Shown piece by piece: positions 1 through 64,000 of a stretch of DNA of 64,000 bases. The notes beneath the pieces are model-generated. The model saw only the letters and a list, made by a program, of their open reading frames with translations, had not been told where the DNA came from and ran no database searches. Origin of the DNA: Sutcliffiella horikoshii DSM 8719 (GTDB lineage Bacteria; Bacillota; Bacilli; Bacillales; Bacillaceae_I); contig LQXN01000065.1 in assembly GCA_001648575.1 (NCBI GenBank), positions 62,001-126,000 of the forward strand, written 5' to 3'. A program made the translations under genes and the position numbers. The number at the start of each line of letters is the position of its first letter. The first letter of the stretch is position 1.

Positions 1-1
1 G

Positions 2-226
2 GAGGCTACCCATTTAATCTGGCTGGACTGCCGGGAGCTCGGAATCCCAGCAGAAGAATTGCACGCCTTCTTTTTAGAAAAAGCGGGAGTCCGCCTTGAT
101 GAAGGAATGAAATTCGGTGCAGGAGGCCAAGGCTTCGAACGCATAAACATCGCCTGCCCGCGTGAGGTGCTGACGGAAGCGCTGCTTAGAATAAAAGCTG
201 CTATAAAGGAAATAGAGACCTGCTGA
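2..226 (+). CDS. PatB/MalY-family PLP-dependent C-S lyase (3' end only)
   Basis: The window opens inside this gene; 74 C-terminal residues are visible in the frame starting at base 2 and end at TGA 224-226. The segment carries the aminotransferase class I/II C-terminal pattern of MalY/PatB cystathionine beta-lyases: EATHLIWLDCRELG, a glycine-rich KFGAGGQGFERINIACPR and a terminal helix. Such enzymes cleave C-S bonds of cystathionine or other cysteine S-conjugates using pyridoxal phosphate. The PLP lysine and N-terminus lie outside the window, so the exact subfamily is inferred. A strong terminator follows directly. Confidence 0.8.
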   Translation, partial: EATHLIWLDCRELGIPAEELHAFFLEKAGVRLDEGMKFGAGGQGFERINIACPREVLTEALLRIKAAIKEIETC

Positions 227-250
227 CGTAGACATGTTAGCAGGTTTTTT
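218..250 (+). terminator. Rho-independent terminator of the PatB-like gene
   Basis: The arms ACCTGCTGACGT and ATGTTAGCAGGT pair around a short loop and are followed by a run of Ts. The left arm begins inside the last codons of the gene. Confidence 0.85.
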
Positions 251-268
251 GAATGCTCCTACTTGTAA

Positions 269-302
269 CAAAAAAGCCTAAAGCCAAAATGGCCTTAAGC
301 TT
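269..302 (-). terminator. Terminator of the ketopantoate-reductase-like gene
   Basis: On the minus strand AAGCTTAAGGCCA pairs with TGGCTTTAGGCTT (two mismatches) and a T-run follows. It sits 17 bases past the stop codon of the minus-strand gene. Confidence 0.75.
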
Positions 303-318
303 TCAATATTCCATCCGA

Positions 319-1233
319 TTATCTTTGCCCCTCATAAATGCGCAGATTGGCATAAATCTTCTCAAGGGTAGGAGCGGATACTCCTCGCTCTTTTGCAATT
401 TCAAGCAGATATCCGTAAAAATGTTCGGCTTCTACGGACACTCCCTTTTCCATATCCCTTTGCATCGAAGATTTCATGCCTGCTCCAATAGAATGAAGCT
501 TCTCCAAGTTTACGTCCGCAATATTTTCCGCAAGTGGAGCTTCTGCACTTTTCATAATTCCGGCGACTTCTTCTAGGGTTTGTTTGATGGTAGCAGAACC
601 GAATTCATCTTCCCGTATCGGGCCGATTGGCGAACGGAACAAGGTTGTCACCCCGGCCAAGGTCGCAATGAAAAGATACTTATGCCACATGGCTTGTCCG
701 ATATCTTCGGAAAGGACAAAGTTTGCTTTGGTGCCACTGAATGTGTGAACGAGTTTTTCCATGCGTTCTGTCTTTCTCGCACTTAACTCACCGAAAACGA
801 GATCATGAATCGGGCTCGTCTGAATGATGGCCCCCTGTTCGTCCAAGGTCGATTCTACGAAACAAAGTCCACCAATAACATTGGATTCATGGAAAGCAGC
901 ATGTAATTTCTCCATATGTGCCATCCCATTAAGTAAAGGGACAATGATGGTATTTTCGCCAACATAGCTTCTGAAATCCTCAACAGCAGCATCTAAATGA
1001 TAGGCTTTCATCGATAACAAAATGACATCATATGCTTCGACCTTTTCTCCACTGACAAGCAGCTTCGGTTTAAGTGTGGCATCCCCATGGTCACTTTTGA
1101 TGACAAGACCCGTTTCTTCTAATTGATTCTTACGCTTTTCCCGCACAAGGAACGTCACATCCTCACCTTTCTCCAACAAACGCCCACCAAAGTATCCACC
1201 CACAGCACCCGCACCGACAACAAGTATCTTCAT
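319..1233 (-). CDS. 2-dehydropantoate 2-reductase family (PanE/ApbA-like) oxidoreductase
   Basis: A 304-residue cytoplasmic NADPH-dependent reductase of the ketopantoate reductase family. The N-terminal Rossmann motif VGAGAVGGYFGG (residues 6-17) starts almost at the first residue, and the length is typical. Authentic PanE reduces ketopantoate to pantoate for coenzyme A synthesis. Here the catalytic-lysine region reads AMWHKYLFIATLAGVTTL, lacking the NCVINP-like asparagines of classical PanE, so it may be a paralogue acting on another 2-keto acid. It is monocistronic, convergent with the upstream lyase, and has its own terminator. Family call is firm; substrate is uncertain. Confidence 0.8.
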   Translation of the reverse strand: MKILVVGAGAVGGYFGGRLLEKGEDVTFLVREKRKNQLEETGLVIKSDHGDATLKPKLLVSGEKVEAYDVILLSMKAYHLDAAVEDFRSYVGENTIIVPLLNGMAHMEKLHAAFHESNVIGGLCFVESTLDEQGAIIQTSPIHDLVFGELSARKTERMEKLVHTFSGTKANFVLSEDIGQAMWHKYLFIATLAGVTTLFRSPIGPIREDEFGSATIKQTLEEVAGIMKSAEAPLAENIADVNLEKLHSIGAGMKSSMQRDMEKGVSVEAEHFYGYLLEIAKERGVSAPTLEKIYANLRIYEGQR

Positions 1234-1426
1234 CTAGAATCCCTCCCCGTTATGTATGGATTTATTTTAACAGTTTCACCATAAAAAAGGGGCTGGGATG
1301 CTTAGTGGCATTCTTTCCATGTTTGTCGAACTGTGTCGTTTGGCATGTATTGGTTTGGTTTTGGACAGTAATCGGGAAAACCCGATGCTTTCCTGTGAAA
1401 GTTCCGGCCCTAATAGCCTAAATTTT

Positions 1427-1471
1427 GTGATAATATATATTTTGAGTCCATAACCGCATATATATTGTCAC
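1427..1471. promoter_or_regulatory. 14-bp inverted repeat upstream of the serine hydrolase
   Basis: GTGATAATATATAT (1427-1440) and ATATATATTGTCAC (1458-1471) are inverted with one mismatch and a 17-base spacer, 41 bases before the hydrolase start. It could be a dimeric repressor site or a leader hairpin. No T-run follows, so it is not a standard terminator. Confidence 0.5.
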
Positions 1472-1512
1472 CCGTCCACCGAGCCAAAAGGATATAAAGG
1501 GGTTTAGCCGCT

Positions 1513-2538
1513 ATGAAAGTGAAAAAGGTAGAATTAGAAACGATATTAGCTAACAAAATAAGTGAAATAGATTTTTCAGGTGTTGTTCATGTGGAGGATC
1601 GCAGTGGAGTCATCCATGCCAGTGCGCACGGCTTCTCCAATCGTGCAGAGGCCATCTCCAATACTGCTGATACGAGATTTGGAATTGCCTCAGGCTGCAA
1701 GCTTTTCACGGCAATTGGCATATGCCAGTTGGTGGAGAATGGAGCTTTGACGTTTGAATCAAAATTAAGCAGTTTGCTGGATCATTCTTTCCCGCATTTC
1801 GATAAAGAGGTGACTGTCCATCAACTGCTGACCCATTCATCTGGTGTACCGGATTATTTTGACGAGGATGTAATGGATGATTTTGAAGAGCTTTGGGTGG
1901 AAAATCCAATGTACCACATGAGGCAAATAGAGAATTTCCTCCCGTTGTTTCAGGACCAACAGATGAAATTCAACCCTGGCGAAAAGTTCCACTATAATAA
2001 TTCCGGCTATATATTATTGGGATTGATCATCGAAAAAGTAGCTGGAGTTCCGTTTACTGATTATGTGGAGGAGTATATCTTCGGTCCTTCACAAATGACT
2101 GATTCCGGTTACTTCTCTTTGGATAAGTTACCCGGCAGAACGGCACTTGGCTACATCGATGAGGAAGATGGTTCCTGGAGGACCAACAGTTATTCCGTTC
2201 CGATAAAAGGTGGAGCAGATGGTGGAGCATATATCACGGCAGGGGATATGGCGAAACTTTGGAACGCTTTAATGCAAGGTAAGTTAGTGAGTAAAGAAAT
2301 GCTGTCTAAAATGCTGACACCGTGGATACAAACAGATGACGAAACAGATTGGTATGGCTATGGAATCTGGATAGAGAAAGAGGCAGACAAAATAGTAAAA
2401 TACCATGTCATGGGCTATGATCCGGGCGTAAGCTTTGCGTCTGGCTACTATCCTGATTCAGAATTGGTCGTCGTGATCCCATCGAATAAGGAAAGCGGTC
2501 CACACAAGCTGATGTTTTTGCTGGAGGAGCATATTTAA
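1513..2538 (+). CDS. Serine hydrolase, beta-lactamase/PBP-like (class C fold)
   Basis: A 341-residue protein of the beta-lactamase-related family (Pfam Beta-lactamase). The nucleophile motif S-x-x-K is SGCK at residues 60-63 and the second motif is in HYNNSGYILLG. The late GGADGGAYITAGDMAKLW segment is typical of these enzymes. There is no signal peptide, so it is probably a cytoplasmic esterase or peptidase-type hydrolase rather than a resistance enzyme. The start is an ATG with only a weak GGGG upstream. Substrate unknown. It stands alone between an operator-like repeat and a palindromic repeat element. Confidence 0.8.
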   Translation: MKVKKVELETILANKISEIDFSGVVHVEDRSGVIHASAHGFSNRAEAISNTADTRFGIASGCKLFTAIGICQLVENGALTFESKLSSLLDHSFPHFDKEVTVHQLLTHSSGVPDYFDEDVMDDFEELWVENPMYHMRQIENFLPLFQDQQMKFNPGEKFHYNNSGYILLGLIIEKVAGVPFTDYVEEYIFGPSQMTDSGYFSLDKLPGRTALGYIDEEDGSWRTNSYSVPIKGGADGGAYITAGDMAKLWNALMQGKLVSKEMLSKMLTPWIQTDDETDWYGYGIWIEKEADKIVKYHVMGYDPGVSFASGYYPDSELVVVIPSNKESGPHKLMFLLEEHI

Positions 2539-2557
2539 ATAAGGAAGGCTCTTTTCT

Positions 2558-2730
2558 AAAAGATTGTTGCTAACCACTAGAAAAAGTCGGTATATAGACT
2601 TTTTGTCTACTTACCTACTCTAAAATAAGCAAGTAGACTAAACAGTAAAACAGGGAAAAGAGCACGACAGTAAGGAATATAACGGTTAGTTGGTTAATAC
2701 GAAAAAGCAACAAAATTTACGAAAACAGCC
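2558..2730. repeat. Dispersed palindromic element, expanded copy
   Basis: The ends AAAGATTGTTGCT and GCAACAAAATTTACGAAAACAGCC-like match the compact copy at 53049-53124, and both copies hold an inner inverted pair around AAAAAGTC. This copy carries about 95 additional bases in the middle, holding its own hairpin arms (GTCTACTT and AAGTAGAC). It follows the serine hydrolase stop codon. Confidence 0.6.
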
Positions 2731-2740
2731 ACAAGTAAAG

Positions 2741-2775
2741 AGGCATACCTGGTTCATTGCAGGTATGTCTTTTTT
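2741..2775 (+). terminator. Rho-independent terminator
   Basis: AGGCATACCTG and CAGGTATGTCT form an 11-bp stem (one G-T pair) followed by six Ts. It probably ends transcription of the serine hydrolase before the next operon. Confidence 0.8.
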
Positions 2776-2778
2776 ATA

Positions 2779-2826
2779 TTTATAGAAGGATTTGTTCTAC
2801 ATTTATAGAATTACATATTCTATAAA
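2779..2826. promoter_or_regulatory. Triple half-site operator (TTTATAGAA) before the ArsR-type gene
   Basis: TTTATAGAA occurs at 2779-2787 and 2802-2810 and inverted as TTCTATAAA at 2818-2826. The last two form a perfect 9-bp palindrome with a 7-base spacer, 25 bases before the regulator start. This is the expected position for autoregulation by the downstream winged-helix protein; binding is inferred. Confidence 0.55.
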
Positions 2827-2850
2827 CATAAAACGAGGTGTTCGCCAATT

Positions 2851-3894
2851 ATGAAACTCTTAAACATTACAAATAGAAAAAGAGAGTCCTATCAAGTATC
2901 ATTCAGGCATTCCGTCCTATTGGAGTGTGCACTTGGTATTGCCGCAGTGACGAATACACGATTACATGACTCCATGGAAAAGTCTAGAGGTTATTGGAGC
3001 AATCTCAGGGATAACTTGTCACCTGAATTACAGGGAGCTCTGGATTATGTAGAGAAGCACAATACGTGGAAAGCCTTGTTGCAGCTTTGTCATTATCATC
3101 ATTGTGAAGATCTTCCGGAATTCCTTTCTTTTATAGAGGAGCTTGAAGGCAGCCAACTAAAATTCTATTCGTTGCCATACTTGGGCAAGGAGTGTCAGAA
3201 GAGGAGGAGGCAGGCTTCAGAAGGGGATATTGAGGCTAGTCATGCACTGGTGGAGGCGACGAAGGACCATAACTTCTTTCCGAATTACATAAAGTTCATC
3301 TGTGAAATAGATATTATTCTGCTGAAAAATCACCTTATAACTGTGATGGCCAAGTGGTACGAGGAATTTGTGCAACCATCCGCGCGGGATATTTGTGAGA
3401 TGTTAGAGAGGGACGTCTCGTCCAAGCAGGAAATGGGAAAAAAGCTGAAACCAGAACTGCTTGTAGAGTGGGCCACTGGTGGAATCGAGTATCGTGCGGA
3501 GCCGAATGTGCAGGAAGTATTATTGATTCCGCAGCAAATTTACCGTCCTTGGAACATTGAAGCTGATATGGAAGGCAGTAAGATATTTTACTACCCTGTA
3601 GCGGATGAAAGCATAGCGCCAAATGACCGGTACACCCCGGATCATTTTTTGGTGGCAAAATATAAGGCACTGGGGGATGAGGCAAGATTGCGGATCGTCA
3701 AACACCTGTCTGAAAAGGAGTGTACCCTGCAGGAGTTGACGGGTTTGTTGGAGGTGGGCAAGTCCACGATCCACCATCATTTGAAGATTCTGCGTGCTGC
3801 TAAGCTTGTGGATGGCAAGGATGGTATCTATTCATTAAGAAAGCCCGCCCTGGATCTTATGGAGAACGATTTGCAAGGATACCTGAATCGATGA
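2851..3894 (+). CDS. ArsR-type winged-helix transcriptional regulator with large N-terminal domain
   Basis: A 347-residue protein. The last 80 residues form an ArsR-like winged helix: KYKALGDEARLRIVKHLSE, then QELTGLLEVGKSTIHHHLKIL as the recognition helix, then a wing. The 260-residue N-terminal part resembles the poorly characterised sensor region found with this HTH in other Firmicutes (DUF5937-like; inferred). It overlaps the following MFS gene by ATGA (3891-3894), so the two are translationally coupled. It most likely controls that transporter and itself through the TTTATAGAA sites upstream. The ligand is unknown. Confidence 0.8.
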   Translation: MKLLNITNRKRESYQVSFRHSVLLECALGIAAVTNTRLHDSMEKSRGYWSNLRDNLSPELQGALDYVEKHNTWKALLQLCHYHHCEDLPEFLSFIEELEGSQLKFYSLPYLGKECQKRRRQASEGDIEASHALVEATKDHNFFPNYIKFICEIDIILLKNHLITVMAKWYEEFVQPSARDICEMLERDVSSKQEMGKKLKPELLVEWATGGIEYRAEPNVQEVLLIPQQIYRPWNIEADMEGSKIFYYPVADESIAPNDRYTPDHFLVAKYKALGDEARLRIVKHLSEKECTLQELTGLLEVGKSTIHHHLKILRAAKLVDGKDGIYSLRKPALDLMENDLQGYLNR

Positions 3895-5111
3895 AGGGTA
3901 TTTGGAAGAACAGATCCTTTCTCTATGTCTGGTCGGGTAATGTAATTTCCGAACTTGGCGGTGCTTTTGGGACCTTTTGCAATTCAATCATGGTGTACCA
4001 GCTGACAGGCTCGACGATGGCATTAGGCTCCATGTGGCTGTTGTATTTCATCCCGTCGCTCATATTGCAACTCTTTATTGGTCCGTTTATCGACAGATGG
4101 AGCAGGAAGTGGACGATGATTTTTTCACAGTGGACAAGGGCTGCGGTGTTTATGGTTCCACTGTTGGCATGGGGGACTGGTCAGTTAGAAGTGTGGCATA
4201 TCTTTGTCGTTCAGGTGGTGGTCGGACTGATCACCCCTCTATATGTGCCGGCCAACCATGCCATCACCCCGACGATTGTAATGAAGGACCAACTCAAGCA
4301 GGCGAACTCCTTGCTGGAGAGCTCGGTTCGGTTGATGAGCTTCACGGCGCCTTTGCTGGGGGGATTGGTGATTGAATATATCGGGATTAACATGACCCTG
4401 ATATTTGTCATTGTCACGCTTGGGTTAAGTGGGGCGCTGTTATGGTTTGTAAAAGAACCGTCACCGGAGATGCGGGTTCGAAGGGCATGGTGGAAGGAGT
4501 TTGGGGAGGGGATCTCCTTTTTCTTCAAACAGCGGATTGTTGTTTGGCTTGGCTTTTTCCTTGCATTCGTCCAGTTTGGCGTGGGGGTGACGATGGTCAC
4601 GACGCTTCCCTATATCACCGGGGAGCTAGGCGGGAGTTATGCCTCGTATGGCTATTTTATGGCAGGGTTTCCTGTGGGGTATATATTGGGGGCTTTGTTG
4701 GTTGGGAGAATCGCTTTTGGGAGTACACGTTTGGTGATGCTTGGGGCTTTGGCGGTTGGCGGGCTCACTTTTGTCGGTCTAGGTTTGAACGAGAGCAGTC
4801 TGATGGTAGCAATTGTGCTTGAAGTGACGGCCGGCGTTGTGATGGCGATTTTCAGCATTAACAATACGACTATCTGCCAGCGCATCATCCCCAATCATTT
4901 GATGGGTAAAATCTTTTCGGTTCGTCTGTTTATCATAAGGGGCGTCATGCCATTGGGTGTGTTGGTGGGCGGAATGCTTGGCGACGTGTGGGGTGTGAGG
5001 CCGCTGTATTTTTTGATAGGTTTCATGATTGCCGGCGTCGCGTTGGTGGGGATGTTGCTGCCGTATTTTAAGTTTATGGATGAGGAATTGGAGGAGCGGA
5101 AGGTTTCGTGA
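3891..5111 (+). CDS. MFS transporter
   Basis: A 406-residue integral membrane protein of the major facilitator superfamily with about twelve hydrophobic segments. The loop 2-3 signature is FIGPFIDRWSRKW. It resembles drug or metabolite efflux MFS proteins co-encoded with ArsR-type regulators. The start overlaps the stop of the regulator by four bases, so expression is coupled. Substrate unknown. A tandem-repeat array follows about 85 bases after the stop. Confidence 0.85.
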   Translation: MKGIWKNRSFLYVWSGNVISELGGAFGTFCNSIMVYQLTGSTMALGSMWLLYFIPSLILQLFIGPFIDRWSRKWTMIFSQWTRAAVFMVPLLAWGTGQLEVWHIFVVQVVVGLITPLYVPANHAITPTIVMKDQLKQANSLLESSVRLMSFTAPLLGGLVIEYIGINMTLIFVIVTLGLSGALLWFVKEPSPEMRVRRAWWKEFGEGISFFFKQRIVVWLGFFLAFVQFGVGVTMVTTLPYITGELGGSYASYGYFMAGFPVGYILGALLVGRIAFGSTRLVMLGALAVGGLTFVGLGLNESSLMVAIVLEVTAGVVMAIFSINNTTICQRIIPNHLMGKIFSVRLFIIRGVMPLGVLVGGMLGDVWGVRPLYFLIGFMIAGVALVGMLLPYFKFMDEELEERKVS

Positions 5112-5198
5112 AGGAGGGAGGTGGGCTGCGAGGTCGCAAGGTCGATGCAGTCCACCTTAAGTTTTGTGTCGTTTTGTGTCGAATGACGGTTATTTGGG

Positions 5199-5405
5199 AA
5201 AAGTAGCGGATAAATCTCAAAAGTTGTTGGATAAATCCCAAAAGTAGCGGATAAAACCCAAAAGTTGTTGGATAAATTTCAAAAGTAGCGGAGAAAACCT
5301 AAAAGTTGTTGGATAAATCCCAAAAGTAGCGGATAAAACCCAAAAGTTGTTGGATAAATCCCAAAAGTAGCGGAGAAAACCTAAAAGTTGTTGGATAAAT
5401 CTCAA
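5199..5405. repeat. Tandem repeat array A (alternating 20/21-bp units)
   Basis: About ten units alternate between AAAAGTAGCGGATAAAACCC-type (20 bp) and AAAAGTTGTTGGATAAATCC-type (21 bp), giving a 41-bp higher-order period repeated five times with slight drift. It is preceded at 5172-5186 by TTTTGTGTCGAATGA, a leader nearly repeated before array F (54802-54816). Units are not a multiple of three, so it is not a coding repeat. The remaining gap to 5525 shows nothing else. Confidence 0.85.
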
Positions 5406-5525
5406 GCGTACCCTGAAGTTTCATAGCCCCCCCCTGCTCCGACCCACTCCCCAAGCTTCACATCTCTCTTAACCAAAACAAAACTCTGAAAATGTACCAT
5501 TTCCCGTTTCAATTTCCTTTATTAG

Positions 5526-5552
5526 GGTAAAGAATAGTATTTTCTATTTACC
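5526..5552. promoter_or_regulatory. Inverted repeat upstream of the ergothioneine-type operon
   Basis: GGTAAAGAATAG and CTATTTACC form an imperfect palindrome ending 10 bases before the AAAGGAGG ribosome-binding site at 5560. Its position fits an operator over the start of transcription; the regulator is unknown. Confidence 0.4.
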
Positions 5553-5576
5553 AAACCCAAAGGAGGAACACTACAC

Positions 5577-6203
5577 ATGACAAAAGCACTTTTCCTAAAC
5601 TGTTCACTTAAATCTTTCAGCGATGTATCCAATACAGAAGCACTTATGAAAGAGGTAATCAAGCACTTCAACAATGAAAACGTAGAGTCCGAAATTGTGA
5701 GGATCACAGATTATAATGTTAAATTCGGCGTTAGTGAGGATGAAGGTTATGGGGACGAGTGGCCAGAAGTGTTCAACAAGGTGATCCATGCGGATATCGT
5801 CATCATCGGGACCCCGGTGTGGCTTGGTGAGAAGAGCAGTGTTGCGAAGATGGTAATGGAACGACTTGATGGCGGAAGTGGACTAACGAACGACAAAGGG
5901 CAATATATTTACTATAACAAGGTAGGAGGTGTGGTCATAACGGGGAACGAAGATGGTGCGAAGAATGCAGCGTCCTCCATACTGTACGGCTTGTCGCATA
6001 TAGGATTTACGATCCCGCCAAATGTTGATACATACTGGGTAGGCGAAGCAGGCCCGGGACCGTCCTATATCGAAGCAGAAGGATATAAGAACGACTTCAC
6101 GATGGAGCATGCCAAGATCATGGCATACAATTTGACTCATTTTGCCAGAATGCTGAAAGCAAACCCGATCCCTGCAGAGGGAAATGTGGTCGAACAAAGC
6201 TAG
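5577..6203 (+). CDS. Flavodoxin-like NAD(P)H-dependent oxidoreductase
   Basis: A 208-residue flavodoxin-fold protein with the FMN phosphate-binding loop LNCSLKSFSDVSNTE near the N-terminus and the conserved ADIVIIGTPVWLGEKSSVAKMVMERLD segment that lines the flavin. Such proteins transfer electrons from NAD(P)H through FMN. The ATG has a strong AAAGGAGGA site. It is the first gene of an operon: egtB begins 24 bases after its stop with no terminator between. It may supply reducing power to, or recycle a product of, the iron enzyme EgtB; that link is inferred from position only. Confidence 0.8.
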   Translation: MTKALFLNCSLKSFSDVSNTEALMKEVIKHFNNENVESEIVRITDYNVKFGVSEDEGYGDEWPEVFNKVIHADIVIIGTPVWLGEKSSVAKMVMERLDGGSGLTNDKGQYIYYNKVGGVVITGNEDGAKNAASSILYGLSHIGFTIPPNVDTYWVGEAGPGPSYIEAEGYKNDFTMEHAKIMAYNLTHFARMLKANPIPAEGNVVEQS

Positions 6204-6227
6204 AATCCAATAAAAGGAGCGGTACCC

Positions 6228-7499
6228 ATGGAAACTCAAACACAAACAATCAAATCAATCTCCAAACGATTTATGGATGTTCGAGACCTCACCATGAAGC
6301 TTGTTCAGCCTTTGGAAACGGAAGATTTCATCATTCAATCACATCCGGATGTAAGCCCACCGAAATGGCATCTGGCACACACCACCTGGTTTTTTGAGCG
6401 CTTTGTGCTGAAAGAGTATTTCGAGAACTACAGGGAATTCCACCCGAAATACGATTTTCTTTTCAACTCCTATTACGAGACAGTCGGGCCATTTCAGCCA
6501 AGGCATCAGCGCGGAGTACTTTCGAGGCCAAGCATCCAGGATGTTTTCCAATATCGCAGTTATATCGATAATTATATCGTTGACCTTCTATCACAACTAG
6601 AAGGGTCCCAGTCGGAAAAAACCGACAAGGTCCACAGCCTCATAGAAATCGGAATGCAGCATGAACAGCAGCATCAAGAGCTGATCCTGATGGATGTTAA
6701 GTACAACTTCTATGTCAATCCGCTGCATCCAGCCTATAAAGAATCCAAGTCTGGCTCATCTGAAAAAATAGAACCATCCTTCCACACATATGATGGAGGT
6801 CTCATTGAAATCGGGCACAATGGCGAAGGGTTTGCTTTTGATAATGAAGGGCCGAACCATAAAGTCTGGCTCGAACCATTCAAGCTGGCCGACCAGCCTG
6901 TCACCAATGGTGAGTACCTGGAATTCATTGAAGCAGGAGGGTATCAGAAGCCATATTATTGGCTGTCTGACGGTTGGAACACGGTGAAAAAGAATGACTG
7001 GCAGGCACCGCTGTACTGGAGTAAAGACGAGGATGGAGAGTGGTACATTTTCACTCTTGGTGGCAATAAGAAGCTCGATCCACACCAGCCGGTTGTTCAT
7101 GTGAGCTTCTATGAGGCGGATGCTTTCAGCAGATGGGTAGGCAAGCGCTTGCCGACAGAAGCGGAATGGGAGCATGCGGCAAGGGACCTTGAGATTAAAG
7201 GGAACACGATGGACACAGGCAATTATCATCCGGCAGCATCCAATGGCTCAGCCGAATCAAAAATGTTTGGGGATGTGTGGGAGTGGACGGCAAGCGCCTA
7301 CTCGCCATACCCTGGCAGCAAACCGCTTGAAGGGGCACTTGGCGAATATAATGCTAAATTCATGTGCAATCAAATGGTGTTGCGCGGCGGATCCTGTGCC
7401 ACACCGCAGGACCATATCCGCAACACCTACCGAAACTTCTTCCCTGCAGACAAGCGCTGGCAGTTCAGCGGATTCCGATTGGCGGAGGATGCCCTATGA
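6228..7499 (+). CDS. egtB: Ergothioneine biosynthesis protein EgtB (hercynine oxygenase)
   Basis: A 423-residue non-haem iron sulfoxide synthase, which joins a thiol (cysteine or gamma-glutamylcysteine) to hercynine using oxygen. An N-terminal DinB-like domain carries the iron-binding set: H51 in WHLAHTTWFFE and H145-x3-H149-x-E151 in MQHEQQHQELI. The C-terminal half is a formylglycine-generating-enzyme/C-lectin domain with GDVWEWTASAY and LRGGSCATP. The length matches the family. It overlaps egtD by ATGA (7496-7499). No EgtA or EgtC is visible, so cysteine may be the direct sulfur donor (inference). Confidence 0.92.
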   Translation: METQTQTIKSISKRFMDVRDLTMKLVQPLETEDFIIQSHPDVSPPKWHLAHTTWFFERFVLKEYFENYREFHPKYDFLFNSYYETVGPFQPRHQRGVLSRPSIQDVFQYRSYIDNYIVDLLSQLEGSQSEKTDKVHSLIEIGMQHEQQHQELILMDVKYNFYVNPLHPAYKESKSGSSEKIEPSFHTYDGGLIEIGHNGEGFAFDNEGPNHKVWLEPFKLADQPVTNGEYLEFIEAGGYQKPYYWLSDGWNTVKKNDWQAPLYWSKDEDGEWYIFTLGGNKKLDPHQPVVHVSFYEADAFSRWVGKRLPTEAEWEHAARDLEIKGNTMDTGNYHPAASNGSAESKMFGDVWEWTASAYSPYPGSKPLEGALGEYNAKFMCNQMVLRGGSCATPQDHIRNTYRNFFPADKRWQFSGFRLAEDAL

Positions 7500-8458
7500 G
7501 ATTACTAGAAAATAATATTCAGAGCTATGATTTTTATATAGAAAAAGAAAATATGAGCCATCAAATCCTAAAGGGACTCCAAGCCCCAGTTAAGTCTATA
7601 TCCTCAAAATTTTTATATGATCATAGGGGATCAGAGTTATTTGAAATGATAACAGACCTTGAGGAGTACTATCCTACACGGACGGAAAAGAAGATCTTTA
7701 CCGAGAGTATAGAAGAAATCACCAAGGCTGTGGGGGATGTCCACACCTTGATTGAATACGGAAGCGGGAGCAGCAACAAAATCAAGGCGTTGCTTCACAA
7801 TTTCACGAGTCTCAAAGAATATGTGCCGATCGATATCTCACGCGAGTATCTCTTCCAATCCAGTTTGGAACTTGCTATGCAGTTCCCACACATCACCATC
7901 AAGGCGGTTTGTGGAGACTATACAGCCCCGCTTACGTTGCCGTTGGAGGAGGAAGGCAAGAAGGTCATCTTTTTTCCGGGGTCTACCATCGGGAACTTTG
8001 AGCCGATAGAGGTACGCAATTTCCTGATGAAATCCTCTCAGCTGCTAAAAGAAGGCGATGGTTTCCTAATTGGTGTCGATACAAAAAAGGATATCCTTAC
8101 GTTAGAAGCGGCTTATGATGATGCGAAAGGTATCACCGCTGCATTCAATCTCAATCTCTTGAAAAGGATGAACCATGAGCTTGGGGCGAATTTTGATGAA
8201 GAGCAATTTGAACACCTCGCCTATTATAACGAGGAAAAAGGGCGCATTGAAATGCACCTTGAAAGCCAATGTGATCAAATCGTGAAAATTGGGGAGAGCG
8301 AATTTACCTTCCATGAAGGTGAAACCATTCACACGGAAAACTCCTACAAGTATTCGATTGACGAGTTCCAGATGCTGGCATTGGAGTGCGGATTTAGGCC
8401 AAGTAAAGTATGGACGGATGACGAAGGGAAATTCAGTGTGCATTATTTAGAAAAATAG
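7496..8458 (+). CDS. egtD: L-histidine N-alpha-methyltransferase EgtD
   Basis: A 320-residue SAM-dependent enzyme that trimethylates histidine to hercynine, the first step of ergothioneine synthesis. The N-terminal part has the family pattern KFLYDHRGSELFEMITDLEEYYPTR. The SAM loop is IEYGSGSSNKIKALL, followed by PIDISREYL, and the histidine-binding region HTENSYKYSIDEF lies near the end. The start at 7496 is chosen because GGAGGA lies 6-11 bases upstream and the length then equals the mycobacterial enzyme; an in-frame upstream ATG (7364) would read through egtB. Last gene of a three-gene operon. Confidence 0.93.
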   Translation: MRLLENNIQSYDFYIEKENMSHQILKGLQAPVKSISSKFLYDHRGSELFEMITDLEEYYPTRTEKKIFTESIEEITKAVGDVHTLIEYGSGSSNKIKALLHNFTSLKEYVPIDISREYLFQSSLELAMQFPHITIKAVCGDYTAPLTLPLEEEGKKVIFFPGSTIGNFEPIEVRNFLMKSSQLLKEGDGFLIGVDTKKDILTLEAAYDDAKGITAAFNLNLLKRMNHELGANFDEEQFEHLAYYNEEKGRIEMHLESQCDQIVKIGESEFTFHEGETIHTENSYKYSIDEFQMLALECGFRPSKVWTDDEGKFSVHYLEK

Positions 8459-8469
8459 ATGAAAAAAAA

Positions 8470-8495
8470 CAGTGCCGATTGGTTGATCGGCACTG
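8470..8495 (+). terminator. Terminator-type hairpin, left copy, cut off from its T-run
   Basis: CAGTGCCGAT and ATCGGCACTG form a perfect 10-bp stem with loop TGGTTG directly after egtD and an A-run. No T-run follows because the repeat element at 8496 begins immediately. The same hairpin recurs at 8706-8731. Confidence 0.8.
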
Positions 8496-8705
8496 CAGAC
8501 TGTTGACAAACTAAAAATTAGTTAGGTTATCTGTTGGAAAGGTTGATCTTCGTTCCAGGCGCTTCGCTTTCCTGCGGGCGGTCCGTAAGCCTCCTCGGCT
8601 ACGCCTGCGGGGTCTTACATGTCCCTTCCTCCCGCGGGAGTCTGCGCGCCTTCCACTACGATCAACTAAGGTTTTCTATCAAATTTGAACTTTGTCTACA
8701 CACTG
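8496..8705. mobile_element. Hairpin-flanked MITE-like element, copy 1 (210 bp)
   Basis: Left end CAGACTGTTGACAAA and right end (read inverted) CAGTGTGTAGACAAA are 15-bp imperfect inverted repeats. The centre is a long GC-rich imperfect hairpin that opens TTGATCTTCG and closes ACGATCAA, containing the CTTTCCTGCGGGCGG motif common in Bacillaceae repeats. There is no reading frame of note. It is bounded exactly by two copies of the egtD terminator hairpin. Sister copies are at 28847-29062 and 60387-60822. Confidence 0.8.
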
Positions 8706-8737
8706 CAGTGCCAATTGGTTGATCGGCACTGTTTTTT
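8706..8737 (+). terminator. Terminator hairpin, right copy with T-run
   Basis: CAGTGCCAAT and ATCGGCACTG (one mismatch) form a stem followed by six Ts. It differs from the left copy at one base, which suggests the duplication is old enough to drift. It also abuts the convergent protease gene's 3' end. Confidence 0.85.
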
Positions 8738-8741
8738 AAAA

Positions 8742-10598
8742 TTAAAATTGTGGTGCTCTTGGATTGTCATTCACAGACCAGCCCTCATAAAGGCCGATAT
8801 CGTCAAATGCTCCTAAGAACGCATTATACTCGTCACTGCCCTCACCGTAAAGGTCAATGGCAGATTGTAAAATCGCTTCACGGAACTCCGCAAAAGAAGC
8901 GTCATAGTGCAGATAGTCATACGCGCGGTACCAAGTATCCGCGATAACTGTTCTACCCATATCATACTCTTCTGCTACAAGGTATGCGGAGTGCTGAAGA
9001 ATCGTACAGTTAATGTGCACGCCACCGTTATCCATATTCGCTGGCAGGTAGTAATACTCGTCCATGTGTGCTGGATAACGGCCTTCACCGTCAATGCTGT
9101 AAGGGAAGTATTGGGCCCCGACTGGGAATTTACCAGGATCTTCGTTGCTTCGAAGGGCCGTTCTGCCGTTCGCCAACCATTCCTCACCCATGATATCCTC
9201 GCCGATATCCCAGTTGCTGTCGTCTACTAAAGCTGCAAACGTATCAGAGTAGGCCTCATTGATAGCGCCAGTTTCAAAACGGTAACGTAGTCCGCCGTTA
9301 TAATGAGTGATTCCGTGAACCATCTCATGCGCTGTTACATCTAGAGCGGCAAGAGGAATGAATTGTTTTCCATCGCCATCTCCGTAAGTCATCATCGCGA
9401 TTCCGTTACTCCAAAATGCGTTATTATATTCTCTGCCATAATGCACTCTTGAATTGATCGCCATGCCGTTATCATCCAACGAATTGCGACCATGGTTTTG
9501 GAGGAAATAATCATAAACGATTCGGGAGTTGGAGTGCGCATCTACTGCAGGCCCTTGTCCAACCGTTTCCCAAGAACTGCTGTCTCCAGTGTACTCTACA
9601 TCCTTCCATGACGCGCTTTTATTGGAATATAACCATGTTTGGTTAGACGTGTTTTTCATATTGTAAGTGAAAATCCCATCCATTTGAGTTGTGGTGTAAT
9701 CTGCAAGGAAAAATTGAGTCCCTTGTCCGCTACCAGGGTCATTTCCATGTGACAGATTCAGAAGTTTAGTTAGTCCGGTCGTTCCGAGGCCAGACCCACG
9801 AGCAGGCTTTAACTTTCCAGCATTCTCGCCCGCTTTCGGATTGGGACCCTGCTCTACTTTTAAAGCAGAAGAACCTTCTACCTTGTTCGTTCCAATCAAG
9901 TCTTCAAAGAATCCAAGACCTGTCATCGCGTTATATTGATCTAGTACTTTACCATTGTGTGCATCCACGTACACATACCAATTGCCAGCTTCGCCTTCGA
10001 AAAATTCAAGGTTTACACGATAGGCAAGAAGATATTCATCTTCAAGTGGATAAATGATTAGCTCAGAGGACTCAACAGGGACATCTGCCGGAGCATCAAC
10101 CGCTTTCTTTGCTTCTGTTACTGCTTTGTCCGCTTGGATGGAAGGCGTGGTGTTAATAGTTAAGGAGTCTAATTTCGTATCGAAGTTTCCATTTACCGTC
10201 GTAATTTCATTTTTTTCATTGAAGTGAACATTAAGTTCATTTCGATCGACAGGAATACCATTTTTAGTTTGTTGCAGCCGAACGTGGGTCATCCCAAGGT
10301 CATCGGTTGTCGCTCTTACTTCCTTCAAATCTTTCTCAGGATTGTTCATATGGAAAAAATCTTTATGTTTTCCAAGGAACTTCTTCGCATTTTGAGCATC
10401 TGCCTTTGCTTGCTTTTCTGATAGAATGCCAGCCACAAAGGAAGGCGGCCCCTGATTGCCTTTGTTGTCGACAACCCTTACTTTTCCTTTACTTTTGAAT
10501 TCTTGTAATGAGCTCGCCGCGTTCGACGATGGTCCGCCGGAGAAAAGAGCAGCGAAGATAAGGAATACTACTGCAGCAAAAATAAAAATCTTCTTCAA
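8742..10598 (-). CDS. Secreted M4-family neutral metalloprotease (bacillolysin/thermolysin-like)
   Basis: About 618 residues. A signal peptide (KKIFIFAAVVFLIFAALFS...SNAASS) precedes an FTP/PepSY-type propeptide and a thermolysin-like catalytic domain. Zinc ligands are HEMVH near residue 424 and the glutamate of GAINEAYSD about 24 residues later; DNGGVHIN holds a further active-site histidine. It is exported and degrades extracellular protein. The start chosen is TTG at 10598, since GAGGGG lies at a good distance and the next residues form the positively charged signal start; a TTG six codons upstream lacks a spaced site. Single gene, convergent with the egt operon. Confidence 0.93.
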   Translation of the reverse strand: MKKIFIFAAVVFLIFAALFSGGPSSNAASSLQEFKSKGKVRVVDNKGNQGPPSFVAGILSEKQAKADAQNAKKFLGKHKDFFHMNNPEKDLKEVRATTDDLGMTHVRLQQTKNGIPVDRNELNVHFNEKNEITTVNGNFDTKLDSLTINTTPSIQADKAVTEAKKAVDAPADVPVESSELIIYPLEDEYLLAYRVNLEFFEGEAGNWYVYVDAHNGKVLDQYNAMTGLGFFEDLIGTNKVEGSSALKVEQGPNPKAGENAGKLKPARGSGLGTTGLTKLLNLSHGNDPGSGQGTQFFLADYTTTQMDGIFTYNMKNTSNQTWLYSNKSASWKDVEYTGDSSSWETVGQGPAVDAHSNSRIVYDYFLQNHGRNSLDDNGMAINSRVHYGREYNNAFWSNGIAMMTYGDGDGKQFIPLAALDVTAHEMVHGITHYNGGLRYRFETGAINEAYSDTFAALVDDSNWDIGEDIMGEEWLANGRTALRSNEDPGKFPVGAQYFPYSIDGEGRYPAHMDEYYYLPANMDNGGVHINCTILQHSAYLVAEEYDMGRTVIADTWYRAYDYLHYDASFAEFREAILQSAIDLYGEGSDEYNAFLGAFDDIGLYEGWSVNDNPRAPQF

Positions 10599-10629
10599 AT
10601 AAACCCATCCCCTCAAATATTTAGTGTTA

Positions 10630-10655
10630 CGAAAATATCGAGTTGCGATATTTCG
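10630..10655. promoter_or_regulatory. Palindrome upstream of the M4 protease gene
   Basis: CGAAAATATCG and CGATATTTCG are inverted across a 5-base spacer, 32-57 bases before the protease start. It is operator-like and could bind a regulator of extracellular protease expression. The remaining bases to 10958 show no gene and no other clear signal. Confidence 0.4.
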
Positions 10656-10958
10656 ACAAGTTTATCGTAAAGGATAGAACGCGAGTGGTAAACAGACTAT
10701 TCAGACTATTTTTAGGTTCAGTAGATCTTGAAGTTTGGTGATTCGGTAAGATATGACAGGATTCGCTGAGTCTTAAGATGCGTTAGCAAGGTAAAGCGCA
10801 TAGGATATTTACACTGTTTTCAAAAAGGAAACTTTAGAAAATATAGTAGAAATCATGCCAAATGATAGTTAAGAAGTATGGACATTATTGGATAGATGTA
10901 TATAATAGGAAAATATTACTTGAAATTTCAATATTTACGAAGGGGGAAGTTTAGAAGT

Positions 10959-11501
10959 ATGGATATTTTTTTAGAGACAGAGAGACTACTATTGCGCCGA
11001 TTGGAATTAGGAGATTCCGACCGTGTCGAAGAATTGGCAAGTGACTATGAACTTGCAAAAACAACTCTGACCGTGCCGCATCCATATCCTGCGGGTTCTG
11101 CTAAGGACTTTATTCGAAGTGTGTGGGCAGCAGAGGATAAGGGACTGGTGGTTTTTGCTGTTATAGAAAAGGAAAGTGAAAGACTGATAGGTATCATCAA
11201 CATCAAGCAGACGCTCGCTTACAAACGGGGCGAGCTTGGATACTGGGTCGGCCGTCCTTACTGGGGGAAAGGGTATGGGACCGAGGCGGCACGTGCAGTC
11301 GTTGAGTATGGATTTAATGAACTTGGACTCAACAAGGTATTCGCAGGTGCTTTCGCCGATAACCCCGGCTCCTGGCGCATCATGGAAAAAGTCGGCATGA
11401 AGCACGAAGGTACCTGGCGCCAGCATGCGATGAGGGATGGGAGATTCGTGGATCTGGCCTACTATGGGGTGCTGCGGGAAGAGTTTGAGGGGAAAGGGTG
11501 A
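10959..11501 (+). CDS. GNAT family N-acetyltransferase (RimJ/RimL type)
   Basis: A 180-residue acetyltransferase beginning MDIFLETERLLLRRLE, the usual N-terminus of RimJ/RimL-like enzymes. The acetyl-CoA loop is in GYWVGRPYWGKGYGTEAARAVV, and motif B is NPGSWRIMEKVGMKHEGTWR. It transfers acetyl groups to amines, substrate unknown. The start at 10959 has GGGGGAAG upstream; an in-frame ATG 63 bases earlier adds residues absent from the family. It stands alone, followed by tandem-repeat array B. Confidence 0.85.
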   Translation: MDIFLETERLLLRRLELGDSDRVEELASDYELAKTTLTVPHPYPAGSAKDFIRSVWAAEDKGLVVFAVIEKESERLIGIINIKQTLAYKRGELGYWVGRPYWGKGYGTEAARAVVEYGFNELGLNKVFAGAFADNPGSWRIMEKVGMKHEGTWRQHAMRDGRFVDLAYYGVLREEFEGKG

Positions 11502-11580
11502 ATTTATGTAGCATTGACCTGGTTGATGGCAGGTCGATGTCTTTTTATATTTGGGTAGATTGGAGGGAAAATAGGGGTTT

Positions 11581-11672
11581 GGCACGAACTCGGGGTGTTT
11601 TGGCACGAACTCAAGGCAATTCGGCACCAACTCGAAGCATTTCCGCACGAACTCGGGCCATTTCCGCATCCC
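11581..11672. repeat. Tandem repeat array B (GGCACGAACTC core, about 21 bp)
   Basis: Four to five units with core GGCACGAACTC and a variable tail of about 10 bases, period 21-22. It is preceded by the leader GGAGGGAAAATAGGGGTTT (11562-11580), nearly identical to the leader of array C2 at 50499-50513. It lies between the 3' ends of convergent genes. The plus strand is open as a heptapeptide-like repeat, but the sister arrays contain stops or frame shifts, so coding is unlikely. Confidence 0.85.
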
Positions 11673-11688
11673 AGAATTAAACTGGGAT
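11668..11688. terminator. Hairpin at the end of array B
   Basis: ATCCCAG and CTGGGAT form a perfect 7-bp stem around AATTAAA just after the last repeat unit. There is no T-run, so terminator activity is uncertain. Confidence 0.35.
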
Positions 11689-11761
11689 CCATAAGCCCTT
11701 TATGAACCACCAATCCCCTTAGCTCACCACCAAATAAACCTGCATTGCCCCCCATCCATAC

Positions 11762-12373
11762 TTACTCAATCCCCGTGCACATTTCATGGTCCTTGGTTGC
11801 CTCCCCGCAGAACATAATCTGCCAAGGCACTTCCAACTCATATGCCTTTCCACCAGCTTCATATTCAAAGAGCACTTTCTCGATATGCATTCCGGCTTCG
11901 TCAGACTCAATTACAAATATTATTTCCGTAAAATTGCTGTAATCAATATATTCTTCATTGTCACAAGGCTCTGTTATCATCGTTCCAGATATGTCCTCAT
12001 TTATTTCACCGGATAAATGCCCAATTTCAAGATCAGGTGGCACTCCTCTCGATGCGCCAATCAAATCTTGATCCACAGACCCTGAAACTACGCGCTTCAT
12101 CACTTTCACATCAACTGGCTTTGCAAGGTTATGGTATACATAATCAACCTTGGTAATTTTCAATTGCTTTTTCCCAGTTGCCACACAAGGTAAAAAAGTT
12201 CCAACCGTTCCATGCCACGGTGCTTCCATCTCATCAAAAATCATCGCCAACCCGCCAGCTCCAACACGTACCGACAAAGGCCCTTCTCCTTCGGCATGGC
12301 TTTTAACTGAAGATTGGCAGCCTGACAGTAGAAGCGAAAAAATAATTCCACTAATAAATACAATCTTCCTCAT
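11762..12373 (-). CDS. Putative lipoprotein of unknown function
   Basis: A 203-residue protein with a lipoprotein signal: MRKIVFISGIIFSLLLSGCQ, with lipobox LSGC, so it is probably anchored on the outer face of the membrane. The rest is a beta-rich domain with no family I recognise. The start at 12373 is preceded by GTAGGGGG; a longer frame extends to 12469 but would bury the signal peptide. A perfect 17-bp hairpin lies in the leader just upstream. Monocistronic. Confidence 0.75.
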   Translation of the reverse strand: MRKIVFISGIIFSLLLSGCQSSVKSHAEGEGPLSVRVGAGGLAMIFDEMEAPWHGTVGTFLPCVATGKKQLKITKVDYVYHNLAKPVDVKVMKRVVSGSVDQDLIGASRGVPPDLEIGHLSGEINEDISGTMITEPCDNEEYIDYSNFTEIIFVIESDEAGMHIEKVLFEYEAGGKAYELEVPWQIMFCGEATKDHEMCTGIE

Positions 12374-12387
12374 GCATATACCCCCTA

Positions 12388-12425
12388 CTTCCCGTATAAA
12401 ATGTACCCACATTTTATACGGGAAG
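12388..12425 (-). promoter_or_regulatory. Perfect 17-bp hairpin in the lipoprotein gene leader
   Basis: CTTCCCGTATAAAATGT (12388-12404) is perfectly inverted at 12409-12425 with a 4-base loop. The ribosome-binding site (GTAGGGGG on the minus strand) starts directly at its edge. It could be a protein-binding operator or an mRNA structure controlling translation or stability. No T-run follows in either direction. Confidence 0.7.
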
Positions 12426-12460
12426 ACGCTGAAATATGTTCCGCAATAAAATAAGTTATT

Positions 12461-12499
12461 AAATGACAAAAAGCGACAGGTATATTATCCCTGTCGCTT
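12461..12499 (-). terminator. Terminator of the DeoR-family regulator gene
   Basis: AAGCGACAGG and CCTGTCGCTT form a perfect 10-bp stem. On the minus strand it is followed by TTTTTGTCATTT. It lies 15 bases beyond the regulator's stop codon. Confidence 0.8.
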
Positions 12500-12513
12500 C
12501 CCTGATACCAACT

Positions 12514-13287
12514 CTATTCCCCAGCCACCAAAACCTCCACCCCGGCAGCCTTCAACACATCCACTTTCTCCTTATCTGTCTCCGAATCCGTAATCACCAC
12601 ATCCAACTTTCCAACAGGGTACATGCCTGCAAACATCTCCTGGCCGACTTTTGTGTGTTCAAAGATTCCCACCAGCTTTTTTGAATTGTCATATACCGTT
12701 TTATAGAAAATGGCCACTTCCGGTGTTGCGGTGCTCAGGCATTTTGCGGAAAGAGCTCCAGCAGTTGCGAAACACAAATCCACGGTGAACTGTCGCGCAA
12801 ATTCATTGGCCAGCGCATCTGTGATGTTACCGGAGTTTTTTACATTCCCTCCAATTAAAAAGATCGATATGTTATCAGAACCGCGCAAAGCATACGCAAT
12901 TTCAAGCGAATTTGTCAGCACGGTGAATGGAATGTCTTTTGGCAAATATTTAAGAAGCACATAGTGAATAGACGCCCCGCCGATAAATACCGTCTGGTTA
13001 GCTTTTACATATCCGGCAGCCATTTTTGCTATGGCATTCTGGTGTTCTGTGCCGTCCCCAAAGCGTTCTGCTCGAGGACGAGGCATGCTTCGGACAGATG
13101 CTACTGGAATGGCACCACCGTGTGTGCGTTTTAATAATCCCTGTTCTTCCATGATGGATAAATCCCGGCGAATAGAATCGATGGACATATTAAATTGATC
13201 TGCCAGATCCTTAGCAAGCACTCTTCCTTCCTGTTCTAATACCTTCAAAATTTCTCCCCGTCTTTCATCAGTAAACAAGAACATCAC
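12514..13287 (-). CDS. DeoR/GlpR-family transcriptional regulator
   Basis: A 257-residue regulator. The N-terminal DeoR helix-turn-helix starts TDERRGEILKVLEQEGRV and continues AKDLADQFNMSIDSIRRDLSIME. The C-terminal sensor domain has the sugar-isomerase-like fold of this family (NQTVFIGGASIHYVL, VLTNSLEIAYAL, FLIGGNVKN). Such proteins usually repress sugar or nucleoside catabolism and respond to a phosphorylated sugar. The target is not obvious; the divergent neighbour is a nucleotidyltransferase-GNAT fusion. Start ambiguous between adjacent ATGs at 13287 and 13284. Confidence 0.85.
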   Translation of the reverse strand: MMFLFTDERRGEILKVLEQEGRVLAKDLADQFNMSIDSIRRDLSIMEEQGLLKRTHGGAIPVASVRSMPRPRAERFGDGTEHQNAIAKMAAGYVKANQTVFIGGASIHYVLLKYLPKDIPFTVLTNSLEIAYALRGSDNISIFLIGGNVKNSGNITDALANEFARQFTVDLCFATAGALSAKCLSTATPEVAIFYKTVYDNSKKLVGIFEHTKVGQEMFAGMYPVGKLDVVITDSETDKEKVDVLKAAGVEVLVAGE

Positions 13288-13312
13288 CCCAATGTTTGAT
13301 TTAACTTCTTTC

Positions 13313-13383
13313 CTATTATTTCATGTTTATTCCTGTTTAGTCAATAAATTGTTTCAGTTTTATTCTTTTTTATTCTGTTTTGT
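13313..13383. promoter_or_regulatory. Divergent promoter region with repeated TTTATTC..TGTTT motifs
   Basis: The A+T-rich gap between the DeoR-type regulator and the fusion gene contains several direct copies of TTTATTC followed by TGTTT (for example in CATGTTTATTCCTGTTTAG and TTTTTATTCTGTTTTG). Direct repeats of this sort are common DeoR-family operators; autoregulation is inferred. Confidence 0.35.
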
Positions 13384-13455
13384 GAAGTGTAAAAGGAGAA
13401 AACGTGCAGTAAGTCGAAATGTGTTGAATGTGTTTTTTTAAGAAGGGTGAGAGAA

Positions 13456-14736
13456 ATGGAGAAGATTCCTGAAAGTGTGCAAAAGGTCTTAGGCCTTTAT
13501 ATAAAAAAATGCAATGATGAGTTGCCCGGGTTGCTGGCAGGGCTATATCTTCATGGATCCATCGCAATAGACGGATATATAGATGGGGAAAGCGACGTGG
13601 ATTTTGTTGCGCTGACGAGCAGGGAATTGACCGATAAAGATATAAATGTATTAAAAGGTATCCATGTGAATCTTGCAGAAACATGCAAAAGCCCGCAATT
13701 AGATGGCATATACGTGCAATCATCCAATTTAGCAGCAGAAGGATTTTTTTATAATGAGGGGACTTTTGGTAAAGCTGTGCACAACATCCCGGTGACGTGG
13801 TGGTTGCTCAAGAATAAAGGAATCACGCTCTTGGGGCCGGCTATTAATGAATTACCACTGCATGTAACAACAGAAGACCTAACAGAGTATGTACGAAAAA
13901 ACATGAATGAATACTGGGCAACAAGGATATCTGCATTGGAACAGAAGGAAGATCAACTTATCCATTATCCAGTCGAACAGATAGAAGCGGAAATGGAGTG
14001 GACAGTCCTTGGACTGCTTCGTCAATTTTACACCTTGAAGGAAAAGGACATCATCTCTAAGATAGCTGCAGGAGAGTATGGACTTCGTGAACTTGGACCA
14101 AAATGGCATGGACTCATACAAGAGGCAATCCATATACGTAAGGGAAGGCCAGAACGAAGCTTTTCCACAAACGAAGATAGAGTCAATACCATGATCCAGT
14201 TTGCTAAAGGACTAATTGAATCTTGTAATAAGCTTCAACTTAAAAGTGAGGTAAAGCTTGAAAACTATCAAATAGCACAACTGAAACAACTAACGGACTA
14301 TGAGCTTACAGAGAGTCAGTTGATATATACTTCTCATCCAAGGAATGCGTTGGAGGTTTGTGAAACGGATAAAGGGAGGTATCCGATTGTCATTTTATCA
14401 AATGGGGTACCGGCAGGTTTTTTTGTCCTTTATCAAGGAGAGGAGCTCGTGGAATATACGGAAAATCCGAACGCGATTCTTTTACGGGCTTACTCGGTTG
14501 CTCTTCCTTTTCAAGGCCAGGGTATTGCATACAGTTCCCTTGAACTGCTTCCAGGCTTTGTGCGAGAAAATTTCCCTCAAGTAAATGAGGTCGTACTTGC
14601 AGTTAACTTACGTAATGAAGCGGCACAAAGGGTGTATTTGAGATCTGGGTTTGAGGACAGCGGCAAAAGAGTTATGGGTCGGATGGGTGAGCAGTTTGTG
14701 TACCGGCTTAAGGTGAAAGGAGAGAAAAATTCATGA
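13456..14736 (+). CDS. Nucleotidyltransferase (AadA/DUF4111-like) fused to GNAT acetyltransferase
   Basis: A 426-residue two-domain protein. Residues 1 to about 260 are a nucleotidyltransferase: LHGSIAIDGYIDGESDVDF gives the GS-x-D-x-D catalytic pattern, followed by a helical DUF4111-type domain as in aminoglycoside adenylyltransferases. Residues from about 275 onward form a GNAT domain with AYSVALPFQGQGIAYSSLELL and NLRNEAAQRVYLRSGF. Both halves resemble antibiotic-modifying folds. Start chosen at ATG 13456 with AGAAGG upstream; a GTG nine bases earlier sits on the ribosome site. The stop overlaps the next gene by ATGA, starting a run of small enzymes. Confidence 0.85.
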   Translation: MEKIPESVQKVLGLYIKKCNDELPGLLAGLYLHGSIAIDGYIDGESDVDFVALTSRELTDKDINVLKGIHVNLAETCKSPQLDGIYVQSSNLAAEGFFYNEGTFGKAVHNIPVTWWLLKNKGITLLGPAINELPLHVTTEDLTEYVRKNMNEYWATRISALEQKEDQLIHYPVEQIEAEMEWTVLGLLRQFYTLKEKDIISKIAAGEYGLRELGPKWHGLIQEAIHIRKGRPERSFSTNEDRVNTMIQFAKGLIESCNKLQLKSEVKLENYQIAQLKQLTDYELTESQLIYTSHPRNALEVCETDKGRYPIVILSNGVPAGFFVLYQGEELVEYTENPNAILLRAYSVALPFQGQGIAYSSLELLPGFVRENFPQVNEVVLAVNLRNEAAQRVYLRSGFEDSGKRVMGRMGEQFVYRLKVKGEKNS

Positions 14737-15278
14737 AACATGCACTTGTTGTCGGCGGAACAGGGATGCTTTCAGAAGTATGCATGTGGTTGGTAAATCA
14801 GAATTATCATGTATCCGTCATTGGCAGGAACCCGGAGAAAATGCGCCGACTGGTGGAGAATGCAGAGAAGGGAAGAATATCATCGCTTTTAATCGACTAT
14901 CAAAAAGTAGATGAACTAAACATGCTTCTCCAAAAAACAATGACTGAAAATGGCCCGATCTCACTGGTGGTTGCTTGGGTTCATACTGGCGGAGAAAAGG
15001 GATTAGCAAAACTAATGGAAACTGTATCAGACAACAACGAAACATGGAAGCTGTACCACGTTCTAGGTAGTCGGGCAAAGCTGGCACAGGTAAAAAGAGA
15101 GCTCAACCTTCCAGTGAATTGTCACTACTTTCAAGTTCAGCTCGGGTTCCAGTTAGAGGGGGACTGGGGAAGGTGGCTGAAAAATCATGAAATAGCTGAA
15201 GGAGTTATCCAAGCAATTCAGCGTAATGATCCAACCTCTCTCATCGGGGTGTTGGAACCACTAGAAATGAGACCATGA
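14733..15278 (+). CDS. Short-chain dehydrogenase-like NAD(P)-binding protein
   Basis: A 181-residue Rossmann-fold protein starting KHALVVGGTGMLSEV, the nucleotide-binding glycine motif, followed by VSVIGRNPEKM where cofactor phosphate recognition occurs. It lacks a classical Tyr-x3-Lys catalytic pair and is shorter than typical SDRs, so it may be a binding or regulatory protein. ATGA overlap with the upstream fusion gene and a 12-base gap to the next gene indicate an operon. Confidence 0.7.
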   Translation: MKHALVVGGTGMLSEVCMWLVNQNYHVSVIGRNPEKMRRLVENAEKGRISSLLIDYQKVDELNMLLQKTMTENGPISLVVAWVHTGGEKGLAKLMETVSDNNETWKLYHVLGSRAKLAQVKRELNLPVNCHYFQVQLGFQLEGDWGRWLKNHEIAEGVIQAIQRNDPTSLIGVLEPLEMRP

Positions 15279-15290
15279 AGGAGAATACAA

Positions 15291-15650
15291 ATGACCTATC
15301 AATCAGCACTAACCCAATACATAGAAGCAACTAATACCCACAACTTCGAGAAAGTGGAACAATTGCTCCACCCTAATGCGGTCTATTGGTTCACCAATAA
15401 ATCCTGCACGACCATGGAAGAGATCCGTGCCTTCTTTGAAAACGCATGGGACACCATCAAGGAGGAGGTCTACTCGGCAAAGGATGTACAGTGGATTGCG
15501 GTGGATGAGAGTTCTGCAACTTGCCTCTACACCTTTCAGTATCAAGGCTATATGAACGGGGAGTTCATATCGGGCAGCGGGCGAGCAACCAATGTTTTTG
15601 TAAAAGAAGAGGGGAAATGGAAGTTAATTCATGAGCATTTGAGCCGATAA
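15291..15650 (+). CDS. SnoaL-like/NTF2-fold protein
   Basis: A 119-residue small cytoplasmic protein with the NTF2-like pattern: an N-terminal helix YIEATNTHNFEKVEQLLHPNAVYWF, ending with the characteristic SGRATNVFVKEEGKWKLIHEHLS. Proteins of this fold are small-molecule isomerases or binding proteins; no specific substrate can be given. AAGGAGAA precedes the start. It sits in the same transcription direction and close spacing as the flanking genes. Confidence 0.75.
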   Translation: MTYQSALTQYIEATNTHNFEKVEQLLHPNAVYWFTNKSCTTMEEIRAFFENAWDTIKEEVYSAKDVQWIAVDESSATCLYTFQYQGYMNGEFISGSGRATNVFVKEEGKWKLIHEHLSR

Positions 15651-15672
15651 ATCTAGAAAGCGGGGTGTCAGC

Positions 15673-16164
15673 ATGACTTTATCATTAAAAGAAGCGACAG
15701 GTAAAGATGAACAAACCTTGACGAATCTCTATTCGCTTTATCTGCACGACTTATCGGCGTATACGGATAGTATCAAACTGTCGGAAGAAGGAACTTTTCA
15801 ATTTGATGGAATTCCGTCTTTTTGGACGACAGTGGGGATTACGCCGTATTTCATAACTTTTCATGAGGAAATCATTGGGTTCTTGCTCTTGTTGGAGCGT
15901 CCATTCTTAAAAAAAGATAATGATTACGGAGTAAATGACTTGTTCATCCTGAATCGTTTCAAGGGGAAAGGACTGGGAAAGCAAGCCATCCATCTGTTGC
16001 TGCAACAAAAGAAAGGGAAATACTTTGTCATCGAACTTATGGAAAACGAGCCGGCAGTCGCTTTTTGGAAAAATATATACCGGGAATTTCATTTGGATTT
16101 TGAAGAAAGAAGGGAACTAGTCGACGAGGAAGAGTGTCTGATTCAGACCTTTACGGTTAGTTAA
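15673..16164 (+). CDS. GNAT family N-acetyltransferase
   Basis: A 163-residue acetyltransferase. The acetyl-CoA-binding strand-loop is LFILNRFKGKGLGKQAIHLLL (the R/Q-x-x-G-x-G/A pattern) and motif B is ENEPAVAFWKNIYREF. The first half is variable, as usual for substrate recognition. AAAGCGGGGTG precedes the ATG. It is probably co-transcribed with the preceding SnoaL-like gene. Confidence 0.8.
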   Translation: MTLSLKEATGKDEQTLTNLYSLYLHDLSAYTDSIKLSEEGTFQFDGIPSFWTTVGITPYFITFHEEIIGFLLLLERPFLKKDNDYGVNDLFILNRFKGKGLGKQAIHLLLQQKKGKYFVIELMENEPAVAFWKNIYREFHLDFEERRELVDEEECLIQTFTVS

Positions 16165-16185
16165 TTTAGGAATAGAGGGAAGAGG

Positions 16186-16965
16186 ATGAACTGTAAAATA
16201 GTATTTTTCGATATAGATGGCACGCTTACCCATCACGATGATGGCAGTATTTCAGAAAAAACCAAAAGGGCCATTCAAACATTAAAAGATAAAGGTATTA
16301 TTGTCGTGGCTGCAACCGGCCGGCCGTTATCCATGTGCGGGGAGATCAGGGAGCTTGGAATTGATACGTTCATCACGGCCAATGGAGGGTATGCCAAGCA
16401 TCTAGAAGAGGTCATTCACAAAATCCCGCTGGATAAGAAGGTGATGGAGGAAGTGGTTCGGTTTGCTTCCGAACAGAAACACGGACTTTCTTTTTATACA
16501 GAAGGCTTTCATATGAACGGGGTGGAAGAACCGCGAATCGCACAAGCATTGAAAGAAACACTAGGGGTGCTTGGATTGGAGGACTTTTCGGTGATCGACC
16601 ATACCAAAGAGGAGGAAGTCTACCTCATGTGCTTGTTCGCAGCCGAAGACATGATGGAGCCGTATATGGAAAAATTTCCGCACCTGACATTCAAAAGGTG
16701 GCACCCATACATCTTGAATGTCCTGCAGGAGGATGTTTCTAAATCTGTCGCGATCATGAAGCTGTTAAATTATTTCGGTTTCGACAAATCCGAGGCAGTC
16801 GCTTTCGGGGACGGGGAGAATGACATCGACATGCTCGAGCTCGTGGGATGCGGCATCGCCATGGGGAATGGCAGTGAAAGGCTGAAATCCGTCGCCGACT
16901 TTGTGACCAAGAAATCCAGTGAAGATGGCATAGACTATGCACTAAAAAAACTACAGATCATTTAG
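16186..16965 (+). CDS. HAD-superfamily phosphatase (Cof type)
   Basis: A 259-residue hydrolase. Motif I is FFDIDGTLT at the N-terminus (catalytic aspartates), motif II is VAATGRP, and the C-terminal motif IV is AFGDGENDIDMLELVGCGIAMGN, all typical of Cof/YkrA-like type IIB HADs. They dephosphorylate sugar phosphates, FMN or related metabolites. A GNAT gene begins 12 bases after its stop. Family is secure; substrate is unknown. Confidence 0.88.
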   Translation: MNCKIVFFDIDGTLTHHDDGSISEKTKRAIQTLKDKGIIVVAATGRPLSMCGEIRELGIDTFITANGGYAKHLEEVIHKIPLDKKVMEEVVRFASEQKHGLSFYTEGFHMNGVEEPRIAQALKETLGVLGLEDFSVIDHTKEEEVYLMCLFAAEDMMEPYMEKFPHLTFKRWHPYILNVLQEDVSKSVAIMKLLNYFGFDKSEAVAFGDGENDIDMLELVGCGIAMGNGSERLKSVADFVTKKSSEDGIDYALKKLQII

Positions 16966-16977
16966 GGGGACCCAACC

Positions 16978-17526
16978 ATGTTCATACATAAAATTGATGA
17001 GGAACTATCTTTGAAACTAGCAGAAGAAAAAGATGCAGAACGGCTATTCGAGCTGACCGACAATTCCAGGGACTATCTGCGCGAGTGGCTTCCGTGGCTG
17101 GACTTCACCAAAAAAGTGGAGGACTCCAGGAATTTTATTAAAGGAACAAGACAAGGCTATGCGGAAAATAAATCAATGACCACAATGATTGTTTACAAAG
17201 GGGAAATAGTTGGTGCTGCAAGCTACAACACGCTTGACTGGACCAACAAAGTGGCCTATATCGGGTACTGGCTGGATAAGGATTATCAAGGGAACGGCAT
17301 CATGACGAGGGTGGCGGGAGCTTTGACAGACTATGCCATAACAGAGCTAGGAATGAATCGGGTCGATATTCGTGCGGCTGTGGAGAATGTGAAAAGCAGA
17401 TCGATTCCAGAAAGACTCGGATTTACGTTGGAAGGTGAGATTCGTCAAGCGGAGTGGCTCTATGACCATCATGTCGACCATGCGGTGTACGGGATGCTTG
17501 CGGAGGATTGGAAAAAAGAAAGATGA
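16978..17526 (+). CDS. GNAT family N-acetyltransferase (RimL/YdaF type)
   Basis: A 182-residue enzyme of the ribosomal-protein-serine-acetyltransferase-like group: ELTDNSRDYLREWLPWLDF near the N-terminus, the acetyl-CoA loop GYWLDKDYQGNGIMTRVAGAL, and VENVKSRSIPERLGFTLEG. B. subtilis YdaF is a close type. AGGGGGA precedes the ATG. Short spacing suggests co-transcription with the HAD gene. Confidence 0.85.
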   Translation: MFIHKIDEELSLKLAEEKDAERLFELTDNSRDYLREWLPWLDFTKKVEDSRNFIKGTRQGYAENKSMTTMIVYKGEIVGAASYNTLDWTNKVAYIGYWLDKDYQGNGIMTRVAGALTDYAITELGMNRVDIRAAVENVKSRSIPERLGFTLEGEIRQAEWLYDHHVDHAVYGMLAEDWKKER

Positions 17527-17597
17527 AAGATTAGCAATCCTAATAAATTGCTTTAGCCAGAAAAAGAAAAGTAGCTAAAGTTCATGGAGGTAAAGGT

Positions 17598-18155
17598 ATG
17601 ACACGTTATATATGGGAAGGCGCAGCGGTACGTCTTCGGCCGATCCAGCCTTCTGATTGGGAGGAGTTCCACCAGGACGGAATGGATTCAGAGATTGCCA
17701 GATTGAATGATGCCATCTATGGGCCGAGGTCGGAAGAGGGAACCAAAAGATGGACAGAAAGGGAGTCGGAAAAAGGCTGGGATGGCCATAACTTCAGGCT
17801 TGCCATCGAGGACTTGAACGGAGAGCTTGTGGGCAGCATCAGCACAAACAGTTGCGACCCGCAAAACGGTACATTCAGCTATGGTGTCAGCATTTTCCGG
17901 GAGCATTGGAAAAAAGGGTATGCCAGTGATGCCATCCAGATTGTTCTCCGCTATTTCTTTGGGGAACTGAGGTATCAGAAGGTAAATGCACATGTGTACG
18001 CCTTTAACGAGGGGTCGATTAAGTTGCATGAACGCCTGGGCTTTATGGACGAAGGGCGGTTGCGAAATATGGTATACACGAATGGAAGCTACCATGATGT
18101 AGTGTTGTTCGGCCTGACTCGCGAAGAATTCAAAGAGAGGAGCGGAATAGCATGA
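17598..18155 (+). CDS. GNAT family N-acetyltransferase
   Basis: A 185-residue acetyltransferase with the usual GAAVRLRPIQPSDWEEFH start, acetyl-CoA loop SIFREHWKKGYASDAIQIVLRYFF and C-terminal NEGSIKLHERLGFMDEGRLR. TGGAGGT precedes the ATG. The last codon and stop overlap the next gene as ATGA (18152-18155). Confidence 0.85.
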   Translation: MTRYIWEGAAVRLRPIQPSDWEEFHQDGMDSEIARLNDAIYGPRSEEGTKRWTERESEKGWDGHNFRLAIEDLNGELVGSISTNSCDPQNGTFSYGVSIFREHWKKGYASDAIQIVLRYFFGELRYQKVNAHVYAFNEGSIKLHERLGFMDEGRLRNMVYTNGSYHDVVLFGLTREEFKERSGIA

Positions 18156-18531
18156 GTGCACTTTTCAAAAGGATTGATACAGTATTTTTAGAGGTTACTG
18201 ACATGGAAAAGTCCATCAAGTGGTATACGGAAGTACTTGGCTTTTCAGTCAGATGGCATGACGAAGAAAATGGCTATGCGGCAATAGAGATGGGGAAACA
18301 CCCATGACACTAGTGCGTGCAGAGAAAGTGACACCAGCCTCCCATTGTCTATTGAACTTCTATTCTTCAGATATATATGCGGCACATCAGAAATTGCAGG
18401 AGAACGGGGTTGAGGTGGACGCCGTGATAGATTATGGCACAGTATTGTCCTTTGAGTTTAAGGATCCGGACGGGCATATTCTTGGAGTCTGTTATTTTGA
18501 GGAAAAACCGGTGACAGTCGAGGGAACGTAA
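18152..18531 (+). pseudogene. VOC/glyoxalase-like gene broken by a frameshift
   Basis: The first frame (18152-18307, 51 residues) begins a VOC protein: RIDTVFLEVTDMEKSIKWYTEVLGF, then runs AAIEMGKHP to a stop. The second frame (from ATG 18304 to 18531) resumes the same fold with NFYSSDIYAAHQKLQENGVEV and the closing FKDPDGHILGVCYF. The frames join if the GGGG run near 18294 gains one G. The halves overlap as ATGA, so re-initiation could yield two fragments. It may be a true mutation, a variable homopolymer or a sequencing error. Confidence 0.8.
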
Positions 18532-18559
18532 GCAGCTGAGGGTGAATGAAATAGCAAAA

Positions 18560-18672
18560 ATGGATATATCATTTTTAGGATGGATAAAAGGTCAGCAGCA
18601 GTGGATATATCATTTTTACAATGGATAAATGAGTTTCTACAATGGATAAAATGAAATAAGGATGGATATCCG
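18560..18672. repeat. Tandem repeat array E (TGGATAAA/TGGATATATC core)
   Basis: Six units of about 20-21 bp start with TGGATATATCATTTTT or TGGATAAA and have variable tails. The first two make a 41-base double unit, as in array A. It lies between the convergent VOC and YcxB-like genes. No coding frame runs through it. Confidence 0.8.
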
Positions 18673-18785
18673 TCCTACTACTCCAAAAACAGTGGGCATT
18701 GGCCACTTAAATGGATTGCGTCACCACAAAATCAACCATTATTACCAAAACCAACTTCCGGAAAAACCAAGTGCACATAAATATA

Positions 18786-18813
18786 GAAGCCTTTCACATA
18801 CACGAAAGGCTTC
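18786..18813. terminator. Hairpin between convergent genes
   Basis: GAAGCCTTTC and GAAAGGCTTC form a perfect 10-bp stem. It lies just beyond the stop of the minus-strand membrane gene. A T-rich stretch follows on the plus strand, so it may act in both directions. Confidence 0.65.
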
Positions 18814-18817
18814 TTAC

Positions 18818-19339
18818 TCATTTTTTCCTCTTTATCCTATTAATCAGAAACTCGACTCTCTCCTCATATCCCTCATCAAGGGATGACAGCTTGGGAATCG
18901 CAATGCCGTCTTGCATAAGTTTCCCTTTAAACAGAATGTAGTAATCCTTTGTTTCTATCAATTCCGCATTGTTGGAAAAGTTGAACCTCGATTGTTCTTT
19001 ACCTGCAAGGAAGTAGTCATCCCCCTCCTGATAACGCACTAGCATTTCCTCATCATAAATTGGCTTCCTTAATAAAATGATTCCAGCGAGGAACGTGACC
19101 ACTTTTATTAAAAGGAACGCAACAGCAAATGGAACAATGAATGCCATCGCGGCGGACATGATAAAGAGTCCGGTAGCGACCTCCCCATACATTTGAAGCA
19201 GGTCGACAAAGGAATAAATGCTGAAAAGCAATGCCCCTATATAAAAGAGAACCCTCCCATAACGCCAAGGTTTAAAATGATCAACCAGTGCGGATAAAGC
19301 GTGTCTTGTGATTTCGTATTTGATTTCTATCTGCCGAAT
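18818..19339 (-). CDS. YcxB-like membrane protein, possible AUU start
   Basis: About 173 residues if read from the ATT at 19339; the first conventional start in frame is TTG at 19231. The longer form starts IRQIEIKYEITRHALSALVDHF, has two hydrophobic segments (VLFYIGALLFSIYSFVDLL and AAMAFIVPFAVAFLLIKVV) and ends in a soluble domain (YYILFKGKLMQDGIAIPK), the layout of YcxB-domain proteins. The ATT is chosen because AGGGGG lies eight bases upstream and no ATG, GTG or TTG is suitably placed. Function unknown. Confidence 0.65.
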   Translation of the reverse strand: MRQIEIKYEITRHALSALVDHFKPWRYGRVLFYIGALLFSIYSFVDLLQMYGEVATGLFIMSAAMAFIVPFAVAFLLIKVVTFLAGIILLRKPIYDEEMLVRYQEGDDYFLAGKEQSRFNFSNNAELIETKDYYILFKGKLMQDGIAIPKLSSLDEGYEERVEFLINRIKRKK

Positions 19340-19491
19340 GACGGTTTCCCCCTAGTACATGGTGATTATTATCTTACCACTTGAAGGGGAAAAGGAAACA
19401 TATATTGCAAAAACTATTTACATTCTTTACCTTTACTATATAATGATATTCAAATGAACGTTTGAATGTTTTGTGTATGGAGGCTAGTAAA

Positions 19492-20553
19492 ATGAAGTCT
19501 TATGAAGTTGTTATTATTGGAGCAGGGCAAGCAGGGTTATCGATGGGTTATTATCTTCAGAAAGAAAGGATTCCTTTCCTTATTCTTGACAGCAATGAAA
19601 GCGTGGGAGATTCCTGGCGAAAAAGATATCAATCTCTGGTTTTATTCACTCCTCGCCGATATAGCGCTCTTCCTGGTTTACCATTATCGGGTGAGCAGGA
19701 AGGGTTTCCGACAAAGAATGAAATGGCCGAATACTTCCTGGAATATGTAAGGTGTTTTGATATTCCTGTAGAAAATAATGTGCAGGTTCAATCCTTAACA
19801 AAGAAGAATGGTACATTTCACATGATCACCAATCAAGGGGAAATTGCCGCCAAAAACGTGCTTGTAGCGACAGGATCCTTCCAAAAGCCATATATTCCTC
19901 AGGTATTTGAAACGCAAGGCAAGTGCCAAAATCAGCTCCACTCCTCAGAATATAGGTCACCGAAAGATATTAATGGAAATTCTGTACTGGTGGTTGGGGG
20001 AGGAAATTCCGGTGCACAGATCGCAGTGGAATTGGCAAAAGAAAAGCAGGTTACCATCGCTGTCAGCCACCACTTTAAATTTCTCCCTCTTCGATTATTC
20101 GGCTTAAGCATTTTCAACTGGTTGGAGCGAATGGGCCTCTTATTTGCAGGAGTTGATACACTAAAGGGAAGATGGTTTCAAAAGCAATCCGATCCGATTT
20201 TTGGAAAAGAACTAAAAACACATCTAAACAACGGGAAAGTGAAGCTCAAGCCTCGTGTAAGTAAGGTTAATGGAAACACGGTTAAGTTTGAAGATCATAC
20301 CAATCAAGAATTTGATAGCATCATTTGGTCAACTGGTTTTGTTCCAGCCTACGAATGGATAAACATTAATGGGGTATTGGGTAAAGACGGCAAGCCAATT
20401 CATAAAAGAGGCGTAACAAATATAAGTGGATTGTACTTTTTGGGCTTGCCATGGCAATACACAAGAGGCTCTGGATTGATTTGCGGGGTGGGGAGGGATG
20501 CAAAGTATCTGGTGGAGTTTTTCACTGGAAACGAAGAAAAGGAAAAAGCATAG
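19492..20553 (+). CDS. Flavin-dependent monooxygenase-like NAD(P)/FAD oxidoreductase
   Basis: A 353-residue protein with two dinucleotide-binding motifs: VVIIGAGQAGLSMGYYL (FAD) at the start and VLVVGGGNSGAQIAVELAKE (NADPH) in the middle. This is the CzcO/flavin-containing-monooxygenase-like arrangement. WSTGF and the LGLPW segment near the end fit the family. The start at 19492 has GGAGG at a good distance; ten extra upstream codons in frame are unlikely. Cytoplasmic, substrate unknown. Monocistronic. Confidence 0.85.
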   Translation: MKSYEVVIIGAGQAGLSMGYYLQKERIPFLILDSNESVGDSWRKRYQSLVLFTPRRYSALPGLPLSGEQEGFPTKNEMAEYFLEYVRCFDIPVENNVQVQSLTKKNGTFHMITNQGEIAAKNVLVATGSFQKPYIPQVFETQGKCQNQLHSSEYRSPKDINGNSVLVVGGGNSGAQIAVELAKEKQVTIAVSHHFKFLPLRLFGLSIFNWLERMGLLFAGVDTLKGRWFQKQSDPIFGKELKTHLNNGKVKLKPRVSKVNGNTVKFEDHTNQEFDSIIWSTGFVPAYEWININGVLGKDGKPIHKRGVTNISGLYFLGLPWQYTRGSGLICGVGRDAKYLVEFFTGNEEKEKA

Positions 20554-20568
20554 CCAATCCCCCAAGGA

Positions 20569-21873
20569 TCAGCGATGCCTCAACTCCTTATCCTCAAACT
20601 GCCTCCAATTCGTCACCTTTTCCAACACAATGGAAAGCAACACTCCCATGATCAGCCCATTCGCAAGAAACGGCTGCAACAGCACGGGCAATGGACCGAA
20701 CACTGCCGGGGAAGTGTTCATCAAGCACACACCCAACAACACTGGTGCTGCCAGTCGGAAAATCGTATCCGAGTTGAAAACGGCGCCTCGCAAACTGCCA
20801 TACGCGGTCCCGAATAACTGGAGGTACGCCACAAAGAGCACTGCATTCCCGACTGTCATTGGCATTGTCACCAAGAATGACGTCAATGGTGGTACAAGGC
20901 CGATAGCGGCAAGCATGATGCCGCCTATGAAAAACGGCTTCCGGTCTAATATCCTCGTACTCTGTAAGAAGCCGATCGTCGACGTGAAAGGAGTGTAAGG
21001 GACAAGCCCGAACAGGGATGCGATGACAGAAAACAAACCAGTGAAAAAGAAAGAATTCCTGAATTGCCCAGGCTTGGCGGTTTCACCAAATAAATCAGCC
21101 GCAGCTTGGACAGAGGCAATCGTGTTGCTCAAATTCAATACCCCGGCAAAAAATGCCACCGCGATTATTCCATATTCAAGGTTCGGCGCACCGAGCGGGA
21201 AGAGGTCAAATGCAAATGTAGCAGCAGGGGCCTCCTGTCCGCCGCCCGGGAACAGCAAAACATACAAAATCCAGCCGATGACTATCCCGATGAGAATCGC
21301 GAAGTTCCCGATAACCCGCGGTGCTTTTATTTTCAACATACTCACAAAAATAACAAGCACCACAGAAAGGATGCTGACCGGCACATTCATCACGCCATCC
21401 TCTGTTATCCCAAGCATTCCTTGGAAAAATACCATCATCAATTGGAAGGTCAACAGAAATAAATATACCGTCATGACCATCGGTGTGAAAATCCGAGGCA
21501 GTACCGAAGTCCAGCCGAATACCGCAAGCAGCATCGTGAATCCTCCGGCAAGCAACAGTCCTGTCGCAACGCCGCCACCAATTTCCGTGAAACTCATCCC
21601 AAGTGATGAAGCAGTGAGTCCAAGGTTCAACATCACTCCCCACAATAATCCGGAATGTCCTTCAAGCAACGGATAACGGTGGCCCATCCACCCTTGGAAA
21701 ATACAGGCCAGCCCCGTAAAAAGCAACGATGCACTCAGCATCATCCGGCTTACTTCCGGTGACACATCAAAAGCCGCCCCGACCGAGAGCGGAACCACTA
21801 CCGTATTGGCGAAAATGAAAAATAACCATTGTAAGGAAGAAAACATCGTAAACGATGAGAATAATTTATTCAT
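20569..21873 (-). CDS. NCS2-family nucleobase permease
   Basis: A 434-residue integral membrane protein with 12-14 hydrophobic segments, similar to uracil/xanthine permeases (Pfam Xan_ur_permease). Typical parts are FIFANTVVVPLSVGAAF, LLEGHSGLLWGVMLNLG and SVQAAADLFGETAKPGQFRNSFFFTGLFS. It likely imports a purine, pyrimidine or related compound with protons. It is the second gene after an ankyrin-repeat gene (15-base gap), and both are divergent from a LysR regulator that may control them. Confidence 0.8.
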   Translation of the reverse strand: MNKLFSSFTMFSSLQWLFFIFANTVVVPLSVGAAFDVSPEVSRMMLSASLLFTGLACIFQGWMGHRYPLLEGHSGLLWGVMLNLGLTASSLGMSFTEIGGGVATGLLLAGGFTMLLAVFGWTSVLPRIFTPMVMTVYLFLLTFQLMMVFFQGMLGITEDGVMNVPVSILSVVLVIFVSMLKIKAPRVIGNFAILIGIVIGWILYVLLFPGGGQEAPAATFAFDLFPLGAPNLEYGIIAVAFFAGVLNLSNTIASVQAAADLFGETAKPGQFRNSFFFTGLFSVIASLFGLVPYTPFTSTIGFLQSTRILDRKPFFIGGIMLAAIGLVPPLTSFLVTMPMTVGNAVLFVAYLQLFGTAYGSLRGAVFNSDTIFRLAAPVLLGVCLMNTSPAVFGPLPVLLQPFLANGLIMGVLLSIVLEKVTNWRQFEDKELRHR

Positions 21874-21888
21874 AGTAGTAAAACTCCT

Positions 21889-22578
21889 TTAATATGCCCC
21901 TTCTTTCACAAGTAAAGCTTCGATTTCCTTATAGCCCTTGCTTTTTGCATGTTGTAAAGGGGTAATGCCATCTTTATCAGGCAAATTGACGTCGGCACCA
22001 TGTTGGATGAGGAGAGCGACGATTTCTTGGTATTGTTTACCGCCAACAGTCAAAATGATTGCTTCCAATAATGCGGTCCAGCCAAGATGGTTTATATGAT
22101 TCACGTTTTGATCTGCATGTTGAAGCAGGAATTCCACCATTTCCACATGTCCTTTTTCAGAAGCTGGAATGAGGGCGTTCCCTCCATATCGGTTGATGAT
22201 AGCCTGATCGGCGCCAGCTTCTAGCGTCAGGCGAGCAATCTCCAAGAGCCCTTCTGCCCCGGCATAAAGAAACGGTGTGTTTAATAGGTCATCCTGTATA
22301 TTTATGTTTGCTCCGTGTTCGATTAGAACAGCGACTGCATCAGGCTGATTTGCATAGGTGGCAGCCATCACAGCAGTGCGTCCCTTTTCATCAACGGCGT
22401 TGATATCCTGCCCTTTTTCAAGCATCTTCACAAAGTCAATCGTACGGCCGCGTTCTGCAAACTCGTGAAATGTTTGATCCATTTCGCTTCCATCTCCTTT
22501 GGTTGCATCCTTAGAATCTATTAGAAAGACAGCCATCATAATTAAATTTAGTAAAATGAGATAAAATATCGGTCTCAT
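21889..22578 (-). CDS. Ankyrin-repeat protein with N-terminal membrane anchor
   Basis: A 229-residue protein. An N-terminal hydrophobic segment (MRPIFYLILLNLIMMAVFLI) is followed by about five ankyrin repeats, for example VDEKGRTAVMAATYANQPDAV, LGWTALLEAIILTVGG and DKDGITPLQHAKSKGYKEI. Ankyrin repeats mediate protein contacts. The start at 22578 gives the transmembrane segment directly; an in-frame start at 22626 would overlap the regulatory palindrome. It probably forms an operon with the downstream NCS2 permease. Confidence 0.85.
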   Translation of the reverse strand: MRPIFYLILLNLIMMAVFLIDSKDATKGDGSEMDQTFHEFAERGRTIDFVKMLEKGQDINAVDEKGRTAVMAATYANQPDAVAVLIEHGANINIQDDLLNTPFLYAGAEGLLEIARLTLEAGADQAIINRYGGNALIPASEKGHVEMVEFLLQHADQNVNHINHLGWTALLEAIILTVGGKQYQEIVALLIQHGADVNLPDKDGITPLQHAKSKGYKEIEALLVKEGAY

Positions 22579-22602
22579 GTCTTTTCCTGCCTTTCCCCAA
22601 AT

Positions 22603-22628
22603 ATATGGTATCATATGTAAAACCATAT
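22603..22628. promoter_or_regulatory. LysR-type inverted repeat in the divergent promoter
   Basis: ATATGGT (22603-22609) and ACCATAT (22622-22628) are perfectly inverted with a 12-base spacer, in the gap between the ankyrin and LysR genes. LysR regulators usually bind such sites within shared divergent promoters. A second weaker pair (ATGATATTT/AAATCAT) follows at about 22631-22657. Confidence 0.5.
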
Positions 22629-22685
22629 GAATGATATTTGTTTTGTTGTGAAATCATACGAAAAATATATAGGGGATGAAAAGAA

Positions 22686-23570
22686 GTGGATATTCGGCAA
22701 TTGCGTTATTTTACGGTCATTGCGGAAGAGAAAAACATCTCACAAGCCGCAAGGAAATTACATATGTCCCAGCCTCCTCTTAGTCAGCAATTAAAGCAGA
22801 TGGAAGAGGAATTAAAAGTAGAGCTTGTCCACCGGGAAGGGAAAAAATTACGGCTGACAGAAGCAGGAGAAAAGCTTTACCACCATGCGGTTCAAATTAC
22901 CAAGCAGATGGAAGAGGGCATGGAGGAAGTAAAGGAAATTGGTGATGGACTCAAAGGTTCTTTGAAAATAGGGGTAAATACCTTATCGGAAATGTCTTTA
23001 GCTAATTTGTTGTTCGCTTTTAAAGAAAAGTATCCTCAAGTAACATATGAAATACATCAAAACGAATCTGGACAACTTCTTCAATTGTTACGGGAGAGGA
23101 CAATTGATCTTGCAGTCATTCGTTTTCCGGTGCAGTCAGAAGAATTTGCAAGCTTTATGCTGAAAAGGGAGCCTTTCTATTTTGTGAGCCAGGAAGAGCG
23201 GAGGGATTCAGTAACCCTGGAATCCATCTCAAGTGAATCACTTCTGTTGCCAAGCACAAAGGGACAGGGGTTGTACGATTATATTCTGCAGTCATTTGCG
23301 CAACGAGGACATGAACCGAATGTTGTGTGCGCAAGCTCCGATTTGACCTTGCTCTCTCGCCTGGTGCAGCAGGGGTTTGGAGCAACCTTGGTCCCAGAGA
23401 GTGCAATGCATATTTTTTCAGGAGTGGATGTTCAAACATACCTGGTGGAGGATGAGGGCTTGAGCACTCAATACGGCGTGGCTTGGATGAAGAAGTATTA
23501 CTTATCCAAAGTGGCAAAGCGGTTTCTGGAAATGTATATGGAAATCACTTCTGACAGCTTGCCAAATTGA
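22686..23570 (+). CDS. LysR-family transcriptional regulator
   Basis: A 294-residue regulator. The N-terminal winged helix MDIRQLRYFTVIAEEKNISQAARKLHMSQPPLSQQLKQMEEEL is a canonical LysR DNA-binding domain, followed by a substrate-binding-protein-like effector domain (LKIGVNTLSEMSL, RTIDLAVIRFP). The start is GTG at 22686. It reads away from the ankyrin-permease pair and probably activates it in response to a small ligand. Confidence 0.92.
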   Translation: MDIRQLRYFTVIAEEKNISQAARKLHMSQPPLSQQLKQMEEELKVELVHREGKKLRLTEAGEKLYHHAVQITKQMEEGMEEVKEIGDGLKGSLKIGVNTLSEMSLANLLFAFKEKYPQVTYEIHQNESGQLLQLLRERTIDLAVIRFPVQSEEFASFMLKREPFYFVSQEERRDSVTLESISSESLLLPSTKGQGLYDYILQSFAQRGHEPNVVCASSDLTLLSRLVQQGFGATLVPESAMHIFSGVDVQTYLVEDEGLSTQYGVAWMKKYYLSKVAKRFLEMYMEITSDSLPN

Positions 23571-23626
23571 TGTATAATAGGTAGCAGAAAGATATCTTTT
23601 TAATTTCTGAAAGAGAGTGAATATAT

Positions 23627-24346
23627 ATGGGTCGTAAATGGAACAACATCAAGGAAAAAAAGGCGGCAAAGGATCAGAATACGAGTAGGGTCTATTCTAA
23701 ATTTGCCCTTGAAATTTATGTAGCAGCTAAGCAAGGCGAGCCGGATCCGGAATCCAACATGGCGTTGAAATTCGTGCTTGAGCGTGCGAAAACATACAAT
23801 GTACCACGTAACATCATCGACCGCGCGATCGACAAGGCAAAAGGCGGCGGGGAAGAGAGCTATAACGAGCTTCGTTACGAAGGTTTCGGACCGAACGGAT
23901 CAATGGTCATCGTCGACACATTGACTAACAACGTGAACCGTACTGCATCAGAAGTGCGTGCAGCATTTGGTAAAAACGGCGGAAACATGGGCGTGAGTGG
24001 ATCTGTTGCATACATGTTCGACGCAACGGCAGTATTCGCATTCGAAGGGAAAACTTCCGATGAAGTACTAGAATTGCTGATGGAAGCCGATCTGGATGTG
24101 CGTGACATCATGGAAGAAGAGGAGACGGTGATTGTGTACGCAGAGCCGGATCAATTCCATGCCGTACAAACAGCGTTGAAGGATGCAGGAGTGGAAGAGT
24201 TCTCTGTCGCCGAGTTGACGATGCTGGCGCAAAACGAAGTGGAGCTTCCAGGAGATGCACAAGAACAGTTTGAAAAGCTGATCGATGCATTGGAAGATTG
24301 CGAAGATGTGCAGCGCGTCTATCATAATGTCGATTCAGGTGAATGA
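23627..24346 (+). CDS. yeeI: YebC/PmpR-family protein (YeeI-type)
   Basis: A 239-residue protein starting [20 protein letters not shown], the N-terminus that marks the YeeI/YeeN branch of the YebC family (the housekeeping branch starts MAGHSKW). [23 protein letters not shown] and the [19 protein letters not shown] segment are conserved. YebC proteins are described as transcriptional regulators and as translation factors acting on polyproline stalls. AAGAGAGTG precedes the ATG. Followed by a clear terminator. Confidence 0.9.
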
Positions 24347-24358
24347 TTGTATTTGCGG

Positions 24359-24394
24359 ACAGGCTTCTATCCTTGGGATAGGGGTCTGTTTTTG
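24359..24394 (+). terminator. Terminator of the yeeI-like gene
   Basis: ACAGGCTTCTATCC and GGATAGGGGTCTGT pair with two non-Watson-Crick positions and are followed by five Ts. Confidence 0.85.
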
Positions 24395-24471
24395 TTTGTA
24401 ATATAGTAATCTCAAAAGTTAATCTGGATTTTTTTCGAGGAAGCGTTGGGACGCAATAGGTTATCTTTTTC

Positions 24472-24513
24472 TTAAACAAACGATTGTTTAAAAATTGCTA
24501 TGCTAGTATAAGA
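24472..24513 (+). promoter_or_regulatory. Palindrome overlapping a sigma-A-like promoter
   Basis: TTAAACAAACGATTGTTTAA (24472-24491) is palindromic apart from one base pair. Its right half contains a -35-like TTGTTT (24484-24489), followed 17 bases later by TATAAG (24507-24512). Overlap of a palindrome with the -35 box is typical of a repressor site. Related palindromes occur at 46069 and 46243. Downstream lies repeat array D and its small frame. Confidence 0.5.
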
Positions 24514-24561
24514 GGTTGCTGATTGGGGATTTTAGGGGTTTTGCTTAGCGTTGGAGGCTTT

Positions 24562-24693
24562 ATGGGAAAGTATTCAATAAACGAGGGAAAGTATTCAATA
24601 AAATGGCCAAAGTATTCAATAAAACTCTCTAAGTATTCAATAAACCAATCTGAATCAACGACAAGCCATATACCCTCACATAAAACTCCATAA
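24562..24693 (+). repeat. Tandem repeat array D (AAGTATTCAATAAA, 21 bp) with an open 43-codon frame
   Basis: Four exact-period 21-bp units share AAGTATTCAATAAA (24567-24645). Because the period is a multiple of three, the array lies in an open frame with ATG at 24562, TTGGAGG six bases before it, and TAA at 24691-24693. The product would be four heptapeptides GKYSINE/GKYSIKW/PKYSIKL/SKYSINQ plus a 14-residue tail. It may be a real repeat peptide, or chance coding in a non-coding array like A and F. The rest of the gap to 24770 shows nothing. Confidence 0.55.
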
Positions 24694-24770
24694 AATACAC
24701 AATATGTGAAACTAAAATCCTATCAAATACGTATATTACCTAATTACCCAACGCAAAGGAGCCCATACTT

Positions 24771-25403
24771 ATGACTACAACCAACAAATTAACACAATTC
24801 ACCACACCAACCACCATCCAAGGAAGCAAAATCCAACTAAAACAGCTCACCATCCAAGATTTGCCGCTTCTTTACCATCTGATGTACGGCGACCCCAATC
24901 CAGAATATAAAAAGTGGGATGCGCCATACTTCCCGCTCGAAATGATCGACGAAGAAACCTACCTCTCAAAAATGACGGAACAACTAATCGGAGGTTGCGA
25001 CTCTGTTTACCTTATCCAAACTAAAACTGACGAGCCCCAAACAATCGGGAGCGTAACCTACTACTGGGAGCACGAACCATCCAACTGGCTAGAAATGGGC
25101 ATCATCATCTATCTGCCTGAATTCTGGAGTGGCGGCTACGGGACAGATGCGATCAGACTATGGACCGACCATCTTTTCCAAACCAAACCGCAGATTCCAA
25201 GAGTCGGATACACGACGTGGTCGGGAAACCATCGGATGGTCAAAGTCGGCACCAAACTGAACTTCACACAGGAAGCCTGTATAAGAAACGTCCGAACCTA
25301 CCAAGGCAAACTGTACGATTCCATCCGCATGGGAATGTTGCGCGAGGAATGGGAGCAATCCAAATCAAGTTCCAAATCCACCACCAATCCTGAACATACG
25401 TAA
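24771..25403 (+). CDS. GNAT family N-acetyltransferase (RimL type)
   Basis: A 210-residue acetyltransferase: IQGSKIQLKQLTIQDLPLLYHLM at the start, acetyl-CoA loop IIIYLPEFWSGGYGTDAIRLWTDHLF, then GNHRMVKVGTKLNFTQEACIRNVRTYQG. AAAGGAG precedes the ATG. Codon use is rich in ACC, ATC and CCA with many C-ending codons compared with neighbours, a trait shared with the next gene, suggesting joint acquisition. Confidence 0.85.
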   Translation: MTTTNKLTQFTTPTTIQGSKIQLKQLTIQDLPLLYHLMYGDPNPEYKKWDAPYFPLEMIDEETYLSKMTEQLIGGCDSVYLIQTKTDEPQTIGSVTYYWEHEPSNWLEMGIIIYLPEFWSGGYGTDAIRLWTDHLFQTKPQIPRVGYTTWSGNHRMVKVGTKLNFTQEACIRNVRTYQGKLYDSIRMGMLREEWEQSKSSSKSTTNPEHT

Positions 25404-25424
25404 AACGGAGGAAACTAAACGAAA

Positions 25425-25958
25425 ATGCAAACCTACACGGAACTCACAAAAGAAACTGAAAAAGACCTTGTCCGACTGCTGACAACTGAAGCCTGGCCAT
25501 ACCATGGAACCGAACATCCAACAGAGGAAGACATCCAGGCATCCATCCATCAAGGTAACTACACAGGCGAAGGAACTAAGACTTTCCTTATCCACGACGA
25601 AAACGGAACCGTCATTGGCATGTTCCGATATTTCGACCTGGAAGACCCGACCTGCTTGTTTGACATCCGGCTCAAACAGCAAGCCAGGGGGGAAAAACGC
25701 GGGTTACATGCAATAAAATGGCTCACAGAGTACGCCTTCTCAAACTACCCGCACTTAATAAGAATCGAAGGCCACACCCGCCACGACAATCTGGCGATGC
25801 GCAAGACCTTCCACAATGGCGGGTACGTCAAAGAGGCCTACCACCGAAGTGCCTGGCCGCAAAACGATATGTTGTTTGATTCGGTTGGTTATGCCGTAAT
25901 CAGGACAGATTGGGAGCAGCATACGACTACGCCGATTATGGACAGTGTCCCGTTCTAA
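25425..25958 (+). CDS. GNAT family N-acetyltransferase (RimL type)
   Basis: A 177-residue acetyltransferase starting 21 bases after the preceding GNAT. The CoA-binding region is FDIRLKQQARGEKRGLHAIKWLTEYAF and the C-terminal part GHTRHDNLAMRKTFHNGGYVKEAYHR. ACGGAGG precedes the start. The pair is likely co-transcribed and shares a C-rich codon bias. It overlaps the 3' end of the convergent ACT-like gene by four bases. Confidence 0.85.
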   Translation: MQTYTELTKETEKDLVRLLTTEAWPYHGTEHPTEEDIQASIHQGNYTGEGTKTFLIHDENGTVIGMFRYFDLEDPTCLFDIRLKQQARGEKRGLHAIKWLTEYAFSNYPHLIRIEGHTRHDNLAMRKTFHNGGYVKEAYHRSAWPQNDMLFDSVGYAVIRTDWEQHTTTPIMDSVPF

Positions 25959-26452
25959 TATCTCTTCGGACACAACACTAATACGGCTTCAGACAATTTC
26001 TCTATTGCACGTTCCAGATCTGATGTATCGAGGAAGACATTCGTATTCTCACCAAGATACATACTTTCCACCAAGAGTTCACACCATAGCGCACCAAATA
26101 GGTCATTAAGCTGTCCGGACTGACCCGCCGGCAGCTTTATCACCTGTATGACCTGTCTTTCTTTAAAAGGAAGTCCATAACTGCGCATGACTCTCCTGAA
26201 AGCCTGCAAATCTTTTATCTTCTCCGACGTGCTGCTGCCAAGCACTATTTTCACAAGGTGGATCTCTTTATCCAACTTCGTATGAAAATAGGCATTTACG
26301 TTTACTTCCTGTTCAGCAAGTCCGTCCAAAATGCAACTCAACGCCCATTCATCTACCTGGAAAGAAAACTGCGTCCGTATCAAATAATCAAAGGATTCAA
26401 CCACTTCCGGCATTTCCCGCGTTTCCGGCCAACCCCACATTTCCCGCATCAC
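25955..26452 (-). CDS. ACT-like protein, paralogue 1
   Basis: A 165-residue cytoplasmic protein with two ACT-like halves: IRTQFSFQVDEWALSCILDGLAEQEVNVNAYFH and VIQVIKLPAGQSGQLNDLFGALW followed by LGENTNVFLDTSDLERAIEKL. ACT domains bind amino acids and regulate enzymes. It is a diverged tandem copy of the gene at 26516. The ACT assignment is from fold-like pattern only. Convergent with a GNAT gene. Confidence 0.6.
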   Translation of the reverse strand: MMREMWGWPETREMPEVVESFDYLIRTQFSFQVDEWALSCILDGLAEQEVNVNAYFHTKLDKEIHLVKIVLGSSTSEKIKDLQAFRRVMRSYGLPFKERQVIQVIKLPAGQSGQLNDLFGALWCELLVESMYLGENTNVFLDTSDLERAIEKLSEAVLVLCPKRY

Positions 26453-26515
26453 AACACACTCCTCAGCCTGCTTTTTAACCTATACTATGCAGCACCAAGG
26501 CAAAAGGCCATCAAA

Positions 26516-26962
26516 TCAATCTAGGCAACGTGGCGGGTTATCTTCCGCAAGCAGCCGGATTGCGTAACCGATGTTGGAAACATCCAAGTAAAAGTTATTA
26601 TCCTCCCCAAGATATATAGCACGAACCTGCATCTTGCACCAAAGTGTTCCAAAGATAGCATTAAACTGACCAGGCACACCAGAAATTCTATCAAGCAGTT
26701 GAATCACCTGATTTTCCTTGTAACGGACTTCGACCTGCTTCAATACCCTTCGAACCACACGAATATCCCGTTCGACCTCTTCAGCCGATGTACCGACAAC
26801 CATACGGACGAAGTTGAAGTTTTTGCCTGCAAGCGTCTGGAAATAGCCGTTGATATTCACGTTTTCCTCTGCTAGTCCATTTAAGATACGACTCAGATCG
26901 CTGTCACTTACAGTAAAGGTAAATTGGGTCCTGATATTGAAATTCAGACATGTATTTCCCAT
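26516..26962 (-). CDS. ACT-like protein, paralogue 2
   Basis: A 148-residue paralogue of the preceding entry: IRTQFTFTVSDSDLSRILNGLAEENVNINGYFQ, then QVIQLLDRISGVPGQFNAIFGTLW and LGEDNNFYLDVSNIGYAIRLL. The second half has the ACT hallmark GVPGQF loop. It is the upstream gene of the pair (63-base gap). Ligand unknown; the two may form a heteromer. Confidence 0.6.
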   Translation of the reverse strand: MGNTCLNFNIRTQFTFTVSDSDLSRILNGLAEENVNINGYFQTLAGKNFNFVRMVVGTSAEEVERDIRVVRRVLKQVEVRYKENQVIQLLDRISGVPGQFNAIFGTLWCKMQVRAIYLGEDNNFYLDVSNIGYAIRLLAEDNPPRCLD

Positions 26963-27033
26963 CCCATTTCACTCCCATGAATAAGTCTATCCAATAGGAT
27001 ATGAGAAATGGCTTGGAATGCTTGGACTTTTCC

Positions 27034-27240
27034 CTATGTAGCTTTCCGGTCTTTCCACCACTTAAAAAGAGAGAAAAGTAGAATAATGACAAGTGTACAT
27101 ATAATGACTATAAATTTGTTCGGTTGCGCCTCTGCGGAATAAGTGGTAACGGAGGCTGCCTCCCCGTAGACCGCATGTGGAAACCAGAACATTGAAAATA
27201 TACCTATTATCAGTAACCGGTATTTAACCAGCAGTTTCAT
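27034..27240 (-). CDS. Small exported/membrane protein
   Basis: A 68-residue protein with a signal-like segment (MKLLVKYRLLIIGIFSMFWFPHAVYGEA), a short polar stretch and a C-terminal transmembrane helix (FIVIICTLVIILLFSLF) ending WWKDRKAT. The start at 27240 is preferred to one 12 codons upstream because it gives a normal signal peptide. Function unknown. Confidence 0.6.
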   Translation of the reverse strand: MKLLVKYRLLIIGIFSMFWFPHAVYGEAASVTTYSAEAQPNKFIVIICTLVIILLFSLFKWWKDRKAT

Positions 27241-27387
27241 TTCACCATCGCCCCTTTTCTTTAATATCGTGAACAAAGACCTATTATTTTAGTTTATTAA
27301 AAAATTTTCTGATAAATTCGTAGATAAATAGGAAAATGATACAAATAGTAGATTATAATGATAGGAAATAGGGAATGGGGAATAAGG

Positions 27388-27909
27388 ATGGAGTTTAGTC
27401 TAAAAGAAGCAATGGAAATACTTGAGCAAACACCTGCCACATTAGAAAGTTTTGTTGGTGGACTATCTAAAGGGTGGTTAAGCTGCACAGAAGGGGAAGG
27501 CACTTGGAATGCAAAAGAAGTCATCTCCCACTTAATAGAAGGAGAAAAGGTGAATTGGATACCACGACTTCGTTTTATCTTACAAGAAGGAAACTGCAAG
27601 CCTTTTCCCGCGTTTGACCGATATTCCCATTTAAACGACGAGAAAAACTCTATGACCGAAGCATTGATAGCATTCAAAGAAATACGCAAGGAGAATCTGA
27701 GAAATCTGAGGGAATTAATTACGACAGAAGCGCAACTGGAACTTAAGGGTCTTCACCCAGAGCTTGGGGAAGTGAAAGTGCGCGAATTGATATCTACCTG
27801 GGCTGTTCATGACCTTACACATATTAACCAAATAACCCGTGTCATCGCCAAAAGGTATAAAAAAGAGGTAGGCCCATGGAAGGAATATTTAGGAATTATA
27901 AATAGATAG
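27388..27909 (+). CDS. DinB-superfamily protein
   Basis: A 173-residue four-helix-bundle protein. Metal-binding histidines of the DinB type are in [17 protein letters not shown] and the C-terminal [19 protein letters not shown] (H-x3-H). Such proteins include thiol transferases (BstA, mycothiol/bacillithiol-dependent). The start at 27388 begins [12 protein letters not shown], with GGGG eight bases upstream. Function unassigned. Confidence 0.8.
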
Positions 27910-27939
27910 GATGCAAAATCCAAGGAAGGGAAACGTGCA

Positions 27940-28806
27940 ATGCAAAATACCTCTTTTAGCACACAGAAAATGATCTATAAAAATTTTGATGAGGCCGCAG
28001 ATAATATCTTAAAAATGATGAGTGGCCAACTCGACATCAATACCCTTTTCATTGCAAAGAACGACCGCTGTAACAACAAGATCATGAAAGTATTGAATAA
28101 AAATGATGTTTTGCTAGAAGAAGGCGGCACCCTCCCGTTTGAGCAGACATTCTGCAAGCTCTCTGTGGACCATGGCTGTAAAACCTTGATGATCCCGGAT
28201 ATTACACTAAGCGATTTGACAAGGGACATGGTAGTGACAAAGAATCTAGGTGGTGGTTCCTTTATTGGTATCCCTATTTATTATGAGGACGGGGAGAACT
28301 ACGGGACACTGTGTGGATTGGATAACAGACCACATAACTTTCAGGAAGATGTGATCGAGCTTTTTGAAACAATGAGTTCATTACTTACATATGTACTTGA
28401 ATTGGATGACGCCTATCAACAAATCCGTAGCCTTTCTGTTCCGCTCATCCCAATAACAAAAGGAGTTGCCGTCCTTACCATAATAGGCAATGTCAACGAA
28501 CAACGGGCAGATACGATCATTTCCCTTGCATTAGAAAAAAGCCAGGACCTAGCATTGGACTACTTGATTATTGATCTTTCTGGCATTGAAAAAATAAATG
28601 AAGTAGTCAGTTATTCCTTGCTGAAAATAGTGAACCTCCTTCAATTAATAGGAGTGACACCAATCCTGACTGGCATCACGCCTGATGTTGCCATCAAAGC
28701 AATCGGTATCGGCTTTGAGACAGATGATATCCTGATTCAGTCCAACTTGGAACAGGCATTAAAAAAGATTGGATTTACCTTGCACAAAAATGATGTGAGG
28801 GGATAG
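27940..28806 (+). CDS. GAF-STAS protein (RsbR/YtvA-like stressosome component)
   Basis: A 288-residue protein. Residues about 15-155 form a GAF sensor domain (FIGIPIYYEDGENYGTLCGLDNR), and residues about 170-285 a STAS domain (KGVAVLTIIGNVNEQRADTI, YLIIDLSGIEKINEVVSYSLLK, PILTGITPDVAIKAIG). RsbR proteins assemble with RsbS and RsbT to control sigma B. Where RsbRA has a phosphorylatable threonine after IxxID, this one reads INE, and the second site is lysine, as in the light sensor YtvA. So it may act without phosphorylation. Thirty bases separate it from the DinB gene. Confidence 0.8.
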   Translation: MQNTSFSTQKMIYKNFDEAADNILKMMSGQLDINTLFIAKNDRCNNKIMKVLNKNDVLLEEGGTLPFEQTFCKLSVDHGCKTLMIPDITLSDLTRDMVVTKNLGGGSFIGIPIYYEDGENYGTLCGLDNRPHNFQEDVIELFETMSSLLTYVLELDDAYQQIRSLSVPLIPITKGVAVLTIIGNVNEQRADTIISLALEKSQDLALDYLIIDLSGIEKINEVVSYSLLKIVNLLQLIGVTPILTGITPDVAIKAIGIGFETDDILIQSNLEQALKKIGFTLHKNDVRG

Positions 28807-28820
28807 ATGGTTCGCAGAAA

Positions 28821-28846
28821 GAAGCAACCCATTTTATGGTTGCTTC
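28821..28846 (+). terminator. Terminator-type hairpin, left copy
   Basis: GAAGCAACC pairs with GGTTGCTTC around CATTTTAT after the GAF-STAS gene. No T-run follows because the repeat element starts at 28847. The near-identical right copy is at 29062-29087. Confidence 0.75.
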
Positions 28847-29062
28847 CAGACTGTTGACAAACCCTAATCATCTTTAGAATTGCATTTTCTTGTCGATCTT
28901 CGTTCCAGGAGCTTCGCTTTCCTGCGGGCGGTCCGAGAGCCTCCTCACTTCGTTGCGGGGTCTCCCATGTCCCTTCCTCCCGCGGGAGTCTACGCTCCTT
29001 CCACTCCGATCAACATGAGAATTGCGTTTTCTTTAAGGTAAGATAAATTAGTCTACACGCTG
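28847..29062. mobile_element. Hairpin-flanked MITE-like element, copy 2 (216 bp)
   Basis: It starts CAGACTGTTGACAAA and ends GTCTACACGCTG, the same termini as copy 1 (8496-8705). The core has the same TTCGTTCCAGGAGCTTCGC and CTCCCGCGGGAGTC segments folding into a long GC-rich hairpin. It holds no gene. Flanks are two copies of a hairpin unrelated in sequence to the one at copy 1, so the duplicated flank is local. Confidence 0.8.
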
Positions 29063-29091
29063 AAGCAATCATTTTTATGGTTGCTTCTTTT
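29063..29091 (+). terminator. Terminator hairpin, right copy with T-run
   Basis: GAAGCAATCATTTTTATGGTTGCTTC followed by TTTT repeats the hairpin of 28821-28846 with a few changes in loop and stem. The rest of the gap to 29214 shows no feature besides an A+T-rich likely promoter. Confidence 0.75.
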
Positions 29092-29214
29092 CGTCATTTA
29101 ACTTAAATTCTGTAAATTTACCATTTTATTAAATTTTTGGAAGGAATAAGCGCTGTATATCTTGAATTTGTAAGTTGCATAAAGAAAGTATTAGAAGTAA
29201 GCGGGTGAGCAATT

Positions 29215-29928
29215 TTGAACTTATTCAATATCATAAAAAACAAAAAAGAATATTGGCTTGTGGATCAAATAAAAAAAGAAGATGTCTCTGAACAATCATA
29301 TTTACATGAACTGACAGATATCCTGAAAGAATGGAATCATTTGGGGTTTGGCTATTTATCGTTGTTAATGGATGAAGAGTATGAAGGTTGGCTGCTTGAT
29401 AAGAAGTTCAGCAAGATCTCGAGTATTGTGGAGTATACAAGGGATCTAAAGAACTTGCAGGAAGCGAATAGCAGGCTGGCTTGGCATTCCCTTGCAGAAG
29501 GGTTGCTCGATGATCAGAAATACGCAGAGCTCTATGAACTTTGCCGTTCGGGATCTGCGAATAAAAATACGAAGCAACCAATTGCTCAGGTTATGGATTC
29601 CATTGCAAGCGAACTCGGAGGCGAGTGGCGCAGACATTGTTATTACTTTTTGAAAGATGGAGCAATTGCGGGAATCAGTATCCCGCATATTGAAATGGGC
29701 ACGAAAGAGGAAGGGAGATTATTCTATTTTGCTATAGTTCCTGAACTAAGGGGCCAAGGAGTTGGGGCGCAAATTCATCGGATTAGTATGATCTTACTAA
29801 AAGATTTCCAAGCCACTTATTACGTCGGTAGTACGGATGTGAGCAATACCAATATGATAAAGATTTTCGCGAAAAATGGCTGTGAGCTTAAGGATCGAAA
29901 GGGGATTTATAAGGTAGCCAAGGGATGA
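29215..29928 (+). CDS. GNAT family N-acetyltransferase
   Basis: A 237-residue protein whose C-terminal half is a GNAT domain: FYFAIVPELRGQGVGAQIHRISMILL (acetyl-CoA loop R-G-Q-G-V-G) and DVSNTNMIKIFAKNGCELK. The N-terminal half is a second, weaker GNAT-like region. The start is TTG at 29215 with GCGGGTGAG upstream. It overlaps the next membrane gene by ATGA (29925-29928). Confidence 0.8.
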   Translation: MNLFNIIKNKKEYWLVDQIKKEDVSEQSYLHELTDILKEWNHLGFGYLSLLMDEEYEGWLLDKKFSKISSIVEYTRDLKNLQEANSRLAWHSLAEGLLDDQKYAELYELCRSGSANKNTKQPIAQVMDSIASELGGEWRRHCYYFLKDGAIAGISIPHIEMGTKEEGRLFYFAIVPELRGQGVGAQIHRISMILLKDFQATYYVGSTDVSNTNMIKIFAKNGCELKDRKGIYKVAKG

Positions 29929-30341
29929 GAAGTAGGGCATATTTTAGGGGTGATTTATTGGTTAGAGACCTTTTGGCTTTAACAAGAGTTGCGTTAATAG
30001 CAACTTTTTTATTGTTAATCATAGATATTTATAGTTTCAACATAGAAATCATTAGCTTACTCCATTATTTTTTCAGTGTAGAAAATATTTATATCACTCT
30101 AATGTTTTGGACGATCTTATTTGTTACTTTGATTCCAACATCTTATTTAATCGAAAATATTTTGCAAGTACAATCTTGGTTCAATCAATTATTGCTGTAT
30201 TTAGTTTTTGGGATTGTGAGCCTGCCTCTTATTTTTCTGATCCTGCATGGGAACTTTTATATTGATATAATCCTGGCTATTCCCATTCTTGTGGCATTTT
30301 TAATATTTGGTATGCGGAAGATAGTAAGGTATAAAGTTTAA
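29925..30341 (+). CDS. Four-helix membrane protein of unknown function
   Basis: A 138-residue hydrophobic protein with about four transmembrane segments (VALIATFLLLIIDIY, YITLMFWTILFVTLI, LLLYLVFGIVSLPLIFLI, IDIILAIPILVAFLIF) and a basic C-terminus MRKIVRYKV. It overlaps the GNAT gene by four bases, so it is coupled to it. No family recognised. Confidence 0.65.
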   Translation: MRSRAYFRGDLLVRDLLALTRVALIATFLLLIIDIYSFNIEIISLLHYFFSVENIYITLMFWTILFVTLIPTSYLIENILQVQSWFNQLLLYLVFGIVSLPLIFLILHGNFYIDIILAIPILVAFLIFGMRKIVRYKV

Positions 30342-30375
30342 AAAATAATGAGATGAAAGGAGCTGATTTAATAGT

Positions 30376-30642
30376 ATGAGTTTTTGGATGTACGTGGCAA
30401 TTTTCATCATTCAGGTTATTTTGGTTTCATTGGCCCTGGCTATTTTTTCATCAGTATTTATGAAAAGTAGAAAAAAAGGTTATATCTCCATTTTTATTAT
30501 TGCACTGTTTTTTATTTCTCAAGTTATTAATGGGTTCAATGCTTCGATATTTCTAGGTCTTAGTATTCTCATTACGATTCTAAGCTTAAGTACCATTACA
30601 TATTTTGTAATAAAGAGAAAGAAGGAAAGTGCATGGAGTTGA
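30376..30642 (+). CDS. Small membrane protein
   Basis: An 88-residue protein with three hydrophobic helices (VAIFIIQVILVSLALAIF, ISIFIIALFFISQVI, ILITILSLSTITYFVI) and a basic tail KRKKESAWS. AAAGGAGCTG lies upstream. It is 34 bases after the previous membrane gene. Function unknown. Confidence 0.65.
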   Translation: MSFWMYVAIFIIQVILVSLALAIFSSVFMKSRKKGYISIFIIALFFISQVINGFNASIFLGLSILITILSLSTITYFVIKRKKESAWS

Positions 30643-30677
30643 CCGTGGAAAATGTCCAATAAAATACAGGGGGTTTT

Positions 30678-31118
30678 ATGATGCAGAGATTTTTGAGCTA
30701 TTTTTTCTGGACTGTTGTGATCGGATTAATAGTCTATGCTGGTTCCAAATATAATTTACATTTAATGAAAGAAGGTCAAATGAACTTTAATATTTGGCCC
30801 CCGGTGATATTTGCGACAATATTCCCGGTCTTGATAGGAATACTGCTTCGTTTGCCAAAGCTAATAAAAGAGATAAAACAGGGAATGGCATGGTCAGTGA
30901 ATTGGATAAAGCTGCTGGCAGTCGGACTCCCGACCCTTTATGTAACATTTGTTCCCCTACTTTCTTTAACTAGTTTGTTCAGATACCTCCCATTTGCGAT
31001 GGACATCGTCCACTTAGATTTATCCACCATAGCCGGGGTGATTTTTGGATATGTATTGTTGGATAGCTTTAGAGAGAATTCTGAAGCAGAAGAAACTAAT
31101 CACATGGCGCGTTTATAG
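30678..31118 (+). CDS. Membrane protein of unknown function
   Basis: A 146-residue protein with about four hydrophobic segments (FFWTVVIGLIVYAG, IWPPVIFATIFPVLIGILL, LLAVGLPTLYVTFVPLLSLTSL, LSTIAGVIFGYVLL). ACAGGGGG precedes tandem ATG codons at 30678/30681. It ends a run of co-directional membrane genes and is followed by a terminator. Confidence 0.65.
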   Translation: MMQRFLSYFFWTVVIGLIVYAGSKYNLHLMKEGQMNFNIWPPVIFATIFPVLIGILLRLPKLIKEIKQGMAWSVNWIKLLAVGLPTLYVTFVPLLSLTSLFRYLPFAMDIVHLDLSTIAGVIFGYVLLDSFRENSEAEETNHMARL

Positions 31119-31124
31119 TTTATT

Positions 31125-31153
31125 AAAGGACTCTTTGAGAAGGGTCTTTTTTT
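31125..31153 (+). terminator. Terminator after the membrane gene cluster
   Basis: AAAG(G)ACTC pairs with GGGTCTTT with one bulged G and is followed by a run of seven Ts. Confidence 0.65.
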
Positions 31154-31356
31154 ATAAAATTAAGAAAAAGTTAAGAATTATCCTATTACTTTTTAAAGGA
31201 ATTTTATATAAAGTGGTAGATGAAAAGGTAATGCTTTATAGTCTTTATTTTGTTCATACCGCTGTTGATTTCTTCAGTAGTCTTCGGCATTCTAGAAGAT
31301 TAAATAACTTTTTCTACGCATAGAGACATTAAGTTATATGTTAAGGAGGGATATTG

Positions 31357-31524
31357 ATGAGCAGTAAAGCGAATTGGTTTATGCTTCCTTTGTTTGTAGT
31401 CATGATGACAGTCGTTGGTTTGTTTGCATTTGATAATATAGCTGCATCGCTAATTTTTGGGCTAGGGGTCGGCGGGATCTTCGGTTGGATATTTTCCTCG
31501 ACAAAGCCTAAAGAAAAAGAATAG
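31357..31524 (+). CDS. Small two-helix membrane protein (55 aa)
   Basis: A 55-residue protein, MSSKANWFMLPLFVVMMTVV... followed by IAASLIFGLGVGGIFGWIF and a lysine-rich tail STKPKEKE. TAAGGAGGG lies 6-8 bases before the ATG, an unusually strong site, and a terminator follows, so this short gene is likely real. Function unknown. Confidence 0.7.
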   Translation: MSSKANWFMLPLFVVMMTVVGLFAFDNIAASLIFGLGVGGIFGWIFSSTKPKEKE

Positions 31525-31555
31525 TAGTTTGCATTAGGTATGGCAACATTCAAGT

Positions 31556-31592
31556 ATGAGCACAATCCCAAGATGGATCAGTGCTCATTTTT
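31556..31592 (+). terminator. Terminator of the 55-residue protein gene
   Basis: ATGAGCAC and GTGCTCAT form a perfect 8-bp stem followed by TTTTT. The remaining bases to the YciI-like gene show no feature. Confidence 0.7.
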
Positions 31593-31791
31593 CATGGTGA
31601 ATAATTTCCAAATGAAGATACAAGAAGGAATTTTCCCACTGGAAATTGAATGGTGTAGAAGGAGTTTAGTAATGATTAGGTGACGAGAGAAAAAATTAAA
31701 ACTTTTTATTCCATGTGTCGAGTTTTGTGTTTTCTATTCGTTGGATTTATATAGAGGTAATTTACCTCACTAAAAGGAAGAAGGGATGTTT

Positions 31792-32142
31792 ATGTTATTT
31801 ATGTTGATTGTCAAAGCCTCGAAGAATTCAGAAACCGGAAATCGTCCGAACCCAGAGCTCAATCAAGCCATGGACAGGTTCAATGAAGAATTAATAAAGG
31901 CAGATGTACGGGTGATGGCTAAAGGACTTCATCCAAGTTCAAACGGTATGCGTATTTCGTTTACGAAACCAGGGGAAAAGCCGGTGATTACGGATGGACC
32001 ATTCACGGAAACGAAAGAATTGATTGCAGGGTTTATACTTATTGATGTGGCATCGAAGGAAGAAGCCATCGAGTGGGCATTGAAGATGCCATATCCACAA
32101 GGATATGGGGAAGGTCAGATTGAATTGCGTCAAGTATATTAA
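31792..32142 (+). CDS. YciI/YCII-related protein
   Basis: About 116 residues of the YCII/DGPF family: LFMLIVKASKNSETG at the start, then ITDGPFTETKELIAGFILIDVASKEEAIEWALKMP, which holds the DGPFxExKE signature. Members are small dimeric ferredoxin-fold proteins often near sigma factors; function unclear. The ATG at 31792 is preferred to the one at 31786, since AGAAGGG directly abuts the latter. Confidence 0.85.
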   Translation: MLFMLIVKASKNSETGNRPNPELNQAMDRFNEELIKADVRVMAKGLHPSSNGMRISFTKPGEKPVITDGPFTETKELIAGFILIDVASKEEAIEWALKMPYPQGYGEGQIELRQVY

Positions 32143-32181
32143 TCTATGAGGAATCAGCCAAGATAAAATAGGAAATACATA

Positions 32182-32217
32182 AGATGCTTTTCTCCTAAAG
32201 GAGGGAGGTGTCTTTTT
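32182..32217 (+). terminator. Terminator of the YciI-like gene
   Basis: A 14-bp stem (several G-T pairs) is built on CTCC/GGAG around loop TAAA and is followed by five Ts. From 32218 to 32539 no convincing gene is seen: only a 32-codon frame at 32368-32466 with a weak ribosome site, possibly a gene remnant. Confidence 0.75.
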
Positions 32218-32539
32218 GTCGAATAAAGATTGGAAGTTATGATTTTAAGAAAAGGGGAAATTGAGTACATGTCACATCAGGTAATTAATGGGAAGGAATA
32301 TGCAGTATAATGTCGAAATAATAGTGTATCGTACAAAGCATCCCATGAGGTATAACACAGTGGTGAAATGGTGGAAAAACTCTTCAAAATAACATTTTCT
32401 GAGGAGGAAAATGGCTTTGCATCCTGTGATATAGGAAACTTGGTAGCATTTGCGAAATTAAATTAAAATGAGGAACTGATTATTTTGGCGCTATTCGGAA
32501 TTTGGATAGCGCTAGATTTCTATAGAGGGGAGAAGATTC

Positions 32540-33070
32540 TTGATCAATCTTTTCGAGCAAATGAAGACCGGAAATAAACTACAACAAGAGGCTTATTTTG
32601 CAGTTAAAGAGCTGGATATATTAAATGATTTACATGACTATGATCCCGTATTATGTGGAACGATCCCCATTGGCATCGATGTCAATGGGTCGGATTTGGA
32701 CATCGTGATGGAAGTGCAGGAGTGGGAAAATTTTGAGGAGAAACTGAAAATTCTCTACGCAACCAAAGAGAATTTCTCTATTAAAAGAAAAACGATCCGA
32801 GGGGGAAAAGTTGTGAAAGCAAACTTTATCTTCCGGAATTTCGAGTTTGAATTATTCGGACAAGCTCAACCTGTCCATAAGCAATTTGCCTACCTTCATA
32901 TGATGATCGAATATGAATTACTGAAAAGAAATCCCGGATTAAAAGAGAAAGTGATGAATCTCAAAAATAAAGGATACAAAACGGAACCGGTTTTTTGTAA
33001 GCTCCTAAACATTAGCGGAGACCCATACGAAGGTCTGATCCTTTTTGGAATGGAAAAAGGAATTGTGTAG
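32540..33070 (+). CDS. DUF4269-family protein (nucleotidyltransferase-like)
   Basis: A 176-residue protein with LHDYDPVLCGTIPIGIDVNGSDLDIVMEV, which has the nucleotidyltransferase-like G[ST]...SDLDI core, and the conserved KANFIFRNFEFELFGQ and YLHMMIEYELLKRNPGLKEKV parts of DUF4269. The start is TTG with AGAGGGGAG upstream. Biochemical activity is not established for the family. Confidence 0.8.
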   Translation: MINLFEQMKTGNKLQQEAYFAVKELDILNDLHDYDPVLCGTIPIGIDVNGSDLDIVMEVQEWENFEEKLKILYATKENFSIKRKTIRGGKVVKANFIFRNFEFELFGQAQPVHKQFAYLHMMIEYELLKRNPGLKEKVMNLKNKGYKTEPVFCKLLNISGDPYEGLILFGMEKGIV

Positions 33071-33108
33071 AGGTTTAGTAAAATAACTTAAAAGAAGAGG
33101 CGAATAGC

Positions 33109-33324
33109 ATGCTAGGAAAAATCAAAGCAGTGCCTGAAACAAAGTCCTTCTTCATAGGCTTAACATTAATATTAGTTACACCATTATTATATTTAATATC
33201 AGATATTTTCCCCGTTCTTAATTGGATAATGATTTTTTTAGTGGCATGCATCCTCTTTATTTCTGGGTTATTTGTTTTGAATGCAGCGGATCAGCGACAT
33301 TCAAGGTTGGGTAAAAGAAGATGA
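33109..33324 (+). CDS. Small membrane protein
   Basis: A 71-residue protein with two hydrophobic helices (FFIGLTLILVTPLLYLISDIF and WIMIFLVACILFISGLFVL) and a basic C-terminus HSRLGKRR. AGAGGCG lies upstream of the ATG. No known family. Confidence 0.6.
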   Translation: MLGKIKAVPETKSFFIGLTLILVTPLLYLISDIFPVLNWIMIFLVACILFISGLFVLNAADQRHSRLGKRR

Positions 33325-33403
33325 GCGGTTAAGCGCCTTTTAATCCCAGGTTCTTCAACTGGATATTTGCAAGGTCAAGAGCAGGTCAAAGGGGGGAGTT
33401 GTT

Positions 33404-34069
33404 TTGGAAAAATACAAGGTAATCTTATTCGACTTAGATGGAACCATTTCCGATCCCAAAGAAGGGATTGTAAAATCGGTTCAATACGCGTTAGCGAAAA
33501 TGGATATTATCGAGTCTGACATCGATAAGCTAGAGGGTTTTATCGGGCCACCTCTCCAGTTGTCTTTTGCAGAGTATTATGGTTTTGATGAAAAGGAATC
33601 GATATGTGCCATTGATTATTATCGAGAACGGTTTAAGGAGAAAGGAATGTTTGAAAATGTCCTATATCCTGATATCACTTTGCTTTTAACTGCATTAAAG
33701 GAAAATGACTATTTGTTAGTGGTTGCGACATCAAAGCCTACCATTTTTGCTGAGGAAATAGTGAAGTATTTTAATTTGGGACAGTATTTTCAGGTGATCG
33801 TCGGGAGTAACCTCGATGGAACCATGTCGTCCAAGACAGAAATCATTCAATACATACTCGATAAATATACTGATTATGAACCTAGTGATTTCGTCATGAT
33901 TGGAGATAGAAAGCACGATATCATTGGGGCGAAGAATACAGGGATAGACTCCATTGGAGTGACCTATGGTTATGGATCATTAGAAGAAATTAATGGTGTA
34001 GAACCGACTTACATCGTAAATAGTGTTGAACAACTGAAGGCTATTTTGCTTGGAAGCCGTGTCATATAG
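33404..34069 (+). CDS. HAD-superfamily phosphatase (phosphoglycolate-phosphatase-like)
   Basis: A 221-residue hydrolase: motif I VILFDLDGTISDP, helical cap, VVATSKP as motif II, and motif IV FVMIGDRKHDIIGAKNTGIDSIGVTYGYGS. The lid and motif style fit the Gph/PpaX group. The start is TTG at 33404 with GGGGGGAG upstream. Substrate unknown. Confidence 0.88.
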   Translation: MEKYKVILFDLDGTISDPKEGIVKSVQYALAKMDIIESDIDKLEGFIGPPLQLSFAEYYGFDEKESICAIDYYRERFKEKGMFENVLYPDITLLLTALKENDYLLVVATSKPTIFAEEIVKYFNLGQYFQVIVGSNLDGTMSSKTEIIQYILDKYTDYEPSDFVMIGDRKHDIIGAKNTGIDSIGVTYGYGSLEEINGVEPTYIVNSVEQLKAILLGSRVI

Positions 34070-34092
34070 ATTTCATAAAAGGAGACATTTAG

Positions 34093-34647
34093 GTGATTAA
34101 TGTGGAGATAAGAAGGCCGGGGGAAGACGATAGGAACAGCTTGAATCATTTCTTTAGAATGGTTGTGACAGACACGTTTAACAAAGAAGGCATAGCGGAC
34201 ATGGTAGATGACATGGAAAGTGAGATCAAAGCAAAAAATACATACTTAGCAACCGATTTGGAGAGTAATGGGGATAAACGATTTTTCCTCCTTGCTTTAG
34301 ATGGAGAGAAAATAGTCGGAACAATCGAGTACGGAGCTGCAAGTGAGCTTATTTGTACATGTACCAATAATGCGTATAAAAACTTACAGGAAGTCGGAAC
34401 CGTTTTTGTACATCCTGATTACCAAAGAAAAGGGATTGGGAATTTACTTCTGAATAGATTAATGCTGGCGATGCAAAACAAAGGCATTGCAGAGTTCTGC
34501 CTCGACAGCGGGTATGGAAATGCCCAAAAAATATGGACGAAGAAATTCGGAGATCCAGCCTATTTGTTAGAAAACTTTTGGGGTGAGGGTTATCACCATA
34601 TGATTTGGAGGGTCGATATGTCGGTTGAAATTGCACCAATAAATTAG
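34093..34647 (+). CDS. GNAT family N-acetyltransferase
   Basis: A 184-residue acetyltransferase: VEIRRPGEDDRNSLNHFF, then GTVFVHPDYQRKGIGNLLLNRLMLAM as the acetyl-CoA loop and CLDSGYGNAQKIWTKKFG. The start is GTG with AAGGAGA upstream, 23 bases after the HAD gene, so the two are probably co-transcribed. Confidence 0.85.
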   Translation: MINVEIRRPGEDDRNSLNHFFRMVVTDTFNKEGIADMVDDMESEIKAKNTYLATDLESNGDKRFFLLALDGEKIVGTIEYGAASELICTCTNNAYKNLQEVGTVFVHPDYQRKGIGNLLLNRLMLAMQNKGIAEFCLDSGYGNAQKIWTKKFGDPAYLLENFWGEGYHHMIWRVDMSVEIAPIN

Positions 34648-34759
34648 GGACCTGGATGAACATGACACTCATCATTTTGAACAAATCAAAGATGTTTTGC
34701 GTTTAAATAAGTAAAAGGTTTGAAAAGGATGATGACTTATTAAAAGGAAGCTTTTCGGT

Positions 34760-35116
34760 GTGTTATTGGTACTTAGCTTAGGTGTGAATGTCTATTTTAT
34801 TGGAAAGTGGATGCTGGTGGACCAATTTTATGAACCATCCCAAGAAGAAAGCATCATTTTAAGTGAGATGGTTCAGAAAACGGTTGATAGTGCGGAGTAT
34901 AAAAGATTAGCAGAAAAAGAGAAGATAATAGCTATAGAGAGAAGCATGGACAAGAATAAAGGTGGGGGATTTCCATATTACTTTATGGTCAGTGTTCGCA
35001 CGGATAACGACACGTACCTTTTCTCTTGCAATAACGAACAATGCTCTGAAATGGAGATATTTGGGCAGACGTATTCGATTTATCAAGATGAAAAGCCGAG
35101 ACTTCCGTTTCGTTGA
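34760..35116 (+). CDS. Exported or membrane-anchored protein of unknown function
   Basis: At least 118 residues, with an N-terminal hydrophobic anchor (LLVLSLGVNVYFIGKWML) and a soluble domain (VSVRTDNDTYLFSCNNEQCSEMEIF). From GTG 34760 (AAGGAAG upstream) the anchor lacks basic residues; an in-frame ATT at 34739 would add IKRKLFG, giving the usual positive start, with AAGGATGATG upstream. Which is used cannot be decided by eye. No family recognised. Confidence 0.55.
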   Translation: MLLVLSLGVNVYFIGKWMLVDQFYEPSQEESIILSEMVQKTVDSAEYKRLAEKEKIIAIERSMDKNKGGGFPYYFMVSVRTDNDTYLFSCNNEQCSEMEIFGQTYSIYQDEKPRLPFR

Positions 35117-35153
35117 TTGTTGATATATAAGTAGCCTCGAAAGGAGGATTAAT

Positions 35154-35372
35154 ATGACTGCCAAGGTACCATCCGTTAAATATTATGTTGTGATGACCTC
35201 TTTAATTTGCTTGTTCATAATCCTGCAAAGTATCGTGGTGGTTTATACTCCTCATACCTTTGTAAAAGTAATGAATTTAATATTCATCATTGGAGCTTCT
35301 GGCATTGTGGGGGCTTTCATTAGAGAAGTATTAATTTTAAAGGAAAAAGAGACACAGGTGATGGAAAAATGA
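35154..35372 (+). CDS. Small membrane protein
   Basis: A 72-residue protein with two hydrophobic helices (VMTSLICLFIILQSIVVV and VMNLIFIIGASGIVGAFI) and a charged tail. AAAGGAGG lies upstream. Its stop overlaps the ATG of a 22-codon cysteine-rich remnant. Confidence 0.6.
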   Translation: MTAKVPSVKYYVVMTSLICLFIILQSIVVVYTPHTFVKVMNLIFIIGASGIVGAFIREVLILKEKETQVMEK

Positions 35373-35437
35373 AAAGGTATCATTGCCATTGTTGTGGTTG
35401 CAGGACGTTAAAAATGAACAGGAATAGTTTAGAATGA
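35369..35437 (+). pseudogene. Truncated CPCC-type cysteine-rich protein
   Basis: A 22-codon frame reads MKRYHCHCCGCRTLKMNRNSLE. Its start resembles the conserved N-terminus of CPCC-domain proteins (MKKYxCPCCGYxTL), which normally run past 80 residues. The frame stops early and no continuation is seen in another frame, so it looks like a remnant. It overlaps the upstream gene by ATGA. Confidence 0.45.
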
Positions 35438-35499
35438 ATTAATAAAAATTTGTAACCTCTGGAACAATCTTCCGTATAACTTATCAAGAGGTGGTCGCC

Positions 35500-35787
35500 A
35501 TGTGGAAAAAATACCTGAATCCTATTAGAATCAGGAATGCGGTTGTGTGGATGTTGATTGCAGGAGGGGTTATAAGCTTTTTTGGGGCAGTTTTAGAAAG
35601 TATTTGGTTGGTTTATTTAACATATATTATTATGATCATATTTACTATCGTCTCTCTCATTTTTTGGAGATGTCCTAATTGTAAGAAGCGTCTTCCGTTA
35701 AAGTATGATAAGGAAACTGAGCTTTCCTATGCATATGTTTGTCCTAAATGTGAGAAGAGGTTTTTTGATGACGGAACAATGGAATGA
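35500..35787 (+). CDS. Membrane protein with C-terminal zinc ribbon
   Basis: A 95-residue protein with two hydrophobic helices (VVWMLIAGGVISFFGAVL and YIIMIIFTIVSLIFW) and a C-terminal zinc ribbon, CPNCKKRLP then CPKCEKRF. ATG 35500 (MWKKYLNP) has AAGAGGTGG upstream and is preferred to an in-frame GTG nine bases earlier. Function unknown. Confidence 0.7.
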   Translation: MWKKYLNPIRIRNAVVWMLIAGGVISFFGAVLESIWLVYLTYIIMIIFTIVSLIFWRCPNCKKRLPLKYDKETELSYAYVCPKCEKRFFDDGTME

Positions 35788-35802
35788 AGTGATTGGAATC
35801 TG

Positions 35803-35837
35803 AAATGCTTATGTTAAAACGTAGGCATTTTTTTATT
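35803..35837 (+). terminator. Terminator of the zinc-ribbon protein gene
   Basis: AAATGCTTATG and CGTAGGCATTT pair (two wobble or mismatch positions) and are followed by a long T-run. Confidence 0.75.
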
Positions 35838-35930
35838 TTTTGAAAAAATAGTGATCCAAAACTCCAAAGGCTTCGTTTTGTTTATATAAAAACCAGGAAA
35901 GGGTTGATTGGAAAGGAGGTGAAAGACTGC

Positions 35931-37133
35931 GTGCGTAATGTTTGGGTTGCATTTTTTATCCTGTCTGGTCTGTTATTGATTCCAACGACACCTGCCTCTG
36001 CAGGGGGAGTGTTGTCGACGGTTACGAAGAGTGTGGAAGAAATAACAGGCAAGAAAGTCAATGAGTCGAGTGAAGAGCAAAGGGAAGAAGCGAAGAAATC
36101 GATAGTAGGGGAGACGGTCTCCAAGGTTGTAGAAGTAACGGATTCTGTGGTGGAACCTGTTGCGGAGACAGTGGAGAAGGTGGTGCCTGAGACAGACCTT
36201 GATCTTGGGGCAGCCAAGGTTTCCACATCAAGTGAGGGACAGTCCATTATAACGCCTGTCGCAGAGGTGAAGGCATCTTCTAAAGAAGGTGTTGCTGTGG
36301 ACACGGCTGTGGTTGATGTAAAAGCCTCAATAGATGAAGGAGTCAAGGTGGATAGCTCTGTTGCGGATGTTGATGTAACAGAGGATTTGGATGTCAAAGT
36401 GGACACACCTGTGGCGAAGGTAGAAACTTCTGTTCAGGAAGGGGTTAAGGTGAAAACGCCAGTTGCAAAAGTGGATACCTCCCTTCAGGAAGGAATCAAG
36501 GTGGATACGGTAGTCGCAGATGTGGAAGTGACAGACTCTCCCGATGTGAAAGTGGAGACACCTGTCGTGGATACAGATATATCTGTCAATCAACCGGAAG
36601 TGGATGCGAAGCCAAATCCTTCTATCAAACCAGATGAGCCCACTACTGAAAAGATAGTTCCTTCACAAGGGAGTGGGGTGGCAACACCGAATAAGTCCGT
36701 TGAAATAGAACAGACGAGAGAGGCTCCATCGGTATCAAGTGAGACCATCATGCAACAAGCTGCTTCAACACATAGTGAAAAGGTTGGGCCGATGACTGGA
36801 GTAAACGAACAAGTGAAAGCATGGGTGGAACCGGAAGCAGATACTGTTAAGCAAATACAGCCGACTTTCACGGATGAGCAAACAGAAGCTCCACTATCCG
36901 AGCGTATTCCAGCAAGATTCAAACAAGATATTAGCACAGTTCCAACATCGCCATCCATGACGACTACTGGACAGACGAGCGGATCTGCCAATGCTTCAGG
37001 GGGATCAGCTGTATCTGGTGTATTGTTTTCTATTGGGAATATCGATCGTTTAGATGATATGGTAACTGTTTCAACTGTTGTGACGTATTATGATCAGTGG
37101 CTTAACGCGCCGCCGTCTCAACCACCGAAATAA
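35931..37133 (+). CDS. Secreted acidic repeat protein (17-residue repeats)
   Basis: A 400-residue exported protein. The signal peptide (RNVWVAFFILSGLLLIPTTPASA) is followed by an acidic, valine-rich region containing seven 17-residue repeats such as VAKVETSVQEGVKVKTP and VVDVKASIDEGVKVDSS, then a Ser/Thr/Pro-rich tail with no cell-wall sorting motif. The start is GTG at 35931, because a perfect AAAGGAGGTGA lies 10 bases upstream; an in-frame TTG at 35904 would place that site inside the gene. It lies directly before another secreted repeat protein. Function unknown; a surface or matrix role is possible. Confidence 0.75.
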   Translation: MRNVWVAFFILSGLLLIPTTPASAGGVLSTVTKSVEEITGKKVNESSEEQREEAKKSIVGETVSKVVEVTDSVVEPVAETVEKVVPETDLDLGAAKVSTSSEGQSIITPVAEVKASSKEGVAVDTAVVDVKASIDEGVKVDSSVADVDVTEDLDVKVDTPVAKVETSVQEGVKVKTPVAKVDTSLQEGIKVDTVVADVEVTDSPDVKVETPVVDTDISVNQPEVDAKPNPSIKPDEPTTEKIVPSQGSGVATPNKSVEIEQTREAPSVSSETIMQQAASTHSEKVGPMTGVNEQVKAWVEPEADTVKQIQPTFTDEQTEAPLSERIPARFKQDISTVPTSPSMTTTGQTSGSANASGGSAVSGVLFSIGNIDRLDDMVTVSTVVTYYDQWLNAPPSQPPK

Positions 37134-37181
37134 CCTTCTTTTTTCGCAGATTATTTATCTAAAAAAAACGAAAAAAGAAGG
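37134..37181 (+). promoter_or_regulatory. Hairpin occluding the ribosome-binding site of the second repeat protein
   Basis: CCTTCTTTTTTCG (37134-37146) begins right after the upstream stop codon and is perfectly inverted as CGAAAAAAGAAGG (37169-37181). The right arm contains most of the AGAAGGAG ribosome site of the gene starting at 37190. Folding would hide this site, so translation of the second gene may depend on ribosomes finishing the first, or on processing. Confidence 0.65.
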
Positions 37182-37189
37182 AGAGAATA

Positions 37190-38353
37190 ATGATGAGAAA
37201 AACATTTAAGACATTCGCAATTACTGGTGGAATCGCATTTGGACTATTGGCTGGTGGACAAGCAGGACACGCGGAAGAGCGCAATGGACTGCTGAATGGT
37301 GGCTTGCTTGATAACGTGAATATTTTGCAGGAGGAAAAAGGCTCTGGAGCGCTTGATGTGCTAAATAACCTGGATCTTTCTCTAACATCAGATGAGTCAT
37401 CAGATCAAGTGGAAGCAGATGTGACGAATGAAACAGCTGCAAACCTTGAAACACAAGTCGAAGGTGAAGAAGGGGAGCTTTCCTCCGAAGTGGATGCTAC
37501 GAATGACGTAAATGCAGACGCGACAATCGACGAAGATGAAATCAACGCAGCAGCGGACGCACAAACGGCGGGAGCAGTTGGTGTGAAAGCGGAAGGCGAA
37601 GAGGAGAGCGTGGAAGCAGGAGCGGTAGGATCTAACGACGTAAATGCAGACGCGACGATCAACGAAGATGAAATCAACGCAGCAGCGGACGCACAAACGG
37701 CAGGAGCTATTGGTGTGAAAGCGGAAGGCGAAGAGGAGAGCGTGGAAGCAGATGCGACCCTTACAAATGATGCAAATGTGAACACAGTAGTAAATGAAGA
37801 TGAAGTTCAAGCAGATGTTACCAATGCAACAAATGCTGGTCTTGGACTTGCAGCTGAGAACGAAGACAATCGTGCATTTGCTGATGCTGATGTAATGAAT
37901 GATGTGGATGCTTCTTTTCTTTCAAATGATGACGAAACATCTGGTTCATTAAATGCAGTAACAGGCGGTACGATTGGAACTGGTTTCGAAAATGAAGATT
38001 CTTCAACAGCTGTAGAAGGTACATTGCTTAACAACCTTTCCACTTCATTTGTAAATAGCGAAGAGGATGACTTCATGTCATCTGTCAAAAATGATTCGAA
38101 TCTTGGATTAAACCTTTCTAACGAAAACGAAGACCGTTCTTCTAATCTTTTTGCAGATGTAACTAACTCTCTTGATCTTGGTTTATCTGAAGAGCAATTT
38201 GGTTTGGCTACTGATCTTGGTGTCGTATCTGGCCTTGCTTCTGAAGGGAAAGACGATTCTTTCGCTTCCAACCTTGATTTGGGACTTGGCTTGAATCTAA
38301 TGCTGAAAGACGAAAAGAACGACAATAGGGGTTCTATCTTGAACCTTCGATAA
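37190..38353 (+). CDS. Secreted acidic repeat protein (44-residue repeats)
   Basis: A 387-residue exported protein with signal peptide (RKTFKTFAITGGIAFGLLAGGQAGHA). The mature part is very rich in Asp, Glu, Asn and Ala. Two nearly identical 44-residue repeats (VNADATIDEDEINAAADAQT..., 132 bp apart at 37505 and 37637) sit within about ten more diverged repeats of the AxxxNDVNAxxxNExE type, and it ends GSILNLR. No sortase motif or known domain. ATG 37190 and 37193 are both possible. It forms an operon with the preceding gene and may be a matrix, adhesin-like or ion-binding surface protein. Confidence 0.75.
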   Translation: MMRKTFKTFAITGGIAFGLLAGGQAGHAEERNGLLNGGLLDNVNILQEEKGSGALDVLNNLDLSLTSDESSDQVEADVTNETAANLETQVEGEEGELSSEVDATNDVNADATIDEDEINAAADAQTAGAVGVKAEGEEESVEAGAVGSNDVNADATINEDEINAAADAQTAGAIGVKAEGEEESVEADATLTNDANVNTVVNEDEVQADVTNATNAGLGLAAENEDNRAFADADVMNDVDASFLSNDDETSGSLNAVTGGTIGTGFENEDSSTAVEGTLLNNLSTSFVNSEEDDFMSSVKNDSNLGLNLSNENEDRSSNLFADVTNSLDLGLSEEQFGLATDLGVVSGLASEGKDDSFASNLDLGLGLNLMLKDEKNDNRGSILNLR

Positions 38354-38373
38354 TCAAAGGATTTCTATTGAGG

Positions 38374-38409
38374 AACACCGGACTCTGACGAGAGACCGGT
38401 GTTTCTTTT
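38374..38409 (+). terminator. Terminator of the repeat-protein operon
   Basis: AACACCGG(A)CTCT and AGAG(A)CCGGTGTT pair as a strong stem, followed by TTTCTTTTA. Confidence 0.85.
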
Positions 38410-38440
38410 ATGTTATCCTAGTAACAGAGGAGTGATAATT

Positions 38441-38608
38441 TTGGAAGAAAAGAAGGAGATGTTCCTTTTCTACGTCTCCAAAAACAGGGCGGTACTCTTA
38501 CCGGAAAATTTTATGCTGAACCATGAGATGGCCATGCTTAGAAAAATCATACATAATAACGCATTGACTCAGAAGCTTAAATTGTTAGAGGAGCCGAAGC
38601 ACTCATGA
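38441..38608 (+). CDS. Small protein of unknown function
   Basis: A 55-residue protein, TTG start at 38441 with AGAGGAGTG upstream, reading MEEKKEMFLFYVSKNRAVLL and ending KLLEEPKHS. It overlaps the kinase-like gene by four bases (ATGA at 38605), which supports it being translated. An in-frame ATG at 38399 lies inside the preceding terminator and was rejected. No family recognised. Confidence 0.6.
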   Translation: MEEKKEMFLFYVSKNRAVLLPENFMLNHEMAMLRKIIHNNALTQKLKLLEEPKHS

Positions 38609-39117
38609 CAAGGAACGTCTATATCATCTCCGGTCCCTGTGGTGTAGGAAAATCAACCATAACCAAAGGGCTTGCAGGAAAACTAGAGAAAACGGTATTG
38701 GTTGAAGGCGACCTGATTAGTGCAATGTTTGTAGGGGAAGAGCAGCCCAGTTGGGAAGATAAGCTCGCCATGGTCTGGCAGAATTTGAGCAGCATGACGA
38801 AGAATTTTCTTCTGAATGGTTATGATGTGGTATTGGATTATGTGGTGGAGGATGAGTTAGATTGGTTTTGCAGGGAACTTCAGATGACAGGATTGGATAT
38901 AACGCTTCACTATTATGTCCTTCGTGCCGAACCCGAAGTTCTCGTGGAGCGGATAACCAAGCGCGGTGACATCGAAATGATCCCCCGTTCCTTGGAGCTT
39001 CTTCATCAGCTGGAAAATAAAAAGGAAAATGCCCCCCATCTATATGACACATCCAATAAGGAGCCGAACACCATCATAGAAGAAATTGCGAGCAACAAAG
39101 CACATTATTATTCTTGA
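38605..39117 (+). CDS. P-loop kinase-like ATPase (AAA_33 type)
   Basis: A 170-residue nucleotide-binding protein. The Walker A motif is ISGPCGVGKSTITKGLA, followed by LVEGDLISAMFVG, and VVLDYVVEDELDW as a Walker-B-like strand; the lid has VERITKRGD. Such proteins phosphorylate small molecules. It is coupled to the 55-residue gene upstream. Substrate unknown. Confidence 0.8.
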   Translation: MTRNVYIISGPCGVGKSTITKGLAGKLEKTVLVEGDLISAMFVGEEQPSWEDKLAMVWQNLSSMTKNFLLNGYDVVLDYVVEDELDWFCRELQMTGLDITLHYYVLRAEPEVLVERITKRGDIEMIPRSLELLHQLENKKENAPHLYDTSNKEPNTIIEEIASNKAHYYS

Positions 39118-39129
39118 CAGATTCCTTAG

Positions 39130-39342
39130 AAGTTCTTACCATAAAGGAAAGAGATGAACGGAAGGGGAATCGAAAGCTTAACAATGTGGAACAACCTTTA
39201 ATGAAAACTGAGTAATTGGATAAAGTCAGCAATTCCCATTCAAGGGATGAGTCTGTCCGTCCATCATTTCATTAAAGGGATACACATGTTGTGGAGTCGA
39301 TACCCCACTAGAAACAGGTGCCTTTGGTGCACCTGTTTTTTT
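39130..39342 (+). ncRNA. Structured leader or small RNA ending in a terminator
   Basis: A perfect 11-bp stem, CTTTAATGAAA (39196-39206) with TTTCATTAAAG (39267-39277), encloses smaller hairpins (CTGA/TCAG; TCCC/GGGA). A further hairpin GTGGAGT/ACCCCAC follows at about 39291-39308, and the intrinsic terminator ACAGGTGC/GCACCTGT plus seven Ts ends at 39342. The arrangement, upstream of an SDR gene, resembles a transcription-terminating riboswitch or a short RNA. No known riboswitch consensus is recognised. Confidence 0.45.
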
Positions 39343-39408
39343 GTGGAGAAAAACATCTCTTTTAACCACGACAGAATATGCCCTAACAAACACTAGGAGG
39401 GTTATTTT

Positions 39409-40170
39409 ATGAATAGAATAGCGATTGTAACTGGCGCAAGTCGCTCAAAGGGTATAGGAGCGGCAGTCTGCAGAGAGCTTGCAAAGGCGGGGCACCCTAT
39501 CTTTTTTACATATTGGATGCCTTATGATGAGGAGATGCCATGGGGTTCTGTGGCGGGCGAGCCGAAACTATTAAAAGAGGAACTGGAAGGCTTAGGTGTT
39601 CCGGTTAGCATGATGGAGCTTGATTTAACAAGCCCGGAAGCATCGGAAAAGTTGCTGCAAAAAGTGGGAGAAGACCTCGGGCAGCCAAGCATTCTGGTGA
39701 ATAATGCGGCCTACTCGACAAATGATGATTATAGCACGATAACAGCGGAGGAATTGGATAAGCATTATTTCGTAAACATCCGTGCTACCGCTCTGCTGAG
39801 CAGCAGATTTGCTCAGGGGTTCAGCCTTGGGAGCGGGGGGCGAATAGTAAACCTGACATCCGGCCAGTTTCGTGGACCGATGCCTGGAGAACTTTCGTAT
39901 GCGACGACCAAAGGCGCAATTGATGCAATGACCATTACTTTAGCGGCAGAGGTTGGGAAGCTTGGAATTACTGTCAATGCAATCAATCCTGGCCCGACTG
40001 ATTCGGGGTGGATGACAGAGGAAATCAAGTCGGGTTTATCCGGCATGTTCCCTTCCGGACGGGTAGGAAAACCAAGTGATGTCGCACGGACCATTACATT
40101 CCTTGTCAGTGAAGAGGCCGAATGGGTGACAGGACAGATCATCCACTCAGAAGGTGGATTTAGGAGGTAA
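39409..40170 (+). CDS. Short-chain dehydrogenase/reductase (FabG-like)
   Basis: A 253-residue SDR: cofactor motif VTGASRSKGIGAAVCREL, ILVNNAAYS, the catalytic serine in RIVNLTSGQF, Tyr-x3-Lys as SYATTKGAID, and the closing WVTGQIIHSEGGFRR. It reduces a carbonyl or oxidises an alcohol with NAD(P). AGGAGGG lies upstream. A GNAT gene begins five bases after its stop. Substrate unknown; the leader RNA candidate lies directly before it. Confidence 0.9.
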   Translation: MNRIAIVTGASRSKGIGAAVCRELAKAGHPIFFTYWMPYDEEMPWGSVAGEPKLLKEELEGLGVPVSMMELDLTSPEASEKLLQKVGEDLGQPSILVNNAAYSTNDDYSTITAEELDKHYFVNIRATALLSSRFAQGFSLGSGGRIVNLTSGQFRGPMPGELSYATTKGAIDAMTITLAAEVGKLGITVNAINPGPTDSGWMTEEIKSGLSGMFPSGRVGKPSDVARTITFLVSEEAEWVTGQIIHSEGGFRR

Positions 40171-40174
40171 TGAT

Positions 40175-40660
40175 GTGAAAGAGTTGAATGTACAATTGCA
40201 AGCTGTTGAAAGTGCGAATCGCTTGAATTACTTGCCTTACTTGCTTTTGGCGGATGAAAGCGAGAGCGTGGTGGAGGAGTATATTGGGGCCGGTCAGATG
40301 TTTGCGATCCTAGATGATGGCGGTTCGGTGGCTGGTGTAGCTTTGTTTATGGAAGAATCCGAAGATGTGGTCGAATTGAAAAACATTGCCCTGGTCCCCA
40401 AGTTTCGCGGGCTAGGACTTGGTAAGAAGGTTATAGCATTGGCATGTGATATGTATCGTGAGAAAGGATCCCGGAAAATGATTGTCGGCACTGCCAACTC
40501 CAGCATCGCCAATCTTGCATTCTACCAAAAAGCAGGATTTCGCATGGCCGAAATAAAGAAGGACTTTTTCTTGAAGTATCCAGAACCAATTTTTGAGGAT
40601 GGGATCCAAGCGGTGGATATGGTTATGTTTGATCTCGATTTGGAGAAGAGTGGTGACTAA
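40175..40660 (+). CDS. GNAT family N-acetyltransferase
   Basis: A 161-residue acetyltransferase with VVELKNIALVPKFRGLGLGKKVIALACDMYREKG as acetyl-CoA loop, then GTANSSIANLAFYQKAGFRM. The start is GTG at 40175, because AGGAGGT lies eight bases upstream within the last codons of the SDR gene. Co-transcribed with the SDR. Confidence 0.85.
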   Translation: MKELNVQLQAVESANRLNYLPYLLLADESESVVEEYIGAGQMFAILDDGGSVAGVALFMEESEDVVELKNIALVPKFRGLGLGKKVIALACDMYREKGSRKMIVGTANSSIANLAFYQKAGFRMAEIKKDFFLKYPEPIFEDGIQAVDMVMFDLDLEKSGD

Positions 40661-40709
40661 GTTGGTTCTAAATGCCCGAAGTGGATTGGGATTGTGAGGG
40701 AAATCCAAT

Positions 40710-40745
40710 AACATTTATACACCGGAAGCACCGTTTATAAATGTT
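40710..40745. terminator. Perfect 10-bp hairpin after the GNAT gene
   Basis: AACATTTATA and TATAAATGTT are perfectly inverted, with CCGG/CCG pairing continuing into the loop. There is no T-run, so it may be a weak terminator or a binding site. Nothing else is seen up to 40911. Confidence 0.4.
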
Positions 40746-40911
40746 CCATGGTCTTGAATATCAGGAGTATTATGCAAAGTAAAAGGTAAATGTGACAAAT
40801 TGTAAACAATATCCAACTTTATTTTAACAAAATTTTCAAAAAACAATTGAGTAATTTAACCTATTTTGAAATAATTGGAGAAAGTAGGCTCTAGCCAAAG
40901 GGGGAAGACGA

Positions 40912-41151
40912 GTGTCGTGGAAGAGTTTCTTCATCATCACCATCCTTGTATACATATTATTATCTCTCCCAGGTATTTTTAGCGTGGGATATGTAATCGA
41001 TTGGATACCGGATGCCACGGTTTTTCAAAAGGCCAGAGGCTATGTAGTGGAAGGTCTTGGAGCAAATTTTCTTTTGAAAATTCTTATAGCTGTCATAGCA
41101 GGTTTGTTCACCAGTGTGTATAGAAGCAGTTTAGTTAAACCAAAAACCTGA
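40912..41151 (+). CDS. Small membrane protein
   Basis: A 79-residue protein with two hydrophobic segments (FFIITILVYILLSLPGIF and FLLKILIAVIAGLFTSVY). The start is GTG at 40912 with AGGGGGAAG upstream. No family recognised. Confidence 0.6.
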   Translation: MSWKSFFIITILVYILLSLPGIFSVGYVIDWIPDATVFQKARGYVVEGLGANFLLKILIAVIAGLFTSVYRSSLVKPKT

Positions 41152-41205
41152 AGGACACTCGTAAAACCTTCCCTTCAAATCAACCGTCAAAGGATAGAGG
41201 TGATC

Positions 41206-41568
41206 ATGTTGAATAAAACTTTATTAATAACTTTCCTCGCCTTCACTCTGGCTGGTTGCACATCAACAAAAGAGCCTGTCATCATAGAAACCACAGAAGA
41301 AGCATCCTGGGCATATGAATTTGTCCGAGTAAACGAAACCTCCTTTCAGCTGACACAGAAGGAAGCGGGGGAGAGTGTGAAGGGAGAACCAATCGGTGAG
41401 GTACAACGAAATATTGTGGATTTGGATACCACCGATGATCTAGTAGAAAAGCATCTTGATAGTAATTCCCTACCGCCCGGGACGTCCCTTTATAAACATA
41501 CAGATAACAGGAATCTCATCCTTTATATGTTGGGAGGGAAATATTACATTGCAGAGAGAAAAGACTGA
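41206..41568 (+). CDS. Putative lipoprotein
   Basis: A 120-residue protein with the lipoprotein signal MLNKTLLITFLAFTLAGCTS (lipobox LAGC) and a small soluble domain. The ATG at 41206 has AGAGGTGATC upstream; a GTG two codons earlier overlaps this site. It precedes a pair of ABC permease genes but lacks the size of a substrate-binding protein. Confidence 0.7.
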   Translation: MLNKTLLITFLAFTLAGCTSTKEPVIIETTEEASWAYEFVRVNETSFQLTQKEAGESVKGEPIGEVQRNIVDLDTTDDLVEKHLDSNSLPPGTSLYKHTDNRNLILYMLGGKYYIAERKD

Positions 41569-41596
41569 ATGTTAAGAATTCACCAAGGGGGATCCA

Positions 41597-42529
41597 ATGG
41601 AATTAAAAAAAGAATCACTTAAATTGTCTGTTTCCGTATTTTTGGCTTTGCTTTTTACCATCTTGCTTATTTTATTTCCGCGGGGGGGATATGATTCACA
41701 AATTATTGATGGAGAGTTTCATTATCTAGGATTCCAATTTTCTCTATTCTTTGAGGTTTACATGACAAACATCAGCCAGTTCTTCAAATATATCTGGGAA
41801 CATAAGAGCCTTGGAGGGACGATGTTTTCTGAAACTTCCGTTGAAAAAGAACTGGTCCGTTACTATCCTAAAAGTCTATTAATTATTGTCATCGGTTTTG
41901 TTATTAGTATTATAGTCGGGGTATACAAGGGGATCTTCGATTACCGCAATACATATAAAAGAAAGAACCTATTGGGGAACGGCACGACCTGGCTATTTCA
42001 GTCCATTCCCGATTTTTTCGTCGTGATTATTGCATTCTATCTAGCGTTCTATTATTTGCCGATGGGACTGATCTTCAGTAATCAGAACTGGTATAGCTTT
42101 GCGGCACCGGCATTGCTTGTTTCCATCTATCCGACCATGTATGTCGCACGGATGACCTGTGTGTCGCTTTTGAATCAAGATGGGCAGGACTATATCCGTA
42201 CGGCTTTTGCAAAAGGGTTTAAAGTCAAACAGGTCATCAATCGTCATATCTTGAGAAACAGTGCCCTTGATCTAATTGCCCATCTCCCAACCATTATGAT
42301 GGTGGTAATCTCCAACATGTTAATGGTGGAGTATTTGACAGGCTATGCCGGGGCGGGAAATAGAATGTTTGTGGCACTTGGAGGAAGACAGAACACCATT
42401 GGATTCGGTGGCGCCAGCATTGAAGAGGGACTGATTTTTGGGTTCGCCCTTTGTTTTATTGCAACCGTCCTAGTCGTTCATTTAGCAAAAATGATTCTAC
42501 TGACGAAACTCAGCCAAAAGGGGGCGTAA
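41597..42529 (+). CDS. ABC transporter permease, oligopeptide type (DppB/OppB-like)
   Basis: A 310-residue membrane protein with six or so transmembrane helices. The ATPase-contact (EAA) loop is DYIRTAFAKGFKVKQVINRHILRN, followed by LMVEYLTGYAGAGNRMF, as in the first permease of dipeptide/nickel importers. AAGGGGGATCC lies upstream. The second permease starts four bases after its stop. No ATPase or binding-protein gene adjoins. Confidence 0.82.
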   Translation: MELKKESLKLSVSVFLALLFTILLILFPRGGYDSQIIDGEFHYLGFQFSLFFEVYMTNISQFFKYIWEHKSLGGTMFSETSVEKELVRYYPKSLLIIVIGFVISIIVGVYKGIFDYRNTYKRKNLLGNGTTWLFQSIPDFFVVIIAFYLAFYYLPMGLIFSNQNWYSFAAPALLVSIYPTMYVARMTCVSLLNQDGQDYIRTAFAKGFKVKQVINRHILRNSALDLIAHLPTIMMVVISNMLMVEYLTGYAGAGNRMFVALGGRQNTIGFGGASIEEGLIFGFALCFIATVLVVHLAKMILLTKLSQKGA

Positions 42530-42532
42530 GGA

Positions 42533-43426
42533 ATGCTGAAGAATAAAGCGCTATGGACCGGAGGATTTTTCCTGTTACTTCTATTTTTATTAGCTACATT
42601 CGGCTCTTACTTTTCGTATGTAAAAGAGGGAATGGAAGGTAAACGGTTGATTTTCCTCGAGTCAGGTGGTATTGAACGAGCACCTTTTCCTCCATCCGCA
42701 GACTTCCCACTTGGCTCTGACCACGAAGGGAGAAATATGGTGAGCCTTCTTGTCATGGGGGCAAAGGATACATTAATACTCATTTTTCTAATTACCAGCA
42801 TTCGTTATATTGCTGGTATCGTGCTTGGTGCCATTGCATCATTTGGAGGTAGGATGATCTCCAGCGTATTGAATGTTTGGGATCAAATTTTCTCCAGCAT
42901 GCCAGTCATTTTCTTCGCCATCCTTGCCTTCAACTTGCCACTTTTGATTTATGCGGAAAACAGGTTCTGGATTGTCATTTTTAGCATCGCATTGGTGGAA
43001 GTCGGACGGGTCGGCGTGACGATACGAGATCAATTGATTCATGTGAAAAGTAAACCGTATATTGAAGCAGCCAGAACAACGGGACTAACGAACTTCGGCC
43101 TTGCTACGAACCATTTTCTTCCTATCCTGCTTCCAACCATGCTGGTTAACTTCTGTTTTGATATCGGAAGGGTGGCTCTCATCATCGGACAGCTAGGGAT
43201 TTTTTCTATATTCATCACGATGGAATTCGTAGAGGTGCAAGCGGGTCTTTACCAAATCTCAAACACTAGCTTCAACTGGCCGACGATCCTTGGTGATGCC
43301 CGTAAAGATATTTATACTGCCGTATGGATTCCGGCTGCAGCAGCATTCGCCATCATGTATGTCATTTTGACATTCAATATACTTGGTGAGGGGCTGCGAA
43401 GGCACTTTAGCCGATTGGGAACTTGA
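42533..43426 (+). CDS. ABC transporter permease, oligopeptide type (DppC/OppC-like)
   Basis: A 297-residue membrane protein: FPLGSDHEGRNMVSLLVMGAKDTLILIF, matching the LGTDxxGRDxxSR start of DppC permeases, and EAA loop KPYIEAARTTGLTNFGLATNHFLPILLPT. It pairs with the upstream DppB-like permease. The ATP-binding subunits must come from elsewhere, since the next gene is a small membrane protein. Confidence 0.82.
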   Translation: MLKNKALWTGGFFLLLLFLLATFGSYFSYVKEGMEGKRLIFLESGGIERAPFPPSADFPLGSDHEGRNMVSLLVMGAKDTLILIFLITSIRYIAGIVLGAIASFGGRMISSVLNVWDQIFSSMPVIFFAILAFNLPLLIYAENRFWIVIFSIALVEVGRVGVTIRDQLIHVKSKPYIEAARTTGLTNFGLATNHFLPILLPTMLVNFCFDIGRVALIIGQLGIFSIFITMEFVEVQAGLYQISNTSFNWPTILGDARKDIYTAVWIPAAAAFAIMYVILTFNILGEGLRRHFSRLGT

Positions 43427-43491
43427 TGTTAGAAGAAGTTTCATGCGGGAGTTGTTTATTCGATATTGATTTTAACTAAGGAGAGAGAGCC

Positions 43492-43770
43492 TTGGATTAT
43501 AATGACCACGACTATAATACAAACTATCAGGCAGACCGCTTTAACCGTAACCGTGAAACAAAACACAGCTGGGATACTGGTGAGGTCACGCTCGGCACAT
43601 GGATAGTTGTTTTACTCCTTTTGGCCATTCCCATCTTGAATGTTATTGTCCTGCTGGTCCTGGCTTTCGGTGACCATAATGTCAATCTCCAAAACTTTGC
43701 GAAGGCAACGTTAATCCTCATGATAATAGGATTTGTATTGGCTATCCTTTTAGGAGGGTGTAGTTTTTAG
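43492..43770 (+). CDS. Small membrane protein with polar N-terminus
   Basis: A 92-residue protein: a 35-residue Asn/Asp/Tyr-rich hydrophilic start, then two hydrophobic helices (TWIVVLLLLAIPILNVIVLLVLAF and ATLILMIIGFVLAILLGG). TTG start with AAGGAGAGA upstream. Similar layout occurs in uncharacterised Bacillus proteins. Function unknown. Confidence 0.65.
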   Translation: MDYNDHDYNTNYQADRFNRNRETKHSWDTGEVTLGTWIVVLLLLAIPILNVIVLLVLAFGDHNVNLQNFAKATLILMIIGFVLAILLGGCSF

Positions 43771-43834
43771 GGGGATGTTGGGGCTTAGGAATTGAATAGT
43801 AGACTTTTTTGCTAACTAAAGTGAGGTTTTTAGC

Positions 43835-44647
43835 ATGAAGAAATTTGTCATTCTTATATTACTTGTCTTATCTCTACTTCTATTCAGGACATACTTTAAG
43901 GAAGTAGTCTGGATAGTGCTGGTTTTAGAAAGCTGCATCGTCATGTACATCATTTTTACTATTATAAAAGGAGTCATCTATTTAAATAGAACCAGCGAGC
44001 AAGAATCCCTTGGATTTACTGAAAAAATGAGAACGGTACTTGAAAAGAAATTTGGAAAATCAATTCTGTTGGAATTCGTCTTAACAGAACTCAATGTCTT
44101 CTATTATTCTTTATTTGTCTGGTTTATAAAGAAGGCTGTGGTTAAACCCCAAGGAGAGTTCTCTTATCACCGTAATTCGGAAATGAAAACATTCATCATT
44201 GTGTTTTCTATTTTAATTATTGGAGAAGGAATTCTTTTCCACTTTTTGCTGCAAAAATGGAATGTGATCATTGCGTGGATTTTCACTGTAGTAAACATTT
44301 ATGGACTTTTGTACCTTGTAGGGTTTTATAATTCTGCCAAATATCTCCCCCATGTTAAAAAGGACGGAAAACTTACCATCCGTTTAGGTTTTCAAAGTAG
44401 TATAGAGGTAGAGTGGGATAACATCAAACAAATCAAACCAGCCAAGGAAATCGAACTGGGGATGAAGATGCCGAAGAATATCTATTATTCTTTGTTAAAA
44501 CTTGATACCCCTCATTATGAAATCTCCTTAAAAGAACCGGTAGAGTTAAGAGGTGCATATGGGATTAATAAAAAGGTCGACAAGGTTGTCTTCAGAGCCG
44601 ATAAACCTGACAAAATGATCGAAGGAATCAATATCCCGGCATATTAA
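43835..44647 (+). CDS. Multi-helix membrane protein of unknown function
   Basis: A 270-residue protein with about six hydrophobic helices in the first 170 residues and a soluble C-terminal domain (GKLTIRLGFQSSIEVEWDNIKQIKPAKEIE) resembling PH-like membrane-associated domains. Bacillus homologues have been labelled beta-carotene monooxygenase, which the sequence does not support. AAAGTGAGG lies upstream. Confidence 0.65.
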   Translation: MKKFVILILLVLSLLLFRTYFKEVVWIVLVLESCIVMYIIFTIIKGVIYLNRTSEQESLGFTEKMRTVLEKKFGKSILLEFVLTELNVFYYSLFVWFIKKAVVKPQGEFSYHRNSEMKTFIIVFSILIIGEGILFHFLLQKWNVIIAWIFTVVNIYGLLYLVGFYNSAKYLPHVKKDGKLTIRLGFQSSIEVEWDNIKQIKPAKEIELGMKMPKNIYYSLLKLDTPHYEISLKEPVELRGAYGINKKVDKVVFRADKPDKMIEGINIPAY

Positions 44648-44673
44648 AAAACTGGATATATATAAAATCATTA

Positions 44674-44717
44674 AAATGTGCACCTCTTGCTTTTTAGAAA
44701 AGTAGTGCATTTTTTCT
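44674..44717 (+). terminator. Terminator of the multi-helix membrane gene
   Basis: AAATGTGCAC and GTGCATTT pair with one bulged base across a loop of about 20 bases and a T-run follows. Confidence 0.6.
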
Positions 44718-44842
44718 TGTCAGATCCCTCGATGTGAAGGAGGAAAGGTGACAACAATTTCCTGTTAAGATTGAAACTAAAAACGATTCCATTTCGTATA
44801 GTTATAAAAGCAAAAAGAAAATTTAGAAGCAAGGTGAGTACG

Positions 44843-45214
44843 ATGGAATGGATAGTTATGGTCGTAATTTGGGGTGGATTGATGCTTTACTTTATCATCC
44901 CGTTCCATGAGAATGCGGATCAGCATCAGCACAAAATAACAATTAAACAAGCGTTGATTTCAAGCTTTAAAAGAGTGACTGGGCAAAAGAAAATGATTCT
45001 TGCGGTCAGTTTCTTATTACTTACATATCTTGCAATCTGGTACTCTGCAAAAGATCTCGCCTGGTATAATCAAGCGTACGGGGTTACTGCTGCAGCAGAC
45101 CCTGCTGGCAAAGTACCGATATACCTGGCAGGAGTTACTATTTACGCCCTGATGCTTTATCTAACGGTAGTTGGGAGACAGGCACTTTGTTTTATCAGGC
45201 AAAAACTTATATAA
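44843..45214 (+). CDS. Membrane protein of unknown function
   Basis: A 123-residue protein with three hydrophobic helices (EWIVMVVIWGGLMLYFII, MILAVSFLLLTYLAIWY, YLAGVTIYALMLYLTVV). ATG 44843 is chosen for its AAGGTGAG site; the frame can be extended to a TTG at 44771 without such a site. No family recognised. Confidence 0.6.
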   Translation: MEWIVMVVIWGGLMLYFIIPFHENADQHQHKITIKQALISSFKRVTGQKKMILAVSFLLLTYLAIWYSAKDLAWYNQAYGVTAAADPAGKVPIYLAGVTIYALMLYLTVVGRQALCFIRQKLI

Positions 45215-45261
45215 GCTAAAGGATCGCAGTGTCATTTTAGAGGGTGAGGAGGGTGTTATCA

Positions 45262-45435
45262 ATGAGTGAATTCCATTTGGGTGATGCACTATTTCAGTTA
45301 GTTGTTTTAGGAGGGTTAGTGGTACTGGTGTTTTTGATTGTCAAAGGTATACGTTCGTTTGGAAAGCGGAAAGCACAGCTTGATAGACTAGAAAGTAAGA
45401 TGGACAGCTTGCTGGAAGAAAAGGATCAGAGGTAA
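45262..45435 (+). CDS. DUF4083-type small membrane protein
   Basis: A 57-residue protein, MSEFHLGDALFQLVVLGGLVV..., one transmembrane helix, then a charged coiled-coil-like tail QLDRLESKMDSLLEEKDQ. The layout matches DUF4083 proteins of bacilli. GAGGAGGG lies 6-12 bases before the ATG. Function unknown. Confidence 0.75.
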   Translation: MSEFHLGDALFQLVVLGGLVVLVFLIVKGIRSFGKRKAQLDRLESKMDSLLEEKDQR

Positions 45436-45544
45436 GCATAGCGAGATAATTCTTCTCAAAAACATCATTCGTGAATATGCCGTTTCTAAGAAGGTGGAAT
45501 TAAGATAGGAATTTACCCAATTTGAAAATATTAGAGGTGAGTTT

Positions 45545-45787
45545 ATGGAGAAGTGTATTCAAAAAGGAGCAGCTTATGGTTTTTTGTTTGCGCTGGCATT
45601 GGCCATCTTGTTTGTAAAGCACAAAATCGTAACACCCTTTGATGGTGGTTATACGACCGAATATGTAGATGTATTCGATTACGCTGTTTCCATTATGCGT
45701 TATAGTGTGATTGGTGGCTTGACGGGGGCTTTTATTGGTTTCTTGATTGATAGGAAAAATAAAGATGATTCTATGGAGATGGAATGA
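45545..45787 (+). CDS. Small membrane protein
   Basis: An 80-residue protein with two hydrophobic helices (AAYGFLFALALAILFVK and VIGGLTGAFIGFLI) separated by a polar loop. TTAGAGGTG precedes the ATG. The lipoprotein gene begins three bases after its stop. Confidence 0.6.
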   Translation: MEKCIQKGAAYGFLFALALAILFVKHKIVTPFDGGYTTEYVDVFDYAVSIMRYSVIGGLTGAFIGFLIDRKNKDDSMEME

Positions 45788-45790
45788 AAA

Positions 45791-46000
45791 GTGTTAAATA
45801 AATTTTTGACTGTTGGTTTGTTGTTACTCATCCCTTTAACCGGATGCAGTCCTGAGGATAGCAATTTTATACACTGGGCAGATAAAACTGAAAGCCAGAT
45901 TAAACGTTTGGACAATTCAAATATAAAGTATGAACTAAGGAATAATGAAATATGGATAAGAGAAAAAGATCTTGATAAAGCAGTGTCTTGTTGTAGCTAA
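45791..46000 (+). CDS. Small putative lipoprotein
   Basis: A 69-residue protein with lipoprotein signal MLNKFLTVGLLLLIPLTGCS (lipobox LTGC) and a short domain containing IKYELRNNEIWIREKDLDKAVSCCS. The start is GTG at 45791. It probably forms an operon with the preceding small membrane gene, and a terminator follows. Confidence 0.65.
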   Translation: MLNKFLTVGLLLLIPLTGCSPEDSNFIHWADKTESQIKRLDNSNIKYELRNNEIWIREKDLDKAVSCCS

Positions 46001-46013
46001 ATGAGGAACATAT

Positions 46014-46045
46014 GAGGACACCGACTATTAGAGTTGGCTGTCCTC
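46014..46045 (+). terminator. Hairpin terminator after the small lipoprotein gene
   Basis: GAGGACA and TGTCCTC pair perfectly, with further CGAC/GTTG-like pairing inside the loop. Only a weak T-rich stretch follows. Confidence 0.5.
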
Positions 46046-46068
46046 AAACTATTTAAAAATACCGATTT

Positions 46069-46328
46069 TCAAACAATCGTTTGATTTAAAAATTTTAAAA
46101 CTCATATGGGAGTAGCGGTGAATAGTAAAATTAGAATTTAACTTTTGAAAAAGGTTTAGTGTCATAATTCACAAACCTTCCACCTTTCCCTCCAAAACGA
46201 CAAATTTCCCGGGAAAGCTTTATTTTAAAATAGGAATTTTTAAACAAACGTTTGTTGAAATAAATAAAGTCCCTTAGAGCGACAAGGGATTGAAAGGAGA
46301 AATCAGAATTAACTTTTGAAAAAGGTTT
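46069..46328. repeat. Degenerate duplicated region with CAAACGTTTG-type palindromes
   Basis: Two parts about 170 bases apart each hold a palindrome (TCAAACAATCGTTTGA at 46069-46084; AACAAACGTTTGTT at 46243-46256) and, further on, the near-identical string AACTTTTGAAAAAGGTTT (at about 46139-46156 and 46310-46327). A hairpin TCCCTTAGAGCGACAAGGGA lies before the second. No gene is seen in this 400-base gap; it looks like duplicated regulatory DNA or decayed sequence. Confidence 0.45.
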
Positions 46329-46403
46329 TGTAATAGATTTTATTGATCCTGATAGGAGTTAGTCTATTTCTTTTTGTCGAAATCATTGAAATATGGAGCA
46401 GGT

Positions 46404-46670
46404 CTAAGGTGCCTGAAAGCCGAAGATTGCCACAAATAACAATAAAGCCCAAGTACCTATACTTAGGATGTTTCCCACAATCAGCCCAAACTTTATCCAA
46501 CCGCTTTTCCCATACAGACTCACGATCAGGCCAATAATGCCACAAGCAACAGGAATGAAAATGGTCACCCTGTTAAAAAATTCAATACCCCAAGAAGACA
46601 TGATAGAAATCAAAGGAATGACAGATAAAAGAAAGAAAATAAAACCTGCTTTGATAGAAGTATCCTGCAT
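46404..46670 (-). CDS. Small membrane protein
   Basis: An 88-residue protein with three hydrophobic helices (AGFIFFLLSVIPLISIM, VTIFIPVACGIIGLIVSLYG, FGLIVGNILSIGTWALLLFVAIFGF). On the minus strand AAGGAGGG lies 6-8 bases before the ATG. Similar small proteins occur widely in bacilli; function unknown. Confidence 0.7.
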   Translation of the reverse strand: MQDTSIKAGFIFFLLSVIPLISIMSSWGIEFFNRVTIFIPVACGIIGLIVSLYGKSGWIKFGLIVGNILSIGTWALLLFVAIFGFQAP

Positions 46671-46758
46671 GAATATCCCTCCTTATTCAACTACACTATG
46701 CATATGACTAAACAAAAACCACTGTTTTCAACTCGAACGCCAAGATTAAAATAAGCCT

Positions 46759-47109
46759 TTAAGCCCGCAAAATCTTCTCCATCGCTTTTCCTTTTGCTAA
46801 TTCATCTATCAGCTTATCCAAATAGCGGATTTCTCGCATTGTTGGCTCCTCGATGTTTTCTACCCGTACACCGCAAACGACACCTTTAATCAAGGACCGT
46901 GAAGCATTCATGTTTGGAGCTTCTGCAAAGAAGGTCTCGAAATCTGTTTTGTTCTCTAGTATTATATCTAGCTCGTCCTGGCTGTACCCTGTCAACCAAC
47001 GGATGATTTCATCAACTTCTGATTTTGTGCGTCCTTTTTTCTCAGCTTTCGTAACATAGTGTGGATAGACACTTGCAAAACTCATGGTATAGATACGATG
47101 CTTGTCCAA
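46759..47109 (-). CDS. DUF2200-family protein
   Basis: A 116-residue cytoplasmic protein starting [41 protein letters not shown], with [30 protein letters not shown], the conserved pattern of DUF2200. AAGGGGGATT lies upstream on its strand. No function is established for the family. Confidence 0.88.
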
Positions 47110-47235
47110 TTTTAATCCCCCTTAAGGTTGTTTTTTTTATTGTACCACGTAAAACGGCTAATCATATATCGGAATGAAGTACAAGTCAATGCGAGTATAT
47201 ATAAAATGTGATGCTTAAAGAAGGGTGGGGATGAT

Positions 47236-48060
47236 TTGTTTTTTCATATAAAAGAGCTGCAATATGAAGCCAAGCCGGAAAAGCCTGATCCCATATTTGC
47301 GACAAGGTTGCAGGAGATTTTAGGTGGACAGTTCGGGGAGATTTCGGTTGCTGTACAATATCTGTTTCAAGGCTGGGGAGCAAGAAGGCATGATAAATAT
47401 CGAGATTTATTAATGGATACGGGCACAGAAGAACTTGCACATATCGAAATGCTGGCGACGATGATTGCAAGGCTGTTGGATAATGCACCGGTTACAGCGC
47501 AGGAGGAAGCTGCAAAAAATCCGATCATGGCAGCGATAATGGGTGGCATGAACCCGCAGTATGCCATTGTATCAGGCCTTGGCGCACTGCCGGTCAACAG
47601 CGTGGGGGTCCCATGGAATGCAGGATATGTTATCGCAAGCGGTAATTTGCTCGCTGATTTCAGGGCAAATCTAAATGCCGAAACACAAGGACGACTGCAG
47701 GCAGTCAGGCTGTATGAACAAACGACCGACCGAGGGGTAAAAGACATGCTTTCATTCCTCATAGCAAGGGATAGAATGCATCAAAATCAATGGTTGGCGG
47801 CAATCAAGGAGCTTGAGGCACAAGAAGGCGTCATAGTCCCAAGTACATTCCCTACCGAAAAAGAAAAAACTGAAGTCGCCCATACTTTTATCGCCTTGTC
47901 TCAAGGAGAAGAGAGCAGCAAAGGCAAATGGGCGAGTGGGCCGGCACCAGACGGTTTGGCGAACTTCCAATATTTGAGCATGCCTGGTGCATGGGGAAGC
48001 AAGCCTATCCTGAACCCTGCACCACCTGCTTTGCATAATACACCGCCATCCGTGAAATGA
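47236..48060 (+). CDS. ydbD: Manganese catalase family protein (YdbD-like)
   Basis: A 274-residue non-haem catalase-type protein. Ligand positions of the dimanganese site are visible: the glutamate in GGQFGEISVAVQY, E and H in EELAHIEM, E in ANLNAETQGRLQAV, and H in RDRMHQNQW. It would disproportionate hydrogen peroxide. It closely resembles B. subtilis YdbD in its start (FFHIKELQYEAKPEKPDP). The start is TTG at 47236 with GGGTGGGGATGA upstream. Monocistronic, convergent with the PTS gene. Confidence 0.9.
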   Translation: MFFHIKELQYEAKPEKPDPIFATRLQEILGGQFGEISVAVQYLFQGWGARRHDKYRDLLMDTGTEELAHIEMLATMIARLLDNAPVTAQEEAAKNPIMAAIMGGMNPQYAIVSGLGALPVNSVGVPWNAGYVIASGNLLADFRANLNAETQGRLQAVRLYEQTTDRGVKDMLSFLIARDRMHQNQWLAAIKELEAQEGVIVPSTFPTEKEKTEVAHTFIALSQGEESSKGKWASGPAPDGLANFQYLSMPGAWGSKPILNPAPPALHNTPPSVK

Positions 48061-48100
48061 ATAGTCTGAGCACTAGCATGGACGAAAACAGCCAATAAAA

Positions 48101-48140
48101 AGGAATGCTCGATTGCGTAGTGCAACCTGAGCATTCCTTT
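48101..48140. terminator. Terminator between the convergent catalase and PTS genes
   Basis: AGGAATGCTC and GAGCATTCCT form a perfect 10-bp stem around a 17-base loop, with Ts after it on the plus strand and As before it (Ts on the minus strand). It can serve both genes. Confidence 0.8.
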
Positions 48141-48144
48141 CAAT

Positions 48145-48186
48145 TTACCCTTTAGAGATCTCGACTTACCCTTTAGAGATCTCGAC
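48145..48186. repeat. 21-bp tandem duplication across the PTS gene stop codon
   Basis: TTACCCTTTAGAGATCTCGAC occurs twice in exact tandem (48145-48165 and 48166-48186). The inner copy encodes the last six codons and stop of the PTS gene; the outer copy repeats them just after the stop. Confidence 0.8.
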
Positions 48187-50223
48187 TATCCCTTCTTCTT
48201 TCAATGATACTTCTCCTTGCTTGTTAAGCTTTACTTTTTCATCATCTTTAAGGTTTGTGAACACAATAGGTGTCATTAAAGAAGGTGCGTTCTTACCGAT
48301 AAAGTCCATGTCGAACTTGAGAAGCTCCTGCCCCTTTGTCACGGTATCGCCCTGGGCAACAAGTGCTTCGAATCCTTCCCCTTTCAAGTTCACTGTATTA
48401 ATACCTACGTGGATCAGAATCTCATGCCCTTCACTCGATTCAATCCCAATCGCATGTTTGGTTGGGAACAGGTTTACGATTTTACCGTCCACAGGGGAGA
48501 CGACAAGTCCTTCTGAAGGCTCGATCGCAAAACCGTCACCCATCATTTTTCCTGAAAAGACTTGATCTGGCACATCATCAAGCGGTTTGATTTCACCTTT
48601 GATCGGAACGATAAATCCACCTTCCGTCGATTTGGTCTGCATCGCATCAGGGTTGACCTCTTCAATTTGCTGCTCGACTTCTTTGTTTGCGTCCGTTTTA
48701 GCTGGACGAGGTGTTTTTCCATCCATGATATCTTTCATCTGTGATTTCAATGTATCTGATTTTGGTCCGAAAATGGCCTGGATGTTGTTTCCGACTTCAA
48801 GGACACCAGAGGCCCCTAGCTTCTTCAGGCGAGATTTATCGACCATCGAGATTTCATTTACAGAAACACGTAGCCTTGTGATGCATGCATCAAGGTGAGA
48901 GATGTTCTGCTTTCCACCCATTGCCTCCAATACATCATGTGGCAGCTCGCCGGCAGTGGAAGTGGTTGCGCCATCCTCATCCTCGTCCACATCCTCACGG
49001 CCAGGTGTGGCAAGGTTGAATTTCTGGATGGCGAAGCGGAAACCGAAATAGTAAATAACCGAGAACACAAGCCCTACCGGTATTACCAGCCACCAAGCAG
49101 TCCGGTTTGGAACAACCCCGAACAGAAGGTAATCGATGACCCCTCCAGAGAATGTCATCCCGATTTTTACATCTAAAATATGCATGACCATAAATGATAG
49201 TCCCGCAAATACAGTGTGAATCGCGAATAATACTGGTGCGACAAACAGGAATGAGAATTCGATAGGTTCTGTGATCCCTGTCAGGAAAGAAGTTAGAGCA
49301 GCAGATGCCATGATTCCGCCGACCACCTTCTTCTTTTCAGGACGTGCTGTGTGATAAATGGCAAGCGCTGCAGCAGGAAGTCCAAACATCATGAATGGGA
49401 ATTTACCTGTCATGAAAGTTCCTGCGATCGGCTCCACCCCGTCACGCAGCTGGGCAAAGAACATCGCCTGGTCACCGCGGACAATATTGCCGGCTTCCGT
49501 TGTATAAGATCCGAATTCGAACCAGAACGGTGAGTAGAAAATATGATGCAGTCCAAATGGAATTAAAGCACGTTCAATCACACCGAAAATAAAGGCGGAC
49601 AAGGTTAAATTCGTGTTGATCATACTTTCAGAAAGTGTGTTCAATCCACCTTGGATGGGCGGCCAAACAAAGGACATCAAGATCCCAAGTACAACCGCAG
49701 AAGCGGCCGTCACAATCGGAACGAATCGTTTACCAGCAAAAAATCCTAGATAAGACGGTAATTCAATATTGAAGTACTTGTTGTACATGAAAGCAGCAAG
49801 AATCCCGACGATTACCCCGCCGAATACTCCACTCTGAAGTGTGTTGATCCCAAGTACATTCGCATATGCCGGGTTGTCCAGCATTCCGTCATCCACGCCA
49901 AGCACTACACCCATCGTTGCATTCATGATGAGGTAACCGATGATTGCAGCAAGTGCTGCAACCCCTTCACCACCTGCCAGTCCAACTGCAACCCCGACGG
50001 CAAAGAGCACAGGGAGGTTATCAAATACAATTCCCCCGGCAGCATCCATGATATTCGCAACCATCTGAATCCAACCCGCCCCAAGGAACGGCATCAATTC
50101 AAGCAAATTTTCTTCTTTTAACGCATTCCCAAGCGCAAGCAAAATACCTGCCGCCGGCAAAAGCGCCACGGGAAGCATCAACGCTTTCCCGACCTTCTGC
50201 AACACCCCAAATAATCTTTTCAA
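48166..50223 (-). CDS. ptsG: PTS glucose transporter subunit EIICBA
   Basis: A 685-residue phosphotransferase permease. The membrane EIIC domain spans about residues 1-400 ([38 protein letters not shown]). The EIIB domain has its phosphocysteine in [15 protein letters not shown], and the C-terminal EIIA domain its histidine in [19 protein letters not shown]. It imports and phosphorylates glucose or a similar sugar. AGGAGG lies upstream on the minus strand. No antiterminator target site (GlcT type) is evident in the short leader. The last six codons are duplicated after the stop. Confidence 0.92.
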
Positions 50224-50346
50224 AACAAAACCTCCTAATTATGTATTAGTCAAAGTGGTTTTAATTTCCCCTAATTGGAATGTTTTAAACAAATCGTTAT
50301 TTTGTGGAGGGGGAGGCAGTCTTAAAATGCTTTAAAAAGTTGTTTT

Positions 50347-50442
50347 GGCATCAACTTGGGGTGTTTTGGCACGAACTTGGACCATTTCCGCACGAACTCG
50401 AGGTGTTTTAGCATGAACTCGGGGGATTTCCGCATCAACTCA
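50347..50442. repeat. Tandem repeat array C1 (GGCACGAACT core)
   Basis: Five units of 20-22 bp share GGCA(C/T)(G/C)AACT with variable tails such as TGGGGTGTTTT and CGAGGTGTTTT. The core equals that of array B, 39 kb away. It lies upstream of ptsG, 70 bases before C2. One unit contains an in-frame stop, so it is not coding. Confidence 0.85.
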
Positions 50443-50513
50443 ATGCTTTTTCAACCACTCTGTTATTCTTATATCTCGGGAGGTTGGTGGTGGTTTTGAG
50501 GGAAAATAGGGTT

Positions 50514-50611
50514 TGGCACGAACTTGCCTCATTTTGGCACGAACTTGGACCATTTCCGCACGAACTCGAGGGATTTCCGCATCAACTCCCCCCATTTCCG
50601 CACGAACTCAA
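50514..50611. repeat. Tandem repeat array C2 (GGCACGAACT core)
   Basis: Four to five units of about 21 bp with the same core as C1 and B. The leader TTTTGAGGGAAAATAGGG (50494-50511) nearly repeats the leader of array B. Apart from C1 and C2 the gap 50224-50701 shows only A+T-rich DNA. Confidence 0.85.
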
Positions 50612-50701
50612 AAAATCCCAAAAAGAAATAGCATAATATTCCATACATTCTGCTATTATTTACATATATAGGAAACCGATTAGAGCGGGAGGTAACTCAG
50701 A

Positions 50702-50863
50702 GTGGACTTAGCGACATTATTTATTGATTTGTGGCGCAATGTTAGAGGTTTTTTCTTAAATGAGGATGGAAATCTGGATAAGACCAGGTTTATAAGCGGA
50801 TCTATCGTCATTTTATTTTTACTTGGAGCAATTAGTTATGTAACCTATCATTATTTCAGCTGA
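50702..50863 (+). CDS. Small single-helix membrane protein (53 aa)
   Basis: A 53-residue protein from GTG 50702: MDLATLFIDLWRNVRGFFLN, charged middle, then ISGSIVILFLLGAISYVTY as a transmembrane helix. GGGAGGT lies eight bases upstream and a sigma-A-like spacing precedes it, supporting a real gene. Function unknown. Confidence 0.6.
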   Translation: MDLATLFIDLWRNVRGFFLNEDGNLDKTRFISGSIVILFLLGAISYVTYHYFS

Positions 50864-50900
50864 GACATTTACAATTGCTATCAATAATATAAATATCCAG

Positions 50901-50950
50901 TTGACTGGACACCAAACAGTGTCGTATAATCAAGACACTATTTGGTGTCC
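50901..50950 (+). promoter_or_regulatory. Promoter with 17-bp operator for the ArsR-type gene
   Basis: TTGACT (50901-50906) and TATAAT (50925-50930) are 18 bases apart. GGACACCAAACAGTGTC (50907-50923) is inverted at 50934-50950 with one mismatch, so the repeat brackets the -10 box. This is a textbook layout for repression of the downstream regulator by itself. Confidence 0.75.
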
Positions 50951-50975
50951 TATTTTCTAGAAAGGAGGAAGCAGG

Positions 50976-51296
50976 TTGAATCTTGCCCTTCAAGAGAAAG
51001 ATGTATATGTTGCCATAGCAGATCCGACCAGACGAGAAATCATTCGCCTGTTGGCAGAATCTAAGGAAATGCCCCTTTACGAACTGACCCCACACTTTGA
51101 TATGGGACGTACTGCCGTATCTAAACACTTATCCGTGTTGAAAGCAGCCGATTTGGTAACCAATCGAAAAATAGGAAGAGAAACAAGATACCGTTTAAAT
51201 CCGGCCCCTTTAAAAGAAGTACAAGACTGGCTGGCATTTTATGAGCAGTTCTGGAATGAAAGTGCAATGAAATTAAGAAAATTATTGGAGGAATGA
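50976..51296 (+). CDS. ArsR-family transcriptional repressor
   Basis: A 106-residue winged-helix protein: VYVAIADPTRREIIRLLAESKEMPLYELTPHFDMGRTAVSKHLSVLKAADLV, then wing NRKIGRETRYRLNP. No cysteine metal site is seen, so it belongs to the non-metal ArsR group often paired with SRPBCC proteins. The start is TTG with AAAGGAGGAAG upstream. The stop lies three bases before the SRPBCC gene, and it probably binds the palindrome at 50907-50950. Confidence 0.9.
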   Translation: MNLALQEKDVYVAIADPTRREIIRLLAESKEMPLYELTPHFDMGRTAVSKHLSVLKAADLVTNRKIGRETRYRLNPAPLKEVQDWLAFYEQFWNESAMKLRKLLEE

Positions 51297-51299
51297 AAG

Positions 51300-51680
51300 T
51301 TGGCCCATTTATCGTTAGATTATCAATTCAAGAGCCCCATCGAGAAGGTATGGAACGCATTAACCCATTCAGAAACATTGGCACAATGGGTGATGGAAAA
51401 TAACTTCAGACCAATCGTAGGATATAAATGTGAGTTTCGAAATAAAGAAATCGACTTGGTTGTTAATAGTGAAGTGTTAGTGGTGGACAAGCCACATAAA
51501 TTATCATACACATGGGTTGGCGGTCCTATCGATACGATCGTTACCTGGACCTTAAAAGAAGAGGGTGGTACAACTCACCTACACCTTGAACATACAGGAT
51601 TTGAAGAAGAGAACCAAGCTTACTTTGGAGCTAAGTATGGTTGGACAATGATGGTAGAGAGATTGACTGAGATTCTATAA
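51300..51680 (+). CDS. SRPBCC (AHSA1-like) domain protein
   Basis: A 126-residue START-like protein: YQFKSPIEKVWNALTHSETLAQWVM, then LSYTWVGGPIDTIVTWTLKEEGGTTHLHLEHTGFE, the usual AHSA1 pattern. These domains hold hydrophobic ligands in a deep cavity. The start is TTG with TTGGAGGAA upstream. It is in an operon between the ArsR gene and a flavin reductase-like gene. Confidence 0.88.
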   Translation: MAHLSLDYQFKSPIEKVWNALTHSETLAQWVMENNFRPIVGYKCEFRNKEIDLVVNSEVLVVDKPHKLSYTWVGGPIDTIVTWTLKEEGGTTHLHLEHTGFEEENQAYFGAKYGWTMMVERLTEIL

Positions 51681-51701
51681 GAGGTTTAAGGGGGAGCTAA
51701 G

Positions 51702-52388
51702 ATGAGCTTTTTTAAAGATGCACTTTCTATTTTTAAGAAAAGTGAACTCATTTTCATCGAAAGAGTGAAAGAATCAGCAGGAGTATATTCCTTTCTTTTC
51801 AAAAAGGATCAAGATTTAACGTGGAAGCCAGGGCAACATGGGTTATTCACCATTACGCATAAGAAAATCAAAAACAGCACAAAACCTTTAACGGTTGCAT
51901 CCACACCGAGTGAGGACGTGGTGAAGGTCACTACCAAAATTGGCGACAACCCAAGTGACTTCAAGAGTGCACTACTTGAATTAGAAGCGGGGATGAAAGT
52001 TAGCATGAGCGGACCGGTGGGCTCCTTTTATCTAAAAGAGGAAGGCCCTGCACTATTCATCGCAGCAGATATCGGCATCACACCATTCCGAGCACTGGTA
52101 AAACAAATTGAAGCTGAACAAACTAATTCAAACAAAGTCAAACTTCTTTACTTAGATAGTCAAAATGGACACATCTACAAAGAAGATTTCAAGAATGTTG
52201 ATGTGGAGTTTCTCACCACAAAGGAAAAATTGCTGCAGGAAGTAGATGCTTTCACGGAGCAGCACAAAGATAATGGTCAATACTTCATTGCAGGACCAAA
52301 GGCAGAAGTCAACATGTTGGCAGAGCATTTAAAAAGCAATCATGTATCTAAGCGTTCTATTAAAAAGGATGTTTTCATGGGGTATTGA
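51702..52388 (+). CDS. Ferredoxin-NADP reductase-like FAD-binding oxidoreductase
   Basis: A 228-residue protein with an FNR-type layout: an FAD-binding barrel (KPGQHGLFTITHKK, then KPLTVASTPSEDVV as the RxYS-like flavin motif) and an NAD(P)-binding domain (ALFIAADIGITPFRALVKQIE, ending YFIAGPKAEVNMLAEHL). No iron-sulfur domain. It ends the ArsR/SRPBCC operon and may reduce or detoxify the inducing compound. AAGGGGGAG lies upstream. Confidence 0.85.
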   Translation: MSFFKDALSIFKKSELIFIERVKESAGVYSFLFKKDQDLTWKPGQHGLFTITHKKIKNSTKPLTVASTPSEDVVKVTTKIGDNPSDFKSALLELEAGMKVSMSGPVGSFYLKEEGPALFIAADIGITPFRALVKQIEAEQTNSNKVKLLYLDSQNGHIYKEDFKNVDVEFLTTKEKLLQEVDAFTEQHKDNGQYFIAGPKAEVNMLAEHLKSNHVSKRSIKKDVFMGY

Positions 52389-52423
52389 GGACCTTGTTGG
52401 GTGGATAGGTACCGTTTATAAGG

Positions 52424-52466
52424 AAAAAGGCAAGTATAGAGCCATTCTCTATATTTGCCTTTTTTG
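52424..52466 (+). terminator. Terminator of the ArsR/SRPBCC/oxidoreductase operon
   Basis: AAAAAGGCAA(G)TATAGAG pairs with CTCTATATTTGCCTTTTTT as a long stem ending in a T-run. Confidence 0.85.
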
Positions 52467-52523
52467 AATATCTGACCACATTCAAAGTTAAACTAGCTAT
52501 AAAAAAAGAATGGAGCCACCCAC

Positions 52524-53036
52524 ATGTCAAAACTATTTCTAGTCAGCATGCTGTTATTAATGCCAGTGCAACCCCTGCATACGGAAACAGATTCTATTAC
52601 TGATGGCTACATAAGTTCAGGGTTCACCACAGTCGAAAAAGCCACAATTCAATATGAAGAAAAATTTAATCAGAAAGTTAACTCCCCGAACGCCTTCCCC
52701 TTCAAGCCGACACATTCTTTTGGAAGATATAATGACAGAGGCTACTACAAAGGGAGTCTAGAACTGGAATATGTTGATTCAAGTAATAGGGATGTAATGG
52801 TAGTCTGGGTAACCGCACAGGAACAAGAAGATTTCCCTCTGACTATATCAAAGCATGTCCCACTTGAAAATGGAATCATTGGTTCATACGTTGAAGGAAA
52901 AGAACATGCATCCATTTCCAAATTGGCTTTTGAATATGAAGGAAATCATTACATGATTGAATATATTCGTTCGCTTTCTTTGCCTTATGTTAAAGAAGAA
53001 TCGCTAGTGAAAGTCGCGAATTCCATCATTTTATAA
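52524..53036 (+). CDS. Secreted protein of unknown function
   Basis: A 170-residue protein with a short signal peptide (KLFLVSMLLLMPVQPLHT) and a soluble domain with LELEYVDSSNRDVMVVWVTAQEQED and a C-terminal HYMIEYIRSLSLPYVKEESLVKVANSIIL. The ending resembles DUF4367-type domains of sporulation-related exported proteins; this is tentative. TGGAGCCACC precedes the ATG. Monocistronic. Confidence 0.6.
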   Translation: MSKLFLVSMLLLMPVQPLHTETDSITDGYISSGFTTVEKATIQYEEKFNQKVNSPNAFPFKPTHSFGRYNDRGYYKGSLELEYVDSSNRDVMVVWVTAQEQEDFPLTISKHVPLENGIIGSYVEGKEHASISKLAFEYEGNHYMIEYIRSLSLPYVKEESLVKVANSIIL

Positions 53037-53048
53037 TGATCTTTTCTC

Positions 53049-53124
53049 AAAGACTGTTGCTATTCATAGTAAAAAGTCGGCTATTGAACTTTTTAGCGCA
53101 ACATAATTTACGAAGACAGTCTTT
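53049..53124. repeat. Dispersed palindromic element, compact copy
   Basis: Nested inverted repeats: AAAGACTGT/ACAGTCTTT at the ends, GTTGC/GCAAC inside, and AAAAAGT/ACTTTTT at the centre. The same parts in the same order occur in the expanded copy at 2558-2730. Positioned just after a stop codon, it could also serve as a terminator-like structure. Confidence 0.7.
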
Positions 53125-53218
53125 AAAAAAAGTTGAAATTATTACCATCTCCCTGTCCGTATGATACTATTAGTTAAAGACGGAATATTCCTTCATTAAA
53201 GGGATGGGAGATGGGAAA

Positions 53219-53713
53219 ATGGAGTTGTTTCAAAGTCAGTACGACTGGATCAGACGGACAAGGGAGACATTATTTCACTATTGTGAGGGGATGTCTCATG
53301 ACGATTATGTAAAGGAAATGGAAAGTTACGGCGGGGATTCAATCCGAAATCTGCATGTACATATTGCGACCTGTTATCATTTTTGGCTTGGTACGCATGG
53401 TCTAGGAAAATCAATTGGAAAAACAAATCCGCAAGACATAAAAACTGTCCAAGATATGAGAGGACTTTTTCAAAGAACGGACGAGCTTGTCGAAGAGTTC
53501 TTGCTAAAGTATCAAGGCAATTGGGAGCACACCATTCCCTATACATTCAAAAGCGGTGAAACCTCTGACTTCAGCACCCTTTGGCTTTTTACACATACGA
53601 CGACACATGAATTCCACCATAAAGGGCAGATTGTCAAAATTGGCCGACAGCTGGGCTATATACCGCCGGATACCGATCTGATTGCGCCGGAGGTAAAAAC
53701 ATGTCAATCCTAA
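53219..53713 (+). CDS. DinB-superfamily protein
   Basis: A 164-residue four-helix protein: RNLHVHIATCYHFWLGTHG (first histidine) and LFTHTTTHEFHHKGQIVKIGRQLGY (H-x3-H), the metal-binding pattern of DinB proteins. The start at 53219 (MELFQSQYDWIRRTRE) has GGGAGATGGG upstream; five extra in-frame codons are not needed. Its 3' end overlaps the next GNAT gene by 13 bases. Confidence 0.85.
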   Translation: MELFQSQYDWIRRTRETLFHYCEGMSHDDYVKEMESYGGDSIRNLHVHIATCYHFWLGTHGLGKSIGKTNPQDIKTVQDMRGLFQRTDELVEEFLLKYQGNWEHTIPYTFKSGETSDFSTLWLFTHTTTHEFHHKGQIVKIGRQLGYIPPDTDLIAPEVKTCQS

Positions 53714-54516
53714 CAAAAACTCTATTGGGAATCGTGGAACAATCAGAGATCGATGCGCTCGAAGATAGATTGGCAGGAGTCAAAAGCCTAAACGATAATG
53801 CGATGGGTGTGGAGCTGAAACGCTTTGGAAATGCTGTTGCATTCTCGGTAAAAAATATCCCAGGTCCATCATACAACACAGTGAAGGGAATCAGCGGAGA
53901 GAATATAGATGGTGTTGGCGAAATAATAGAATTCTATTCTAGCAGAGGGATTCCTCCCCGATTTGAAGTGACACCAGGCAATGCTTCTGGTGATCTCTTC
54001 CGAAAACTCAGTACACTGGGCTTTTATCAAAGTGGCTTTCATACCTCTCTTTATCGATCACTTTCTTCAGATGATTCGCCCCAAGCTGTGAAACAGAACA
54101 ACATTCAAATAGAAGAAATCGGATTAGAGGATTTCGATATTTTTGGTGAGTTATATACGAAAGGGTTTGGGATGCCTGTGGCGTTCAAGGATTTTGTGAC
54201 CGCCAATAACAGAGTACTTGCGGAGAGTGATGACTGGACCTTCTACCTGGCACGTGTGGAAGGGCATCCGGCAGGGATAGCTGTCCTGTTTAGAAAAAAT
54301 GATGTAGCAACCTTGGCTGCATCTGCAACCGTACCGGAATATAGAAACAGAGGAGTTCAAACTGCTTTGATTCAAAACCGTATCCAACAGGCGATTGATG
54401 AAGGTTGCCAATTCATCATAGGGCAAGCGGCTTTCGGAAGTGTGAGTCAGATGAATATGGAGCGAGCGGGGCTGAAGGTGGCTTATACAAATGCTGTTTG
54501 GGAGAAATTAACATGA
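53701..54516 (+). CDS. GNAT family N-acetyltransferase (two-domain)
   Basis: A 271-residue protein. The C-terminal GNAT domain has ATLAASATVPEYRNRGVQTALIQNRIQQAIDEG as acetyl-CoA loop and ASFGSV-like MNMERAGLKVAYTNA; the N-terminal half resembles a degenerate GNAT fold. CCGGAGG precedes the ATG, located inside the DinB gene, so the two are coupled. Confidence 0.85.
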   Translation: MSILTKTLLGIVEQSEIDALEDRLAGVKSLNDNAMGVELKRFGNAVAFSVKNIPGPSYNTVKGISGENIDGVGEIIEFYSSRGIPPRFEVTPGNASGDLFRKLSTLGFYQSGFHTSLYRSLSSDDSPQAVKQNNIQIEEIGLEDFDIFGELYTKGFGMPVAFKDFVTANNRVLAESDDWTFYLARVEGHPAGIAVLFRKNDVATLAASATVPEYRNRGVQTALIQNRIQQAIDEGCQFIIGQAAFGSVSQMNMERAGLKVAYTNAVWEKLT

Positions 54517-54538
54517 TTTATTCAGGAAGCGGCATCTG

Positions 54539-54775
54539 TTGAAATACATCGAATGTGGGATCGGAAACAGTTGGTTCGTGAGGACAGAGACGGAGTTGGA
54601 GGATGGTACTGAAAAGGAAGAAAGAGGCGTGAAGGGTCCGATAAAATTCAAGTCAGTTTACTTAAGGATATGGATAAGGAAAACGGTGATTGTATTGGAT
54701 TCTGCAGAAGGCTACAAACGTATAAAGAAAAACCGGACGGAATTTAAGTGGATTCTTGGAATAGTGAGTTTGTAG
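54539..54775 (+). CDS. DUF3977-family protein
   Basis: A 78-residue protein: KYIECGIGNSWFVRTETELEDGTEKEERG, then IKFKSVYLRIWIRKTVIVLDSAEGYKRIKKNRTEFKWILGI, the conserved DUF3977 sequence. The start is TTG with CAGGAAG upstream. It is probably the last gene of the DinB-GNAT group. Function unknown. Confidence 0.85.
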   Translation: MKYIECGIGNSWFVRTETELEDGTEKEERGVKGPIKFKSVYLRIWIRKTVIVLDSAEGYKRIKKNRTEFKWILGIVSL

Positions 54776-54835
54776 GGGCGCGGGTAGCCTTGGGAGTGTC
54801 GGTTTGTGTCGAATGGCATTTATCCAGGCCAAAGT

Positions 54836-54906
54836 GGCTTATAAATAAAAAAGTTGGCTTATAAAATGAAAACTTGGCTTATAAACCAAAAAGTTGGCTT
54901 ATAAAC
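54836..54906. repeat. Tandem repeat array F (GGCTTATAAA core, 20 bp)
   Basis: Four units of 20 bp share GGCTTATAAA with tails such as TAAAAAAGTT and CCAAAAAGTT. It is preceded at 54802-54816 by GTTTGTGTCGAATGG, the leader also found before array A. The period is not a multiple of three. Nothing else is seen between 54907 and 55052. Confidence 0.85.
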
Positions 54907-55052
54907 ACTTCCCAAGGGATGTTGGATGTATGCATTAACGGAGACATCTGCACCTTCCCCTCCAACATTTGGGGAATCCAGCCCTCTTTCCTATGCTCCA
55001 ACACTACTTAGGTATAAAATGGAGGCATCATAATGGAAAGGAAGAGATTATT

Positions 55053-55604
55053 ATGTCAATAGCTGTTATTTACGGGGGGACCCGCCCAAATGGAAACACG
55101 GAAACCTTGACCAAACGCGCCATCGAGGGTATGGAGGTTGAAGAGATATACTTGAACAGTCACAATATCCTGCCAATCATCGACATGCGGCATGACGAGA
55201 AGGGGTTTAAGGATCGGAACGATGATTATAACACCATTATCGAGCGCATACGGCAGCATGATACGTTGATTTTTGCCACACCGATTTACTGGTACAGCAT
55301 GTCGGGGACGATGAAGAACTTCATTGATCGCTGGTCCCATTCGATGCGAGACGAGAACCTCCCTGATTTTAAAGCAATGATGTCTGCTAAGAAAGCATAC
55401 GTCATTGCGGTCGGAGGAGACACTCCCACCATCAAAGGACTCCCCATGATTGAACAATTCAAATACATTTTTGAATTTATGAGAATGGAGTTCAAGGGCT
55501 ATATCATTGGAAAAGGGAACCAGCCCGGGGACATACATAATGATAAAGTGGCGTTATATCAAGCGGAGGGGCTTCGAGAAGAGCTCAGTCATAAAATAAA
55601 ATAA
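55053..55604 (+). CDS. NADPH-dependent FMN reductase/flavodoxin-family oxidoreductase
   Basis: A 183-residue flavoprotein: AVIYGGTRPNGNTETLTKRAIEG (FMN phosphate loop) and HDTLIFATPIYWYSMSGTMKNFIDRWSH (flavin ring contact). The ATG at 55053 has GGAAAGGAAGAG upstream and puts the flavin loop at the usual distance; an in-frame ATG 84 bases earlier adds residues absent from the family. Monocistronic. Confidence 0.88.
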   Translation: MSIAVIYGGTRPNGNTETLTKRAIEGMEVEEIYLNSHNILPIIDMRHDEKGFKDRNDDYNTIIERIRQHDTLIFATPIYWYSMSGTMKNFIDRWSHSMRDENLPDFKAMMSAKKAYVIAVGGDTPTIKGLPMIEQFKYIFEFMRMEFKGYIIGKGNQPGDIHNDKVALYQAEGLREELSHKIK

Positions 55605-55680
55605 AAACTATTCACTTTGTCCAAGAAACTCTCTCTTCTCTATCATATATTAGTTTATAACGATAGAGAGGAGAGAGTTA

Positions 55681-56124
55681 ATGAGTTATCACTATTATCA
55701 AAAGTCCTCAAAGGATCACCGGGATTTTAGTAGAGTCCTGACTACCGGAGTCCAGAGAAGAGATCCCGAAACTTACTCGGCTGTGATCAACCTTGCCAAT
55801 CTCGATCCAAAAATGACACAACGTGTAACAGTAGAAGTGTGGGATTGGAGCAGCTATGTCAACCCTGTTAAACTACCAGTGCTGATCGATGACTTGGACA
55901 TTGTTCGTTTCCCATACAAAATCGCCCCAGAGAACCTTGCAGTCATGTACACCTTCCTACAGCCCGAAAACGTCGTATTTTATGAAGTCCGCATCATCCA
56001 GCACTCCGGAAATGAAAACCTAGTAGTAAACACTTATGGCAACAGAATCGACCTCACCAACCCACTCGAGAACCGCGTCTTACAATCTCAGCTAGTGCCA
56101 CTTCAGATTAAAAATGGGTGCTAA
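55681..56124 (+). CDS. Protein of unknown function, beta-rich
   Basis: A 147-residue protein, MSYHYYQKSSKDHRDFSRVL..., with many predicted beta strands (QRVTVEVWDWSSYVNPVKLPVL, VVFYEVRIIQHSGNENLVV). No signal peptide or known domain. GAGAGGAGAGAG precedes the ATG strongly. Similar small proteins occur in Bacillus genomes without assigned role. Confidence 0.65.
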   Translation: MSYHYYQKSSKDHRDFSRVLTTGVQRRDPETYSAVINLANLDPKMTQRVTVEVWDWSSYVNPVKLPVLIDDLDIVRFPYKIAPENLAVMYTFLQPENVVFYEVRIIQHSGNENLVVNTYGNRIDLTNPLENRVLQSQLVPLQIKNGC

Positions 56125-56453
56125 TTCTGAACAGGAGACCGGTTCTCCTGTTTTTTTCTGAGAAGAATAATCCACCAAAGAACAATATATAAACATCCGG
56201 CCCCAACAAAAATAGACCACGTTTCCTTTTGACTTAAACTTAATAGGAAATGATCCAGTTCATTATGATTGGACGCTCGATCAATACCATACAATATCGA
56301 AATAATTTGGATAACCAGTAAAAGAACAATGGTAATTGCGGATGCAATTATCATTCTCCTTTTAATAATGCAGGCTAATGCCATAACAAAGGTTGTTAAA
56401 ACTATTAGATAATAAAATGCAAGAATCCATGCCGGAAGGTTTTCCCCGTACAT
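56121..56453 (-). CDS. Membrane protein of unknown function
   Basis: A 110-residue protein with three hydrophobic helices (WILAFYYLIVLTTFVMALACI, MIIASAITIVLLLVIQIISILYG, SIFVGAGCLYIVLWWIILL). GAGAGGGGGC lies before ATG 56453 on the minus strand. Its last codons lie within the terminator of the convergent gene. Confidence 0.65.
   Translation of the reverse strand: MYGENLPAWILAFYYLIVLTTFVMALACIIKRRMIIASAITIVLLLVIQIISILYGIDRASNHNELDHFLLSLSQKETWSIFVGAGCLYIVLWWIILLRKKQENRSPVQN
56130..56157 (+). terminator. Terminator of the beta-rich protein gene
   Basis: AACAGGAGA and TCTCCTG(TT) pair around CCGGT and are followed by seven Ts. It overlaps the 3' end of the minus-strand membrane gene. Confidence 0.85.
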
Positions 56454-56586
56454 CAAACAGCCCCCTCTCATTCATTATATTTCCAAATTAATCCTATCAT
56501 AAAAATCTTTCAAAGAGTGGAAAAAGGGTTTTTGATACTCCAAATAGAAAATATTAGTAGATGTAATTCTAATATGAGGTGCTAAT

Positions 56587-57444
56587 ATGTGGAAAAAGAA
56601 TCTAGTGGAAACCGAAAGAGGTAGCTTTGAATATTTTATGCAAGGGCAAGGAGAGCCGATAGCAGTCACCCATCTGTACAGTGAATTCAATGAGTTGGGT
56701 AATTATTTTGCAGATATGTTCCTGCCGCATTTCACTGTACATTTGATTAATTTGAAGGACGCAGGCAATTCTGTCCGAGCAGAGAAGGATGAGGAGCTCA
56801 GCATGAAGGAGAGCGTGAAGGATCTGGAAGCCATCCGGAAAGCGCTTGGTTTTGAACGCTGGGCTTTTGGTGGTCATTCGACTGGCGGGATGCTTGGGTT
56901 GTTGTATGCGACGCTATCCCCTGGATCATTAACCAAGCTTATGGTCGGGGGCGCTACTGCCTCGAATGAATATATGAAGCATGAGGGAAGCATGTACAGC
57001 CCTACTAGCCCTTTGAATAAGAGGGTGAAAGAGATCCTTCAAACTTTGAACTCACCAGAATCAACAGTCGAAGAAAGACGGGAAGCGGGGAAAGAGTGGA
57101 CAGACATCTCCTTGTACAACCCAGGTAAAAGGAAGGAGTATTTTGTCACACCAAGCAGCGGCAAGGTAGTGCCAAAAAGGCTGGACTATTTCTCCTATCA
57201 TGATTTGCCGCATTTCGATATTTTACAAGACTTAGAAAATGTAATGGTGCCTGTGGTTGTTTATGGTGGCCGGTATGATGCGCAGTGCCCGCTTGTTTTT
57301 TCAGAAGAGATACATAGCAGCCTTCCCCAATCGACATTAGTGGTTTTTGAAGAAAGCAATCACTATCCGTTTGTGGAGGAAAAGGAGAAATTTGCAGAAA
57401 TGATTTCGAAGTTCCATGGTGTTTCAGCGGAGGTTTTACGATGA
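56587..57444 (+). CDS. Alpha/beta hydrolase
   Basis: A 285-residue hydrolase. The nucleophile elbow is WAFGGHSTGGMLGLLYA (serine in GHSTG), the acid is in VVYGGRYDAQCP, and the histidine in ESNHYPFVEEKEKFAEMI. No signal peptide. Such enzymes act on esters, amides or peptides. AGGTGC precedes the ATG. It overlaps the next gene by ATGA (57441-57444). Confidence 0.88.
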   Translation: MWKKNLVETERGSFEYFMQGQGEPIAVTHLYSEFNELGNYFADMFLPHFTVHLINLKDAGNSVRAEKDEELSMKESVKDLEAIRKALGFERWAFGGHSTGGMLGLLYATLSPGSLTKLMVGGATASNEYMKHEGSMYSPTSPLNKRVKEILQTLNSPESTVEERREAGKEWTDISLYNPGKRKEYFVTPSSGKVVPKRLDYFSYHDLPHFDILQDLENVMVPVVVYGGRYDAQCPLVFSEEIHSSLPQSTLVVFEESNHYPFVEEKEKFAEMISKFHGVSAEVLR

Positions 57445-57785
57445 AGAGGAATAAAGGCAAGTTATATGGCATATTTGCAATGGTGGGGATAATTGCATTA
57501 CTTTTATTCATCTTTTCATCATTTGAAGAATCGGAAACATTTAAAGGGTTTCCTGTGCCAAGGTACGCGGAATTGACTTCTAGCAGTGCGACCCTCGAAG
57601 AATATGATTGGGGGCCGGCTTCAGAGGAAAATGGCTTACCTTTAAGATATAAAGCGATCATCCGGTTATGGGGCTGGGAGGTTAAAGAAGTGATGGGATC
57701 CTTGACTGTGTACCAGAAGGATGGCCAAGAAGTGGATGTCATTTCTCAAACCGATTATTTATCACTAAGCACCTCCCAAGAATAA
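57441..57785 (+). CDS. Membrane-anchored protein of unknown function
   Basis: A 114-residue protein with an N-terminal anchor (KLYGIFAMVGIIALLLFIFSSF) and a small soluble domain. It overlaps the hydrolase gene by four bases and is likely co-expressed. No family recognised. Confidence 0.65.
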   Translation: MKRNKGKLYGIFAMVGIIALLLFIFSSFEESETFKGFPVPRYAELTSSSATLEEYDWGPASEENGLPLRYKAIIRLWGWEVKEVMGSLTVYQKDGQEVDVISQTDYLSLSTSQE

Positions 57786-57816
57786 TGCAATTTATCAAAG
57801 AGCGGAGGAGAAGGAA

Positions 57817-58092
57817 GTGGAGTTCGTACTGATTTTCAGTGTTCATTTCATTATTATGGGTTCGGCCGTCATGCTGCTCAGCGTCATCATTGGTTTTTTT
57901 GCCAAAAGAGTACCTGTCATGGTAACCATTCTTTTTAGTATCATTATCGGAGTATTATATACAAATGAATTTTTGACTTCGGATATAGCTTGGTTTGCTG
58001 CCGTCTTTAGTGGAGCGGTGTCGGCACTGGCAATCATGTTGGTGAAGGTAGGATTTTATGCAGGTAAGAAGGCAGATAAAGTAAATGGGTGA
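57817..58092 (+). CDS. Small membrane protein
   Basis: A 91-residue protein with three hydrophobic helices (LIFSVHFIIMGSAVMLLSVIIGFF, VTILFSIIIGVLY, WFAAVFSGAVSALAIMLVKVGFY). The start is GTG with GCGGAGGAG upstream. Third gene of the hydrolase operon, followed by a terminator. Confidence 0.65.
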   Translation: MEFVLIFSVHFIIMGSAVMLLSVIIGFFAKRVPVMVTILFSIIIGVLYTNEFLTSDIAWFAAVFSGAVSALAIMLVKVGFYAGKKADKVNG

Positions 58093-58130
58093 TAACGTGT
58101 CTTAAACCTTATGAAAAACAGTTTCCTTTC

Positions 58131-58168
58131 AACCAGCAAGGTAAGAGAGTGTGCCTTGCTGGTTTCCT
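58131..58168 (+). terminator. Terminator of the hydrolase operon
   Basis: AACCAGCAAGG and CCTTGCTGGTT form a perfect 11-bp stem. The T-run is short and interrupted (TTCCTCTGT). Confidence 0.7.
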
Positions 58169-58311
58169 CTGTCTGCTTTTACCTTCAATATTGAAACATT
58201 TTTCCAGCTTGTTTCGTATATAGAGATACTAAACATATTTACTTATATCATCACTCAATTGAGAAACTCGCATTTGCGGTAAGATTTTCGAAAAATAAAG
58301 GGAGGGGCATC

Positions 58312-59277
58312 ATGCAGCAATCAAACAGCATTTTACAAGGGAAAATACTTGAAGCCACTCTTGCTCAATTATATGAATTAGAAAAGCCAATCACTTGTAG
58401 CTTCTTGAGGAGAAGTTTTAATGATCACTATCTGGTGAGTACAGGTAAAGAGCAATTTATTTTGCGTGTATATCTTAATGATAAAAATTATATTCATAGT
58501 GTGGAAGAAATTCATTTTGAATTAGATTTCCTTACATATCTGCACTCACGAAGCGTTGCTGTCATAGCTCCTATAAGCAGTAAGAAGAATCAAAAACTGT
58601 CCTCCATCACGTTTGAGGATGAAACCAGGTACCTCACATTGTTTCCTTTTGCGAAGGGTAAAGCAATTGAAGCTGAGCTTACGAAAGAACAAGCAGTTGG
58701 TTTAGGAGAAATGATTGGGGAACTGCACCGTGAGTCCAAGCAATTTGAAAGTGGATTTTCCCGGTACCGACTAGATGGCAAAAGCCTTATGGAAGACCCT
58801 CTTAATGAGATTGAAAAATATACTTGCTTGTTCGGACTTGGCAATCTCCATTTCTTTCGAGAAACCTCAAGAATATTAATGGAAGGAATTGATCACCTTC
58901 CAAAAGATGATCAAACCTATGGGCTGGTTCATGGAGACCCAAACCCTTCAAATTTCCATTTTTGCAAAACAAACGGATTCTCTCTTTTTGATTTCGATCA
59001 CTGTGGTTACGGATATAGAATACATGACTTGGCAGTAGTGAAGCTTAGTTATCCAGTGGAAATTTACCAATCAGTTGTAGAGGGATATGAGGGAATAAGA
59101 ACATTAAAGGGGTCTGAAAAAGTCTTCATCGATAACTATGCTGATATTTTATCAGTAAAGAAATTCAGCGACATTTTTAATATGCTTGAAGTGACAGGTG
59201 CAGATGAAGCCACTAAAAAATTAATTGCACAAAATGCTATGGAGACGCTAGGAGATATATTAAACCGCACACCTTAA
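58312..59277 (+). CDS. Aminoglycoside phosphotransferase (APH)-family protein
   Basis: A 321-residue kinase-like protein. The catalytic loop is YGLVHGDPNPSNFHF (HGDxxxxN) and the metal-binding motif is SLFDFDHCGYGYRIHDLA. Length and layout match the APH/choline-kinase superfamily; it could phosphorylate an antibiotic, homoserine or a sugar. GGGAGGGGC precedes the ATG. Substrate unknown. Confidence 0.88.
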   Translation: MQQSNSILQGKILEATLAQLYELEKPITCSFLRRSFNDHYLVSTGKEQFILRVYLNDKNYIHSVEEIHFELDFLTYLHSRSVAVIAPISSKKNQKLSSITFEDETRYLTLFPFAKGKAIEAELTKEQAVGLGEMIGELHRESKQFESGFSRYRLDGKSLMEDPLNEIEKYTCLFGLGNLHFFRETSRILMEGIDHLPKDDQTYGLVHGDPNPSNFHFCKTNGFSLFDFDHCGYGYRIHDLAVVKLSYPVEIYQSVVEGYEGIRTLKGSEKVFIDNYADILSVKKFSDIFNMLEVTGADEATKKLIAQNAMETLGDILNRTP

Positions 59278-59323
59278 GCCTACTTCTATATTTATAGTCA
59301 GGAAATGGACAGGAGGAGAGAAC

Positions 59324-59458
59324 ATGTTAATTGCTGTGATAGCTATCTTGCTTGTTGTATTCATTTCATCCATGGCAGTTGAAAAATCATTAAGAACTAT
59401 CGAAAGTCAGAATGAACAGATTATTGAGCTGTTAAAGGAGAATAACAAGCAGAGATAA
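59324..59458 (+). CDS. Small membrane protein (44 aa)
   Basis: A 44-residue protein: one transmembrane helix (LIAVIAILLVVFISSMAVE) then a charged helix LRTIESQNEQIIELLKENNKQ with coiled-coil character. AGGAGGAGAG lies 4-13 bases before the ATG, so translation is likely. Its plan resembles the DUF4083-type protein at 45262. The GTG of the next gene begins 22 bases later. Confidence 0.65.
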   Translation: MLIAVIAILLVVFISSMAVEKSLRTIESQNEQIIELLKENNKQR

Positions 59459-59479
59459 TATGGCGGAGGAGGAGAGAAA

Positions 59480-59686
59480 GTGAGAAAATCATTAATGTTA
59501 CCACTAACAATTGGTTTTGGATCTATGATTGCTTTGTATTTGATTGGCTTTTTTGCTCATATTGATTTCCTGCATTTTAAATGGTCGCCTTCGTATACTG
59601 AGATAGCACTCCTGCCTGTTGGGGTTGGGTTACTACTGGGATGGATCAGTGAGAGGATAATGATGCAAAGAACTAAAAACATATAA
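59480..59686 (+). CDS. Small membrane protein
   Basis: A 68-residue protein with two hydrophobic helices (LMLPLTIGFGSMIALYLIGFF and IALLPVGVGLLLGWI). The start is GTG with GGAGGAGAG upstream. Likely co-transcribed with the 44-residue gene. Function unknown. Confidence 0.65.
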   Translation: MRKSLMLPLTIGFGSMIALYLIGFFAHIDFLHFKWSPSYTEIALLPVGVGLLLGWISERIMMQRTKNI

Positions 59687-59772
59687 AAGAAAGGGGCGGG
59701 AAACCTCTTTGATTACAGATCCCTTCCTTCTTGGAATTTGCTATAACAATTTGTCGCTGAGGAGTGTTGTCG

Positions 59773-60333
59773 TTGTTCACTGGTATATTGCTTTATCAAA
59801 GATTTAGTGAGTATGAGCTTTCTGTCCTTTTGTCCGTTCTGCATCAGGGAGGCAAAAAGGTGATCTATATTGGCCTCGATGATCAAGTTGTAAAAGGGGA
59901 GGCAGGGTTGCCTTGTATTCCAGAAACGACGATTCAAGATGTGGATCTTGAACTGCTGGATAGCATTGTGCTGCCGGGGGTGGATGATTTTGAGCATCTT
60001 GTTGGTCATAAAGGGCTTTCTGATTTCTTAGTGAGGGCAAATGACAATAAAAGAGTGATTGCTGCCATTTCCAGTGCACCTTATTTTCTATCCATGAGTG
60101 GCTTGTTAGCAGAGAAAAAATTTACAACAGGGCTGACAGCTGAACAGAGAGATTTTCTGGGGACATTTAAGGAAGACAATTACATGGATACCCAGGTGGT
60201 AGTCGATGATACCATCGTCACTGCAAAAGGTGCTGCTTTCATAGAGTTTGCCTTTGCTTTTGGGGACCGCATGCAACTGAACTATCAGAAGGAATGGTAT
60301 CGATGGGCTGGGTTAGGACCTTTGGGGCCTTAG
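59773..60333 (+). CDS. DJ-1/PfpI-family protein lacking the usual cysteine
   Basis: A 186-residue protein with a DJ-1/PfpI fold: FTGILLYQRFSEYELSVLLSVL, LDSIVLPGVDDFEHL, and the elbow KRVIAAISSAPYFLSMSGLLAEKKFTTG. In active members the elbow reads AAIC; here the nucleophile position is serine. Start chosen at TTG 59773 with GAGGAG at a normal distance; a GTG nine bases upstream is also possible. It may be a chaperone-like or inactive homologue. Confidence 0.75.
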   Translation: MFTGILLYQRFSEYELSVLLSVLHQGGKKVIYIGLDDQVVKGEAGLPCIPETTIQDVDLELLDSIVLPGVDDFEHLVGHKGLSDFLVRANDNKRVIAAISSAPYFLSMSGLLAEKKFTTGLTAEQRDFLGTFKEDNYMDTQVVVDDTIVTAKGAAFIEFAFAFGDRMQLNYQKEWYRWAGLGPLGP

Positions 60334-60360
60334 TGTAAGAATCTTGACTATACTGGCAAG

Positions 60361-60386
60361 GAAGACCTCCCCTTTGGAGAGGTTTC
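60361..60386 (+). terminator. Terminator-type hairpin, left copy
   Basis: GAAGACCTCCCC and GGAGAGGTTTC pair after the DJ-1-like gene. The repeat element starts immediately after it. The matching right copy is at 60823-60848. Confidence 0.7.
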
Positions 60387-60822
60387 GGACTGTTGACAAA
60401 CTATCTAGCAGATATGTTATTGGTTGGAACATTTAATCTCCATTGCAGGAGCTACGCTTTCCTGCGGGCGGTCCGTAAGCCTCCTCACTCCGTTGAAGGC
60501 CACTGAAAAAGTACATTATCCTAATGATCTGGTAATACCGCTGTTGATTTCCACAAAAGGCTGCGCTTTCCGCGGGGTGACCTTGAGCCTCCTCGGGCTG
60601 CGCCCTGCGGGGTCTCAAGATTGTCGCTATCCCCCCGCAGGAGTCTTCGCCTTTTGCTCCAATCAACAGCTAGAAATCATTAGGACGATAAGTTATTGGG
60701 TTTTTCAGTGGCCGTCTCCGTTGCGGGGTCTTACATGTCCCTTCCTCCCGCAGGAGTCTACACTCCTTCCACTACAATCAACAGGGATTCTATAACTCGA
60801 ATATAACTTTATCTACACACTC
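60387..60822. mobile_element. Hairpin-flanked MITE-like element, copy 3, interrupted
   Basis: It starts GGACTGTTGACAAAC and ends ATCTACACACTCA, the termini of copies 1 and 2. The two halves of the GC-rich core are separated by a 220-bp insertion (60496-60715). Removing the insertion and one 8-bp repeat leaves 208 bp, matching copies 1 (210) and 2 (216). Confidence 0.8.
60496..60715. mobile_element. Nested non-autonomous element with 13-15-bp TIRs and 8-bp target duplication
   Basis: Terminal inverted repeats are GGCCACTGAAAAA (60498-60510) and TTTTTCAGTGGCC (60701-60713). CTCCGTTG flanks the insert directly at 60488-60495 and 60716-60723. Inside is another GC-rich hairpin module bounded by CTGTTGATT (60541-60549) and AATCAACAG (60661-60669), related in style to the host element's core. 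No transposase is encoded, so it depends on a transposase supplied elsewhere. Confidence 0.85.
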
Positions 60823-60850
60823 AGATCTCCCCTTAGGAGAGGTCTTCCTT
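60823..60850. terminator. Terminator-type hairpin, right copy
   Basis: AGATCTCCCC(TTA)GGAGAGGTCTTCC repeats the hairpin of 60361-60386 with a few changes and touches the 3' end of the convergent amino acid permease gene. Confidence 0.7.
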
Positions 60851-60852
60851 CT

Positions 60853-62211
60853 TCAACTATACTTCAACTTCTTCCCTCCGCCATTCTTCCATTTCCTGTG
60901 CATGATCAAGGCAACGATAGCAATCAAAGCGACAAAAAGGATGCTGATGAAGAATCCGTTGCGGATGGTCTTTTCTACGATGGTTCCGCTAATAGCCAAT
61001 AGCAGTAGAAACAGCCCCAGGACAGATACAATTCTCCCCTTCTCCACAAGCTTGAAAGAAGACAGCAGGATGAATAGCCAGTTATAGAGCAATAGTAATC
61101 CGGCGGCTGTAGTGATGTATTCGAATACTTTTCCAGGAAGTAAGAATGCACAGATAACGGAAGCGGTTAATCCTCCCATTCCAAGTAACAGGGAAGGGAG
61201 GGGCAGTTCTTTAAAGTTTAATTTCTTCTGAAATAGCTTTGGGGCATCCCCGTCTTTTGCCAAAGTAACCAAAAGGGTTGTCACACCAAAAAGTGCTGCT
61301 GTCATGGTCGAGAACCCGGCAATGATGATGGCACCGTTAAATACATGTGGGAAAAAGGCAAGGTCATAATTGGTCTGCGCGGTAACAAAGGGACTTTCCT
61401 TTTCGGTAAATTTGTCAAAGGCAGCCAGGCTGACGGCAAGACTTAGTGATCCTACATACAGAACCATTAATAGGAACATCATGATGGTCCCTGCTTTTAG
61501 CGTGTCTTCCTTCTTTTTCAACTGCATGGCCATCAGTCCGATTACTTCTATACCCCCGTAAGCGTAAAAGGCATATATAAGGGAAGACCAGAGTCCTTTT
61601 AATCCCATGGGCAACCATTCTTTCATGGTGTTTGGGAAGTTTCCCGGACTTGACCCACCACCAACATCCCCTTTAATCCATCCAAAGAAGATACCCAATG
61701 CGATTACTATGAACATTAGAATCGCAGCGACCTTGATGATGGCAAAAAGGTCTTCCATCTTATCGAACCCTTTTGTTCCGAGCATGACTACGAAAAGGGA
61801 CAACAGTGCATAGCCTGCTGAAAAGACCCAAAGTGGAACGTCTGGAAACCAGAATTGGGATAATAAGCCGAGGGCAGTCAGCTGACTACCCATGATCAGG
61901 ATGTTGGAGCACCAATAATTCCAGCCGCAGCTGAATTCCGCCCATTTGCCAAATGCCTTACCTGCGTAATAGCAAAAGGAGCCTTCCTGCGGATCTTGGA
62001 TTGTCATTTTCGCTAATCTGCTGTACACGATATAAGTTCCGGTGGCGCCAATAAGAAAGGAAAGGATTATGGAGGCTCCGGCATGCTTGATTCCCAGAGA
62101 GGACCCAAGAAAAAACCCGATTCCAATGGTGCATCCAATTCCTATTAATGATAATTGCCACCAAGCTAAATCACCTGATATTTGTTTGGTACCGCAAGTG
62201 GCTTTTGACAT
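60853..62211 (-). CDS. Amino acid permease (APC family)
   Basis: A 452-residue integral membrane protein with about twelve helices. The first helices carry the APC signature LIGIGCTIGIGFFLGSSLGIKHAG, followed by TYIVYSRLAKMTIQDPQEGSFCYYAGKAFGKWAEFSCGWNYW. It imports an amino acid by proton symport, specificity unknown. AAAGGAGAG lies upstream. It ends the two-gene minus-strand group after the MFS gene (20-base gap). Confidence 0.88.
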   Translation of the reverse strand: MSKATCGTKQISGDLAWWQLSLIGIGCTIGIGFFLGSSLGIKHAGASIILSFLIGATGTYIVYSRLAKMTIQDPQEGSFCYYAGKAFGKWAEFSCGWNYWCSNILIMGSQLTALGLLSQFWFPDVPLWVFSAGYALLSLFVVMLGTKGFDKMEDLFAIIKVAAILMFIVIALGIFFGWIKGDVGGGSSPGNFPNTMKEWLPMGLKGLWSSLIYAFYAYGGIEVIGLMAMQLKKKEDTLKAGTIMMFLLMVLYVGSLSLAVSLAAFDKFTEKESPFVTAQTNYDLAFFPHVFNGAIIIAGFSTMTAALFGVTTLLVTLAKDGDAPKLFQKKLNFKELPLPSLLLGMGGLTASVICAFLLPGKVFEYITTAAGLLLLYNWLFILLSSFKLVEKGRIVSVLGLFLLLLAISGTIVEKTIRNGFFISILFVALIAIVALIMHRKWKNGGGKKLKYS

Positions 62212-62231
62212 ATTACTCTCCTTTTAACCAG

Positions 62232-63464
62232 CTACCATAGCATGCTTTTCTTCGGTTTTACATTTTGGATGAAAATAAAAACCAGGACTCCGATAATAAC
62301 CGCCAGAGCTCCGGATATATAGAGACTTAGTAGAAGGTTATTTTTCATTACAACAGACATGATCGGCGGACCTGCTGCGACTCCAATGAAACGGGAAGAA
62401 CTATAAAAGGATGAAATCGTCCCTTTTTCTTCCTTTTCTACATTTTCGGTAATCAAAGCATCAAGTGTGGGAAGCATTGCCCCGATGCTAATACCGATCA
62501 AGCTGGATACCGTGAGCAATAAAAAAATGCTCTCATTGAGATATCCAATAAAAACGATGGTTGATGCAATTACTCCTAGGGAAACCATCAATATCTTTCT
62601 CATCAATTCGATATCCCCTTTGATTACTTTTCCGGTGATAAAGGAAGAGACGCAGAGGGTGAATAAAGGGACAGCCAAGTATAACCCTTTAGTTACACCA
62701 TGCAGGTCATGTGTTTTTTCCAGTATGTCTGATAAATAAAATAATAGTCCAAATAGGATCAGCATCGCATATATGCCGATAAGGAAGGTAGTATATATCC
62801 ACTTTCCTTGTTTCTTGAAAATCTTTTTTGTGTTCTGGATAAAAATATTTAATGCCAACGGTTTGTCTTTTTTCTTAGGTACCTTGATGAAAATGATAAC
62901 GAGCAAGATGGAAATCAGACTGAAAAAAGATATAGAAAAGAAAGGGAGGTACCATAGGACGGCGGCTAAAAGTGATCCTAAAATAGGGCTTAGAACCTTC
63001 CCGAATGTATTGGACGTCTCAATGATGCCCAGACACGAGCTTGTCTTCTCATCGTCATCCTGATACAAATCTCCAACAAGAGGCAAAATGATAGGGGTTG
63101 CCCCCGCGGCACCGACCCCTTGAATGACCCGCCCAATGATGATCCAAGTGAAAGGGTCCTCAATCTTCCAGGAAGCAAATCCTGAAATCAATCCCCCGAT
63201 TAGTGCCAATATTAAACTTGGCAAAATAATCATTTTCCTTCCAAACCGGTCTGACAAATAACCTGCAATAGGTATCAAAAAGATAGAAGAAACGGAGTAT
63301 GAAGTAATGATCATACTCGATTGGAAGGAGGATATGCCCAACTCTTTTTCGAGCAATGGCAAAACTGGAATAAGCATAGAATTGCCCAGAGTCATAATAA
63401 GAGGGATGGAAGCCATGCTTATTATGCACCAAGCACTGACTTGTCCTGATTTCTTGTTTGTCAC
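62232..63464 (-). CDS. MFS transporter (multidrug-efflux type)
   Basis: A 410-residue major facilitator protein with twelve hydrophobic helices; loop 2-3 is IAGYLSDRFGRKMIILP, and GRVIQGVGAAGATPIILPLVGDLY matches the antiporter motif C region of drug efflux pumps. The start is GTG with GGAGGGG upstream. It lies 20 bases before the amino acid permease, likely in one operon. Substrate unknown. Confidence 0.88.
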   Translation of the reverse strand: MTNKKSGQVSAWCIISMASIPLIMTLGNSMLIPVLPLLEKELGISSFQSSMIITSYSVSSIFLIPIAGYLSDRFGRKMIILPSLILALIGGLISGFASWKIEDPFTWIIIGRVIQGVGAAGATPIILPLVGDLYQDDDEKTSSCLGIIETSNTFGKVLSPILGSLLAAVLWYLPFFSISFFSLISILLVIIFIKVPKKKDKPLALNIFIQNTKKIFKKQGKWIYTTFLIGIYAMLILFGLLFYLSDILEKTHDLHGVTKGLYLAVPLFTLCVSSFITGKVIKGDIELMRKILMVSLGVIASTIVFIGYLNESIFLLLTVSSLIGISIGAMLPTLDALITENVEKEEKGTISSFYSSSRFIGVAAGPPIMSVVMKNNLLLSLYISGALAVIIGVLVFIFIQNVKPKKSMLW

Positions 63465-63511
63465 CTCTAGCCCCTCCGTAGTATTGTCTATGTTAGATAA
63501 ATCGATTTTGT

Positions 63512-63925
63512 TTACAACTTAAATGAAAAAGCATCAATCGAATCAATCCTTCCACGCCACCAAGCGTGACTATGAAAAGGAGATTGTGTGTTTGCAGAAA
63601 TATATACAGCATCCTTTAAGTGAATAAATGTAGCGATCATATCCTGTTTGCTTTTCTCTTCCTCTTTTTGCTTTTCACTGATATAGGCTTCTTTAAGATC
63701 TGTGAATTTCTTATGTAGGACATGCGAGAGGGTACTATTCTCTACATCATCTGTTGATGAAATGATCCCCTCATAATAAGTATGCGGACCAACAAGCGTA
63801 CCGGCAATCACAGCCCCATTCACATTTAAAGTAAGCCCTATCTCCATACCGTCCTTATCAGTCAGATCAAGGAGCATCTGCAAAACTGCATCATCAGTGG
63901 ATACATTTTCTTCTTTTTTCGCCAT
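63512..63925 (-). CDS. GvpU-like gas vesicle accessory protein
   Basis: A 137-residue protein with DGMEIGLTLNVNGAVIAGTLVG, ATFIHLKDAVYI and WWRGRIDSIDAF, the pattern of GvpU from Bacillus megaterium gas vesicle clusters. GGGTGGGG precedes ATG 63925; an in-frame start five codons earlier is possible. No other gas vesicle gene is in the window, so it may be an orphan member. The final bases to 64000 show no feature. Confidence 0.75.
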   Translation of the reverse strand: MAKKEENVSTDDAVLQMLLDLTDKDGMEIGLTLNVNGAVIAGTLVGPHTYYEGIISSTDDVENSTLSHVLHKKFTDLKEAYISEKQKEEEKSKQDMIATFIHLKDAVYISANTQSPFHSHAWWRGRIDSIDAFSFKL

Positions 63926-64000
63926 CTTAACCCCACCCATTCATTTTTGATCCCTTTACTCACGCACATAGTTAGTATAGGTAAATGGGGATAGGTTATT

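Follow-up and report, generated by a model that had tools for sequence, protein, structure and literature searches.

A short element between two copies of one stem-loop

A short element that stands exactly between two copies of a terminator-like hairpin raises the question of whether the hairpins belong to the element or to the DNA that it entered and, in the latter case, how a whole stem-loop comes to be duplicated. We pursued this from one locus of Sutcliffiella horikoshii DSM 8719, in a window of 64,000 nucleotides (contig LQXN01000065.1, positions 62,001 to 126,000), to which the coordinates below refer. At this locus (copy 1), an A-tract was followed by a 26-bp hairpin (8470..8495), a 210-bp element (8496..8705, plus strand), a second copy of the hairpin that differs at one base (8706..8731), and a T-tract. 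The termini of the element were 15 bp long, inverted, and imperfect (CAGACTGTTGACAAA at 8496-8510 on the plus strand and CAGTGTGTAGACAAA at 8691-8705 as read on the minus strand), and the hairpins were identical at 25 of 26 positions, so that the first-pass annotation of the element, its termini, and its flanks held when the coordinates were reread. The interior of the element lacked any frame of at least 100 aa.

A 364-codon frame on the plus strand (putative egtD, 7364-8458) ended 11 nt upstream of the copy 1 hairpin and a 624-codon frame on the minus strand (8742-10616) ended 10 nt from it; since both end at copy 1, the hairpin lies between convergent genes. The left hairpin had no T-tract and the right hairpin no A-tract, and each strand kept one hairpin plus a U-tract. 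As each strand still meets a hairpin with its own U-tract, termination has probably been preserved for both neighboring genes. The predicted RNA fold of 8440-8745 was a single long hairpin (z -8.4), and an Rfam search of 8400-8800 matched nothing up to E 1.

Two further copies were present in the window. Copy 2 (28847..29062, plus strand), of another subtype, was flanked by 25-bp hairpins (28822..28846 and 29063..29087) that were unlike the copy 1 hairpin and identical to each other at 22 of 25 positions. Copy 3 (60386..60822, plus strand) was interrupted, its 437 bp being due to a second element with ends GGCCACTGAAAAA that sits within it (about 60498..60713), and was flanked by a third kind of hairpin (60363..60385 and 60823..60845). 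The latter hairpins were placed by eye and had diverged (20 of 23 positions identical in a by-eye alignment); this pair was not returned by the repeat search that returned the copy 2 pair. The annotated pattern, in which copies 2 and 3 have the same termini as copy 1 but different, locally duplicated hairpins, was thus recovered.

The GC-rich core of copy 1 (about 8540-8670) also matched sequences in other members of the genus, among them G001, G002, G013, G007, and G003, at about 86-93% identity, and the ends of the present element were rare or absent there. Additionally, two loci (L081 and L082) carried elements with the GC-rich core and other ends, as if one core were used with several kinds of ends. 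In one congener (G012), about ten among the matches listed covered both the element and the second element nested in copy 3, and this composite seems to be mobile itself.

The element is a MITE of high copy number

The genome-wide search for the termini called for in the first-pass annotation located each terminus motif (at most two mismatches) at 193 places in the same genome, against 5 and 9 for reversed-pattern controls; the two motifs differ at three bases, so a few of the 193 places were possibly counted twice. BLAST with the copy 1 element returned at least 41 matches among those listed for this genome, where scoring covered 40 of the 298 first-look candidates. The number of copies in the genome is probably well above one hundred. 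A degenerate motif covering both termini, in exact form, occurred at 70 places in G015, two each in G002 and G013, and one in G017, which belongs to another genus, and was absent in that form from G001, G009, and G014. Short, multicopy, bounded by terminal inverted repeats and a target duplication, devoid of a transposase gene, and related to an autonomous element (below), the family has the hallmarks of a MITE.

The flanking hairpins are duplicated target DNA

If the hairpins were part of the element and traveled along with it, they would be expected to adjoin it exactly, as they do at most copies. However, the hairpins are specific to each locus, and at copies 1 and 2 a single hairpin is found in congeners that lack the element. 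Specifically, at the copy 1 site the element was absent from seven congeners (G001, G002, G006, G008, G012, G013, and G015), each of which had a single hairpin sharing the outer stem CAGTGCC; in three more (G003, G007, and G011) one unrelated hairpin followed the homologous gene, and in two (G005 and G010) the match was on the right side only. At the copy 2 site, a single hairpin with a like outer stem was found in five congeners (G001, G002, G006, G012, and G013), while four of ten aligned on the right only and were left out of judgement. None of the congener stretches compared at copies 1 and 2 held two hairpins in an empty site. These empty sites agree with the expectation, set out in the first-pass annotation, that relatives should hold one terminator, and with its claim that the flank is target DNA. 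Hairpins that travel with the element can hardly be reconciled with these observations: the flank is target DNA, and a whole stem-loop has been duplicated. The congener sequences did not align across the copy 3 site. In G015, the copy 2 terminator (L296) held a MITE with a visibly different left end, perhaps an independent insertion.

We then analyzed 96 two-ended copies, 77 from the same genome and 19 from G015 (loci L001-L050, L116-L155, and L084-L099), whose ends had at most three mismatches each and were spaced 100-520 bp apart. This was a non-random sample, in that the best matches to copy 1 made up L001-L030 and many others were picked because no exact mate terminus appeared among those listed. 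The flanking direct repeats scored above the maximum of 2000 mismatched-flank controls in 84 of the 96 copies and above the 95th percentile of the control in 90. This comparison excluded control pairs whose two flanks came from a single locus, as in tandem arrays that share a hairpin; with them included, the control maximum was 28 and 12 of 96 copies exceeded it. A majority of copies without duplicated stem-loop flanks, the outcome that the first-pass annotation had named as fatal to its reading, was thus not what we found. Of the 12 copies that failed the test, which was ungapped and blind to repeats with small indels, five (L026, L040, L050, L084, and L149) were seen by eye to have a hairpin duplication plus a small indel; others among them had unlike or decayed flanks.

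The repeats of the 84 copies had a median length of 26 bp (range 17-39), and the empty sites modeled from them reached a stem score of at least 7 in 78 of 84 cases, compared with 2 of 84 mononucleotide shuffles. In 74 of the 84, the repeat was preceded by an A-tract or followed by a T-tract (at least four of six positions). Among the 70 copies with repeats abutting both ends, 68 reached a stem score of at least 6 (25 nt context), compared with 16 of 70 shuffles. Tandem MITEs at four loci (L041, L122, L003, and L034) shared the hairpin between them, such that two elements were accompanied by three hairpins, as expected from repeated insertion at one terminator.

The position of the hairpins relative to genes was assessed at the 48 loci with enough flanking sequence. 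At least one gene 3′ end faced the hairpin in 44 of these, the gene ends facing it comprised 61 3′ ends versus 23 5′ ends, and the median distance from stop codon to hairpin was 14 nt. The MITE sits at terminator-like hairpins directly behind genes.

A related IS1182-family insertion sequence is also flanked by a hairpin duplication

Members of the IS1182 transposase family, as represented by the model NF033551, were present in eight of 16 genomes of the genus, six of them above the cut-off. The best member belonged to a 1513-bp IS in G001 (L186) that scored 477 bits against a cut-off of 270 and has the Pfam domains DUF772 and DDE_Tnp_1_6. The ends of this IS are CAGCTTGTAGACAAA and TTTGTCTACGGTCTG; read as CAGCTTGTAGACAAA and CAGACCGTAGACAAA, they share 13 of 15 bases with one MITE end each. 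Moreover, an exact 30-bp hairpin duplication bounds the IS on both sides. The plasmid pBH-BAT-167 of Sutcliffiella horikoshii carries an IS with a 99.8% identical transposase and the same exact 30-bp duplication, in nearly the same position as on the G001 contig. In the genome of the window itself, we found an IS relic with the same ends and with hairpin flanks, the left one shortened, that had stops in frame. An intact close parent was not found in this genome, which held the relic, fragments, and an IS1182 relative that was intact and had about 22% identity, and G015, with its many MITEs, had no IS1182 match at E 1e-10. Because the ends of MITE and IS are alike, we infer that the parent is likely an IS1182-family insertion sequence with similar ends and that an IS1182-type transposase would mobilize the MITE in trans.

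Inverted repeats were also noted just within both ends of the G001 IS (L186:1375-1425 and 2838-2887), the left one followed by a T-tract by eye, and may be terminators that shield the IS.

Other sources for a parent were considered. The IS1202 family came into question for its long duplications, and its model NF033594 had no match in the genome of the window at E 1e-3. Across the order, IS1202-type matches occurred in 40 of 299 genomes, and among 30 such loci analyzed there was one clean IS (L156), whose 16-bp repeat showed no hairpin on visual inspection, and two weak pairs. An autonomous parent was also sought in the same genome at termini with odd spacing or without a partner, where those read proved to be other ISs nested in the MITE, tandem MITEs, or decayed copies. 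No parent was recognized with the motif CAGACTGTAGACAAACTC across 18 genomes of the family.

Several nested elements were encountered on the way. A second IS1182-type group, with ends GGCCACTGAAAAA (L189, L190, L191, and L200; in the window at 60498-60713), had its own MITE, and two of its transposases (L191 and L200) were about 21-23% identical to that of the parent IS. This group and its MITE mostly had 8-9 bp repeats and often lay in the middle of the GC-rich core of the first MITE; pairing around the short repeats amounted to 3.3 pairs of 8, compared with 3.8 in the control (21 sites), and at one locus (L189) a single insertion in a terminator loop was seen by eye. At seven loci (L035, L036, L037, L040, L141, L142, and L155), an unclassified IS was nested in the MITE core, in similar positions in several copies, and coincided with contig ends, and one MITE copy (L031:1513-3497) was interrupted by frames including a putative IS110-type transposase, by eye.

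Stem-loop duplication across a wider IS clade

A transposase search of genome contigs recovered 461 relatives, and the best 80 of the 461 were analyzed. Duplicated stem-loops of 19-42 bp were present in 65 of these 80, from 16 named genera. Specifically, in wide windows the flanking repeats scored at least 16 at 63 of 80 loci, with lengths of 19-42 bp and no mismatch in 60 of the 63, and 62 of the 63 loci contained an open frame of 400 aa or longer; two loci with exact 19-bp hairpin repeats (L257 and L232) were added by inspection. The stem threshold (score 6, 25 nt context) was also reached by 22 of 63 shuffles of the IS set. The remaining 15 loci comprised nine cut by contig ends and six others, of which four (L229, L276, L278, and L286) had no recognizable right end and two (L285 and L289) had both ends present and unlike flanks. 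Additionally, no hairpin duplication was found in the ISEfa7-like and ISCfr1 plasmid copies or in L192 from the genome of the window.

Geometry of the repeats and a candidate mechanism

The repeats were centered on the hairpin in both sets. Of the 68 scorable MITE copies (repeat lengths 18-39), 67 had hairpin and repeat axes no more than 1 nt apart, as did 60 of 63 IS loci (19-42). At the eight outermost positions in the MITE copies, pairing was 76-91% inside the repeat versus 27-59% outside, the outside pairs being mostly A with T. In the IS set, for which the register of the script was off by one base at some loci, a base pair occurred immediately beyond the repeat (79%, largely A with T) as often as at its first inner position (68%), so the foot of the stem is not sharply set by pairing.

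The repeats range from 17 to 42 bp in length while keeping their center on the hairpin, which supports cutting at the feet of the stem-loop. A staggered cut at both feet of a hairpin or cruciform had been proposed in the first-pass annotation, and the repeats bear on this proposal through their symmetry, while the cutting step itself is what we infer from them. In this scheme, the target substrate would be the extruded stem-loop, that is, a cruciform, and the transposase would cut at both of its feet, which are 17-42 nt apart in sequence yet would be adjacent at the four-way junction. Gap repair would then copy the whole stem-loop on each side.

The same symmetry about the inverted repeat is also predicted for a transposase dimer that acts on double-stranded inverted repeats in B-form DNA, without a cruciform, and makes an ordinary, if very long, staggered cut. 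The modest correlation between repeat length and stem-loop length (r = 0.47 only, n = 78) speaks for such a dimer, the weakness of this value being attributable to pairing that often extends into the A and T tracts, and long, variable duplications are found in other DDE families, IS481EU being described with about 4, 15, and 25 bp within one family (PMC10045372). However, the lengths observed here were near-continuous over 17-42 bp and centered on the hairpin, unlike the discrete IS481EU classes, and stems at different loci had no common sequence by eye; we regard cutting by a dimer on B-form DNA as unlikely.

The stem-loop might instead be met in a single strand, such as the template of the lagging strand, the second strand being joined afterwards. 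Hairpins form easily in single strands, and other elements make use of single-strand hairpins, as with IS200/IS605 and attC sites. However, the transposase in question is a DDE enzyme, found with inverted-repeat ends, and such enzymes generally connect the two ends to both strands. A full duplication also requires joining on both strands, leaving insertion into single-stranded hairpins quite improbable.

We consider it well supported, then, that the element is a non-autonomous IS1182-family MITE that would insert through cuts made at both feet of a cruciform, each side thereby receiving a complete stem-loop. It also appears reasonably likely that it represents an IS1182 clade in which the secondary structure of the target, not the geometry of the enzyme, dictates how long the duplication is, and which, cutting at stem-loop feet 17-42 bp apart, would spread through terminators with little harm.

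Relation to known systems

The first-pass annotation knew of no named element with this behavior, a statement that needs correction insofar as the IS1182 family is already known for stem-loop targeting. IS1272, of this family, is described as replacing a stem-loop, which is fully or partly removed without target duplication (PMC5678879), and a like outcome with partial hairpin deletion is described for TnSha1, where five hairpins were confirmed as terminators by RNA-seq (PMC4923244). Both reports credit palindrome targeting in the IS1182 family to a review by Siguier. As these accounts present them, IS1272 and TnSha1 share with the present elements an IS1182-family transposase and a stem-loop target without a fixed or consensus sequence, often a terminator behind a gene. 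The outcome differs: there the stem-loop is removed and none is duplicated, whereas here a whole stem-loop stands on both sides.

The same product was foreseen by Wan et al. (2017), in whose Fig 13 (PMC5678879) pathway b shows both stem-loops attacked at their 5′ feet and, as the result, a whole stem-loop duplicated at both ends. That pathway is drawn as a possible branch, with no example in the account accompanying it, whereas here the product was seen at 65 of the 80 IS loci and in 84 of the 96 MITE copies. Long target duplications (16-28 bp) are likewise ascribed to a subgroup of IS1202 (PMC10132070), which, however, has a transposase of another family and whose clean example among our loci was the non-hairpin repeat of L156. 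ISEfa7 and its relatives in Enterococcus faecium, also IS1182-family members, have transposases 58-59% identical to that of the present IS and share the end motif CAGACTGTAGACAAA; yet in three plasmid records (two distinct sites, one annotated as ISEfa7) there was a hairpin by the right end and the flanks were not duplicated, possibly as a result of recombination. A report on an integrative element of Bacillus subtilis (PMC8880864) contains the words "duplication of the terminator". Among titles and abstracts, no earlier IS that duplicates whole stem-loops was found, and a record in ISfinder or the Siguier 2014 review is possible.

Implications for the IS1182 family and its hosts

If the mechanism above is correct, the size of the target duplication would report the DNA structure that the transposase met, and the insertions would amount to numerous natural traces of stem-loops being extruded in vivo at terminators, a process that is otherwise hard to test. 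The elements would supply examples for pathway b of Wan et al., so that duplicating and removing outcomes could be compared within one transposase family, and those IS copies whose repeats are exact and whose frames are open offer material for bench tests. For the host, the pattern suggests a safe-site strategy, in which entry at the 3′ ends of genes would leave a terminator for both neighbors.
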